Shown here: piece after piece, positions 1-64,000 of the stretch
How the letters are laid out: the number at the start of each line of letters is the position of its first letter
Numbering within the stretch: position 1 is the first letter of the stretch
Source: Utricularia gibba
Taxonomy: Eukaryota; Streptophyta; Magnoliopsida; Lamiales; Lentibulariaceae
Direction: 5' to 3'
Assembly (NCBI GenBank): GCA_002189035.1
Contig: NEEC01000002.1
Coordinates: 5,913,001-5,977,000 of the forward strand
DNA length: 64,000 nt
The notes under the pieces: model-generated
Told to the model about the DNA's origin: nothing
What the model saw: the letters and a program-made list of their open reading frames with translations, nothing else
The model's database searches: none
Made by a program: the position numbers and the translations under genes

Positions 1-250
1 GTGTATGTCTCGGTGTACTGTTGTATAATTACCCCAGATGTTTTTCTGTTGAATAAGCAACACATTTGCAGGTTGAGAGACCTTCTAATTAATTCATTTT
101 TGGAACACAGTATTTTTTTTTTTTTTTTTGTGTGGATTCTAAGCATCTGCTGTACAGGGAACCTAATTCGTGGATTTCCCTGTTTTCCTTTATGCTTGGC
201 TTGGAATACTGTTGTCTAAGATTTGGATGTTGCTTTTTTTTTTTTTGTAG

Positions 251-1368
251 ATGAGCTCATCAAGAATGCTGCATATATCGGTACACCTGGAAAGGGCATC
301 CTTGCTGCTGATGAGTCTACTGGAACCATTGGCAAGCGCCTGTCAAGCATCAATGTGGAGAACGTAGAATCAAACAGGAGGGCTCTCCGGGAGCTTTTAT
401 TCACCACCCCTGGTGTTCTTCAGTACCTCAGTGGAGTCATCCTTTTCGAGGAAACTCTTTATCAGAAGACAGCTTCAGGTATGATCATGGATTTCTGTTG
501 TAGTTTGGAGTATACGCGAGCTGAGGCAATGCTTCTGAGCTAACTTGCAGGTAAGCCCTTCGTTGATGTGTTGAACGAGGGTGGTGTCCTCCCTGGCATT
601 AAGGTTGATAAGGGCACTGTAGAGCTCGCCGGTACAAATGGGGAGACAACCACCCAAGGCCTCGACGATCTCGCACAGCGTTGCCAACAGTATTACTCCG
701 CAGGGGCCAGATTTGCCAAATGGAGAGCTGTTCTCAAGATTGGCCCCAATGAGCCATCACAGCTCGCCATCAATGAAAACGCCAATGGCCTTGCACGTTA
801 TGCCATCATTTGCCAGGAGAACGGCTTGGTCCCTATTGTTGAGCCGGAGATCCTCGTCGACGGCTCTCACGACATCGACAAGTGTGCTGATGTTACAGAG
901 CGTGTGCTTGCTGCTTGCTACAAGGCGCTCAACGATCACCATGTTCTCCTGGAGGGCACTCTGTTGAAGCCCAACATGGTGGCCCCGGGGTCTGATTCTA
1001 AGAAAGTCCCACCGGAGGTCATTGCTGAGTACACAGTCCGTGCCCTGCAGAGAACAATGCCTCCGGCGGTTCCCGCCGTGGTCTTCTTGTCCGGTGGACA
1101 GAGCGAGGAGGAAGCCACAGTCAACCTGAATGCGATGAATAAGCTGAAGGCCAAGAAGCCATGGAGCCTCTCCTTCTCATTCGGGCGTGCTCTGCAGCAG
1201 AGCACCATCAAGGCCTGGTCAGGAAAGGAGGAAAACATCTCAAAGGCACAGGATGTGTTCCTGGCAAGGTGCAAGGCCAACTCTGAAGCAACACTCGGAA
1301 CTTACGAGGGTGGTGCTGTGAGCGAGGGCGCGTCTGAGAGCCTCCATGTCAAAGATTACAAGTACTGA
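251..1368 (+). CDS. FBA: Cytosolic fructose-bisphosphate aldolase, class I (5' end outside window)
   Basis: Class I aldolase of glycolysis and gluconeogenesis, cleaving fructose-1,6-bisphosphate to DHAP and glyceraldehyde-3-phosphate. Two exons are seen, 251-478 and 551-1368, joined by a 72-nt GT-AG intron. The first begins in mid-codon after a pyrimidine-rich acceptor, so a short exon with the initiator (usually about 9 residues) lies upstream of the window. Signatures read directly: [15 protein letters not shown] near the start, [11 protein letters not shown] in the middle, and [12 protein letters not shown], which carries the Schiff-base lysine (family knowledge). The C-terminus ends in KDYKY; the terminal Tyr is conserved and needed for full activity in class I aldolases. 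No plastid transit peptide is visible in this part, and the sequence matches the cytosolic isoforms (inference). About 348 residues of an expected 358 are present. Confidence 0.96.
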
Positions 1369-2694
1369 ATCACGCCATTTTTGCCCTGCAAGCTCTATGG
1401 TACGCTTCCTGGTAGTAGGACTTTGCCATGGTAGGGAATAAGACGAGAAGGAGAGGTATGATACGGCCATTCTTAGTATACAAAACTGCTTTGCCACCAT
1501 CTGGTGCGACTTAAAATAATGTAATTATTTATTTAATCCTCACATTAAAATTTTCTAAAATACCGAAAATTTGTATTATTATTTTTTTGAATCTTATTAT
1601 CTTTAAGAAAATGTAAAAAATTAATAACCATATAAATATTTATTAAATGGATACGGCAATATATGAATACATAATAATACGATTGTAATAAAATATTAAA
1701 AGATAATGTGTAAATCATAATTTTAAATAATAATATATTTTATAAATGCATAATTCAATAATAAAAATAGTTTACATGTTTAATATTAAAAAGTGATTTG
1801 GTTAATTATTTCTAAATTTTTTAATAAAATTTTCGAATTAATTTTATGGTTTAAAAACTGATAAAATGTTTTGTAGAGTTCAAACTTCAGACAATTTAGA
1901 TGCTAAAATAGATTCATTTAAAAAATTGACTAATATCAATTTATTTGTCACACATTTAATCAAAAAAATATATACATAGGATGCTCATTTTTTTCACATA
2001 ATGTTCAACATATGTCCACTTTTCTTATTCATTCGTCCAAATATGATTGACCCAACTAAATTAATGGATATGTTGTTAAAACATATATCATATACATATT
2101 TAAATATTACATATTTAATATATCTTATATGAAGTATTTTCATAATATGAGTAACATGGTTATTAATAATTTCTAATTTTTATAAATATCTATATACATT
2201 TTTTTTCTAATACATATGAGATTTATGAAATAATTGCGTAACTTATGCAATCATGTCAATGAAAATCTCTTATGTCATTGATTTTTTAACTAGATGAATT
2301 TTAATTATTTTTTATTTATTCTAAAAACATATTTTTTTTTATTTTTAAATTTACTTTTCAAAAACATAAAGAAACTAGAGGTACTTAATTGTGAGTACAA
2401 AATTTAAATAACATATGCATCATATAATTATTCAAATATTGGAATAATAAATTATACTTTAGTACTTGTACCATTTTTAAATATATATTATATCTATTTT
2501 CAAATTTAAAAACCACATGACATGTTTTTACGTAAACATAAATAACATTCATCAAGTGAATCCAAATATTTAAAGTGCAAAACAACTCACAAAATATATA
2601 TATATTTTTTGAGATACTTATCTCCTGAACAAAATGCAAAGCTCCCTTGCAGCATAAACAATGGAAAACCCTTAATTTTTCACCTTGGATTGAT
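1369..2694. other. AT-rich intergenic spacer
   Basis: Contains the aldolase 3' UTR and then very AT-rich DNA with no convincing coding frame. A short (AT)n run lies near 2597-2608. The open frame at 2385-2810 on the minus strand overlaps the end of the trihelix gene and has no recognisable protein character. Confidence 0.7.
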
Positions 2695-3988
2695 TCAGAA
2701 TCCATATCCCCAATGGTTGTGGTGTTGTCTCTTTGTATTTTCAATCCCTTTATCGCAATAAGAACCCTCCAAGTTCTCGTACAGAGAACTTGTTCCTGGA
2801 TGATCATCATGATTGATGGTAGCTGGGTTCTCCTTGCTTTTGTTGTTTCCTCTTGTCACGTAATGATCCCATTTCTCCTTCCACATTATCCCATTTCGTT
2901 GATGACCGAAAGTTGCCATCTTTCTTGCTACCTCCTCCCACAGCTCCTCTTCTGATAAAACCCCATCTTCTCCACCGGCCCTCATCCCGCTCCGCACCTG
3001 AATCAGCCTCCACATCTCGTATTCCGGGGACTTATCGGCGCCGGAATGTTGCTTGGTGGCTGCCTGGTGAAAGGCTTCCATTAGAGCTGCATCTCTGGCC
3101 TCAATCCATGACTTCTCGTTGGCCCAGTAAGTGTGCTCCCTTTCTATCCTTGCTGCGTCTTGCTTTCTCCATTCTTCTTCTCTTAGCATTCTTTCGAATT
3201 CCCTTTTTTCTATGGTTTTCACCACCTTCGCCATCCACATCTCCTGCTTCTCGATCACACTCGTCATCTGTTCATCGATGAAGTTCATGATCTTGTTCTC
3301 TATGCTTCTCTTCACACGCCTTTTCTTCCCCTTACGATCCTCGTTTTGTTTCTGAACGTCGCTCCAACCTGATGAAATCTCGACGAGATCGCAGTAGTTG
3401 GATTTGTGCTCCGAGTATGGATCCGTGTAGATGTCGTTGTTGAAGTAGCCGAATTCCATGGAGGCTGATTTGCTTGCTCCCCCATACAGAGCTTCAAGCT
3501 GTCCAAAGAACTTGTAATGCTTCCCTTCTTGCATCCTGCTGTTGTCTAACCTAGTTTTCTTGTAATACTTGTAGAGATTCTCCAGCTTCTCTCTGCATTT
3601 TTTGCCGCTTCTCTGATACCCATATTCTTCCAGCATTATCCTGAAAGCAAAAGGAAACAATTTGAGCTCATAAACCCTAGTTTTCAGAGCTCAGAATCAC
3701 GATCATTGTGCCCTAAAACTGTTGTTTCCTATTAATGCGTGTTGCAGAGACTGGCCGTGAAAACAAGAAAGGAAGAAGGGTTTGTTTGACAAGCCTTGAG
3801 ACTTCCTCCCAGAGAGGTGCCTTGCGGTGATTCGCCTCCCTGAACTTGCTATCCAGCCTGGTTCGGACTTCAAGGAGGCTAAGCGTCTCCTGCGTCCGCC
3901 ACCGTCCGATCCCGGCATCCCCCACCTCAACCGCGCTTCCGCCGCAGCTGGGAGGCATTCCGATGCTGCGAGGGTAGGGGTCGAACAT
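2695..3988 (-). CDS. Trihelix (GT-2/PETAL LOSS-like) transcription factor
   Basis: Plant trihelix DNA-binding factor with two trihelix domains, expected to act in the nucleus on GT elements. Exon 1 is 3795-3988 and exon 2 is 2695-3640, giving 379 residues. The N-terminal trihelix starts at GRWRTQETLSLLEVR (about residue 30) and continues after the intron as EEYGYQRSGKKCREKLENLY. A charged coiled-coil-like stretch rich in E, K and R fills the middle. A second trihelix-like segment near residues 275-330 starts WRLIQVRSGM and contains WEEVARKMATFG. The start MFDPYPRS is the only Met after an in-frame stop at 4055-4057. The intron at 3641-3794 joins in frame only with a GC donor (AG|GCTTGT) and an AG acceptor, restoring the conserved EVSR-I junction. 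This could belong to the PTL or another GT-2 subgroup; the paralogue is not resolved. Confidence 0.88.
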
Positions 3989-4341
3989 GAACTCCGGTTG
4001 GAAGAACGACCTCCGGTGAAGATGTAGTGCCGGGGGTCCGCCGCCGTGCTGTAATCATGTTCCATTCCGGCAACTAGTCTCCGGTGGAAGGTGTGCTTTT
4101 GAATGGCGTCCTCCTACTCCACACCTTATCTCCTTTTTAAAAAGAGACCTCCACCTGGTTTGACCAGCCAACCCCATCACCATCATGTCGGTGATCTGAA
4201 TAAGTTATATCACGTTTTGAAATAATTCTTTTTTACCTGGTGAATGCAGAGTTTCGGAAGAGGAGAAAGACAAGAGATGTTCAATTAATCTTAAACTTTT
4301 AAAAGAACATTAATGAATCAAGTGATGATTTCAGGGATATT

Positions 4342-4399
4342 TTGCCCTAATCCGCCATTCACGGTGGCTGTTGCCCTAATCCGCCATTCATGGTGTCCG
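4342..4399. repeat. 29-bp tandem repeat, two copies
   Basis: The unit beginning TTGCCCTAATCCGCCATTCA occurs back to back at 4342-4370 and 4371-4399, with a few differences in the last third. It is noncoding and lies upstream of the trihelix gene. Confidence 0.9.
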
Positions 4400-5411
4400 A
4401 GTGGGCCTGGTACAACGTTGGGATTGCATGGCTTTCGTACGACTGGATTTTGATTGGCGGGGCGCATTGGTCCCATCCGCAGGCTGATCAGGTGCTGCGT
4501 CGCTCTGAATCTCATTCATGTATCATAACCACACACGAGCGCCATTCCCACTACTCCCATCCTGCACACGCTCCAACGCACTCCCCCTCCATTTCCCCCT
4601 TGCAGTTAATTCAACAGAAATCCACCCCTTCTCACCCTTACTTCTCAATATAACCAGCACCATTCATTGTTGAAATTTATGATATGATTGATCGTACCAG
4701 CACACATCAAGTCTAACTATATAAGAAATATGAATCATATTAAAAAATTTAAGTTCAATTGATTACTAATGATCTATAATATCTTATATAATTTTATTTG
4801 CATTCCGTCAGAAATCTAGCCCTTCTCATGGATACAAGCTTCTTCACCATCATCACATCATTATTAAAACTAAAGATATAATGGGATGTGCAGACGTGAA
4901 CCTCAATTATATAATAAACATGAATAACATTAGAAAATATTATATTCATCTTATTATTAATAATCCATAATCTTTTATATACTTGATTATGATTTTATTC
5001 TAATTTCATCATCAGCGAGTTGGTATAGCAGATCTCGTGTGGAAGGAAGAGATGGTTAGTGATTTGAATGAGCATGCAAAGGAAAGGATGGGGGGCAGTG
5101 ATGGTGAAAAGCACTAGACAGGAGGGGTATTATTGTGGTGGTGGTGGGGCAGTGAACAATCACTAGATGGCGATAAATGCAGATGGGATGCTACTCATCT
5201 GCTGCCAGGAGAATAGATAGCTTAGTCTTAAGTGTCTCTCCTATTTCCCCCCCTAGATTCTTGTTCATGGTCCCAACTCAACTCATCATCCATCCTTGTG
5301 AATTCCTTCTTCCCACACATCACAAACCCAACCCAACAATCATCATCTTCTTCTTCTTCTTCTTCCGCAGACAAACAAAACAACAACACCCTACCATGCT
5401 GCATTAACAAT

Positions 5412-5440
5412 GAAGCAGCAGCAGCAGCAGCAGCAGCAGT
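5412..5440. repeat. (CAG)n microsatellite
   Basis: An uninterrupted run of about nine CAG units followed by TAGCAGGAGCAG. It follows a TTC run about 50 bp upstream. No coding context is seen, so this is probably an ordinary simple sequence repeat. Confidence 0.9.
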
Positions 5441-6138
5441 AGCAGGAGCAGTCTGAACTGTGTGTACAAAAAGAGGAAGAAAAAGAAAAACAATGCGGTG
5501 CATTTATTCTAGTACTGAGAAAAAGGTTTCATCTTTGGCCTAGTAGAGACAAAATCTTAGAAAACCTGACAAAGTGTCACATGCACATTTGGAATCGGGT
5601 ATTTAAAATAGTCGCGTATTTGAAATATGTCCCAATTATTTACTTGTCGGAATTGACATGAGCTCTGTCATGTCTCTTGCTTCTTTCCTGCGCAGTACTT
5701 GTACTAGGATTTTTTATTGTTCAGTAGTTTGCCCTTACAAGGGCTGGGCTTTAAGAGCCTCCTCCTAGAATTTTACTTATTGCGCCTCACTAATGGGCTG
5801 GTGTAGCAAGTGAGAGCTAAGTTGCACCAGAATGAGTGGAGGTGTGAAATTTGGGGTGGTGCAACATTCATTGATTGATTTTAGGAATCCTATTTGTAGG
5901 ATGTATTAAAAGTAAGTTATTTTAAAAGATATACATATTATATAAACACAATATAATTACAAGTAAAATAAAATTAACTTATCAAATACAATAATTAACT
6001 TAAAAAATCATGCACTTTGCATGTACCCAATATATGATTTCCCGCCAATTGTAGGGAATCATGCAATCTAGAGAGAGATGGAGAAATCATGGCACTGGTG
6101 ATGCGGTAGCATAATTATCTAATGGAATAAATTTAAGT

Positions 6139-6348
6139 AGTGTTTCGAAAATTTTTTTAAAATTATTTTAGAAAAATAAAAAAGAAATAAAATTAACATA
6201 TTAATTACTTTTCCAAAAACAATTTTTTTAATATAATTTCAGAAGTATTTTTAAAATAATTACTTTTTATAATTAATATTATTTTAGAATAAAATTATTT
6301 TTATTTTTTGAAAAATAAAAATAGATTTCAAAAATTTTCCAGAATATT
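6139..6348. mobile_element. MITE-like element, copy 1
   Basis: About 210 bp, starting AGTGTTTCGAAAATTTTTTTA and ending CAAAAATTTTCCAGAATATT. The ends are roughly inverted and resemble those at 14291-14521, where the terminal inverted repeat is much cleaner. The right terminus is degraded. No coding capacity. Confidence 0.55.
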
Positions 6349-6421
6349 AATTTAGTACTTTACCAATAAGCAATCTTGTATATTTGAAGTTTGAAAAATC
6401 AGGATTGGGACTGGTTTGTTT

Positions 6422-8977
6422 CTATCTCCATGAGCCAAAATCCACAGACTGTAAAGAAATGTTTCCAAGAAACAAGTCCGAGACATGGCGTTTGCAGAGC
6501 CCGATTCTTCTCCTATGCAGACTTGGATGAATGGAGCTTGCGAACCCCGTTTTCCAAGAAGGGAACCTCTGTCTCTCCATAACATGTAGTGCATAAACAC
6601 ATGAAGCAGAAGACGAGCATCCCACAACGAAGCAGTAGCAGGGCCTCGACTCACTCACCTTTCTAGCTAGTGACAAACAGCAAAGACCTCCATAGTTTAT
6701 TCCGTACGTCAATGTGCCATCAAATGATGCAGATTCTTGAGAAACAAGCTCTTCTTTTGCTTCTGCAAGTTCGAGATCATGAGCACAAGGGATTCTGCTA
6801 AGCTCCCAGTCGAATTTCTTCTCTATGATTGCTTCATGGAGTCTGTACTTGGAAGCTAATGTTCTGATGCATGACAAGCGCACTTGGTTGGTGATGATCT
6901 GCTTTACTTCATTGAAGTTATCATGTCGTCTGTACCATCTCAGCCATCTGGTCACGATCCCAACATGCCAATCGATGATTTGATCATCGTCTAGGAAGAT
7001 TAGCATGTGGCAGGTTCGAGCATATCCTTCCCTGTAAGTCAGCCCATATCGATGGAGGCGCTTCATTATGACTTTAACAGGAGCCAAAATTTCTGTTTTG
7101 GCAACCGGTTCCTGTGGCTTACCGGAGTTTGGTAAAAGAGCAAGCAAGGAGGCTGTCTCAGAAACAATGTATTCTCTGGCCTGTTTCTGAAATTCGTAGA
7201 AAGACTCAGTTAATTCTTGGGGAAGAGCCGGTTCCACAACATGCTTAACCAGTGTCATTTCTTCAGTCTCCATATTTTTTGTACTCACGTCTTGGAGCCA
7301 TATTTTTAGTAATTCTTTGTACCAGTGATCAGTTCTCATTCCAGCTTTACGATAGCATGAAATTTGGTGTAAGAGCGAGTTAGGGTCGACTAAATGCTTG
7401 ATCTCAGACTCCTTGACTTTCTTCAGGCCATGAGCTAGCCACTTCTTAGCTATTCTCGCAGCCCCGGCATTCCAAATTTCCTGTTTCTGTTCAGTGAACA
7501 TCTGAATCTTGTCCTTCAACTTGTGAACAGAAACTACAGCTTGAGTTTCCTTCAGATGACATTTAATCAAAGTACCGAGGAATCTAATGCCAGAGTTACT
7601 ATGGCATGCTAAGATCTCAGATTGGTCGTCAACAGCCAGGTGAAGAGAATCATTTAAGTACCTTTGAACGTCCAACTTCAGGGATAAAGCAACTTCTCGT
7701 GGACCTGAGATGGCGAAAAAGATCTCATCCATGAAACGAACACAATGCACCCTCACATCTGAGTTCCTCCTCGTAGTAGGCAGAATGATACCATTTATCT
7801 GTCTTCTGAACCAGCCACGCAGCTTGGAATTTGTTCCATTATCTTCATCACCATGGTGTTCCAATATTTCATAACTCATTGAGAGCCGGTATACCTCACG
7901 GTCAAAGAGATCAAGATATATGTTCATCAATACTGGCGACAGTATCCCTTCTTGTGGGAGACCCTGTCCCTTGGCAAACCCACCAAACTCCAAGTTGAGA
8001 ACCTTGGCATCAAACATTTTTCCAAGCATATCACACAAACTAGGATCATCTATCTTTTCCTCAATTGCAGATAGCAGCTTTCCAAGGATTTGGGCATCAA
8101 TCTTTTTATTGAGAACTACAGTGAACCAGAAATCAGGATTTGATATCTCGTTACGTATATATTTCAATGCCGACCAATGCCCCCTCCCACTGCGGAGACC
8201 ATGAGAAATCTTAGAAAAATAAGGCCTATAAACAACTTCCAGAACTATTCTGATTGCCTCTTGTACAACTCTAAGTTTCAAATTTGGAAAAACAAGTTCT
8301 TCCTTCTCTACCTTAGATCCTCGGGTAGATATTGAATAGGTGTTACTTTCGACATTGAAGTTACCTTCAGATATCTCATCTGCAAGAGACTGAAAGCACA
8401 ATTTATCTCCTTCAGATGCTAAATCTACATTTGAGGCAACCCTTATACAGTCATATGCATCCCTTAGAACGGTTGCATCAGCAATGACTTTCATCAAGAG
8501 GTCTCTAAACTTCCCTTCTTTGCACTGCTCTTTTACCTTCTTTTTGACACGCATCTCAAGCGACCGTTTGACCTCAATACGGTTTTTCGGTTTTGATCTT
8601 TTGATATCATCATCATAAGATTCTTGAATAGATGATGCTAAATCCATAGCCAAAGAACCCCTCCCCTTCTTCCCTTCACCATATCCAATTGTCTCGGCTG
8701 GACAAATCAAGGAATCTTTCATTAAGTCTGCCAAATTCATTGCCAGAGATGCTTTATCCATTTTATTACCAACAGGATGTGCATTTTGTGCCTCCCCAGT
8801 TGAATATAACCTAGCAGGCAAGTGTGTCATACCAGATTGCCCTAAGAAGATACGGCTATTAGTACATATATCAAAGATAAAGCTCAACAAAAAGAGAAAT
8901 AAAATGTATGTACCAGTCCCCAAAATGAAGCTAACTTCATTGAGAGAAAGTCTTCTGAGCAGTAGACGAGATTTCAT
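6422..8977 (-). CDS. Nuclear-encoded organellar group II intron maturase (nMAT3/nMAT4 type)
   Basis: Maturase that assists splicing of group II introns, expected in mitochondria. Two exons, 8914-8977 and 6422-8841, give about 827 residues. The N-terminus (MKSRLLLRRLSLNE, then ARLYSTG) is rich in Arg, Ser and Leu like a mitochondrial presequence. The reverse-transcriptase domain shows GLPQEGILSPVLMNIYLD. The catalytic YADD box reads FMDE, so RT activity is unlikely. Domain X spans about the region with WLAHGLKKVKESEI through DWHVGIVTRWLRWYRR. The C-terminus keeps a Cys/His-rich D/En-like tail (SRPCYCFVVGC, LCKRH), which points to nMAT3 or nMAT4 rather than nMAT1 or nMAT2. My impression favours nMAT3, but the paralogue needs a tree. 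The 72-nt intron 8842-8913 has a TACTAAT branch-site-like motif and is itself open in frame. The gene is divergent from the eS17 gene. Confidence 0.9.
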   Translation of the reverse strand: MKSRLLLRRLSLNEVSFILGTGTYILFLFLLSFIFDICTNSRIFLGQSGMTHLPARLYSTGEAQNAHPVGNKMDKASLAMNLADLMKDSLICPAETIGYGEGKKGRGSLAMDLASSIQESYDDDIKRSKPKNRIEVKRSLEMRVKKKVKEQCKEGKFRDLLMKVIADATVLRDAYDCIRVASNVDLASEGDKLCFQSLADEISEGNFNVESNTYSISTRGSKVEKEELVFPNLKLRVVQEAIRIVLEVVYRPYFSKISHGLRSGRGHWSALKYIRNEISNPDFWFTVVLNKKIDAQILGKLLSAIEEKIDDPSLCDMLGKMFDAKVLNLEFGGFAKGQGLPQEGILSPVLMNIYLDLFDREVYRLSMSYEILEHHGDEDNGTNSKLRGWFRRQINGIILPTTRRNSDVRVHCVRFMDEIFFAISGPREVALSLKLDVQRYLNDSLHLAVDDQSEILACHSNSGIRFLGTLIKCHLKETQAVVSVHKLKDKIQMFTEQKQEIWNAGAARIAKKWLAHGLKKVKESEIKHLVDPNSLLHQISCYRKAGMRTDHWYKELLKIWLQDVSTKNMETEEMTLVKHVVEPALPQELTESFYEFQKQAREYIVSETASLLALLPNSGKPQEPVAKTEILAPVKVIMKRLHRYGLTYREGYARTCHMLIFLDDDQIIDWHVGIVTRWLRWYRRHDNFNEVKQIITNQVRLSCIRTLASKYRLHEAIIEKKFDWELSRIPCAHDLELAEAKEELVSQESASFDGTLTYGINYGGLCCLSLARKVSESRPCYCFVVGCSSSASCVYALHVMERQRFPSWKTGFASSIHPSLHRRRIGLCKRHVSDLFLGNISLQSVDFGSWR

Positions 8978-9785
8978 CGAGCATCATGAATTCTAACACT
9001 GCACATTTCCTTAATCAAAGTCATATATCCTGGAAAATCTCCACTCTTAGTCAGCTCCATCAATATCACTGGTGACGGAAAGAAAGCGTTAAAATATGCA
9101 CGATACAACAGAAGAAAGAGCACATTACTGAATACAAAGTCACAACGATACTGACCAAAACTGCGCCTGTGATGCTCAGAGAAACACAAACATAACCAAA
9201 ATAAAAGAAAAAAACTCAACTACGGCTAAAAAAGCGGCCTTCAGGAGATTTGCCCAAGTAAGTTAATCTAAAGCATCACCTAAACAAAAATGCCGAACTC
9301 CAGTTGGCGCGTGAAAGCAAAATTGAAGCCAGAAAGTCCCTGGGGAATGCAACTGGAAGTCCGGCCACCTGAACAAAACTCCCTTTTATTGGGAAAGGAG
9401 TAAAGAAACCAAAAAGTGTAGAAGATAAACTGCGACATTCATCGTAAAGGTTGGACTATTCACCTCAAAACTGGCTAGGCGATCCCAAATCGCCATGGAA
9501 GCTCCGGTAGAAGCTCCTTCAAGATTTGGGCCAGCTAGTTTAAAAAAAGCATGGCCCAGTACCTCCTTCCTGGGCTGGCCCTATTGATATCTCAAACAAC
9601 CAGTGTCCCCGATTTGGGATTAGAGAAAAATATTGGGGCATTTTCGAAATAGTTTCCATTTCTGGGGCAGAAATGGAGAATACCATTACTATATAAATGG
9701 CTTAACCCTAGAAGTCGAGAAACCCCAATTATCGAGGACTCGCCGCCGCTGTCGCTGCCGCCGTATCCTTGCAGCCACTGCGACA
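8978..9785. promoter_or_regulatory. Divergent promoter interval between nMAT and eS17 genes
   Basis: About 800 bp separates the two start codons. On the eS17 side there are three site II-type elements: TGGGCC at 9527-9532, GGCCCA at 9553-9558 and TGGGCT at 9571-9576. A TATA-like TATAAAT lies at 9692-9698 and a telo-box core AACCCTA at 9704-9710. Site II plus telo-box is a known combination in plant ribosomal protein promoters and in many genes for mitochondrial proteins. Sharing by both genes is inference. Confidence 0.6.
9692..9710 (+). promoter_or_regulatory. TATA box and telo-box of eS17
   Basis: TATAAAT at 9692-9698 followed six bases later by AACCCTA at 9704-9710. The telo-box core is characteristic of plant translation-machinery genes. 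Position relative to the ATG fits a short 5' leader. Confidence 0.65.
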
Positions 9786-10214
9786 ATGGGCCGTGTGCGA
9801 ACGAAAACTGTGAAGAAGTCGTCTCGGCAGTTGATCGAGCGCTACTACTCGAAGATGTCCCTGGATTTTGACACCAACAAGAAGATTCTCGACGAGGTTG
9901 CTATCATTGCTTCAAAGCGCCTCCGAAACAAGATTGCTGGATTTTCCACTCATCTGATGAAGCGAATCCAGAAGGGCCCCGTTCGCGGTATCTCTCTGAA
10001 GCTACAGGAAGAGGAACGTGAACGGCGCATGGATTTCGTGCCGGATGAGTCCGCCATTAAGGTTGATAACATAGAGGTAGATCAGGAGACTCTCGATTTG
10101 CTTGAGTCACTGGGTATGAAGGATCTTCCTGGCGTTGGGCTTAAGGAGGATCAGGGACCTGTGAACATTGCGCCACCGGTGAACTACGGCCGTGGGGGTG
10201 GGAGGCGTTACTGA
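9786..10214 (+). CDS. RPS17: 40S ribosomal protein eS17 (S17)
   Basis: Structural protein of the small cytosolic ribosomal subunit. Single exon, 142 residues, the usual family length. It starts [21 protein letters not shown] and contains the conserved [35 protein letters not shown] block. The plant-type acidic/glycine tail ends in [10 protein letters not shown]. The open frame extends upstream to 9633, but the 5' part is not family sequence. The ATG at 9786 follows the TATA/telo-box region by about 80 bp and matches the family start. eS17 genes of plants are typically intronless. It is transcribed away from the nMAT gene. Confidence 0.98.
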
Positions 10215-11011
10215 AAAAGTTGTGTGACTATGTTCTATGTCTCAGTGTTTTTTTTTTCATGCTGTCTTTGCAATTTCCTGTTTTCAAGCCACTGAATTTT
10301 TGCATTTGGAGACTATGATTCAGTTTATATTTGTTCTGGGTCGTTGAACATCAATGCCGTTGCCCGAATCTGTAGCAATTTCTTGGTTTACCTCGTGATA
10401 CCGAGTGTCTTGATAGATATGTTATAATGCGTTCGCAGTTCTATACTTTTTCATGATGACAGGGCCAATGGGTTCAATTAATATGTCATTTGCCTCGGTT
10501 TCCTCTCTGCGGATGGCTAATGCTAGAAAGATCACACTCCTTTTTATCAACTTCAGTTCGTGATACTGTCTATCTTTCTAGAGATTCTATCTTAGGTTTC
10601 ATTTTGCTGCTGGGAAATGCTAAGGAGTGTTTCAGCACTTCTCTATAATAGAAATGGGACTTGTTTTGATTACTTTGTGATACAAAGAAATGATATCTTC
10701 GGTTTATATCAATCCTGTGATACCCATTGTGTTCATATGCCTCTTTCTTCTGTGCTGATTGGAAAAATGTGGATTTGGTTGGAACTGAAGCCCGTATTGC
10801 GTTCCATCATGACAAGAAAACAGTATCATTTGAGCCACTCTGTTCATGGTTCTTTTTTGGTGGTAATGTCATTCAAGCATTCAATTGAAATAGATGAACT
10901 TTGAATGTTTCGGTGACAAGGTTCTATTCCTAAAAACTCTTATTGTAAGATGCCTACTACACTCGAAAAGGGTAGCAATGCAAAAGTCTGCGCGAGTAAG
11001 CAGCGAGGGTC
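10215..11011. other. Intergenic, converging 3' regions
   Basis: Lies between the 3' ends of eS17 (+) and the first MRS2 gene (-). It is less AT-rich than other spacers and probably contains both 3' UTRs. The 95-codon plus-strand frame at 10617-10904 has no recognisable features. Confidence 0.6.
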
Positions 11012-12832
11012 TCACTCAAGCAGCCCTCTATGCCTGCACCATGACACTGCAATAATGTAGAGCACAAGACAGAATGTGAAGGTGATGGTGCACACTAACG
11101 CAAAGTTTCTGTTCCCGTTAGCATTATCGTTGAAAACGGGGATCCTGATGTTCATCCCCATGATTGCAGTGACGACGATGAAGATGCTCAGCATGAATGT
11201 TGCAGTGGTAAGCAAAATCCCCATCTGCAGCAGCTGGTTCTGCTTGTCATCAAGCATTATGTTGATGTAGTCTTCTGTGTCGTCCACATACTCCTTCAGC
11301 TTACCAAAGAGACATGATCCGAGTTAGAGAAACAGCAAAGAATAAGCGGCCACACAGCATGTTCAGAGCAGATACATACTGTTGATAACTTGTTGAGAAT
11401 GCCCTCGATCTGAATGAAGTATGCTTCCAGCAACATTTCCAGCTCCTCAACATCATAGCGCATGCTCATGGCACTCTGCATAGTGTTGAGTGTTCGCTGG
11501 CTGCCTCTGCTGAAAGCAGTGGAAGCACCAAGAACCTGCTCTTCACCCCTGTTGTTGCCATTAGGTTCAGACAGTATGCCCGCACCTGCCCTGAAAGTTT
11601 TTGAAACCACATATTCATTGGAGGTGATTGCTGCTTATTGAAAGCACATATTCTGGTCACACATACCTATCCACCATGTCTGGATCATCAACATCTCCCT
11701 CGTCGTTCGTTGCGGATGAAACGGAGGAATTATCGAGCTGTTCTTGCAGTTTTTCGGTTAGATACATCTCTGCCATGTCCTGATCATCATCAAGCAAGTG
11801 CTCCAACTCATCCCTTACCTGGTATGTATCCCAAGCAAGACATCAAAAGCTTAGGATTCTTAGAACATATGTGAAAGTGGGTAAAAAGGAGCAGCTTGAA
11901 CCTTCTGCACACGGCCAGTAATCGCAACGAGACGGCTCTTGATCTGTCGAACGCATTCCAGGTTTAGTGTGCTGATTTCCGTGGTTAGTTTATCCAGTGC
12001 AGAGTGAGCTTCTAGCTCAAGGGTCCTTGCCTGGCTTGGTAAACAAAAACAGAGCAGCTGTGAGAATGAGCAACAGGAATTCCTTACAGAATTCTCAGCC
12101 AAAGAGGGATGTATACTTCAGTCTCCAAGCATCCACAGGCAGCTTCAAGACAAGCTTCCAAGGTAACAAACTCAAAAGGCAGTAGCTTTGGACCACGCTG
12201 TTTGTTCAGAGGGTCTCCAGTGTCTTGTTTTTTTTGCAGATCTTCCGCGCTCAGAAAACTGTTGCAGTAGGATTCAGGGCTCCCCGGTGCAGACTCTGGA
12301 ACACCAAAACCGTGCAGGTTTGTGTAATCCGAGGTTCCATTTTCCTAAGCCATTCATTCATCTTAGCATCAGAATAATCATAAGAGAAAAGGGAGCACGA
12401 GAGAAGAAGAAAACAATCTCAGAACCTGGGAATTAACAGCATGTTGACGGCGCGAGATCCTTGCTTTGATCTCATCAACAAAAGGAATTACAGAAGGGTC
12501 TTTGAAATTCAGCAGTAGAACTTCTTGCGCAGTGATAATAGCCTTAACATGCTCCAAATTGATCACAATGGCACTCTCACGCCCCAGCACAGTTGAAGGA
12601 TAAGATAACAGGGGATCAAGAATCCTGAGGTCCCTCGCCGGCAGCCCCGTCCGCCGCATGATCGCATGTTTCCCGGCCTCCACAACATGTGCCTCCCCCT
12701 CCATGTCCACCACCAGCCACGGTCGCACCCCGCCGTCTTCTTCCGTGTTGCCGTGCCCGGAACATGCCGGAGAAGCGGCTCTTCAGGGGTGGTCTCTTCT
12801 CCCGGAGAATCGGCAGGGCCCCTCCTAATCAT
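11012..12832 (-). CDS. MRS2: MRS2/MGT-type Mg2+ transporter, tandem copy A (frameshift in exon 1)
   Basis: CorA-superfamily magnesium channel, acting as a pentamer in membranes. Six exons: 12426-12832, 12117-12344, 11902-12030, 11667-11818, 11380-11590, 11012-11299. Family signatures: KHAIMRRTGLPARDLRILDP in exon 1, PFEFVTLEACLEAACGCLE in exon 2, a long coiled-coil helix region (QIKSRLVAITGRVQKVRDEL), and in exon 6 EDYINIMLDDKQNQ followed by two membrane helices with the GMN selectivity motif (AIMGMNI, 11150-11158). The pattern fits the MRS2-3/MGT4 clade. The N-terminus reads MIRRGPADSPGEE to RKKTAG in one frame and VRPWLVVDMEG onward in another. Family members have these two parts contiguous, so one G appears missing in the G4 run at 12728-12731. 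Otherwise translation could begin at the in-frame internal Met of MEGEAHVV. About 471 residues if the frame were continuous. Confidence 0.88.
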
Positions 12833-15507
12833 ACTTGAGACGACTCAGACGCCAAGCTCTGATCTTTTTACAAGGATTTCTATGCCAAGTTACCATGCCA
12901 TATAAAATAAACAATAGGAGAAAAAAAATGCAACTCCGGTCAGAAGAAGGGAAGCACGTGGGACTTACTCTTTTTCTAGGTTCTACTTGAAGATCTTGTG
13001 TGTTTAGGGAGAGTGCATAAAATGAAATAGACAAACATCAAATTGTGGAAAGAATTAGTTGGACACAAATTTAGGGCAAAAAATTCCTATTAGATAGGTG
13101 TGTTATTTGACTTTTCGTTAATTTATTATACGTCACGGTATTTTTTTTAACCATTATACTACCTTACATATATCGAACACATTATACCGTAATATAAATT
13201 AAATATTTCAAGAATTTCTCGAAATCAACCCTCCCACATCAAAATTTTCAATTATTACAAAAATTTCATAGGCTAAAAATTATCTTATTTAATAAAAAAA
13301 ATTGACATTAACTCAAAATAAAGTTTATTAATCCCATTTTCTAATTACTCATCTTGAGTCTAGACTCGAAGTAGTACGGAGCAATGGCTCACCAAGTCTA
13401 ACACGACTCTCTTAGCCAAAACACTACTCCCTCCAAATCACTAAATTTGTGATTAGATGTCATTTTTTAATACTTTAATTTAATTTTTAAATAAATATAA
13501 AATATTTATTGAATTTTTCTAGATATTTTGATTAAGTTTTACTCATGTCACTCTTTATTTTTTTTGTAGGAAATAAATTTAAAAAATCCAATGGTTAATG
13601 GCAACATAAATATATAATAAAGTTTTTTTTTCATTAAGGGGGAAAAAAAAAAGTTAAGAGGAAGCTTCCTTGGTGCATTCCCAACGGTCAACTGGGTTCA
13701 ACTGTAAAGTGTTGGGTTTTCTTTGAATAGTTTATGATTTTGTAATAAAAATTAGTTTTGTTATTAAATACGAATGATTTTTATTTTAAAATATTTATGA
13801 TTTTTACGAAGTTAAAATACTATAATTATTAATTTTTCAAAATCAATTCTAGACAAGGTATACCCAACACGTTCATCCTTGTCTTTTGATTTTGGTTTGA
13901 CTTGGTGGAAAAAGTTTGCATTTAATATGGAAGATTAATGTCGGACGTGCAAGTGTTAATCCACAATTAGGGCTGTCAAAAATCATTTATCTAGAATTAA
14001 TTATAATAAAACAAAAAAATGATTTTTACAAGTTCTTTAAATAATAAACCTTTCTAGATTTATTGACTAGAATTTAATTGTATTCGAAATAAATGTTAAA
14101 AATAATTTAACCCCATGATTAAAAACTAGTCGAATTTATAATAACAAGCCATATTCAAAAAAATTTCCAGATGGGTAATTTGTATTATTAACTTCATTTA
14201 AATGTGCGTTTAAATAAGTGTTTTGATAAATAATTTAATAATACGTACGTCTTAACCTTGAGATTTAGATTTAGGATTTTAAATTTAAGGAGTGTTTTGG
14301 AAAATTTTTAAAATCTATTCCTACTTTTTCAGAAGTAAAAATAATTTTGTTCTAGAACATTTTTAATTGTAAAAGTAATTCTATCAAAAACAATTTTGAA
14401 ATTATAACTACAAAAATTATTTTTGAAAAAGTAAAGATTTGATTACTTTTACTTTTTATTTCTACTTTTCAAAATTATTTTCGAAAAGTAAAAACAGGTT
14501 TCAAAAATTTTCCAAAACACTGCTTTAGACTTTTCTAGAACTCATTACCATCACATTTTAGTCATCAAGAATAGGAATATGCAAAAGAAAAGGGGGGAAT
14601 TAGGGAAGGGTGTTGATAATCAAGGAAATAAACTTCTTGTGGCATGTCAATCTATTGAAGCAAAAGCCAAGCATAAAACTAAAAGCTTCAGGTCTACCTA
14701 ATCTTAGGGTAGGTGGACCTCCATACAACTTAGAATGGGAGATGACTTTTGTGTGGAGATTCAATTGAAACCAAAAATTTTTTTTTGACTTATTTTAATC
14801 AATAATTTCAAGCTTTTAGTCATCTTTAAAAGATGTTTTATTTAAAGTGAATGTTTGATAATAAATTTTATTTTAGATCATTTTAAACTTCCTATGTGTG
14901 CTTATGAAAAACTGAAGGTAGTGTTTGGTATATTGGATAATTTTAGTTTGGTATTGGTATGAACCCTTTTTTATACAATAAGTTGAATTGGATTTGTTAT
15001 TCTGAAATTATAGTTATCATAAAATATAAAATATAAAAATAATTATGTAAATTTAAGATTTTTAATTTACATAGTTTTTAAATTTTTTATACAAATTATT
15101 GAATTGAATCCAAAAAATTATGGATTCTGATTGAATCTGAGTTAAACCCACCATTTGAAAACACTAATTTAATCCACTTTAATGTCATGTCTTTATAAGG
15201 TTATTTCATTCAAATTCATGATTAAGAGTTTATTTGATTGCATTTCTTAACAAAATATTTTTTTAAGAAATGTTTCGAATAAGATATTTATTTTATAATA
15301 TTCATTATTCGTATTTGATAACAAAACTGTTTTTATAATATTCTTTTTCGAGAAATCAAATTTACCGGACCATGTGTCCTATATAGCTAAGTCAGTTACT
15401 ATTCAATAATTTCCCATTAAACTAAAAAAATTCAATTCTTTTTTTTTTAAATGTTTGAGATGGATTGTAATAGGGCGAAGTATACAAAGGAAATGCACTT
15501 TCTATCC
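12833..15507. other. AT-rich spacer between the tandem MRS2 genes
   Basis: 2.7 kb. The first 200 bp hold the copy A promoter and leader. The rest is AT-rich, with no supported genes and one clean MITE (14291-14521). A purine- and pyrimidine-poor mix of A/T runs dominates 13.1-15.4 kb. Confidence 0.7.
14291..14521. mobile_element. MITE, copy 2 (best preserved)
   Basis: 231 bp with near-perfect terminal inverted repeats: AGTGTTTTGGAAAATTTTTA at the left and CAAAAATTTTCCAAAACACT at the right. The interior is AT-rich and noncoding. Related copies are at 6139-6348 and 58797-59015. No unambiguous target-site duplication was seen, so the superfamily is not assigned. Confidence 0.75.
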
Positions 15508-17177
15508 TTAAAGAAGCCTCTTGTGTCTAAACCACAACATGAAGAGGCCGAAGGCCAACACCAAAACTATAGTCGTCACTATGCATATCAAGAACAGGTT
15601 CCTGTCTCCATGAGCATCGTCCTCGAAAACTCCGATCCCGATATTGATCGCCATGGTCGCCGAGATTGTAAGGAACACGCCTAACAGAAGCGCCGCGGTG
15701 ACCAAAATGATCTTCAGGCGCAGCATTTGGTTTTGCATGTCGTCGAGCATTAGGTTGATGTAGTCCTCTGTGTAGTCCACCGCCTCCCTCAGCTTCAAAG
15801 AGAAAGTTGCTAAATGGAATCACAGAAGCCGAAATGAGGAGAGGAAGAGTCGCGTACAGTGGATAGTTTGTCGAGAGTTCCGCCAATTTGGACAAAGTAG
15901 GGTTCTAGTAGCCTTTCAACCTCCGCTACATTCAGGTACTTATTTAGGACACTGCTGTGGATTGAAGAAGATCCTGAACTTTGTTCTGGATTTTCGTCGA
16001 GATCGGTGCTTGCAGCATTGGAGTCCCTGTAATTTCAGAAGCTCGATAGTGTGGCAACAATGGCGGATGGAATGTGGGATACCCCACTTTTTTCTAGGGA
16101 ACATGATGGAATCAGACGTACCGGTCTTCGATCGTGTTTCCCTCATTGGCGGCAGAAGATGAATGCAGTGTATTCTGGGAATGATCTTGGGATTTTCGTG
16201 TTAGGTACATCTCGGCCATGTCCTGATCATCATCAAGCAAATTCTCCACCTCGCTCCTGACCTACACCATTGGTGTTCCTGGTGTTAGACAGCATTGCCT
16301 GAAAGTAAGGGCAGAAAGAAGCAACCTTTTGAACACGTCTTGTGATCGAAATTATACGGCTTTTGATCTGTCGAACGAGTTCCAGGTTGAGGGTGCTGAC
16401 TTCTGAAGCTAGCTTATCCAGAGCAGGAAGAGCTTCCAACTCCAATGTCCTCGCCTGAATCAGTGAAAAAAGATTAGAACAGAAAGAAAAACATGAGTTT
16501 TGATTAATTGTAAGCTCAAGAACATTTGTACTTCTGTCTCCAGGCATCCACAAGCAGCTTCAAGACATGCCTCCAATGCTACGAACTCGAAAGGTAGTGG
16601 CTGCGGCCCATCTCCATTTTCCTTCACTTCCTGCAGCTCCGTTCTTACAGAAGTGTTGGAGTTAGATGCACCATCTCCACCTTCCTAAATAACACCAACA
16701 GTTTAATAGTGAAAAGCATTCTAAAGAAGCAGACAATCAGAATAGGTTGGAGGACTGTGTCGAAATCCAAAACATGATTTCAGTTAAAATTTATTAGAAG
16801 TGAACCTGTGGGTTGTAACGGTGCGCAATTCTTGTTCGAATTTGATCTACAAAAGGCACGACTACAGGTTCCAAGGAATCAAGCAACAGAGTTTCCTGCG
16901 CCATGATTATGGCCTTAACATGCTCCAGCCTGACCACAATGGCGCGTTCACGGCCGATGATGGTCGAGGTGCACGACAACGAAGGGTCTAGAATTCTGAG
17001 GTCCCGCCCCTGCAGCCCCGTCCGCCGCATGATCGCATGTTTTCCGGCGTCGAGCTGCTGCACTCTCCCCGCTGCGTCCACCACCACCCACGACTTCACC
17101 TCCACGGCCTTCTTCATCAGCCCACCTCCTCCGTCGACGCTGGGACTCTCTGGAACATCGTCAGGCCCTCCACTCAT
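15508..17177 (-). CDS. MRS2: MRS2/MGT-like protein, tandem copy B, lacking the GMN motif
   Basis: Six exons: 16806-17177, 16532-16684, 16326-16454, 16122-16261, 15858-16026, 15508-15792; 415 residues. Same order, phases and, for exon 3, identical length (129 nt) as copy A, so the two are tandem duplicates. Conserved parts: KHAIMRRTGLQGRDLRILDP, PFEFVALEACLEAACGCLE, LLDDDQDMAEMYL, EDYINLMLDD and two C-terminal membrane helices. The signature Gly-Met-Asn at the end of the first helix is replaced by Ala-Ile-Asn (TMAINIG, codons at 15643-15651). GMN is essential for Mg2+ selection in characterised CorA/MRS2 proteins, so this copy is probably altered or non-transporting (inference). The frame is fully open and the splice sites are intact. 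The acidic linker between exons 1 and 2 is shorter than in copy A. Confidence 0.88.
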
Positions 17178-18964
17178 ATCTACTTCTCTAAAGATTGCAG
17201 AATATCACAGCTCTTGCTGCTGATTAATCTTCGGGGTTCACATTCTTCATCCTATTTCATACTAATTCCTCTTCCAGTCCATTGAGGCTCCAGTAGGGTC
17301 TCACCGGAAACACCTCATCTGGGTTTCTCTGCGTCTATATCCCCCGCCGCCCTTCCCTAAAAATACCAGAAACACAAAGGTCAAACCTGCGTAACCATAT
17401 TTTACAGAGTATGACGTGTGCCCTAACAGAAGTAGGTAAGATAGGGTGACACGCGTCAGCAGCATGAGCGTTCAAGTGAATCATCCGCCATTTCCTAAAT
17501 TTTTATTATTAATAAATACTAGTTGAATAAAATAAGTATTTTAAATAAATAAAAAGAGTGATTACATGTAAAATATGATTTTTTATTGCGTTAGAAAATG
17601 AAATTTTCGTGGAAAAATAACTAAATATCATGAATATTTCATTTCTAAAGAAGGTGAGATTTAAAATATAATGGTGGCTTCAAGATAAAATCATTTTATT
17701 TTCTATATTATATTTTATTTTTATTTCTTCAATTTCTATCTACTACACTTCCATCTATATGACTTATTAAATGGTTAATTGATTATTATAAATTTTATTT
17801 GAGCTAAAAATTTGAAACTTATAAATTATCTATTTGAACTGTGTTCATGAAATAAATAAATGTATTTTTATATGATTATAAAATATGTTATTATATTGAC
17901 ATCGTTTTCTCAATATTTCTAAATTTTGAATCAATTATTATTGATGTTCATTATTTTGTTTTTTATGTTTTATGATTCTGAGGAGAAAATGTATTGTTAT
18001 ATAGATATTGCTACCATATGTCGTATGAGCACGTGTGAAACTTAAATATACAATAAACATGTATTATATTAAAAAATTCAAGTAATTAATATTAATTTAT
18101 CTTATCTGATACATTTAATTATTTCAATTTTATTTTTTGATTTAGGATTGTTTGTTCTAGAAAATTTATCATCTTGTGATATTTGAACAAAAAAATAAGA
18201 AATGATTATTTTTAATATTAATTATTTGACTTAATCAAATTAGATGTCAACAGCTATCCTATCGCTAAAGCGATAAGATGACCTTTTTTTTTTTATGGAT
18301 CGGTTGTGCTGTGACTGCTCTTCACTCATTTTTCAACCCTAGGCGCTCACGCACGCCACGCAAGAACGCACGCTTCCTCCTTTTCACTACTGGGCTTGGG
18401 CTTACTTTTCGAGTACATGAATTGGGCGGAAAATAATATGGGCCGCCCATTTCAATCGGGCTGTGGAATCATCGGCTACCGACATCGTCTCATGCTTATT
18501 TTCATATTGTGCTTTTTTTATAATATTAATATTCTTTTCCTTTTTGAGCAAAATGGCTTTAACTATTTTATTCAACCTAATTCATTTATTACAGTATTTT
18601 TTCTAAAATTAGAAATATTTAGACATGATTTAGTGAATTATTTTTGAAATAATAATAATCATACTTGGAAAGGGCATATATATTTTCAAATATATTATTT
18701 TATAATAGAATGTAAATGAAATGAATAATTCTTTTTTTTTTCGCGTCACGTTGAATTCAATTCTGGCCGACGCCGCGCCGGTGGCTGATGCCAGCTCTGA
18801 TGAACCATGTCCCACACCCTCTCTTTAATAATAATAATAATAAACAAATAAAAATGTATTAAATAAGCGAATTTATTAAAAAATAACAGTGAATTTTATG
18901 GTAGAAATTTGGTATAATGTATTTGTACAATTTTTTTGGAGAGAAGAGACATGGAAGGAAGGTA
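17178..18964. other. AT-rich intergenic spacer
   Basis: Contains the MRS2 copy B promoter (17178-17500), then AT-rich DNA. About 18030-18115 resembles the direct repeats at 4.7-5.0 kb. A small imperfect hairpin (CTATCGC...GCGATAG-like) lies near 18254-18280. No gene supported. Confidence 0.65.
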
Positions 18965-20203
18965 TCATGAAGGGTAGTACAAAGAAAGGAGGTTCTGAGG
19001 GAGGCACGGCGCCGGAGAATTCCTCCAGGCATTCACCGCGATCTTCAATATTTCACATGATCTCAGTCGTGTCTTGGACGCCGGATCCGCTTCCAGAACC
19101 AGACCCAGTTTAACGGCGAGTCCGAGCTGAAGCATCTCGTTAAATATTTCCCTCGTCGGAGAAAACTTGGCGACGGAGTGAAGAATCTTTATCGCCCTCT
19201 CCGTCCCGTGTCTGGATACTCTTAGGATCTTCTTCACCACGACCGCTAAGCCGCAGGCGTGGCGCAGCAATTCGGCTCTTCCTTCGGGACACTGGCAGAG
19301 CAAATCCAGTAAGGTTAAGATCATTTCCGAGGCATGCTTGTCTTGGGATTCGAGGAGGAGTTCGATCAGTAATGGGACGGTTCCTGCTTCCACGGCGTTG
19401 ATCCTGTTTCTTCGCAGTGAGGAGGCGATGATCAATGCTTGCATTGCTGATTTTGAGGCCTTTCTCGACATCTGGTCCTTCAGGATGCGGGCTGTCTCGA
19501 CGAAGAAGTCGGGTCTTAGCCCGGTTAAGAGGGGATGCTCTGCTCCTGTTGCGTGTTCCAGAATTTGATTCAGAAGGGAAATGGACTGGGCTCTTGATTC
19601 GAAGCTTCCGTCTTTCATGTGGGTAGTTACGGAAGCTACGAACGCGGATTTGGCCAGAGAAGATACAGCGGTTTCGGATAGTTGCAGGGAGAAGAGGATG
19701 GTGAGAGCGTCGTCAATGGCTTCCTTCGAATGGGGTTCTTGGGCCTCCTTCGAGATCACAGAACCTAAAAACTCGACAGCACCGGGGGCGGATTCGATTT
19801 CCTTTCTGTTGGAATGGCTGTAGGAAGCGATTGCCTTCATTTTCCTCAAGCCTTCCATTCGCTTTTCGGGGGACTTCGCTTCTCTGAGAGTTCTGTAAAT
19901 CTCCGATCTTGTAACCGGAGCTTTCGGCGTCGGGAGACGTTGAAGGGAGTTCGCCGCACACCATGATTGGATCAGCCGCCGGAGAATGATGTTGGGGGTC
20001 AAATCAGTGTTCACAATCGTCTGCTTCGTGACCGGACAGGTGGCGGTCTCGCTGGCACTGCGTCCGCCGGCGAAGAGCCATGTCTCTATGCTGTCGCGGT
20101 CGTAGGTGATTCCGGTGGGGAGCGTCACCGGATCCTTCATGATATCAAGCGAAATTGGGCAGAGGAAGTAGTGGGGAACGTCTATCTGGATCTCCGCTGC
20201 CAT
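18965..20203 (-). CDS. U-box E3 ubiquitin ligase, PUB22/PUB23-like
   Basis: Plant U-box/ARM-repeat E3 ligase that ubiquitinates targets with an E2. Single exon of 412 residues. The U-box occupies about residues 8-83: YFLCPISLDIMKDPVTLPTG, YDRDSIETWL and CPVTKQ, then LRRLIQSWC. The rest is helical ARM-type repeat (for example LLDLLCQCPEGRAELL and EMLQLGLAVKLGLVL), ending near CLPQNLL. The architecture and these motifs match PUB22, PUB23 and PUB24, which damp immune and drought responses in Arabidopsis (family knowledge). The frame extends 84 codons upstream, but MAAEIQID is chosen because the U-box begins directly after it and a TATA box on this strand lies about 100 bp upstream. Intronless, as usual for this subgroup. 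Confidence 0.95.
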   Translation of the reverse strand: MAAEIQIDVPHYFLCPISLDIMKDPVTLPTGITYDRDSIETWLFAGGRSASETATCPVTKQTIVNTDLTPNIILRRLIQSWCAANSLQRLPTPKAPVTRSEIYRTLREAKSPEKRMEGLRKMKAIASYSHSNRKEIESAPGAVEFLGSVISKEAQEPHSKEAIDDALTILFSLQLSETAVSSLAKSAFVASVTTHMKDGSFESRAQSISLLNQILEHATGAEHPLLTGLRPDFFVETARILKDQMSRKASKSAMQALIIASSLRRNRINAVEAGTVPLLIELLLESQDKHASEMILTLLDLLCQCPEGRAELLRHACGLAVVVKKILRVSRHGTERAIKILHSVAKFSPTREIFNEMLQLGLAVKLGLVLEADPASKTRLRSCEILKIAVNAWRNSPAPCLPQNLLSLYYPS

Positions 20204-20303
20204 TGGAGATACTCTTTCTTGCCGAATTGATGGATTCTGAGCAGAAATCTTGGGTTGGTACTTGGTAGGTCGTCGGATTCCGGTGAAGAATGAGAGATGG
20301 TGG

Positions 20304-20311
20304 ATTATATA
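20304..20311 (-). promoter_or_regulatory. TATA box of the U-box gene
   Basis: TATATAAT on the minus strand, about 100 bp upstream of the chosen ATG at 20203. It supports the shorter start over the upstream in-frame Met at 20455. Confidence 0.6.
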
Positions 20312-22331
20312 GAAGGGCAGGGAGAGTTGAAAAATCATGGTCGCTGGTTTGAAAGTCAACACACGTAATACACGTGTATGTATTGCTGTGAGTGGGTAAG
20401 AGAGATAGAAAGAGAGAGAGCATTTGACTTTCTTTTGATTGGTTGAAATTGCCACAAATTTGAATTTTCAAAAACATTATTTTAAAAACAGTAAATGGAC
20501 ACACGCATCCCACATCCAATCTCATTATTTGCCAAAACTTGTACAATTTGTCTTCAATATTTAATTAAATGGTATGATTCGTCTGGTATATTTACCTTTT
20601 AAATTGTGACGTACCATACATATTTAATTATCAATATTTTTACTTCAATCCTTTTTTTATATTTTTAATTATTAAATATTAATTATAATCGATACAAATA
20701 TTTAAAAAAATATATATATTTGATCTGTATACTTCAATCGCCGCCACCCGCCAATCGCCTATTATTAATAGTAAAATTAAATTGAAAAAAAGTTGAAATT
20801 TTAAATTGGAGATCGATTTTATCATTTTTGTAATTAGCGAATAATATTTCTACAAATGTTGAGACAATGTACATGAATTATAAATAATTTCGATAATCAA
20901 TCATACTATTTAGGTAAATAGTGGAAATTATTATCCCAAATTTCCCTTATAGAAATATTTTTTTATTTACACTTTTCTTAAAAATTATTAATTTATTGTA
21001 TTTAATAATAAAATTATTTAGAAAACCTACTTTTTCAACTTGTAGGATTTTATGGGGTCAGAGGTCCAGGTCTCTACTTCCCATTTTCTGAAGTAATCCA
21101 ACCGGTATTCTAACAGGGAGTCCCGTTGACGCCTTTAAAAAATTCATGTTTAGGAACTCCATATTGGAAGAAGCAGTCAAGCTCTATCATGGAATCTACC
21201 TTGGGATTCCAGACACGTGTCCAGCTCATGGTACGGGTCCCACAACGCATCAGGAGGGTATTCTTGTCTTTTAGAGTATCATTTAGAAAAATATAACTCT
21301 ATTTTAATTTTTCTTGATTCAATACAGAACACATCTGCAGGTACGAACGCGGTTCATTAAAGGAGCCCATTAAGAGCGGCCCAAATGAACCCGGCCCACT
21401 AGTTCTCTCAAAAAACAATTTTGATTCTTGATCACTATGGAATCTGAATACTTCCGCTTTTGCAACTTTCCCCCAAGAATATCACTCAATTTTCGCATTC
21501 TTTTTTTGTAATAAATAAATAAATTAATGCATTATCCTCCCTATCCTAATTTTTTATTTCAATTTACATATAATTGGAAGAATATAATATTTTTTTATTT
21601 TATAAAAATTTCCCTTCTTCCAAAATAAGGCTGACGTCCAAAGTTAGTGGTCTTGGGCATCACTTCCATGACTTTAATTGCATGGTGGGGATATGCGAAT
21701 CAACCTTTTTCATCATCTCCTTTACCAATTTTACACCATGTAAATTAAAAAAAATGGATAGTTTAAAATTTTACGTGATTGTTTTTTTAGTTGAGTTTTC
21801 GAGATTAAAATAAAGATTACAAATTATGTTACGTTTCTTGGGATTGAGAATTGATTCTAATAAAATAGAATGGTGGAATATTTGAGTTTGGAGTTAGAAA
21901 AAGGCTTTATTCTATAGAATATTCAACTCTTCTTTTCTAAAGTTAATTTCATTGCCCTTATGTAATTTGATATAAAAAAGAAATTACGATCTATGATTGA
22001 CTTACACGATATTATTTGTTTCACATATCTAATTCTTACAATTTTACGTTATTTTGTTTTTAAAAATAGATTTTGTATAAGATTAAAATGATTTCCATAT
22101 TAAGTATGTACTCTCTCATATTTGTAACAAATTCAGGATATCGTAATAATACTCATGATCTAAAAAATAATGTATATATTGATGGATATTTGAGACTGAT
22201 TGTATTGCACGTGTTCGATTTTGTACATCTCATAATGCAAACTTTTCTAAGTATAAAGTAAAAGGGAATAAAATTGAAATGAAAAATGGAGAAGAAAACA
22301 AGGTGATGACTATACACTCTTCTCCGTCGTC

Positions 22332-22338
22332 TATATAA
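22332..22338 (+). promoter_or_regulatory. TATA box of the NHL gene
   Basis: TATATAA 63 bp before the ATG at 22401, giving a short 5' leader. Confidence 0.65.
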
Positions 22339-22400
22339 GCGTGGAATAGGGATCTCATCGCCGGAGTCTAAGTAAGCGACGTCGCCCTCAACGCGCCACC

Positions 22401-23033
22401 ATGTCGGAAAAGCCCTGCGATGCGCATGGTGATGATGAACGGCGTCTGCTCCTGCGCCGGGGCTCGGCAGCCACACTCATCCTCATCCTCATCATACTCT
22501 TCATTATTCTGATCACATGGTCCATTCTCCAGCCTACAAAGCCGCGGTTCACTCTCCAGGACGCCACCATCTTTACTCTCAACGTCTCCGCTCCGAACGT
22601 GATCTCCGTCGTCATCCAAATCACCGTCACCGCCCGAAACCCCAACTCTCGGATCGGCGTCTACTACGACAAGCTGGACGTGTTCGCGACCTACAGAAAC
22701 CAGCAGATCACCTACTACACCGCGATCCCGCCGGTTTACCAGGGGAACAGAGACTTTAACGTCTGGTCACCGTTTATCTACGGGAACGACGTCCCGGTGG
22801 CGCCGTACAACGGTATCGCGTTGACTGAGGACAAGGCCGCCGGCGCGGTGGTGCTGGCTATCAATATCAACGGGCGGGTACGGTGGAGAGTGGGCGACTT
22901 CATCTCCGGCAGGTACCATCTCCACGTGGTGTGCTCCGCTTATATTCCTCTTGGAAACAGCAAGAACACGGGGATCGTGGTGGGCTCCGGCATCAAGTAT
23001 CAGCTCTCTCAGGCGTGTAGCGTTAATGTCTGA
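22401..23033 (+). CDS. NDR1/HIN1-like (NHL) protein, LEA2 family
   Basis: Single exon, 210 residues, with the standard NHL layout. A short basic cytosolic head ends LLLRRG. One strong membrane helix follows (about residues 24-44, LILILIILFIILITW), then an extracellular LEA2 beta domain. The family motif with Asn-Pro-Asn and paired Tyr is visible (ARNPNSRIGVYYDKLDVFATY), and so is the PPVYQGNRDFNVWSP segment. Proteins of this class (NDR1, NHL10/YLS9) sit at the plasma membrane and act in defence and stress (family knowledge). Which member this is cannot be told. GC content is clearly higher than in the flanks. Confidence 0.92.
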   Translation: MSEKPCDAHGDDERRLLLRRGSAATLILILIILFIILITWSILQPTKPRFTLQDATIFTLNVSAPNVISVVIQITVTARNPNSRIGVYYDKLDVFATYRNQQITYYTAIPPVYQGNRDFNVWSPFIYGNDVPVAPYNGIALTEDKAAGAVVLAININGRVRWRVGDFISGRYHLHVVCSAYIPLGNSKNTGIVVGSGIKYQLSQACSVNV

Positions 23034-24507
23034 TTTGCTTTTGTGTTCCAGTTCTAGTTTCTGGGCTCCGAGAATACATTGTCGGAAAATAATACAAGTG
23101 AAGTGTCTTGTGTTTTGTATACGTCGTATTTGGTGAAGTTGTATGGAAATACCAGAGACGACAAGGAGGAAACTGTCAAAAGCTGTGCATATGAATCCAG
23201 ACAACCATGGCAAGAAAACAAAGCTCTCCAAGACCTTTTTGACCTCACTCCTTCCTAAATAAAGTTGCCCACTTAGGGTATGTTTATTTAACTTAACAAT
23301 TGGTCATGCCTGGTTCTGTTAATAGTAATTCAAATATATAATTTTAATATATATATATATATAATTTTTTATGTGAATATAAAAAGGAGAGCAATTCTTG
23401 CAATGTGTTTTGTTGAATTTTTATTGTGTATGAGAAAAAGTGAGAATAGAATTGGCATGTGTATGCAATCATGGGGCCCACTGTGTGAGACAAATCTCAA
23501 TGAGTATACTGAGTTTCCAAGAGAAATGAAGAACAAATAAGTTTATAATAACTTTAACTGAATTACACATCCCTTGAAAGATAATTTATATAAATAATCT
23601 TTTCTAATATTATATGATATTTTTTTTCAAAAGATTAAAATATGAAATTGTAAAAATTGAATATTCAAAAAGAATAATATTTTATAAAGAAATAATGGAT
23701 CATTATAACTATAACATATGACATGGTTTTCTTACAAATTTTCAATTTTTTTTCGATGGTGGATGATGACTTTATTTTAAAATTGGAGAATGAGTTCAAA
23801 TTATGTCAAAAATAATTTTTATTCTTTACATATTTAAAAATCTAATGAAATATTATTGAAATCTATTTAATTTATTATTAAAAAAATTCAATTCAAATAC
23901 AATATTTATTTGAAAATTGAGTTTTTTTTTTTAAAAAAGCTACTTTTTGTTTAATGATGTGAAGGATTTGGAAATGAGGGGGTGATCTGCTCCCGCCATT
24001 GCCCGGGAAGCTTCTTCGCCTTCACAGGAGCCACGGACGCGAAGAGGGAGACTTTTGAAATCGAACAACTGAAGGATCGGCGTTCGTTTTCATCTCCCTT
24101 TCTCTCTCTAGAAGATCGATCAACCCAGCCATCTTTTTTTCATCAAGATTTGATTGGTGGAATTGTGAAATCCGTAGGGTTTCAATTCTCGAGTTTCTCC
24201 CCTCTTCCCAGATCGACTCCTTTTCTCCCCGCCCCACATTTGTGTCTGAATCTTAATCGGAGAACCCATTTCCTGTTCTCTGCAGCCTCATGATGATAAT
24301 GACCCCACCATCGATATTCTGGTGATGATTTTCGTTTTTTTATTCATAATGGATTTTTGCTTCTTCATGATGAGATATGGGAGGGAAATTTCACATGAAT
24401 TTAGTACATTTTGTTGATGTGTGCAGGGGGAGGGATTAGGGGTATTGAAACTTCAATCTTGATGAGGATTTGCGTGTGATATCACATAGTTACATCTGAA
24501 TTCATTT
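23034..24507. other. Intergenic
   Basis: The NHL 3' UTR, then AT-rich spacer with an (AT)n run near 23348-23362. From about 23980 on it is a richer promoter and leader region for the GTD-binding gene. A possible 5'-UTR intron acceptor (GTGTGCAG) lies at about 24419-24426. Confidence 0.55.
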
Positions 24508-26434
24508 ATGGAATCCGGCGATTCGCCAACGGGAAGGAGTCTCGTTAAATCTTGCAGGAAGTGCGGGTGTAGCTGCTCTTTGATAAACAGATCACTTTCT
24601 GGAACTAATCTGCGCTCAGTTAAGCGCAAAGTTGATGAGTCAAATGAAGAAAGCCAGTTCACTGTTCCAGGATTACTTGTACCTCAGAATGCTCGCGTTG
24701 AGGCTGAAAACGAATGTAGGGTGTTGCGAGAAATGGTTGGCAGCCAGCAGTTTACGATTCAGGAACTCGTTACAGAGTTGGACGAGGAGAGAAATGCATC
24801 AGCTTCAGCTGCAGATGAGGCCATGTCCATGATTCTGAGGCTTCAGAGGGAGAAGGCAGAGGTTCAGATGGAGGCAAGGCAATTTAGACGGTTTGCAGAG
24901 GAGAAAATGGCACACGATCAACAAGAGATAACGGCCCTTGAAGACTTGCTGCATAAGAGGGAGCAGGCCATCCAGTCCCTCAGCTCTGAAGTTCATGTGT
25001 ATAAGCATCGCATGATCAGTTATGGTATCTCGGATGTGGAGGTGGATGGAAATTGCATAGAAAAAGTCATAAGCCGAACCACCAGTATGTGTGAAAACCT
25101 TGGAGGACAGCTTGAATTTCCACAGGAGATGTACCCTCGTCTAAAGTGCATTGCAAATGAATCCCTGCTTTCCAATGATGATGAGGATGAAGATGATGGT
25201 GTTGAAAAATATGCAGATAGCCCATATTCACGGGATCAATTGAAGGACTTGGAGTTTCGAATCAATCAGCTTGAGCAAAGTCCCAAGTCATGTCATCCTA
25301 AGAATGAACAATTCAGCACAAGGAGTGTACATGATAAGGTAGTAACTGGTCGAACTCCGAAGCAGAGGCATTCGAGGAGGTTCTCTTACGACGGCTTACA
25401 CTCACCGTGTGGAACGCTTCAAGAGATGAGGCCTGAGATTCATTCTGATTCTCCAAAGTTGGGTGGCAGTTTAAGGAAGAGAGAGCTCTTCCCCTCTTGT
25501 GTGAAAAAGATGGATAGTGCATCAGAAGGTGACGATGACATGAGTGATAGAGTTTACACTATTGATTCCATTCATCAAAGAGCTTCAAGTGATGGTGCCA
25601 TGAATCTCAAGACTTCTATTGGCATCTCTAGCGACGATTTCTTGATATCCCCTAAGGACACTGATGACAATGACTTAGAGATCCAGAAGCTGTATGCAAG
25701 GCTACATGCTCTTGAAGCCGACAGGGAAACAATGAGGCAGGAGATTATCTCAATGGGGACTGATAAAGCACAGCTTGTACTTTTGAAGGAAATAGCCCAG
25801 AACTTGTGCAAAGACATGTCTGCTTCTGTAGGTGTGCATCAAACCCATAACCCAACCGTCAAAAGAAAGAGTTCATCAATACCAATGTTCAAGGTAATGA
25901 TGCTTTTCCAATTACTACCATGATTCATTTTCAGCTTCATGATCTTCAAGAGGATCTCTACGTATACTGCAATATGAACAGAATATGCATTCTTTACATG
26001 CTACACAACTTTGGTTTCCTTGCTTCATCCTCTAAGCCCTGACATCGTGCTTCTTATTTTTCAGTGGATTTCTTCTCTCGTTCAGTGGAAAAATAAAGCA
26101 GGCAGATACAGGTATGTAACAATGTCATCCTCAACCAATCCATGGCTTTTCAAAAACAGGCAGGAGTATTACAATGACCAGTCGAGCGAAGTTTTTCTTC
26201 TTCATGGTCACATTTTGAACACCAGAGTGATCTTCTCATTGCATAAGAGAGTTTATGTTAGTTATCAGGGGTGCTGACTAGTGAAGCTGCTCTTCATCAT
26301 CTTCATCTTGTTCTTCTCTCAGGCACATGGCTGGAGTATCAGAAAACGGTGAAGGCCTACTGATGCTACTGAATCGAAGCTCATGGTCCTCGAGGTTGGT
26401 TTCACGCACAAGTAACACTCTGAAACCCCATTGA
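24508..26434 (+). CDS. GTD-binding domain (DUF593, zein-binding/myosin-binding) protein
   Basis: Plant adaptor of the MyoB class; relatives bind class XI myosin globular tails and link them to vesicles. Three exons, 24508-25893, 26065-26111 and 26323-26434, about 514 residues. The N-terminus has a Cys cluster (CRKCGCSCSL). The GTD-binding coiled coil spans about residues 65-170 (LREMVGSQQFTIQELVTEL, MILRLQREKAEVQMEARQF, ITALEDLLHKREQAIQSL). A Ser- and Asp-rich linker follows, then a second short coiled coil (IQKLYARLHALEADRETMRQ). The last two exons restore the family's conserved C-terminal block: FKWISSLVQWKNKAGRYR joined to HMAGVSENGEGLLMLL. The 47-nt second exon is a microexon. No N-terminal membrane anchor is seen, so it is one of the soluble members (inference). 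Confidence 0.88.
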
Positions 26435-27077
26435 TGCATTCTTCAAGAAGATGTGTTGCATCCGGGCTTGTAAAGAATCCCACTGAGTTGTAACTATTCT
26501 GCATCGTATGGCATATACACCCTTACACACTTGTGAGGTATTGAGGAATTTTAGGCCTCTTGACTGTGCGGTTGCTTATCAAATTCTTAGGATAAAAATT
26601 ATATTAAAATCAAGGTAAATATGATTGAATTATAATTGAATCAATTCAATTCTTTTTTATTTTTTTATAAAACTTATATACTTAAAAAATAAGTATATGA
26701 ATGGTATAGATATATAAGGTTTATATATATATATATGTTAATTAATTAAATAGTAATTTATGTGTAAATTTTAATATAAGTATTCTATAGTATAGTATCA
26801 AATATCTTCTGATTAATCTATAGTAAATATTATGAATTATTTATGATTTTTTAAGATTTTATTGTATTGATATAGTTATGGATTTTCTGATTATTTTATC
26901 AATAGATTTAATATAATATTTAATTGGATTAAATATGATGAAATGATTTTTAATAGTTCCGTTGAAATAAATTTTAATTTCTGCGGATAATTTTATTTTT
27001 TCAAAGAAGCGAGGCAGGTCTTATCAGACTTCGAAGTCACAAACCCTCAGCCGCCGACTCCCGGCGGTTGGGTGCCG
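26435..27077. other. AT-rich intergenic spacer
   Basis: 3' region of the GTD-binding gene and the short promoter of the JmjC gene. Includes an (AT)n tract at about 26722-26735. No coding signal. Confidence 0.65.
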
Positions 27078-28923
27078 ATGTTGGGATGCAGGCACATGTT
27101 GCTCAAGAACAGAGTAAGTAAGCGAAAGAAATCGAGGAAGATCATTTCCCATGAGCGGAATTCAGTTGCCAAAAAACCGAAATTTGGAGCCGGGGATCAG
27201 TTAGCATATGCGGCGGAGGAAGCCCCTGTGTCTGTAAATGACGGCAACTGTGATGGAGAAGATGGCGATTTCAGCCTGAAAGGCTCAGCTCCTTCACACT
27301 CGCACGGAGTTCAGCCTTTGGGAAATCTTTATTTCAGCAACTCATCTTTGAATTCGAGAGATGCAGGCCTCGGAAATATGAAAAACCTATCTGACGAGCT
27401 TGTTATTGACATTATTGGGCTTTTGGGTGTCAAGGATCTTGGGATTCTGTCAGCTGTAAGCAAGTCTTTATACGTTTTCTGTTGCCATGAGCCTCTTTGG
27501 AGGAATCTTGTACTGTTGACTTGTACAAATGGGTTCTTGTATACTGGTTCTTGGAAAAATACGTGTTTAGTGGCTAATAAACTTTCATGTAGTAATGGGG
27601 CTTGCGGAATTAAAGTTAGGGACTTCTACTCCGATTACTTGTTCCAGAGCTGGCTTTGTGCGAACCTTGAAATGAGAAATGAGTGGCTTGAGAGGGATAA
27701 CATTGTGAGGAGAAGGGGTATCTCTGTCAAAGAGTTTATCTCAGAATTTGAGGAGTTGAATAAGCCAGTGTTGTTGGAAGGTTGCCTGGATGCTTGGCCC
27801 GCTATGAAGAAATGGGATAGGGATTATCTAGTTCATGTTTCTGGGGATGTTCAGTTCTCTGTTGGCCCTGTTGAGATGAAGCTTGATGAGTATTTCAGGT
27901 ACGCTGATCAAGTCAAGGAGGAAAGACCATTGTATCTTTTCGATGCAAAGTTTGCTGAAAAAGTTCCCCAATTGGGTATGGATTATGAAATTCCCAAGTA
28001 TTTCGATGAGGATCTTTTCCATATTTTAGGCGATGAACGGCCAGATTACAGATGGATCATCATTGGACCAGCAGGCTCTGGATCATCTTTCCACATTGAT
28101 CCTAATTCTACTTCCGCTTGGAATGCAGTGATCAGAGGATCCAAGAAGTGGATACTGTTCCCTCCCGATGTGGTTCCACCAGGGGTACGTCCCAGCCCTG
28201 ATGGTTCCGAGGTTGCTTCTCCCGTGTCTATAAACGAGTGGTTCATGAACTTCTACAATGCTACTAGAAAATGGGAAAAGCGACCCATTGAGTGCGTTTG
28301 CAGAGCCGGAGAAATCATCTTCGTTCCCAACGGTTGGTGGCATTTGGTTGTCAACCTCGAAGATTCAGTTGCCATCACACAAAATTTTGTTAGCAGGTAT
28401 ATATACTCTCTCCATTACCTCAATCCAATGTCACGTTTTTCATTACAGTAGCTTGCTATCCAGAAAGTACCAATCTTTTTTCTGCACAAAACATTGTCAA
28501 ATAGTAGAATTCATCATCATCATAGACCTTGCCGGTTACCTTTCGCCTCTATCGATTTTGATATGAAACTTGAACGTCTGATCACTGGTGTATGCCTTCA
28601 GTTTCTATAGCAACATCCCATCTTCTGTAATGTTTTTGCAAAGTAGAGAATACCGAACTTGGGGTGCATTTTCTTGTTGCAGGAGGAACTTACTCAACGT
28701 CTTGGAGTTCCTTGAGAGGCCGAACGCAGACATCCTAGTTTCCGGTACAAGGGACAGAGAGAATCTGCACACGAAGTTTAAAAACGCCATTGAGGAATCA
28801 ATGCCTGGAATTTTGGATGAGCTGAGATTCAAACAGGAAGAGAAGAAGAACCAGGCGAAGAAGCTTTCTTGGTGGGAGTCTGCAGTCGATTCCAACGTCG
28901 GGGCCTTCAAGTTTTGTTTCTAG
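27078..28923 (+). CDS. F-box/JmjC domain protein, JMJ22-like
   Basis: Putative Fe(II)/2-oxoglutarate-dependent demethylase with an N-terminal F-box. Exons 27078-28396 and 28683-28923, 519 residues. The head is basic and probably nuclear (SKRKKSRK). The F-box-like segment is MKNLSDELVIDIIGLLGVKD with a WRNL motif. The JmjC domain contains the iron ligands His and Asp in SFHIDPN and the distal His in GWWHLVVN, with a likely 2-oxoglutarate Lys in RGSKKWILFPP. Combined F-box and JmjC with a short C-terminal helix matches Arabidopsis JMJ22 (At5g06550), an H4R3 arginine demethylase acting in seed germination. Orthology is inferred. The start is the ATG at 27078; the frame upstream lacks another ATG. 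The intron is phase 2 (SR|RNLLNV). Confidence 0.9.
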
Positions 28924-29843
28924 AAGAAGCCCAAGGTTTCCGATTCTTGCTTCCGTAGCATTTCAACGTCTCCGTTGTTGCCATGCACCTTTTTCCTTTT
29001 CCACCCAACTTGTTCTCTGCGCTTTCCACCTACCTCCATCCTTACCTTTGCTTCCTTGTGCATAAAAGCTCATTCTTTTTCTGGAAAATTAGAAACATTA
29101 TTGTAATTAAAAAGATAGTGAACCCTAAAAATCAGGAATTTACTAATTCATACATGTTAGATTTGTTAATTATTCTAAGATTTTTAATTTATCACTTTTT
29201 TATTTATATCTATAAAATACATTTTCATTATAATTATATTATTAATGAATATAAAAGCTATGATGGTAAATATCTCCAGACGTTCATCGAGGTATCTCCA
29301 CGTGTCACATCACGGGAATTTATTATGCTCGATACTTTCCAGGGAGAACCCGAACAGCGCATCCGCCGGCTCGGCGAGCTGTCTCCATTCCGACGTGGAC
29401 AAGCCATCTGTTTTCACGCCGTCGTCGCCCGCGTTTTGCTCGGCTCGGCTCGCGTTGAACTTTCGTTTTTTTCTCTAATAAATTAATAGACGTTTAATTA
29501 ATAAAAAAAATCCATATTTGCATGGGAAACAAACAAATAAAAATGATTTAATAAAAATACGTGAGAAAATTAATGAAAAATTACAGTAAATGGGTTTAAA
29601 ATGAATTTTAAAGTAGAAAAAAAAACAATTTGGTTATTATTTATATACTTTTAGCAAAATAATAATAATAAAGTTAATAATGAAGGTGATATTATTTGCT
29701 TTTATTCGGTAGGTTCGCTTCTGTAGAAGAAGACATGGGATTCAGAGCATTTCCGTGGGTAGCAGCCGCGTGAAGTTCAGAACTGCGCCGATTCACACAC
29801 TTTCTCATTCTACTGTGTGGCTGCTGCATCTTCTACAAGCGTC
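28924..29843. other. Intergenic with a GC-rich island
   Basis: JmjC 3' UTR, AT-rich spacer, a GC-rich patch at about 29280-29465, then the 5' leader of the FLA gene. The patch is open on the plus strand, but the translation shows no family features, so it is left unannotated. Confidence 0.55.
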
Positions 29844-31981
29844 ATGGATTACCAGATCTGTGGCGGAGCTAAGCTTCTGTTCTTCCGTGTCTTCGTAATC
29901 CTTGCCGTTGGGTTCACTGCATTCAGTGAGGAGACGCCTTCCGCGGCCGCACCTCAGATCAATTCCAATTCCGTTCTCGTTGCGCTCTTGGATTCACAAT
30001 ATACGGAGCTGTCGGAGATGGTGGAGAAAGCGCTTTTGTTGCAGACGCTGGAGGAGGCGGTTACCAAGCACAATATCACTATTTTTGCACCGAGGAACGA
30101 GGCGTTGGAGAGGGACTTGGATCCTGAGTTTAAGCGGTTTTTGAGTGAGCCTCGGAATCTGAAATCGCTTCAGAATTTGCTACTTTTTCATATGATTCCG
30201 TCGCGAATTGAGGTGGGGAAATGGCCGGCGACAGTTAATGGGAAACCTGCTCGTCACACGAGTCTTTGCCGCGATGGGAATGAGGAGAGGATTCGATTGC
30301 AGGAGAAAAATGGGGAGAAAATGGTTGGACTCGCGAAAGTTGTCAAATCGGATGATGTTGTCCGACCAGACGGAATCATCCACGGCATTGAGAGGCTACT
30401 GGTGCCGAAATCTGTTCAACAGGAGTTCAATGCTCGGCGGAGCTTGAGTACCACGGCCGCCGTAATTCCTGAGGGAGCACCCGAAGTTGACCCGAGGACA
30501 CACCGCTTGAAGAAACCCGCACCGGCGGTTCCCGCAGGCGCTCCTCCGATTCTACCAATATTCGACGCTATGGCCCCCGGTCCCTCCATCGCTCCGGCGT
30601 CGGCGCCGGCACCCGGAGGTCCACACGGTCACTTCGATGGCGAAAGTCAAGTCAAGGATTTCATCAAAACGCTCCTGCATTACGGCGGATACAACGAACT
30701 CGCGGATATTCTGGTGAACCTGACGTCGTTGGCTTCTGAAATGGGGAGACTGGTTTCCGAAGGATATGTGCTCACCGTTCTAGCTCCAAACGACGAAGCC
30801 ATGGCAAAATTGTCTACAGAGCAGTTAAGCGAGCCTGGTGCTCCAGAGCAAATAGTGTATTATCATCTGATCCCAGAGTACCAAACAGAAGAAAGTATGT
30901 ACAACGCGGTGAGAAGATTTGGGAAGGTGAAATACGACACTCTGAGATTGCCCCACAAAGTGGTGGCGGAGGAAGCCGATGGATCGGTGAAATTCGGGCA
31001 GAATGAAGGCTCCGCTTATCTTTTCGACCCAGATATATACACCGACGGCAGAATCTCCGTCCAGGGGATCGACGGCGTCCTGTTTCCCCCAGAGGAAACC
31101 ACCGCCGTTAGACCCGCACCAATTGTGACGAAAGTCGTTTCCAAGCCCAGAAGAGGTACCCCATTAACTTTTTTCGTTCTGCAATTACTTCGATTGTTTT
31201 CCGCCAGTGGGAGATCCATTCTCCGGCGACTATCCGCCGGAATCTTTATTCCGCCAGGGTTGTCGGTGGGGATAAATTTATTGATTTTCTTTATAATTTG
31301 GGTGTTACAGCTGTCAGTTATCAGATTCGCAGTCTTCAGTTTCTTCATTTTATTTTGTTGAGCACACGTTTTCTTTGAGGTGGGGTGGGGTGTGTTAATA
31401 AGGAATGGATGGAACCCTGTAGCCACCTGTGAAACCTCCTCACCCATGCACACTACCCGGTCTGAATAAACAGCACACACCACAATTTTTGCGATTGAGG
31501 AAAGTGTCTTCTCCTTGGCACAGTTGATGAGTTCCATTAGTGAATCGGGTTTCGCTTCGATGCTCGGAGTAATACGAGTTTCGGATACTGATATAAGAGT
31601 TAGTTTTCTGGAAGCAGTTTGTGTATTGTCATTGTCCATGTGATGATAATTGTGCCTAATAATAGGGCAGTCCGGGGTAATAGGGGTGCTTGGTTTTATA
31701 TCTCTTAGAAGTTGTAGTGTTGACATTTTGCGCACAAAGAACAGAGAATGGAGTTTGAGAAAATTATAAGTCTTCTTAAATATGGAACTGTCACTGCTTT
31801 CAACTTCTGGGATTTTAGCTCTAGTGTCTCCTCTCATCTTTCTGTCGACGATTGGTTGTAAACTAGTGAAACATGGGAAAAATCGACTTTAATCAACGAT
31901 TTTGCAGGGAAGCTGATGGAAGTTGCTTGTAGTATGCTGGGAGCTTTTGGTCAGGCGTCCAGTTTCTCCGGTTGCAGTTGA
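29844..31981 (+). CDS. Fasciclin-like arabinogalactan protein (FLA15-18 group, FLA17-like)
   Basis: Secreted cell-wall glycoprotein with two FAS1 adhesion domains. Exons 29844-31155 and 31908-31981, 461 residues. A signal peptide is visible (FFRVFVILAVGFTAF). The first FAS1 domain starts at about residue 38 and includes ITIFAPRNEAL and LLFHMIPSRI. A Pro/Ala-rich AGP-like linker follows (PAVPAGAPPILP, APASAPAPGG), then the second FAS1 domain with VLTVLAPNDEAM and YYHLIPEYQTEE. Splicing joins KPRR to GKLMEVACSMLGAFG, the characteristic C-terminus of the FLA15-18 group, which lacks a GPI-anchor signal. The 752-nt intron begins in an open frame, so an unspliced transcript would read on to 31361. 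The ATG at 29844 is the first in frame. Confidence 0.93.
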
Positions 31982-32248
31982 AGTGAAGATGCAAAATAGA
32001 ATTCCAAGTAATGCGAGCTTCTTTTACTGCAAAACTGTAATTATGTTCAACCATTTTTTTCTACAGTTTATTCCACTCAAGTAAATAATCTTCTTCTGCT
32101 TTATTGGGAAAGCATATCTTCATTGTTCTGATTTTTTTCCCTAGCATGTTCACCACTCAGTTTAAAGTTCACGAATTTTCCGTCAATATATGAGGTTTAC
32201 ACTTGGAAAGAATGGTAATTACACTGTGAAAGAACCCTCAGCGAGGCC

Positions 32249-34629
32249 TTATATGCTTTGAGCTAAATCTTGATGAATCCTGTACCGAAATGATGATGTC
32301 TGGTCGATCCAGTATACGTACTTTTCGAGCCGTCCGGACTTCTGTAGTCTCCTGATCATTTTTCTTTGAACTGCGGTGAGGCTGCTGCTTACAACGTCAA
32401 CAACCTCAGCTGTGCTGAGGGACATGTCCTTGGCATAAAGGCGTAAGGTCTTGGGAAGATACAGTTTGTTCTGATCCTGAATGTAGACACTGGACTGGAT
32501 GAACACTTCCTTGGCAGCTTTGAGATCCTCAAATATGGTTTTCGCAGAGTAAACTCGAACCTGCACATTATGTTTGATTGATCTGAATGATATCAGAATG
32601 TCACTTGCCTGAGAATGTATAGAAGAGTTATGCTTAGAAGTTAACCGCAGGGTCAGTGGATGCGCCTGAGGAAAGGGCAAAATGAACGAGCGGTTCCGGA
32701 TGGTCGATAGCATAGGGATGATTAGAGTTCTGCGTCGTGAGCTTCTTTCCTGGAGACAGGAGCGCCTGAAACCACTGCATTGGTGCGAAGGTGAGGTATA
32801 AGAGGACAGTGAACCGGAAAAAAGAAACATAGCAACTCATTAGACCATGATCTGGCATGATTGGGAAGCAGTGTTCATCTTCTCATTCTCAGTGTATCAG
32901 TGCAGTGGCATCCAAGATTTTCAAAACCAGTTCTGATTTCTCATATTCCGGCAGAGATTAAGAAGAACAAAGATACCTGTGCTGATGAGTGAACTCTGAT
33001 TCTCAGTACACAACCCTGTATGTCTAAAGCATTTAAGCAGATTCCTCCAACATTGTAAGAAGCCTATACGCAAACAAAATGAGGAGCTCTGGATTAGTCT
33101 TCAAGTTTCTCGACAGATTCCACAGAAGAATCCACAAAATCTGAAGAAATAGAATCTTCTATTGCTGTCAAAGAGCATAGCCATCAAAGGGAACAAATCT
33201 TAGTATGTTGCCTTCTACCTTCGTGACTGAGTTGCTTCTCATGTATGTGCTAGTCCCATAAGCTAAATACCCCTGTGGAGAACCACAGAAAAAGCTCACA
33301 CTCAAGATCAGGAGTTGCAGCAAGAAAAGGTACAAGGCATACATGCATCACCAATGCGTTGTGGATATTAATCCAAAACGCAAGCTTCTCCTCACGGCTC
33401 ATCTTCTTTGGATCAATGATCTCAAGACCCTTTACCAGCGACCTGCATATATAACCGACAGCTTTGTATATGTTGGTTGGTGTATCTTTGTACAAAAAGT
33501 GCTAGAAGAAGAGTGACCTGAACTTGTGAAGCATCTTGGCAGCAAACTCATAGCTTTCCTTGTCCAACGATATCCTTGACACTTCCAACATTGAAGTGTA
33601 TGGCACTTTTTCTCGTGTTAGAGCAGCAGTTTCATCAGCCTGCGGACTCCAACTGCTTCTAGGGGAAAACATGTCAGAGGAGCATCGCGAGAAATCAGAA
33701 GATGCTGAATGGTTGTTCCGAGATTCCACCGGATTGGACAGTTTGCAGTAGACTGAAGCTATGCATCTTATAATCTCCTCTGATAGTTTATCAGGACACA
33801 GAAGAGTATTAGGATTCCCAAGATGATGCGCTAGGCTCACACGCCGAGCATGGCCACCCCTTTTCTCCTGCTGCAACCAGTCCAAATGAAATCCATTGCA
33901 GATATTTATCATCATGAACTGAACTTGAAACTCATATTGCTGTTCAAATGCTTGCTTAATTACACTAACCTGTTCCCTAGTTGGGTCTGAAGCAGCATCA
34001 GGAGATGCATCCGTTTTATCAGCAAAAGAATCTGTGCTATTTACTTGACAAGTATCATCCCCATCTGATATCTCTGATTTCCCTTTGTCAAGCGAATGAA
34101 CACTAGAGAGCCTTGGAGGGATCTCTCCTGCATCATCTGAAAAGTGCTGTTGAAAAGCTTTCCTGTAGAGAGAAAGCAAGTGTCTTTCTAAATGTATTAT
34201 CTCGTCTTCCAGGGTAGCAATCTCTTCCAGCAGTTTCACAGACGGCTACAGAAAAAAAAAAGGCAAAAGTAAGCAAAGTGAATGGGATATATGCACACAG
34301 ATAGAAAGCAGCTTCAAAAATCAGTGTGGGAATCCATGGATTCTGGGAAACAGAATATAATATCAAGATAATCAATCTGGGCATTTAACAACTGTTCAAG
34401 ATCAGATATGCATCCATTTCCAAACTCAAAACAACATACATACAGAAAAAAGCAAACAGCAAGAAGGAATATGCAAAGATCACAATCATGTGCAGGTGCA
34501 TACATGAATCAAGCTGAGGGGAAGACTTGGAGCATTGTTAAGAACGCTATGATCCTCTGTCACCTCACTGCTGTGAATAGAAGTAGAACCACCAGAAGAA
34601 GAAAAGGAGGAGCTCTCCAATCTATCCAT
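32249..34629 (-). CDS. DUF547 protein with MIP1-type leucine-zipper N-terminus
   Basis: Function unknown; relatives are called ternary complex factor MIP1-like. Eight exons: 34504-34629, 33970-34245, 33518-33867, 33343-33442, 33219-33272, 32977-33063, 32646-32765, 32249-32560; 474 residues. The N-terminus is Ser-rich (MDRLESSSFSSSGG). A short coiled coil follows (LLEEIATLEDEIIHLERHLLSLYRKAF), typical of the MIP1 zipper. The DUF547 domain begins at SLVKGLEIIDPKKMSREEKLAFWINIHNALVMH and continues YLAYGTSTYMRSN, YNVGGICLNALDIQG, PLVHFALSSGASTDPA and VRVYSAKTIFEDL. All joins keep frame with GT-AG sites. The 102-nt intron 33868-33969 is stop-free in frame. Exon 1 is short compared with relatives that have a longer zipper region, so an additional 5' exon is possible. 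Confidence 0.88.
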
Positions 34630-35443
34630 TGCGTTTCGATTCAGAATCCCAGACACAAAAACTCAAACATACACTTAGCTTATAGCCCAATCATCATAAC
34701 GAGCTCACAGCTGCTGCAAAATGCAAAACCCAGGAAGCAAATCATGGAACAGAAGCATAAGGGATTAGCTACGCCAAAAAATACCAAGAAAAAAATTGAC
34801 AGGAATGGGATCGAAGTTCATAGCCAATAAGGGGTGGGTGACAACTGCAAGAAGCATCAAATGCAGAAAAACCAGATGTTGGGGCAGGTGGCCGGGACAT
34901 AAATGATGAGAGTTCGGTGTACAGAATTATTCGGCATTTAAATATAGATTTTGCATAATAATTTCACTTGGGTGGGAGGGAAATCGACATCAATGGTGAT
35001 GATCCACCGGAGGACCGGTACAAATCATTCTGGTGACGAAAATGTGTAGTCTGGCCACAAGACACAAATAGTGAGAGTTGACAGTTTATCTTGATATTGC
35101 TCATGTTTTCTTACAAATGGCCGACATCATTGGGATTCAAGGATCTAGAGATTCAACTTCCTATTGCAATGATCACAAATACAGACTTTAGTGAAAGAAC
35201 ACATCCCCATGCATGGTTATTGGACTACATGATTATTATTATGTAGATTCTCAGATTGAAAATGATGGTTTATTCCAAATGCAGAGTCTTGGCAGCAACA
35301 TGTCAGTAGGCAGTGCAGGATCCCCTGCCGACAGTGGCTCATCTTCATCAACACCCAACATGAACTAATTACGCTGACAGCAAATTCAAGATACAGCACT
35401 CAATACTTTTCTAAATGAACAAGCAACACCCCTAAATCCTTCC
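34630..35443. other. Intergenic
   Basis: DUF547 5' leader and promoter (34630-35000), then sequence downstream of the NLR relic. Nothing coding was recognised. Confidence 0.55.
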
Positions 35444-36905
35444 TTAAAACTGGGTAATAAGTAAAGCATCTCTATCTTGTATTGAATCGTCATCACCAGA
35501 TGCTCTGAACATCTCATAATCTATGTATAACACAAGGGACTCATTTCCATTCCTATGTTGTTGATTAAGTAACTGCAATGTTGAATTCTTGACAACATCA
35601 TCACATTTATTCAAATGGATTGAAACCATGGTTGAGATATCTCCAATGCTGCATGGAACCTCAAAATCTGTTATGAACTCCAGCACTATCTTCTCAAGAT
35701 TAGGGAAGTGATCGCTTTCTACACTCTTGAACTTGATTTGGGAATTAACTAACACCAATAGTTTTAGCCGAATAAACTGTCCTATCACAAAAATCCATTC
35801 ATATTCACCATCACTGTGTTCTAGCTTGAGGATTTCAAGATTTGGCAAAGAACCAATTGCTTCCATACACTCCCTAGATATCCAAGAATGCGTCAAACTT
35901 AACTCTTCAAGTGAGCTTGGATAGGAGATGCTCCACCGCCCATATCCTTCGAAACCGATCAACTTCAGTGATTGAAGTTGGCTAAAGCCTACAAGGTAAG
36001 GCATTAGGTAATAAATCTATAATTACATTGCTGGGAAGGATAACTCCAGGTTCATTAGATTTGGCATAAGCTCAAAAACCTCTCCTCTTGGACTTCTTAT
36101 CCCATTAAAAGCCAATGTATGTAGTTTGTTCAATATGATGGAGTTCTTCCGTCTTAGAGGCCAAAAAATACCTTTGACAGCTAGAACTCTCAGCTGCTGC
36201 ATTTCCCAAATCTCAGGTGGGAGAATTGAGTAAGTCACTCGAGACACAGACTCTATCCGAAGAACTTGTAGGTTCCAGAGAAAAAATATTGGTAACGGAA
36301 ATACAAATCCGTTTGAGTTCCTATGCCATCTATAGGGGAAAGATATAAGCCTTGTTGTCGTAGGGAACACACATTGGTTTTGTCCGGACATTGAAAAATT
36401 CATAAATTTCAAATCTCCAAGATAAGGATACCCCATCTTACAACTTTTGCAAACTTCGATCTGTGACATGGCCTTTAGAGGGAACACCAATGAAATATCC
36501 ATCCTTTCAACCATTGACATCCCTAAACCACATTTGCAACAACCTTCTCTGAATGGATTCAAGTTTTTGAATCACTGATTCATCCTTTCAACCTGGAATT
36601 GAATCTAGCATTTCAGCTGAATGAAGCCCATAACTTTTTTCACGAAGTTGACCTACAATCTCTGCATCTACGAGGAGTTCAGCTTCCACACCAATAACTT
36701 CAACATCTCGAGTCAAATCCTTCATTTTGGAAGTCATCGATTGATGGGGCAGTGCTTCAAGAAGATGCAGAGAGAATTGTACCTTGTTTCGAAGATCGTA
36801 AACATCTTGTTTTTCGAAGATGATTCTTCCATTGGCATGGAGTCGTTGGAAATGATCAAGAGATTGCTCCAAGTTAAGAAGAGATACATAAGCCGCTACA
36901 GCCAT
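35444..36905 (-). pseudogene. Decayed R1-type NLR gene (coiled coil plus LRR, NB-ARC missing)
   Basis: Remnant of an intracellular immune receptor. 36588-36905 encodes about 105 residues like the N-terminal coiled-coil/R1 region (MAVAAYVSLLNLEQSLDHF, LRDVEVIGVEAELL-like pattern) and stops. Immediately after, in another frame, 36023-36562 encodes leucine-rich repeat sequence (LPPEIWEMQQLRVLAVKG, LMPNLMNLELSF). It stops at TAA and TAG codons. In the same frame 35444-36004 continues with more LRRs (LQSLKLIGFEGYG, LEELSLTHSWIS, LPNLEILKLEH, FPNLEKIVLEF). The P-loop, kinase-2, GLPL and MHD motifs of NB-ARC are absent, so a deletion joined the coiled-coil and LRR ends. The LRR style is that of late-blight-resistance R1 homologues. 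Two nonsense codons and a frame change make function unlikely. Confidence 0.82.
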
Positions 36906-37292
36906 GACCGATATCTCGCGAAACGAAAGAGCTTAAGAACCAGGATCTCTTGTTTGCTTCATGCACTCCTCAGCAGAACTGAGAAAGAGAGTTGCATCGA
37001 AGATGATCGGAAGGAAGGTGTCGGAAGAGTTTGTGCAAAAGTCACCACATTGATAATTCCACCTTCAGAATATGTATATATTACAAAGGGCTTAGAGCGG
37101 TTTCAGAATCGACATAGACCAGTGATGGCGGCGGCAATCGAGGTTTTTTGCGTTGTTGAAAAATGGTAACTAATGATTTCCCAAAGTATTTGTGCTAGCA
37201 GTTGGCCTTGGCGAGGCTCTCTGATGAACAAAACCCTAGAGACGAGTTGTAAAGTTATGGTGGGAAGGTGTGTACTTTCTCCTGATTCGCCA
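36906..37292. other. Short divergent interval between NLR relic and QTRT2
   Basis: 387 bp between the relic's start codon (-) and the chosen QTRT2 ATG (+). In-frame upstream ATGs at 37173 and about 37224 could extend QTRT2 by up to 40 residues. Confidence 0.5.
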
Positions 37293-39686
37293 ATGGGTAA
37301 CACGAATTTCAACTTCACAGTCAGAACGTGGAGAAACGGCGGCGGCGGCGCCCGGACTGGAAAGCTGGAGGTGGGCGGCGCCTCTTTTGAAACTCCGGCC
37401 CTGCTTATCTCAACTCGCAAGGGTCTTCCGGCGTTTATTTCGCCGGACCTTTTATCTTCGCTTCCCATGCCGGATTCCTGCTTCCTCCAGTGTAGCCCAA
37501 TTCATTTGTATGTACGCTCTGTCTTTGTCTTCACCATTTTGGCTCTTAATCGCATGAGTGTATCTGCATGTTTCTAACTGTTGGTGGATTACCAGTTCTG
37601 AAAGCATGTCACTGAAGACTATCTCTGAACTGGGAGGGCTACACAAGATGCTTGGCTTGAAAGACCGTGTGTTCATGGCGGTTCCAAGGGATTCCATTAT
37701 TTCCCTTCCCGATTATCAAGGGACAAACAAGACCGGAGCTTCTTTTGATACACCTTCTGGTCGTCTCCTGGTAAATAACTTCAGGTTCCTTGTTTTTCTT
37801 CAGTTCTGGGCCTTGAGTAGTTACTAATAGAATAGCTGCGCAGATGAAACCATTGCAGTATGTTGAAATGATATCTTCATTGAAACCGAACATATGGGCA
37901 ACATTGTCTGACGAAGTTCCTGCCTGGGTATCTGAGAAAAGGAACAGATTGTCTGTTGATCGCTCAGTCAAATGGCTTGATGAATGCCTAGAGCTAAATC
38001 TCCGTTTCAATGTATGTGCCAACCCTTCTTTCCACACCATACAGCGTTACTTCCATATCACCTTTTTGTGTACTTTGACTAGTTCCATATAGACAGGTCA
38101 AGCCATATTTGGATCCATTGTAGGAGGATCAGACATTGAGGAACGTAAGCGCTCTGCACTGGAAGTTTCAAAGCGTGATGTATCAGGTTCACCTAACAAT
38201 TGGGGTCTTTGTCTTTGATGCATATATGCCATCATTCCAATAAGGCTAATAAAGAATGCTATCTATGAAGGCTTCTGCATTTCTGGATTTGGACTTGGGG
38301 AGAGTTTAGATCAACGACCTGCCATACTCAATGCTGTTACAGTAAGTATTCTGCCCCAGTGTTTCATCTTATTTGGAGTCCTCTTGAGGGCTGGTCTATT
38401 CAGAGCATCTTTTCTTCGAATCCCTCTGTGTATGATAATTTTACTAGATACCATATACTGAATCTGTGTAGCTCCTTGGACACCAACAAGTGAGTCTTTC
38501 ATTGCCTTGTTTTCCATGATTGTTGCTAGCCTGAACTGTATGCTCGTCTGTTTCTCTCCTTTAACTTGTTGTAGGAGTTTTTGATGGCCTTGAGTCTTTT
38601 CTATTCTTCCAGGGGGGCTTGCCCAAGGATAAACCACGCTATGTCTCTGGTTTAGGGCTTCCAGGTATTCAAAAAGATGATGCTTACACAGTATTTTGGA
38701 TTCTGATCTCTCTGGGTAGCCTTAGAACATCATTAGGCTGCATGTCTTGTTGTTAGTGTACCATATGATTGCAAGTCTGCTATGTAACTCACCATAAGAT
38801 CTACTGGTTCCATATCTTCTAGATGTAGGTGGCAAGGGCAGTCAATTGGAACCATATGAAATGATTCTAATCTCAATGTTTTTGACTTCGCAGAGGAAGT
38901 CTTGCAGGGAATCGCTGCAGGAGTCGACTTATTTGACTCTACGTATGCTGCAAGTCCTTTATAATCTGCAGTGAATTAGGACAAGATGCATTGTTTTCTT
39001 CACCTATTGTTGAAGTATGAAGTTACCTAACTGCAAATGTGTTCCAGGTACATTCACCATCTCACTGTTGAGGGATTTGCTCTCACGTTTCCCTTAAATG
39101 AAACCGGGCAATATGGTAGTGATGACTCTGGCCAGGATGGGACAAAGATCAACTTGAAAGCCACCATGTATAGGTAAAACTCATTCCTTTTCATCTTCAA
39201 CAATAACATCATCTGCACATTTCCATATCATACTGGAAGCAGTAGTATATTCTATGCCACTGGTTTGATGTCCAGCTCCTGCCGCCTTTAAGACTCCGGC
39301 GGCCATATATGCCCATCTTTTTTCTTGTTTGTGCAGGAAAGATGTATCGCCTGTACTAGAGGGCTGCAAGTGCTACACATGCCGGAATCACACGAAGGCT
39401 TACCTACACCACTTGTACAATGTCCATGAAATGCTCGCTCAGATTCTATTGGAAATGTATGTGCCTGCTACCTAACCCCTTCATCTTCTTCCTGTTTCGG
39501 TATATGCTTGTGTTCATTGTGGCCCATGGTGGTGTCTGTTCGCCCTTTTCCAGTCACAACACTCATCACTATCTGCTGTTCTTCCGTACCGTAAGAGAAT
39601 CGATCGACCATGGAGTTTTCATGAACTTCTTCAACCATTTTGTGGAGACTCGACGCTCTCATCTAGCTGCTGAACCCAGAAGCTGA
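37293..39686 (+). CDS. QTRT2: Queuine tRNA-ribosyltransferase accessory subunit 2 (QTRT2)
   Basis: Non-catalytic partner of eukaryotic tRNA-guanine transglycosylase, which exchanges G34 for queuine in GUN-anticodon tRNAs. Ten exons: 37293-37507, 37596-37770, 37844-38011, 38093-38186, 38271-38341, 38613-38664, 38894-38942, 39048-39173, 39337-39456, 39554-39686; total 400 residues, the family's usual size. Signatures: TPALLISTRKGLPAFISPDL, LGGLHKMLGL, KPNIWATLSDEVPAWVSEKR, FGSIVGGSD, ISGFGLGES, VSGLGLPEEVLQGIAAGVDLFDSTY. The zinc-binding CKCYTCRNHTKAYLHHLYNVHEMLA has the Cys-x-Cys-x2-Cys...His set. The C-terminus carries IHNTHHYLLFFRTVRESI. The start follows the family N-terminus (NFNFTVRTW just after Met); earlier in-frame ATGs exist and could add an extension. 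All introns are GT-AG. Confidence 0.93.
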
Positions 39687-40103
39687 AATCCATTTCCGAC
39701 ACTTCAGGAGCCCTGCAATTTTGGTACAAAAGGTAACCAACCTTTGTTGCTGGAGGAGCTTCGGGAGTTGTGCTGTGTGTTATTCTTAATCAGGCAATAG
39801 CGTCATTGATATGTAGTTGTTTTGAAGCTCTTCCTGGATCTATCTTCTTTACATGGTCCAAGGCTCCGATCTTTGTTAGATATCGTGTGTGCATACCTTA
39901 TGAGTACCTAAATAGTTATCTGAACTAAGACAAAAAAAACCAACTGCCAATAACACATGCCATTCCATCATTCAATAAAAACTGAGCAAGTGCTGGTTAT
40001 TCAGTTTAGGTTAGCACATGAAAGGATGAAACCGACTGCTTCCTGAAAACACCCTCAAGCTGCATAGCTTTATTAGATGTAGCGTCTTCAGTACAAGATA
40101 TTC
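39687..40103. other. Converging 3' regions of QTRT2 and the LEA2 gene
   Basis: 417 bp, presumably both 3' UTRs. No coding frame or repeat was recognised. Confidence 0.55.
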
Positions 40104-41114
40104 TTACTCCTGCAAATGAAATCAGATGTTATATGGTATAATGATTATCTGTATTTAGAGTTTCACTAGTTGCATGGCGTGAACGCATACCTCATCATCT
40201 TCATCGTTCTTTTTAAGGCGAGTCGTGCCACCCTCCTTGGTGATTGGTAGCTTCATAGGCCCGAAGGGGGTGGTCACACTTATATGTCCTTTCATGGTGT
40301 AACCAGTGCCTCGGCCTCGTATCATGTCCCAGACAGCTGAGCCACAGTCCTTGGGCCTAAAGGTAATGGGGATTTGTAGATCAGTGATACCATTCTTTTT
40401 AATTGTAGCATTCTCATTCAGATCAGCTCCACCAATGCTTATACCACCCAGCCAAACTTCATAGTCAAGATCGTTAAGCCCCAAGTCGAAATCATTCTTG
40501 TTATCCAGCTTCAAGTAAAGAGTGGCAACAGTTTCCTCAAAAGAAAATTTCACGAAATGTATCTTTTCTATGTCAATATCCGGCTTGTAAGGCACAGGGA
40601 TCTCTCCGGTTTTCTCAAGAGGCAGAGTTAGCCTCCCAAACACTGGAACATCCACAATCAGATCAACCTTGACTCTATAGGGGATGATGCTCCCAGGTTT
40701 GATGTCATTGTATGTGCTTTTTATATCATCATATACCAGACTAACAGGTATGTTGACCGTCTCAGAGCCATGAGCATGTATTGTCCCAGCATCAGGAATC
40801 AACCCCGAAACTAATTTCCTTCCATCACTCTCGATTAAATAGTTTATATCAACCAGAGGTATGGGGACAGGATTCGGATTGCTCACAAGAACATCAACAA
40901 CCACATCAGCCTTCTCCAGATTGATGTGTTTGATATGAACCCCAGAGACATCAGCGGATGGTTTGCCAAATCCTACTGTTTCTTCGATTTTCTCTCCTAT
41001 ATCATGGATGAAATGCTTCACTTTTCCCAGAAACCCACCCTTTTCATCTTCACCGTGATCCTCTTTATCACCTCCTGCCCTTTCTACTACATCGGAGTTA
41101 TAATGAGACGCCAT
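40104..41114 (-). CDS. LEA2-type desiccation-related protein with two WHy domains
   Basis: Cytosolic late-embryogenesis-abundant group 2 protein similar to Arabidopsis At2g44060. The main exon is 40192-41114 or slightly less (donor GAG|GTATGC, with GAG at 40191-40193). A tiny last exon begins at 40109 and gives Glu-stop, so the spliced protein ends in an acidic DEDDEE tail like its relatives. Without splicing the frame runs to 40155 and adds VCVHAMQLVKL. An acidic/Gly-rich head with KVKHFIHDIGEKIEE is followed by two LEA2/WHy domains. The first includes VLVSNPNPVPIPLVDINYLI and GLIPDAG. The second includes LKLDNKNDFDLGLNDLDYEVWL and TPFGPMKLPI. About 309-319 residues. A 5'-UTR intron acceptor seems to lie just upstream of the ATG (CACTGCAG). 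Confidence 0.9.
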
Positions 41115-43276
41115 ATATATCTGCAGTGCAGGATTTCAAAACTCAGAAAGATGAATGATTTCACAGTTTCGCAGCAAACATGATCAACTGAAAGATGAAA
41201 CACAGAAAATTCCAGATCCAGCGTCCAACCACAAGTAAAGTACATCAAATAAATCCTAAAAATTTCTCAAGTTTTCAAATCCATCGTATTCCGACAAAAA
41301 CAGAACTAGAATCAAAACCAAAGTACATTAAAATGCGATCTACAAACAGAAGACAAACAGTGGGAACAGAAATGCGGATGCTCGCTGGAAAAGTAAAAAT
41401 GGAACCCGCTCTATTCACAAGAGTGGCGAAAACAAGAATGCATCACATACCCCAAATCTGTGGCGATCCACGTCCCAACCTCTCAAAAACAGAGGAAACT
41501 AGCACAATACCAAGTCAAAGCGCGAGAGCCCGTGCGAACAGAAGGATCGAGACTGAGAGAAATCAAAAGCCACCGATTGCCGACACCTTTTCCGTCGTTG
41601 TCATGTTGTTTTCTCATTGAAGACGCGGCGCTGAATTTTCTTAAAAAATATAAACAAAAAAAGATAATGCATAATATCTCTCACACGTGGAATAAAGTTG
41701 AAAATCGCTAACATTTTCTTAAAAAATATAATCAGGATATTGCAATAAATATCTTAATTAATTTCTCTTCCCCAGACGAGGGATGTGGATGGGGTATTTA
41801 GAAATGTGGCCACACTTTCACTATTAAGTGAGAAATTTGGCCACGATTAGTGTTAAAATTTTAATTTAATGTGTGTGAGATAAGATGAGTATGGCAATAT
41901 TTCTAAATCATTGTTTTATTAAGTAACATATATATGTTAGTTTTATATATTTATATTATTCATATATTAATTTTTTAAATATATTAATACTATACAGAGA
42001 TAAATCTAATTATATTTATATCAATATATGTTTTTTCATTTATATCTCTTCAAAATTATTATTTTTTTCTTAAATTCTAATAATTGTGTTTTTATTATAT
42101 ATCAAATATTTTTTTTATATTTTAGAATATCAATTACATAATTTATTATATAATTTATAATTAAATATATATTCAATTATATCATATTTAAACATTGTTG
42201 TGGTTGAAAATAGGTGTTAGGATGGGGACCAATTTTCGGGTTATAGATATGGTCGGGTGCATTATATCCAATTAAGATTCCAGTATTATGTGTTGTGCGA
42301 TACGATTAACATGAATAAAGAGAGACAAGGATTTTAACATAAAATCGTTGGAAAACGGAAAAACCACGAAATTGTCAAAGCTCGTTGGAGAGTGACTACA
42401 TTAGATGACGATGGGAAAAAGATACAAAGTAGAGGGTTTAGAGTACAACACTTTCCTCTTTAAAGTTTATTGTATTTATAGAATGGATTATTATGATTGA
42501 ATTTGATATTTTGTAGATATTGGCTGCTTTTCGAACTATGGTATTACTTTCAAATAACTATCGGCTGCTTTGTCATTATCGTAATTCAATTATTTTTCAG
42601 ATTGTCCAAAATAATCGTTCAACTTTAACGTTTATTGTTCTGTCAGCTTGCATCAAATTGTTAGGATAACTTTTGACTCCTTTTCATTGATCGATTATCC
42701 TAATCTGATTTATATACCACCAAACATATTAATATTATATCATCAAACGATCTTTTAGAAATACATGGAAAAAAATAATCATTTTCAATATTAATGTTTA
42801 CAATATGCCAAGAGACAGAAAGCATGAATCCTTGTGTTATTATCTGCACTCTCAACCCGGGGCTATAACCAATCCAGCCTCAAGATCACCTCTCGAGTGG
42901 CGCCCACTGAGATATACCCAGACTCACAGCAGCATTACTAGTGGGGAGTCTCAAGTTTGTTAATGAGTGAAGATGGAGCATCAGCAGAATATGGCTGCTT
43001 GGTGTAATTTTTCTAAGCAATAGACAAGGATGGTCACAAAAACTATTCTTCTTCTATATATTTTCAGTATTTCATCACCACCTGCTTTCACTCATTCAAC
43101 TTCTTAAGAAGCAACAACAACAGAACCAAGATCAGGATTTCTTCATTCAACTTCTTAAGGGAAAGAAACCCAACTCAAAATAGAGAGCCTGCTGGAAATT
43201 TTTTTCATGCCAACAAAGGTTAATCACATACTTTGTATTTTCGAAACAAACACTCTATCTGAATCCAATTTAAGCA
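41115..43276. other. Intergenic, AT-rich
   Basis: LEA2 leader and promoter to about 41640, then AT-rich spacer. 42200-42960 is of more mixed composition and could be old transposon sequence, but I cannot identify ends or coding remnants. 42960-43276 lies downstream of FAN1. Confidence 0.6.
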
Positions 43277-46200
43277 TCACTTGGCTATGGGTGGAGGGCT
43301 TACCTTGCAGACTTCCACAGTGAAGCCAATATCCATGAGAACCAATAGCCACGCGTGCTGCTGCTCTGAGAGACGATCCCTAGGACCTTTTACTTCAACC
43401 AGCTTCGCCTCACCGGTGCAGCAGTTGTCATGGAGGCGCCACAATAGGAGATCAGGCATGCCTTTGGACCAACTGCAGTAATCTTGAGCCAAATGCCTGC
43501 AAATAGACGCAAGACAGGAGCCACCAATGCATTTAACAGCAGCTCGAAGATTGTTCATAGAGTGCTTCTCCCAGTTCACTCCCCTGCATGCTGTCCCGGC
43601 CCATGACTCCCACACCATTATAACAATTTCTTCACCCATTCCCTCTTCAATTTTCTTCAGCTGTGCTTCGATAAGGCTCTCTCTTGCGTGATAGAAACTA
43701 TCAGTCTCCAGATCCAAGGGTGCAGTCTGCAAACACAAGTTATATTTGAGCTTCTTCTCTTCCTTCTTTGTTATCATAGATTATCACATTGCGTATAATA
43801 AATCCTAATCATCGACACAAGTTGAAAGCAGAGCTCAGAGAAAATCTGGACGCAAAAAAAACATGGTCTTTTTGTTCCAAAACGAGAAGAGGTATTCTTT
43901 TCCTTTCAATGAAAAGTGTACCTGGAATTTTGTCCTAAATACGTTTGGGACATCTGCAAAAATGATATCCCACATCAAGATGCCAAAAATCATGAGCCAA
44001 ATTCCACTCTCAGCGTGAACGCCTTGCCAGCCACCACCTTCTCCAGAATAATGCTGCAAAGCAAGTTGTTCCACTCCACACTGCTCCCCATCCTCACCAT
44101 AAAATATGCTCTTCTTTCCCGTTACACACTTCAGTGGTCTTCCTTGTACATGAACCTAAAAACGCAAATACTTCCATGTTCATCAATGAAAGAACCAACA
44201 AGCTTATACATTATAAGGAGCTACCTCAAATATCTTCTTTGTGGCATTCTTCAAAAAAGTAGGCAATTTCCAGCGTCGGGGAGGTTTACCCAGCCGCAAC
44301 ACCCTCCTTTGCAGTGCTATCTTTGAACCAGCCCGAATCCATGGATCCGATAAACTGTTTTCTGCAACACAAAGGCTATCTTCCACACAACCAATATGTT
44401 CCAAATCAACAGAGAGCCTTAATGCCCAATGTCCTCTTCTTCTATCACAACTGAAAATTCTTAGTAGTTGTTTTAGTAGATTGATGGCATCAGCATACCT
44501 TCAAAGTAAAAAAAAAAAAAAAAATAGAAAAGAAAACATAAAAAAAAGATAAGTGAAGATAAGGAATAAATTAAACGACAATATCTGAAAATCGAGTTAT
44601 AAGGATCAAGACCTCTTCTTACGCTCAAGAACGGAGACACCCAGTGACACCACCTTAGAATATACCCATGATGCAGAAAACTGCAATAAAAAGGCAGCAG
44701 CTGGACCAGAACTTGAAAGATTGCCTTCTTTGGACAAAACTAACATCCGTGAAGCAGAGATATCTATGCATCTCAAAACCAATTCGAAATTATTGTGATC
44801 AATAGATTCAACCATAATTTGTGAAACCTCAACAGCCTGTAACATCAGTATAGCTAGTGTAAACCCTTTTTGCTGCTATAAATGACATTGAAGTTAAAGC
44901 ATACCTCCTCATAAGAAATGAAATCTCCCCTATTTGAAAAGACAGGTGTGGAGTTGATACATGTGTAAATTGGGTACTTCACAATTCCTAGATCCATTAG
45001 CATAAATGCTGAAAGATCCTGTTCCCCATTGAGGAAGAAAAGCCTCTGCAAAAGAATGATAAAGTAATTATACTTAAATAATCATGGTTTTCGCTGTGCA
45101 TAGACACAAATCCGTGTGTTATCATGCATACAGCGATAAAAAAATGTCTTGGCAAAAAGTTTCTGGGGAGAGCATCTAGTTTCTACTCCTAATCAATAGA
45201 GCATGAACATGACTGAAAAGGTACACCTAGTGAAGAGTGGTCACCAAGATAGTCTGAATCATAAGAAAGTAACCTCAGCTCGCCAAATTAGTGCTTCAGT
45301 CATCGGGGATACTTCAACACAGGATCCAGTAATTGATAACATGAACCTTGGGAGCTCTGGGCTTCACGAGAAAGTGATCCCTTGGTAATCTCAATGTGAA
45401 ACCCGTAATATACAGAAGACTACAGCATCTGCCACCTTACCCAAGGCCATCCTTGATTGAGGACAGAAGTAAGTCAATCATTTCTTGCTTCCTCATATGA
45501 TGACCCCATTTCTGAAGTGTTTATGTTACAATACAAGTTGTTACCAAAATCAGCCACATAAGATACTTTAACTAAAAGAAAATTAGAAAAAACCATCCTC
45601 CTTGTGAAAAGCGGCATGCAAATAAATTTGGGCATGCAAGGCATCATTCAAAATAGAACTAAAACCCATTGGAAAAAAATGACAAAATCTCTGGTCCGTA
45701 TCTGTCCACACAGTTGTTCTTTTTCTGTGTGGTCATCAGAAACCAATGTTGATTTAGGAGCATAATCAACGGAATCAATAACATTCACAAAGAACCCTAC
45801 ATTACGCTCCTTTGCACAATTTTCAGGCAGTGAAACGACATTTCCTATAGCATTATTTATTACACAAACTATCTCTGAAGTAGGTTTCTTTTACGAAAAG
45901 GTACTTCATGATTCATTTTCAATAACAATTTGGCTCACACAACAATATAACATCAAAACATCAGCAGTCCCTAAAATATTAAAAATGCCCCAAGCGTCAA
46001 AAAAGAATGCAAAACCAACCTTTCCAAGGAGGCGGAAAGCTTCCTGCAGCTCACATACGGTAAGGGTACCCAAGACCTGCTCTATTTCTTCTTCGTTTCT
46101 CAGCTGAGAGGAACATAGATAGCCTACTTCTGCATAAGGATAGTAATCAAATATTTTTCTAATAAAAAAATATATGCCATGAGTAACAACTTAGATGACA

Positions 46201-48197
46201 AAAGGTTGAAATTACCTAATAATTCGTTTGCAGCTTGATAGCAATTGGATATCTCCGGGTACGATATTTTGGAAATACGAAACAGTGGCCCTGTAAGAGT
46301 GGCAAGAAAAGCTTGTCATCACTACACCCTATGAAATTTTCTCCAGAGAAAAATGACCGTTTCCATGTTAAAAAAAGGTATTTTTTAAAATACAAAATGT
46401 TGGTTCTGGAAATGAATTTGGAATAGAAATGAGCAGCATATGTCAATGAAATTCATAGATCATCCACAAAAATCCAAGCAACAATGTTACTCGGATAATA
46501 GGGGCAAGTCAAACCTTTGCGCATTAGCAACCTTGCAAAAAGTCTCTGGCTATCATCTGAGAGTGAGTCAAATGCTTCTGGGATGAGGAAACACGTGCAT
46601 CATATCAGAAACTTCGGATATCCATTTAACAAATAAAAAGGAGAAGTTAGAACACAATACGTAGGAAAGAAATCTCCTTGACACTGAACAAGTGAGAGTG
46701 GCTCATTAAAACTTCTTGTATTAGCACTCTCAAATTGTTCTGATATTTTGTCATTCTAGAGAGCTTAGTGTACCACAGAACATTTTTCCACAATGACATG
46801 AACTCCTCGATGTCAGAGACAAATGAATCACAAAGCTCGAAATTTTTACATGCAATCTTAATAGGTACAGCTCCAACTGGGTCCTTTGGCAAGGAAACAA
46901 TATGACCCTGCAATTATTTATATCACTTGAAACCTTTTCTCAAGAAATACCTCAATCCAAATGAAGTGTATATATTAAGAGCAAAATAATCAAAAATAAA
47001 TTTACCTCAAATGTCAAATGAAACTTGTCAATTAAAGGTGATAGATATTGGGACAACTCACGTGGCACATACCCCAGCGTACTATCAGATTCATGATTGG
47101 CATAATGCACCTGGTTAATGGGCATCAACCATTTGATCAAGTAACCCAAAAAAAAAAAAAACAGTACAAAAAGATGACAGAAAGAAACCTTAATAGCATT
47201 CTGATCAATTGAATTCTCAGGATCTCTACATAGGCATATCCTCAGCCTAGAATCCAAGTCATTTCTGCTACAATATCTACGACCAACAATGATTGTTGGA
47301 ATAACAATCTTAGAAACATCATAATCATTCAACAATTCCTCCTCACAAATGGGTTCATCAATTTCTGTCCCCGCTTGTTGTGCCAGAAGCCTATTCTCTA
47401 TGCCTGCAACAGAATTTTTAAAGGAACTAGAAGCAGCGTGATCTTCCCACGAAATGGTACTATGGATATTCTTATGCTGGTCGAAAGGACCAGAAAACTT
47501 GAACGATGAAGAGCTGATACAGTTGCTCTGAATTGAAATGACGTTGCTTCCACATAGTTCTGGCTCCTCGTCCTGAACTTTACATTTGGGACCGGAGAAA
47601 TGAAGAAGAGTAAGCTGCCTTAATTTCCGTTTCTTGCCCTTAGCAAGGCACTCATCTGAAACAATACAATACATGTATAAATTCATTTTACGGACATTCG
47701 GTGGTAATCCAATTCATGTTGAATCCAAATAGACGGACATATTTCAAAGACTGGTGTCATTGAATAGCTTCTCATGATCAAGTGCTTAAAGGCCAAAAAT
47801 TGTACATAATGAACATCACCCAGATCAGCAAAAGCCCCACAATCATCATTATCCACTACCTAAATGAGAATTGATGAGTCTATCATCCAATCCTGGGATT
47901 TGTGTTTGACAGACAGGACAAATGACCAAATCTGTGCCAGAATCAGCGCTACAAAAAACCCCTTTCTCCTCCAGAAATCTTCCCACATTCCCTTCAACCT
48001 GCAAAAGAAAAAACAAATTAATAATGAACACAAAAAAAGAAAAAGAGGAGAAGAACAATATAAATAGCTCATACGGTCGAGGAGTGAAAGGGTGTCCCAG
48101 CGGAGGAAGATGGAGAAGCAAGAATCGCGTTGCGGTTCGGAAGGAAACGACGTGGTTTCCCGATTACCCTCTCCAGGCTCCGACGGCCAGCGAGCAT
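43277..48197 (-). CDS. FAN1: Fanconi-associated nuclease 1 homologue (FAN1)
   Basis: Structure-specific nuclease for interstrand cross-link repair. Fifteen exons: 48075-48197, 47860-47998, 47189-47655, 47006-47110, 46661-46907, 46515-46577, 46216-46290, 46020-46129, 45441-45511, 45274-45361, 44905-45045, 44613-44836, 44225-44498, 43922-44155, 43277-43726; 936 residues. In order: basic leader (GKPRRFLPNRN), UBZ4 zinc finger (CPVCQTQIPGLDDRLINSHLDEC across a splice junction), HIRAN domain (VGRRYCSRNDLDSRL to LGYVPRELSQYL), a SAP-like region, TPR-like repeats (ERLFFLNGEQDLS-type block, WALRLSVDLEHIG), and the VRR-NUC domain. The nuclease carries GEDGEQCGVEQLAL, the GMPDLLLW Asp and the LVEVKGPRDRLS ExK pair. 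The splice acceptor of exon 10 is ambiguous (45361 or 45346); both keep frame. Confidence 0.92.
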
Positions 48198-48768
48198 GAT
48201 GAGATCATCTCAGGGACAGGTCTCTACTTCAAGACGATTCAGTTGTTGGGAAGAAACTAGAAACTTTTTATTGCAGTGCAGGCATCGCAACGGCTAATTG
48301 AAGTTGAACCATCAATATATATAGAAGGGGAAGGAGATTAGGTCTTTCCCTATTGAAAGCTTTTTCATTTTTGTTTTTTTTAGTCACTTGTTCTTGTTGA
48401 AGCTCAGCTCCTTTCATCCATGTCTTCCTTCCATGGCTACCGATGCCAATGTGCTGTCTTTTTACGCCTATATACATTTTTTTTGTTTTCCCCTTGTCGC
48501 AATGCATCTGCAACGCGGTAAGTTTTGGCAACCGGCGACGAGGCGACACCTCCTCATAGAGTCGTTCAAATCGAGGGACGATGACTGCAAAACCATGTGT
48601 TGATGCCTTCTTTTGGACTGAATTTTATTCTTGGGTTGGCTTGACTGAATTTTTGCCCTTTTCCACGCTATCTTGAAGACCATAAAGGAGTTTAACTTCT
48701 TCCTCCATTTCTTGATAGCCTATGGGGCTTTTGAGGGAGAAGATGCTCCAGTTTGTGTGGTCGGCATG
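48198..48768. other. FAN1 upstream region
   Basis: FAN1 promoter and leader, with no recognised gene on the plus strand. The element at 48779-49930 follows. Confidence 0.55.
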
Positions 48769-48778
48769 AGTGTCGTCA
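48769..48778. repeat. Left copy of 10-bp target-site duplication
   Basis: AGTGTCGTCA, identical to 49931-49940 and abutting the foldback element. Confidence 0.8.
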
Positions 48779-49930
48779 GAGTTAATTAGCTATTTAGCCC
48801 TCTTCAAAAAAACTCTTTGCTAAATGGCTTTATTTGGTAGACTTTAGCTAAATTGCCCTACTTTATGTAGGTATTAGGTAAATAGTTTTACTTTTATCAT
48901 AAATAAAAAAATAATATAATTATTATTTACGAAAAATACAATATATATGTATATATAATTTTATATTAATTATTATTTTGATTTTATATTTTTATTTCTA
49001 TTTAAATTAGATATATTTAATTATTTAATTTTAAAAATATAACATAAGTATCAATATTTATATTTAATAGTTATATTAAAAATTTTTTCATAATAAATTA
49101 ATATAAAAAATACATGAAAATATTTATACAAAATTATTATAGTAAATGCTTTTAAATTAATTTATTTAACCCAAAAATATGTTAAGGTACATCACCTAAT
49201 GATATAATTAATATACAATAATATTTTTCAATTTTTTTTAAAAAAAATTAAATATGAAAAATTTATTAATCAATATTTTTATCTATTTAGTATATTATTC
49301 GATCTTATACCTAATTTATTAAGATTTGATTAATAGATTTTCACATTTAGTTTTTTTAAAAAAATTAGAAATATTATTATGTATTAATTATATTATTAGA
49401 CGATATATCAAAACATATTTTTGGATTAAATAAATTCAATTGAAACATTTGATATAATGATTTTTTATAAATATTTCCATTCTTTTTGAAATATTAATGG
49501 AACTATGAATACTAATAAAACCAATACTATCACGAAATTACCTAAAAGTTTCAGTGAATTATAACAACAATTAATATCACGAAAAAGTTTCATTAAATTA
49601 TGAAAACATTTTTAGGATAATTACAAAATATTCATATTGATATATATGTTATATTTTTACAATTAAATAATTAAATATATATAATTTTAGTAGAAATAAA
49701 AATATAAAATCAAAATATTAATTATAAAAATTATATATATACACATGTAATATATAGTTAATTTTATTTTATTATTTTTCGTAATAATAATTATTTTATT
49801 CTTTGTTTATGATAAAAATAGGACTATTTACTTAATACCTACATAAAGTAGGGCCATTTAACTAATGTCTAACAAATAGTACCATTTAACCAAGAATTTT
49901 TTTGCAGAGTGCTAGATATCCAATTCACCA
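48779..49930. mobile_element. 1.15-kb foldback element, probable non-autonomous Mutator-like (MULE) MITE
   Basis: Nearly the whole element is one imperfect palindrome. The left arm (48779 to about 49280) pairs with the right arm (about 49315 to 49930). A 22-nt stretch at 48855-48876 (GCCCTACTTTATGTAGGTAT...) is exactly inverted at 49833-49854. An inner pair is CCAAAAATATGTT at 49171-49183 with its complement at 49412-49424. The ends carry AGCCCTCTTCAAAAAAA / TTTTTTTGCAGAGTGCT-type inverted termini. A perfect 10-bp direct repeat AGTGTCGTCA lies just outside at 48769-48778 and 49931-49940. Long TIRs and a 9-11 bp target duplication are hallmarks of the Mutator superfamily. No transposase frame is present. 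Confidence 0.85.
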
Positions 49931-49940
49931 AGTGTCGTCA
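49931..49940. repeat. Right copy of 10-bp target-site duplication
   Basis: AGTGTCGTCA, identical to 48769-48778. Confidence 0.8.
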
Positions 49941-50438
49941 ACGGTGGGGCTTCCGAGGAGATGACCCAGTTGGGTAGGCATGTGCAGCACTAAAATGAAG
50001 TCTTTGTCGCAAAACCCAACTCGAAATTATTCGAATCAACAGATCACACACTGCAAAAGGTGTGTCAAAGTTACTGCGAATGTTATCCCTGCTATATACT
50101 TGAACACAGTGACTTTATTGAACACATAATACACATTTCGTATACAAATACAATAAAGTTATCTAATTTACCAAACATAGCATTAGAGTGCGGGAGAAAA
50201 GAGGGTCATTCTAGTTTTTCAAAGTCTGCTAATTGTCATTTGCTATGAATCGAACAGGGTCATTCTTCTTTATGTGGAGCTGGAAACACATTGGAAGAAA
50301 CAATGGGAGAGAAGATTGGAGAGTTCTCTCATGACAAGAGAAGCTGGCAAATAAGCACGAATGGCACATCACATTTCCATGGAGTAGATGTAGCTTTTGG
50401 TAGTTAGGAATGCATCTACCAAGCACCAGAAGTTACAG
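49941..50438. other. Spacer downstream of the receptor kinase
   Basis: Probably includes the LRR-RLK 3' UTR. No gene recognised. Confidence 0.5.
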
Positions 50439-53424
50439 TCACAGAGCGTCTGGTGTTGGTGACTTGATCACTTGAAGGATCTCCACCACTTCCGCCATTG
50501 AAGGTCTGCTTGAAGGTATCTCACAAGTGCAAACAAGAGCAAGTTTGATTAGTGGAATCACTTCTTCTTCATTGTACTGCCCCATTGCCACATCCACACA
50601 ATCCAAAACCTTCCCCTGCTCCAGCAGTTCTCTCACATAATCTTCTGCATTCTGTTTCCCTGTCACCACCTCAAGCACAAGGATCCCGAATGCGTAGACG
50701 TCGCATTTCTCATTAACTCTTAGGTTCCGGCAAGCCAGCTCCGGTGCACTTCGGTATCCATTGCTTGCTATGTGGCTATCAAATCTGGTTAGAAGCCGTG
50801 GGAGGCCGAAGTCTGATATCTTTGGGTTTAGATTCTCATCAAGGAGTATGTTGCTAGCCTTTATGTTGTAGTGGATGATGGGCGGTTGAAAAGAATGATG
50901 CAAATATGCAAGACCCTTGGCTGTTTTGATCACGATTTCGAGCCTCTCCGGCCAACTGAGTGCCTGAGAGGATGATGAATCGTGCAGCTTTTCTTGTAGG
51001 TTTCCAGCTGCTGCGAATTCTGATACAAGAAGCTGAAGTTCTGGAGACCAGTAGTATCCTCTCAGAGGGTTCAAGTTCTCATGCTCAGCTTTTGCTAGAA
51101 ATCTTACTTCTCTGTCAAAAGCTTCTTGATCCTCAAGAGTCTGCCTGGTTCTTAGCTTCTTTATCGCTACCACTGTGCCTTCTCCTCCCAGATTAGCCTT
51201 GTACACTGTTCCGAAGATGCCTTCCCCAATTTGAGAGGATTTGTTCAACACTAACTCAAGAGTGTTGTTGTGAAGATCCAAGGTCATGTTTGAATCGAAA
51301 AACACAAGTTTCCCGGTAGATGATGTTGATTCCACAACTGAAAGCCGACTCCGAACTTTGATGTTTATCAGTGTTATGATCACAACTCCTATGGCGATCA
51401 TGGCTGCAGCTGATATAGCAACAATGGACGAAACCGAGAAGAAGCTCGGGTTCCTAGCATTGCCCAAGTGCTTGTTTTTACTCTCTGCTTCACTGCCATA
51501 GGCATATGGATCAAGAACCAGAGGCTTTGGCACGTTAAGGATGCAAGGCTCCTTGAGCAGTGGCGAACAGAGACCAAGGTTTCCCTCCAATGCACTGGCA
51601 TCTAATGTCTGGAAGATGCCGCCGTGAGGCAGCCGGCCGGAGAGTCGATTCTGTGAGAAGTTGGCAATCACGAGATTGCTTAAACTTCCCAGAAGTTGAG
51701 GGATTTCTCCCATGAGCTGGTTTGCTTCCAGCTTAAGAACCCTGAGATTGGTCAGCTGTGACAAGGATTCTGGTATGAAGCCAGATAGTTTGTTGTGTGA
51801 TAAGCTCCTGCAAACAAGAAAAACAAGACATTTTCAGCTGAATTTGTCCCTAACAACATAATGTGTCAAACTTATGCATCTTGAAAGCTCACAGCAGAAA
51901 GAGAGAAGAACAGTTGCCAATCTCATGAGGAATATGCCCTGTCAATGAGTTCCCATCAAGCTGAAGGATATTCAAGCGATCTGACTCGCATATATCGTGT
52001 GGAATTGGCCCGGTCAGGCTGCAGTTGCGGAGATCCAACACGGTGAGATTTGGGAAGTAGCCGAACTCAGGTGGCATGTTTGAGTTGAACTGGTTATAAG
52101 ACAAGTTCAAGTATGTCAACTTGCTCAAAAGCCCCATTTCTGCTGGTATTCTCCCACTGAGAGAGTTGGCAGACAAGTCCAGCACCTTGAGGCTGTCCAA
52201 CAGCTTGCTTGAAGCTGGAGGGATCGAACCAGACAACTTGTTTCTGGAAAGATCCAGTTCATCCAAACTCCGGCAGAAAACACTCTTCGGAATGTTCCCA
52301 TTGAAACCATTTCGACTCAGCCGGACAACTGATAAACTTGCTGATTCAGCGAGGGATCTGGGAATGGCTCCGGCCAACTTGTTGTTGGAAAAGGAGAGAA
52401 ACACAAGTGACTTGAGTGCGGCCATGGATGAAGGAAGAGTTCCAGTGAAGCCGTTATTGGAGAAATCAATGTACTCCAAAGAAGACATTTGAGCAATCCA
52501 TTTAGGGAAGTCTCCTGTGAGAAGATTGTTGGAGAGATTTAAGAACCTGAGTTCTTTCAGCATTTGTAGTGAGCCTGGAATCTCATCTGTCAACTGATTC
52601 TTGCTCAAATCTACTTGATTCATATGTTGGCACAGACCCAAATCTTCAGGCAATGAACCCGATAACTGATTGCTATGTAAATGGAGCTCTTTCAAGTTAC
52701 GCAGCACTGAAATCCCACCTGGGATTGAACCAGAGAGCATGTTGTTTGAAAGATCTAACGTTTCCAGGCTTGATAGCGTCCAAATTCCATGGGAAAAATC
52801 AGGGTCCCCTGAGAAACGATTGCTGGAGAGATTTAGATGATAAAGGGCAGAGCACCGACGGAGACTGCTCGGAATCAGCCCATCAAGGCGGTTTCCTGCG
52901 AAAGAAAGACGCCGGAGGGAAGAACAGTTGCCAAAAAAGTTGTCAGGCAACGACCCAGATAGCAAATTTCCGGAGAAATCAAGAAACTGGAGATTCGGAA
53001 GCGTGGAAATGGAGGAAGAAACCTTCCCAGAGAGATTATTGTCGCTGACATTAAGATTTTCGAGGTTCTGCAGAAGAAAAATCTCCGGGTTCACACCCCC
53101 GAAGAAGCTGTTTCCAGAGAGGGAAAGTTTCCTCAGAAACTGCAACTTTTCCAGTCCCCTGACCACGAGCTCCCCTGTCAGACCAAGGCCGTCGAGAGTA
53201 ACCGCCGTCACGCGGCGACTAACACTGTCGCATTCGATGTAACTCCATGAACAAGGAAATTCATCTTCTTGCTTCCATGATTCCAGGTAATTCCGTGGAT
53301 CAACAAGGCTGGATTTGAACACAACGAGGCCTAGAACCTCGTCATTGAGCTTCAGAGACGCTTCCATTTTCATTCCCGGCAAAAACGCGAGCCAGAAAAA
53401 AGAGAGAATGAAGAAAGGCCCCAT
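50439..53424 (-). CDS. LRR receptor-like protein kinase, probably inactive (At3g28040-like)
   Basis: Plasma-membrane receptor kinase of LRR subfamily VII/PXC-like. Exons 51893-53424 and 50439-51807, 966 residues. Signal peptide FFILSFFWLAFLPG, then an LRR N-terminal cap (LKLNDEVLGLVVFKSSL, WSYIECDS). About 20 leucine-rich repeats follow, then a single membrane helix (FFSVSSIVAISAAAMIAIGVVIITL) and a kinase domain. The kinase keeps GEGIFGTVYKA, VAIKK and DFGLPRLL. The catalytic HRD reads HYN (codons at 50865-50873), so the proton-acceptor Asp is missing, as in the Arabidopsis relative annotated as probably inactive. Met 53424 is chosen because the signal peptide follows directly; the frame also opens at an ATG at 53592, which would bury the signal. 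The intron (51808-51892) sits in an LRR, the usual place. Confidence 0.93.
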
Positions 53425-54028
53425 CTTTACTTCGCAGTGAAGAAGAAAAAGCACAGCAATGGACGTAGGAACTTGGTGAATGAGTGAAAACTGAAGTGGG
53501 AAGCTTGGTTTTGTGGCAGTGGACCGGGAAGTGACTGTTTCTTCACGAGAATGGAGTGAAATAGAAACAAAGGAATCCGGGGAAAACGCCATTATTTCTG
53601 ATCACTAAAGCTTCATTGCGTGAAGAAGACAGGGCAAGGCGCTATGAAGATTCATCTTGCCTGTAGGGGTACTCGTCGGATCACGAGAGCACAGTACTCA
53701 TTTTTCTACACATACTTCATGTAACACACAGAACCTTCTTCTCTATATGGTTGTGTTCTTGAGACGGTTTTCGATGCGAAAATACAAAAGATCATGAGAA
53801 AGAGCATCACCATTGAAGTTCAGGAAGTCCCATTCACAAGCAAATTCATTGTTCAGTTCATTATTTTGGATGATCAAAGTATACGTATGGAAGAATAATG
53901 AGCCACCAGATTGTACAACAAACAATCCACTCTCACTATAAGCAGCTAAGAGTGTGATCAAAAGGGATAAATGAGCAGAGGTGTGAGATGAATCCAATGC
54001 TTTCTGTGGATAAAGATACAGTTTTGAC
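53425..54028. other. LRR-RLK promoter and RAB 3' region
   Basis: About 600 bp between the LRR-RLK start and the RAB stop codon, both on the minus strand. Short frames here show no family similarity. Confidence 0.55.
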
Positions 54029-55114
54029 TCACCGGGAGCAACACGAATAGGATGATCCATTGCTTGCCTTCGATTCAGCGGAGGCATCGTCCAAAAGGGA
54101 CACTCTGTTAACGGATAGTTCAGCTTTATAAGAATCGGAGTTCAACACCTTCCGGCTTACATTGTCGTAGATCTCACGGATCACGATTTCAAATGCTTTG
54201 TTCACATTGGTTGAGTCCAATGCAGAGGTTTCCATGAAGAACAGTTTCTCTGATTCAGCTAGCTCTTTCCCTTCCTCCACACTGACATCCCTGATGTTCT
54301 CCAGATCACACTTGTTTCCCACAAGCATCCTGGCCACAGTCGTGTCTGAGTGAGCTGCATCAAGCGCAGAGCATTCAAAAGCATGGTACAGAGGATATAG
54401 TAAGCATATCAAGCAATCAGCCACAGAATGAGTGAATGATCAATTCATTGATCCTGTTCTGGTTCACAGATCTTGAGCAATGGAATTGAGCTTGTCAAAA
54501 AGTTAAAATGGGAAGAGTCTTAATGCCCTAGCTCCCTGTTACAGATTGATTTTCAGGGAGAGCTCCGTTCAGTGTTGGGAGCCATCATCAAGATATACAA
54601 TGATCTGAACTACTGACCCCTAGAGCAGGTAAATCACATATTCTCTCTAAATCAGGCATGAAAGTAGGTAGCATCTAGCTGCAGGGAGAAACCTCGAAGG
54701 AAATTCAAGTGGGATGATCACAAGTTCCAAGCAATAGAGTATTCTACAGTTGTGCAACGCAAGGAAGGAGGACTTACTCTTAAGTTCGTCAAGCCACCGT
54801 GTGATACTCTCGAAGGTAGATCTTCTGCTTATGTCATAAACGACGAGTGCGCCAAACGCGCCGCGGTAGTAGGCGGATGTGACTGCGCGGAACCTTTCCT
54901 GGCCAGCGGTATCCCATATCTGAGCCTTGACTTCTTTGCCGTCAATATCGAGTGACTGAGTCTGAAATTCAACTCCGATTGTTGCCTTGGAATGCAAATT
55001 GAACTCATTTCTTGCGTAGCGTGACAGAAGGTTCGATTTTCCGACAGCAGAGTCTCCGATAATCACGATCTTGAACAGATACTCCTCACCTTCATCCTCG
55101 GACGAGGAACCCAT
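54029..55114 (-). CDS. RABA5: RABA5-type Rab11-class small GTPase
   Basis: Vesicle-trafficking GTPase of the plant RABA (Rab11) group. Exons 54778-55114 and 54029-54354, 220 residues. G-box motifs: [11 protein letters not shown] (P-loop), TIGVEF (switch I), [10 protein letters not shown] (switch II), GNKCDLE (NKxD) and ETSALD (SAK-like). The effector-region [14 protein letters not shown] is typical. The C-terminus ends SYSCCSR, a double-Cys prenylation signal, with [16 protein letters not shown] before it, which is characteristic of RABA5b and RABA5c. The start [15 protein letters not shown] is chosen because the 40 upstream in-frame residues are not Rab-like. The phase-1 intron at 54355-54777 interrupts the [13 protein letters not shown] region, the common RABA5 position. 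Confidence 0.95.
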
Positions 55115-55369
55115 CGGAGAGATTGAACAGGGGAAGAAGGATCTGGAGGAACTTGGACTAAAGTGGAGTAAATGTGATGATGGGAGCTTAAAAATTGAAG
55201 TTTTTTTGGACAGGGATAGCGTGAATAATGGCAAGGCGACGTCTCTCCTCTTTCCCCTTATTCATACCAGAGATATTTTTCTCTGGCATCTCTGTTATCC
55301 CTCGAGTAAACACAGACTATAAACAAATACACCGCATTCCACCGCCGTTACGCGGCGGACTCCGGCGAC

Positions 55370-55940
55370 TGTTAAAATACTCGTTTTTAATCAGAAACCA
55401 AGGGAAGCCATTGATGGCAATTGGCCTTCACAGGATTTCAGTGGATCGACATACAATGTCTCATCAACATATAATTTCAGTGCACCGAGATCACTTTGTT
55501 CATCGAGAACTTCAACGGCGGCTTGGGCCACAGAATCCGAACACCTTTCCAAATGAATCGATAGAAAGTTTGGGATATCTCCAACCCAAGAAGGAATCTC
55601 AAATGAGCATCAACGTCGGAGCTTCAGCTTCTCCAGATTAGGAAGTCATCAACCTCTAGACTCCAAAATGCGATTCCACGCCCCACGAGCACCAACACTT
55701 TCAACTTCACTCCGGCAGAGCTCCCACAAAAGATCATGAATACCACATTCCTCCATTTGCCCAGTTAGAGATTGATGACTCTAAACAAAAAGCAAACTTC
55801 CATCGATCAAGTCATTCAATACCTCGTAAACAGCCTCTTCTATATGTTTTCCATGTAAATCCTTCAACTACCCACTCCGTCAGCATTTCATCTACATTGA
55901 CTCAAATGAATAATTATATTTCAACAAGACAAATGGCCCC
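55370..55940 (-). pseudogene. NLR gene relic (end of NB-ARC/winged-helix and LRR scraps)
   Basis: On the minus strand the translation includes HIEEAVYEVLNDLIDGSLL, then after a stop, GQMEECGIHDLLWELCRSE. This matches the winged-helix/MHD end of R1-type NB-ARC proteins, where the His-Asp-Leu-Leu core of the MHD motif is still visible. Downstream, LRR-like pieces (SFLGWRYPKLSIDSFG) are broken by several stops and frame changes. No complete exon remains. It resembles the same NLR class as the relic at 35.4-36.9 kb, but supplies the segment that one lacks. Confidence 0.6.
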
Positions 55941-56354
55941 CTCAACCCTCTTCACATCCAAGGTTGGGATTTGGAGATCTAGAGAGATAAGGAGACTGAT
56001 AGAGGTGAATAGTATGAGAGAGGGTAGAGATTATAGGTGTAATCCATTCTAATCAATTGAAATCGTGGTTTGGGTTTCGGTTCAATTCCAAGACAAATGT
56101 TTTTTAAAAAGATTTATTAAACACTCATAATGATATTTAAGAATACTTAAAATCAAAATTTATAATACATTTATTGACATCCATAACGATTGTTGAGCAC
56201 CTAAACAATGCATCGTTCCTGGTTATCGATTTTCATATTAATAGACCATATTCTTCAACACCGGTGTGCAACGGCTCATCCAACACATTCTCTTCCACCT
56301 TCCGCCATGGCTGGGCTCCTCCATCGCCTCAGGGGCGTTAATCAGATCACATTC

Positions 56355-58131
56355 CTACTTCAGCCACGTTAATTGACTACGAGTTTTTCTCCTGCTCCTG
56401 GATCCGCATGAGCAGCCCTCCAGTTCTTCATTCAGTTTCTGCCACAACCCACAAGTTGCTTGTCAGATCAAACCCAATTCCCCTACAGTTTTTGTTCCCA
56501 AGAAAATGCTAATCACCTGCACTTGATCGCGGAGGCTCTTTATGTGCTGCACAGCTAAATCCAGCATCTCGGAGTAGCTTGTTTGCTGTAAAATGCACAT
56601 TTAAAAAGTAAAAAATTTGTTTAATTCCAACATGTATTCCATATAATCAAAATCTTTTTGAAATTTATAATTGATATTAAAAAAACAGAAAAGAAAAACC
56701 TTATTCAATTTGGGAATAAGGTCTTGCAAGCTCTTCATCTTTCCACAGATTTTTCTCCTCCTTTCCTGGGAACAAAGAAGCAACCCTATCTCATATTAAT
56801 TAATTATAAATAATATATTTATACATTTTTTTTAAAAAAACCTTTTTATTTATTTATACATGTAAATAAAACTGGGTTACCCTTTCTACTATGCTGCGGT
56901 GCTGAGTCGCGCAGCCAGGCTTAGCCCTCGCCCGGTATAGAACAGAATCAGCCTGAAACTGGTGCAAGTAGCCTAACCCCAGTGGCTCTGGTGGGGAACA
57001 AGACCTTAGCCTCTTTCTGGATTGAGAGCCGGGATGGGCTCCCGGACACGGCTCCGGTTCGGGACGCGGGGACACGGGTGGGTCGATGCCTTCTGTAGTA
57101 GAAAGTCGCAGGGGAACTACGAACGCAGTGAGTTTTGGAAATGAAGTATAAATGAATATTTGTAAAAATTCTTTTTTTTTTTCATGAAAGATAATGCCGT
57201 TCGAAATTCAGAAAAAAATTCTAAATATTATTTTAAATACATATGTATAAATTCAAAATCTGAAAAAATCATTTATAATAATTAACAGTGAAATATTATT
57301 TTATTCTTTTAATTAAATTTGACTTCTTTAACACTAAATTGATTTTTAAATAATTAGTTCAAATTGTTCTTATAACTGTTTTGCAAGATATTCTTATATT
57401 GAAAAACATGTATTATTATAACATATATATATATATATTTAAACAATTAAATTTTTTAGGAACATATCAATAAATTCAAAAATCTACACAACTTAAATAT
57501 CAATCAAAATTGTTTTATTTAGGAACATAGAAAAACCCAAACCAACTCTGGGTTTGGGTTTATTAAATTAAGTAATTAAATTTTTAATATTTAATTATTA
57601 TATAGTAAAATAAAAAATTTAGATTTTATAATTAATATAAAAAGTTATGAAATTTCTTAAATATTTTTTCATAAATTAAATAAAAAAATTAATTAAAAAT
57701 TATAATATTTATTTTTTATTTATTCTAAATATATATTTATATCATAAATTAAATTATAAAATAATTTAATATATTAAATTTATAATATAATTTTATGTTA
57801 TTTTATAATTTACATAACATTAAAATTAATTACATTCTACAAAATTTGAAACATAATTTTAAATTAGGTCGTAATTATCACAATAACAAACGAATTAACA
57901 TTATTATATTGAAAAATAAAACTAAATTTTTCTGAGAGATGATTCATTATGGGGGGATTTTTAGAGAATCGATCTAGGGTTTTAACGCAATTTAAACAAA
58001 GCATCAAAGTCAAAGAAAGCGTACAGGATACACGTACCGTTTATTTCAGACGCGGAGAAGGCGTACGATAGCGAGAGACCAATGGTATCGTCGGCTTCTT
58101 CACCGCCTGAGTGCTCTCTCCGGTCAACCAT
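56355..58131 (-). CDS. bHLH transcription factor (bHLH80/81-like group)
   Basis: Five exons assembled from splice sites: 58038-58131, 56881-57116, 56700-56765, 56517-56585, 56355-56438; 182 residues. Exon 1 reads MVDRREHSGGEEADDTIGLS. Exon 2 ends in the basic region RAKPGCATQHRSIVER. Exon 3 gives ERRRKICGKMKSLQDLIPKLNK (basic region and helix 1). Exon 4 gives QTSYSEMLDLAVQHIKSLRDQVQ (loop and helix 2). Exon 5 gives KLNEELEGCSCGS, the CTCG-like tail of this group. All junction phases agree. The intron 1 join (about 920 bp) is the least certain part because exon 1 is short; a TATATATA on this strand 40 bp upstream supports it. The basic region has Pro where relatives have Arg (KPG for KRG). Relatives regulate flowering and stomatal ion channels in Arabidopsis. 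Confidence 0.8.
57540..57910. repeat. AT-rich dispersed repeat, copy 1 (inside bHLH intron 1)
   Basis: Very AT-rich stretch resembling 61900-62290 in order and composition (for example ATAATTTAATATATTAAA, then a TTTTATGTTATTTTATAATTTACA-like segment, then an AAAATTAATTACATTCTACAAAA-like segment). Probably two copies of an old noncoding element. Confidence 0.4.
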
Positions 58132-58170
58132 CGCGGCCTACTCGCACACTTCCGGCGGCGCCTGGAAGGA

Positions 58171-58178
58171 TATATATA
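58171..58178 (-). promoter_or_regulatory. TATA box of the bHLH gene
   Basis: TATATATA on the minus strand, 40 bp upstream of the proposed ATG at 58131. It supports the distant first exon. Confidence 0.5.
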
Positions 58179-58796
58179 GGCGTGGGTAGGTGCCACAGGT
58201 ACACACACATTTATATTCACGCCTGAGGGGAAGGACAAGAGCGACGACGGGTTTGCGAAACTGGAGGTACGCATGTTTGAAAAGTCGAACACCACCAAAT
58301 CAATCACCGATCCCTCGCCCAGGTGTAAATGCAAACCCCTATTTTAATACATTCTTCTGAAAATTATTTGAATAGAGTTCAATTTTTAATTATACTTTTA
58401 AATATAATTTATTTTTTGAAGTGAATTGGATGTATCCGTAATGGTCATATATTTTTCTAATGAATTGAATTAGTTTTAATAAATTTATATTTATATTTTT
58501 AAATTATTTAAAAAATGAATATTATTTTTTAAACAAGTCGAATTTATTTTTCGATTGAACCGATTTGAATTAAATTGAATCCACTTTTGGATTAAATCTA
58601 TAATTGTCATATATATTTTTTTCATAATTTATTATCGATCACTAATTAAACCGAATGAATAATTCAACTTTCCAACATATATGATAACAAGTTATTTAGA
58701 AAAATGATTATTCATATAATATGTCTTACACTCAATGATCAATCACCACATTTCTAACATATCTTCAACTAACTCCAAAAAATTAAGTTATATTCT

Positions 58797-59015
58797 GTAA
58801 AATTTTTGAATTTTATTTTTATTTTTTATTAAAAATAATTTTATTTTACAACACTAACAATTGTAAAAATATTTTTATTAAAAAATACTTTTAAAATTAT
58901 ATTACAAAATTCATTTTTTTAAAAATAATAATTAATTTACTTTTACTTCTTATTTTTAATTTTTTAAAATAATTTTAAAAAACAAAAATATATTTCAAAA
59001 ATTTTTCAAAACACT
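58797..59015. mobile_element. MITE, copy 3
   Basis: About 219 bp. The right end TTTCAAAAATTTTTCAAAACACT matches the right end of copy 2. The left end is degraded (GTAAAATTTTTGAATTTTAT). The internal TTACTTTTACTT segment is also shared. Confidence 0.5.
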
Positions 59016-59030
59016 TCTATATATTTTTTG

Positions 59031-59270
59031 TTATTGCATTTCTGTCTTGAGCATATAGAAATGTAGTAGAATGCGAACAACCTTCCCTTCGCCGGTGGTC
59101 GGATTGACGCCGCTGCCGCAAGTAGCAGCGGTGCACCCAGTCGCTATCGTTCTTGTTGGGTACGTGTAGGGGTGGCTGGCGGCGGCTTTCCGTCCATTTC
59201 CCCTACCAGGGACACGGAGGAACTTCAACTCCGACAAAGGGATGAAGTGGGTCTCCCAGCATGCGGCCAT
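59031..59270 (-). other. Unassigned 79-codon open frame in a GC-rich island
   Basis: Begins at a true ATG (MAACWETHFIPLSELKFLRV) and is far richer in GC than its flanks up to about 59080. I do not recognise any domain. It may be a small gene, a first exon, or a fragment captured by a transposon. No splice partner was identified. Confidence 0.25.
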
Positions 59271-59321
59271 ATTTAATTAAACAAAAGATAAAAGAGGAAG
59301 ATGTGTTGGCTAACCATTTGC

Positions 59322-59367
59322 ATATTCTAGACGCATGCATTTGGATATTCTAGACGCATGCATTTGG
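59322..59367. repeat. 23-bp perfect tandem repeat with RY motif
   Basis: ATATTCTAGACGCATGCATTT plus GG is repeated exactly at 59322-59344 and 59345-59367. Each unit has GCATGCAT, which contains the RY element CATGCA bound by B3 factors. It lies 14 bp before the TATA-like TATATA at 59381. Confidence 0.9.
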
Positions 59368-59380
59368 ATACCGATCCTTC

Positions 59381-59386
59381 TATATA
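59381..59386 (+). promoter_or_regulatory. TATA box of the OCT gene
   Basis: TATATA 45 bp before the ATG at 59431. Confidence 0.55.
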
Positions 59387-59430
59387 GATCCGAAGGCTCT
59401 CAGCAAATCGCAGCTGCTTAGGATCTGGTG

Positions 59431-60987
59431 ATGCCGCGGCAGGCGGAGGAGTTCCGCTTCTCGTCCCTCGACGACGCTCTCGAACACTACATCGGAGCGG
59501 TGACATGGAGCCAGCTTCTGCAGGTTGCCATCGTATCACTCGCGTGGTTCTTCGATGCTCAGCAAACCTTCATGGGTATCTTCACCGATGCGCAACCCAA
59601 ATGGGTTTGTCGTGACTCCACCGCTGAATTCCCCTGCAACTCCTCGAGCTCCACGTGTGATCTCCCCCCGGATTCATTTTCTTGGCTGTCGCCGTCTCAG
59701 TCCTCCACGATCTCCACATGGTCGCTCCAGTGCTCGGACGCCATCATCACTGCGCTTCCATCGTCATCTTTCTTCGCCGGAGCTATAGCCGGAGGATTAT
59801 TATTCTCCGCGGTATCGGATACCTTACTTGGCCGGAAAAGAATGCTGGTCCTGAGCTGTTTGTTGCTGTCCGCCGCCGGAGCGATAAGCGCAGCTTCGAT
59901 AAACATATGGATGTATTCCTGTCTCCGATTCATCAGCGGTATCGGCCGCAATATGATCGGAAGTTGCATTCTGGTTCACTCAGCAGAGCTTGTTGGAAAG
60001 AAAATGAGGCCAAGAGTTGGGGTATTTGGATTTGTATCCTTCAGTCTGGGATTCCTCTCGCTTCCATTGATAGCATTTGTGCTGAGAGAGAGATCCTGGA
60101 GACATCTATACCTTTGCACTTGCATCCCCGGCATTCTCTACTGTTTGATTCTCCAACTGTTCGTCGACGAGTCTCCCAGATGGCTGTTTGTGAAGAACAG
60201 GAAGACAGAATTTGCAGAGACCCTGTTGAGAATTTCCTCCCGGGACAGAAGCAGAGCTTGTGTAGCTGATCTAAGGGATTCGATAAACTGGGAGCTTGTG
60301 GAATCGGAAGAAAGCACCAGTTTCTACTCGATCAGGATCTTGTTGCAGGAAAAGTCTGTTCGGAAGAGATTCCTGGTTATCTCCGCCGCCTGCTTCAGTG
60401 TCGGGTTGGCGTACTACGGTTTTCCCTTCTCGCTCGGAAGCCTGTCCCTTAATCTGTACATCGGAGTGGCTTTAAACGCACTGATGGAATTCCCGGGGTC
60501 TCTTTTCACGTACATCTTTGTCGGGAGACTCGACCGGAGAATCGCAATCTTCGGATTGTCGGGTGCGAGCGGCGTCTGCAGTGTGGCAACTGCGGTGGTG
60601 AAGAACGAGAGTCTACAGACGGGGCTTGAGATTGTGGCGTTTACAATCGCCGTGACGGTGGCCAATTTTATTATGATATACGCTTTGGAGCTGTTTCCCA
60701 CGTGTGTGAGAAACTCCGGGATGGCGGCGGCGAGGCTCGCCGTGAACCTCGGCGGTGCTGTGTTTCAGGTGGTGACGGCGGTGGGAAATGGGAATGCTTC
60801 GGTTTCGTTTGTTGTAACCGGAGTCGCTATTTCTTCTTGTGCGGCGCTCGTTTACTGGCTGCCGGAGACGAGGGGTAGACAATGGAACGACCTCATTGAG
60901 GAGGAGAAGCAGGAACGACAAGGCTACCAATGCGTTCAGACAACCATAGAGGACGATGAGGGTAATAACGGAATTATCAGACGCTAA
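59431..60987 (+). CDS. Organic cation/carnitine transporter-like MFS protein (OCT)
   Basis: Major facilitator superfamily carrier of the plant OCT group, similar to AtOCT1, which moves carnitine and cations across the plasma membrane. Single exon, 518 residues. The N-terminus (LDDALEHYIGAVTWSQLLQVAIVSLAWFF) leads into the first membrane helix. A Cys-rich extracellular loop follows (CRDSTAEFPCNSSSSTCDLPP), typical of OCTs. MFS motifs: DTLLGRKRML (loop 2-3), RFISGIGRN, DESPRWLFVKN after helix 6, a GRLDRRIA-type loop 8-9, and YWLPETRGRQWND at the end of helix 12. About 12 membrane helices in total. The ATG at 59431 is preceded by an in-frame GTG only. The substrate is not determined by sequence. 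Confidence 0.92.
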   Translation: MPRQAEEFRFSSLDDALEHYIGAVTWSQLLQVAIVSLAWFFDAQQTFMGIFTDAQPKWVCRDSTAEFPCNSSSSTCDLPPDSFSWLSPSQSSTISTWSLQCSDAIITALPSSSFFAGAIAGGLLFSAVSDTLLGRKRMLVLSCLLLSAAGAISAASINIWMYSCLRFISGIGRNMIGSCILVHSAELVGKKMRPRVGVFGFVSFSLGFLSLPLIAFVLRERSWRHLYLCTCIPGILYCLILQLFVDESPRWLFVKNRKTEFAETLLRISSRDRSRACVADLRDSINWELVESEESTSFYSIRILLQEKSVRKRFLVISAACFSVGLAYYGFPFSLGSLSLNLYIGVALNALMEFPGSLFTYIFVGRLDRRIAIFGLSGASGVCSVATAVVKNESLQTGLEIVAFTIAVTVANFIMIYALELFPTCVRNSGMAAARLAVNLGGAVFQVVTAVGNGNASVSFVVTGVAISSCAALVYWLPETRGRQWNDLIEEEKQERQGYQCVQTTIEDDEGNNGIIRR

Positions 60988-62656
60988 AATTTCGAATTGT
61001 ACTTGAACATGTTCTGAACGAACCCTAATCCCAATTTTGCTCACGGACCACTAAACCCACCGTTTCCTGATCAAACCCCATACGTAACTCTTCGTTCGCC
61101 GCCGCCGCTGTCTCCACGCTGCAAAACTCCGGTAACGGTGACTACAATTAAAGAACATCAAATTTTGAAAACACAAATTCGAAGTAAATGTAGGCGCATC
61201 TGAATGCATCGGCCAAATCAAATAGAAGGGGATGCCAGAATCTCAGCGCCAGAATTCCGATATCGGCAACGTTCAGCGCTGTGTGCACAATTAAATGTGC
61301 AACAGTGACTCTAATTTGTTGCCTTGAAACAAATAGATCGATTCAAAATCAAAGGCTCAGATACGAAGGATTTAGTCAAATCAACGAGCCGTAATGCAGG
61401 CTCTCATCGTTTGATGGTATAGTTTATGTAACTTCATCGCCAAAAGCAAAAACAAATCAAATCATGAAAAAAAGAGTGATCGAATCGCGGACACAGGGAG
61501 ACCTCAGAAGGTAAATTTTGAAACATCACCAAAAACCTCTGGAAGAGATCAATGCTCAGATGGTACGGACAATTCAGATAGCATCACCGGCATCCCTCCG
61601 CCGACACATAGATTTGAAGGACGGTATGTTCTAGTAACAACATTTTGGGGTGTGTCTAGAGATGGAGGCGCTACTGGTCAGATATAAAAAGAAACAGACG
61701 GAAACCCTACTAGATGATTTGGTCTACAAATTACTGGAATGCCCTCAGTGGGGGTTTACCGGGCCACGGGCTGGATACTGGGCCAACTCAGATCGCGGGG
61801 CGTTGTGGACTGGCCCCAATGATAAGTTACTGAGAGCCCAAAACTCCATATGAGCCCACTTTCAGATTTGAATGAATTTTTATAATTTATTTAAATAATT
61901 ATGTTCACTTTTTAAAAATTTAATCTTTAACGATTTTGTAATAAAATTAAAAGTTCAAATTCTATAATTAACTTTAAAAATTATTAATTTTTTTAATTTC
62001 TATTTCAATAATTATATAAGATATTAATTATATTATTTATTATTTTATATTTTTAAAAATATATTTATAATATAATATAATATTATATAATAATTTAATA
62101 TATTAAAATATATAATATATATTTTATTTTATTAAATTTTATAAAATAATTTTATGTTGGTCTATAAAATAATTTACAATTTTAAAATGAACTTATTCAA
62201 ATAATCTTAAAATTAATTATATTTTAAAAAATATGAATACAATTTCAAATTATAGAATAATTTTTTAATTTTTAATTAATTCTAAATTAGATAGGAAAGA
62301 ATTTTAATTAATAAATTGCTATAAACATTTTAAAATATTAAATTTAAGTAATTATTTTATTTCTTATAAAAATACTAAAATGTGATTTTTTTTTGTTGTT
62401 CATTACTCATTGTATTATGATAAAAATTGACAAAAAAACCTGACTTAGCCAACCCAACAAAATGTAATCTTGATTTTGTAAGTGTGGCTTATGGGGTGTG
62501 TGTGTGCCTGAGAATCATCGAGTTATCTTCAACGCCACCCTCTTGACGATAAGAGACGACACTCTGCTGCCCACAGATCCTCATCATCACTCCATTTCGA
62601 TTATCCCTCTCGTTCCTCGATCAATCTCACTCGTTTCCCACAAATAATCTGAAGGA
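60988..62656. other. Intergenic
   Basis: OCT 3' region, a mixed-composition stretch at 61030-61860, then an AT-rich repeat (61900-62290) and the PGK promoter and leader. On the minus strand 61148-61342 is open for 64 codons with a hydrophobic stretch (VTVAHLIVHTALNVADIGIL) but has no start codon and is not recognised. Confidence 0.55.
61900..62290. repeat. AT-rich dispersed repeat, copy 2
   Basis: Similar in order of motifs to 57540-57910. Noncoding, boundaries not defined. Confidence 0.4.
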
Positions 62657-64000
62657 ATGGCGTCTACGGCCGCGTCTCTTGTCTTCTGTGGAATTCCCAA
62701 GAGTTCTGGGTCCGCGGCCATGGCTTCCCAGACCTTCCCCACAACGCGCTTTTACGGGAAGTCACGTCTGGGGTTCTCCGCCGGAGCCGCTGACCCACTT
62801 CTCGCCCAGGTCGTATCTACGAAGCAGGTGTCTTTCAAGTCAAAGCCTGTGAGGGGAGTTGTTTCCATGGCGAAGAAGAGCGTCGGCGATCTATCTGCCG
62901 TCGATCTTAAAGGGAAGAGGGTGTTTGTGAGGGCTGATCTCAATGTCCCACTCGATGATAGCCAGAATATTACTGATGATACGAGGATTAGAGCTGCGGT
63001 GCCCACCATCAAGCATTTGATCAGTAATGGAGCCAAAGTCATCCTTTCTAGCCACTTGGTGAGTTTGTTTGCGCAATATTCTTTTCAATTTTGTGTGGTT
63101 TCCTTGAATCCTTGATTCTAGAAAATGATGGCAAGTGAACTCTGGATTGCTCTCAGTTTCCGTAGGCAGCGTACCAAGTGTTTTAGTGACTTAGTCAAGA
63201 TTCTATAATTAGTTAGAAAATGTAAAGTGCTTCATTTAGCTTAACTCAGACTTATCTGCATTTTCTTGCAAAGTCACACATTTAGTTCTTTGCTCGTAGC
63301 CGTAAGTTGTGTGCTTTCCTCAGTTGAAGTATGAAGCTTGATTTTTGCTTGTTGCTCAGGGAAGACCAAAAGGTGTCACCCCAAAATACAGCCTCGCACC
63401 TCTTGTCCCCAGACTATCTGAACTGCTGGGAATTCAGGTAACTTTACTAGTCGAAAGTTTCAATCTTGAGAGTAAGGAAAGTGAAGATGAGATCTCAATA
63501 ATTCATTTTTCGCGTGATTCAACATGGGATTACAATGTGGCTGACTGCCTCAGGTTGTGAAAGCGGACGACTGCATCGGCCCAGAGGTTGAAAGCCTGGT
63601 GGCCTCGTTGCCGGATGGTGGGGTTCTCCTTCTTGAGAACGTGAGATTTTACAAGGAGGAAGAGAAGAATGAGCCCGAGTTTGCTCAAAAGCTTGCCTCA
63701 TTAGCAGATTTATACGTAAATGATGCATTTGGTACTGCACACAGAGCACATGCGTCCACTGAGGGAGTCACAAAGTTCTTGAAGCCTTCCGTTGCTGGTT
63801 TCCTTCTGCAGAAGGTTTCGTATAGCTACCTTCTTTGATGTTGAAAATGTGGTATTTTGGTTTCTCATCAGCTTTTCTGGATATCACAATCTAGGAACTA
63901 GACTACCTTGTTGGTGCCGTTTCTAGCCCCAAAAGGCCGTTTGCCGCCATAGTGGGTGGTTCCAAGGTGTCTTCCAAGATCGGAGTGATCGAGTCACTTC
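62657..64000 (+). CDS. PGK1: Chloroplast phosphoglycerate kinase (3' end outside window)
   Basis: Calvin-cycle/glycolytic enzyme interconverting 3-phosphoglycerate plus ATP and 1,3-bisphosphoglycerate plus ADP. Four exons so far: 62657-63058, 63360-63437, 63554-63814, 63895 to the end. A plastid transit peptide is visible: the first 70 or so residues are rich in Ser, Ala and Lys ([19 protein letters not shown] to [12 protein letters not shown]). The mature part shows [86 protein letters not shown] and [20 protein letters not shown]. These are substrate-binding blocks of the N-domain. The nucleotide-binding C-domain lies beyond the window. Confidence 0.96.

Follow-up and report, generated by a model that had tools for sequence, protein, structure and literature searches.

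The locus raises the question of what a palindrome of more than 1 kb is doing between two plant genes: what kind of sequence it is, how it came to be there, and whether it acts on its neighbors. It lies in the window, i.e. the whole 64-kb stretch of Utricularia gibba DNA analyzed here. The initial annotation had read it as a non-autonomous Mutator-like element (MULE) of the foldback type, possibly silencing in cis. As to its identity, we consider it highly probable that the element is indeed a non-autonomous MULE foldback. This assignment is carried by sharp ends common to several copies, an exact 10-bp target duplication and termini homologous to those of a relative with a MULE transposase domain; other copies with 10-bp duplications of their own, and empty sites for one of the relatives, bear it out.

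Genomic setting and limits of the element

The gene on the left, with its ATG at 48197 on the minus strand, is one that we take to be FAN1 from its N-terminal sequence and from the HIRAN and VRR-NUC domains of its product. The left duplication is situated 572 bp upstream of this ATG. On the right, the coding sequence of an LRR receptor kinase (LRR-RLK), likewise on the minus strand, ends at about 50439, with the element about 0.5 kb past its stop codon. Both distances had been given correctly. Further along the window, two C/D-box snoRNA genes, snoR116 and snoR117, are found on the minus strand at 61353-61442 and 61499-61592, 56 bases apart.

The span 48769-49940, as originally delimited, proved right, but includes both copies of the duplication AGTGTCGTCA, which occupy 48769-48778 and 49931-49940 and match exactly, without strand assignment. 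The element proper is the 1152 bp at 48779-49930 (plus strand), with ends common to the five further full-length copies L002-L006. Identical 10-mers did not occur in any of 200,000 random pairs drawn from nearby DNA. Within these limits the GC content is 15.6%, as compared to 40-45% in the flanks, and no coding sequence is present.

The left arm (48779-49350, plus strand) and the right arm (49351-49930, minus strand) were delimited from self-inverted repeats and the predicted hairpin, their inner limits being approximate. Self-comparison gave four inverted arm pairs, namely 48781-48910/49799-49928 (83% identity), 48936-49094/49597-49755 (84%), 49107-49176/49418-49487 (70%) and 49150-49244/49351-49445 (81%). 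When the whole of 48779-49930 was aligned with its own reverse complement, the identity was 70% over 1148 bases, at a score of 712 against 76 +/- 16 (maximum 136) in 40 dinucleotide shuffles. The near-complete palindrome of the initial annotation is thus real, albeit imperfect, and the 22-nt exact inverted match that it had placed at 48855-48876 and 49833-49854 was recovered at those positions. The arms take up nearly all of the 1152 bp, leaving little unique interior.

The outer approximately 130 bp of the left terminal inverted repeat (TIR; 48779-48910, plus strand) are conserved in alignment with the transposase-bearing relative, L061, and begin with GAGTTAATT, which is close to GAGATAATT of maize Mu. 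Their counterpart on the right (49799-49930, minus strand) was defined by alignments with both the full-length copies and L061; its final base is A in the window element and C in the other five full-length copies. No other matches to the terminal repeats were found elsewhere in the 64-kb window. Subterminally, the left arm contains three units of about 28-30 bp each (GCTAAATGGCTT, GCTAAATTGCCC and GGTAAATAGTTT; 48817-48890, plus strand), and the right arm three matching units of the same direct-repeat family (49816-49893, minus strand), all built around G.TAAATGGCCC. Compared to the other copies, L004 has one additional 28-bp unit in its right arm (L004:2549-2708), while the terminal alignment showed that L008 has lost part of the units. 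As Mutator terminal repeats carry transposase-binding sites (PMC3310237), the units are possible candidates for such sites.

Copies elsewhere in the genome

The search for other copies that had been proposed as a check, carried out within the same genome, yielded at least five further near-full-length copies, 86-88% identical to the window element and distributed over five other contigs. They begin and end at the very bases at which the window element does, and their flanks differ; the window element is thus a mobile element. Four of the five have a 10-bp duplication of their own, exact at L002 and L004 (TTCAGGTGAC and GTGCGGCCCT, respectively) and matching at 9 of 10 positions at L005 and L006; flank comparison revealed no clear duplication at L003. 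All copy numbers are lower bounds, and the six near-full-length copies, including the window element, are accompanied by more diverged relatives. One of these, L007, is flanked by AGAGAAAAAT/AAAGAAAAAT (9 of 10), and its joined flanks match two paralogous places without the element (84% and 79%), each with one copy of the target. These empty sites are a direct sign of insertion with a duplication of about 10 bp. The joined flanks of the window insertion match only themselves in the assembly, and those of L005 likewise gave no empty site there. For L006, a paralogous stretch on contig C213 was rejected as an empty site; the element is absent from it, but so are about 70 bp around the target.

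The left end of L003 directly adjoins 37 bp (L003:1464-1500) that match the L061 terminus at 95% identity; this points to nesting or to a terminal repeat in tandem, and L003 probably sits in or beside the end of another element. A 132-aa ORF whose product gave no Pfam match has its stop codon 34 bp before L002 (L002:1464-1501), and this insertion may therefore be within a transcribed 3' UTR.

In the six-copy alignment, most differences between copies are scattered substitutions and indels. K2P distances are 2-5% among L002-L005 and 9-10% between the window element and the others; by this measure the window insertion belongs to an older layer, and the four copies are young. In a tree of the separate arms, the six right arms grouped together (97/92), apart from the left arms, which formed a weaker group (87/87). 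The arm labels of L007 and L008 are reversed in this tree, as the matches of both to the element are on the minus strand. Since each arm clusters with its counterparts in the other copies, the two arms diverged before the family spread. On the tree, then, the palindrome is older than the spread, moved as a unit and was inherited by all copies.

Relatives with transposase sequences

The relative L061 (L061:994-6350, 5357 bp) lies on the same contig as the window element, about 0.87 Mb away. Its TIRs are 74-76% identical to those of the window element over about 270 bp, and the terminal alignment shows common blocks in the order GRGTTAATTGG, CTAGCCCTCTGCAAAAAA and TTTATGTAGGTATTAG. It is flanked by a 10-bp duplication, GAATGTAAAA/GGATGTAAAA, matching at 9 of 10 positions; its minus strand encodes, in a frame broken by stops, a MULE transposase domain (PF10551, E 1.3e-10). 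The homologous termini together with PF10551 therefore support placement in the Mutator superfamily independently of the duplication length. Related transposase DNA was also found near a similar terminus at L071, L072 and L062; the read-through translation of L071 had no Pfam match. At L070:2046-6614 there is a further relative, of 4.5 kb, whose outer termini differ; it has a 10-bp duplication matching at 9 of 10 positions, and the product of its transposase DNA shares 70% identity with the L061 fragment.

The MULE transposase domain matches at least 150 places genome-wide, several of them in open frames of at least 500 aa. The autonomous, MURA-bearing parent that had been proposed as a search target did not emerge: the own-genome search revealed no intact partner with closely matching ends, and L061 itself is decayed.

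Duplications of 9-11 bp and TIRs of 100-500 bp are recognized marks of MULEs (PMC3310237). Those of the present family are 10 bp, exact at the window element, L002 and L004 and 9 of 10 at L005, L006 and L007; the arms extend across nearly the whole 1152 bp, and the termini are shared with L061, whose transposase is broken. In keeping with a foldback, the arms make up most of the element, a single hairpin is predicted and the self-complementarity exceeds that of the shuffles. Judged as a MITE, the element has at least six near-full-length copies plus diverged relatives, and its 1152 bp stand against the limit of about 800 bp set by some authors. Counting against the MULE foldback assignment are the stop-broken transposase and only about 75% identical TIRs of L061, the lack of a clear duplication at L003, and the lack of an empty site for the window insertion.

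Predicted hairpin and paired changes

Folding of the element as RNA, another check suggested at the outset, gave a single predicted hairpin for its entire length, at -388 kcal/mol for one strand and -390 kcal/mol for the other, and a hairpin was likewise predicted for both strands of all six full-length copies. The longest uninterrupted predicted duplex, 36 bp with G-U pairs allowed, joins 48855-48890 to 49819-49854 (both given on the plus strand) and encloses the 22-nt exact match. Counted on the predicted structure, 94.6% of the cells were paired across the six copies. Pairs changed on both sides numbered nine, as compared to 5.4 in shuffles (21 of 500) and 1-3 in slid controls; seven of the nine fall within the outer 163 alignment columns, i.e. 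in the outer terminal repeats. Related sequences without structure can exceed such shuffled values, and we therefore do not propose a conserved RNA. Arm-to-arm conversion, or selection for alike termini, explains the paired changes equally well as an RNA role. A search against Rfam found no family within the element.

Alternative explanations and proposed mechanism

That the palindrome is an immobile local inverted duplication of AT-rich intergenic DNA, flanked by a repeat through chance, can practically be dismissed: a GC content of 16% does inflate self-complementarity, but the observed score is far beyond the dinucleotide shuffles, and the idea is refuted by the dispersed copies, which share their end points but not their flanks. 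Long-arm palindromes are known in several transposon groups, and the element could accordingly be a foldback of another superfamily that resembles a MULE, such as hAT, with its 8-bp duplications, or the Drosophila-type FB. We find this very improbable, since 10-bp duplications recur from copy to copy and the PF10551-bearing L061 has homologous termini. A conserved non-coding RNA gene of the miRNA type, kept for its hairpin structure, would account for the long, stable predicted hairpin and for the slight excess of paired changes. It is just as improbable, considering that Rfam has no family within the element, that signs of selection are absent beyond the terminal repeats, and that the copies vary by scattered substitutions and indels.

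A different matter is whether the element now serves as a cis-regulatory small-RNA locus, where dicing of the hairpin transcript would yield 24-nt siRNAs that cause methylation of the element and turn down FAN1 or act on the 3' end of the LRR-RLK gene. Such a role is compatible with a MULE foldback, to which it would add a function; small-RNA output and cis-silencing are plausible, and we hold the role to be a tentative possibility, somewhat on the unlikely side. It is favored by the full-length hairpin predicted on both strands in six of six copies, by the proximity to the FAN1 ATG, and by the shared minus-strand orientation of the two neighbors, through which read-through from the LRR-RLK gene would transcribe the element. 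Precedents exist, as gene-proximal MuDR inverted repeats in Arabidopsis often yield 24-nt siRNAs (PMC12595863), and a hairpin produced by read-through has been proposed for maize Mu killer (PMC3440606). Against it, compensatory changes are just slightly above the shuffled level, and most of them lie in the outer terminal repeats, where gene conversion or selection on the termini gives the same result. A combined account, in which conversion, or selection for transposase binding, kept the outer repeats of an old asymmetric MULE palindrome matched between the arms while the element also supplied an siRNA hairpin tuning FAN1, seems improbable.

For the preferred MULE foldback, we envisage that a larger relative supplied a MULE transposase, which bound the outer approximately 130-bp terminal repeats in trans, possibly through contacts with the 28-30-bp units, and that insertion, through a staggered cut of 10 bp, took place early enough for the 9-10% divergence from the other copies to arise. 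The present effect of the element at the FAN1/LRR-RLK locus would most likely be passive. If transcription from the LRR-RLK or another promoter were to cross it, a long hairpin RNA would result, which could feed the production of 24-nt siRNAs.

Comparison with known systems

The family adds a well-delimited foldback MULE, with copies of different ages and a transposase-bearing relative, to a plant genome, and the window element is an ordinary, well-supported example of a known transposon type. With the long-TIR MULEs of plants, e.g. maize Mu/MuDR and the tomato and Arabidopsis families (PMC3310237), it shares long TIRs, a 10-bp duplication within the 9-11 bp range and a relative with ends of this type that carries a MULE transposase; unlike in these, the arms fill almost the entire element. 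The root-knot nematode Mutator/Foldback Tm1 (PMC3169594) is similar in its foldback architecture, its internally repetitive terminal repeats and its combination of non-autonomous copies with a transposase-bearing member. Tm1, compared here by description only, differs in having 9-bp duplications and units of 13-15 bp, instead of 10 bp and about 28-30 bp.

Of 885 Arabidopsis inverted repeats, 634 have a gene within 3 kb, about 68% are derived from transposable elements, notably MuDR MITEs, and about 486 give rise to 24-nt siRNAs (reviewed in PMC12595863). The window element resembles the gene-near MuDR MITEs and inverted repeats in being non-coding, palindromic, Mutator-derived and close to genes, but exceeds the approximately 800 bp that some authors set for MITEs, a size on which there is no agreed limit (PMC12595863). 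Should small RNAs prove to map to this copy in front of FAN1, it would join the MuDR inverted repeats that act on a nearby gene; such an effect would touch a DNA-repair nuclease gene and belong to a class already described. Maize Mu killer (PMC3440606) is likewise a long Mutator-related inverted repeat beside a gene from which it could be read through, but it is a duplicated transposase gene silencing MuDR in trans, whereas the window element carries no coding sequence.
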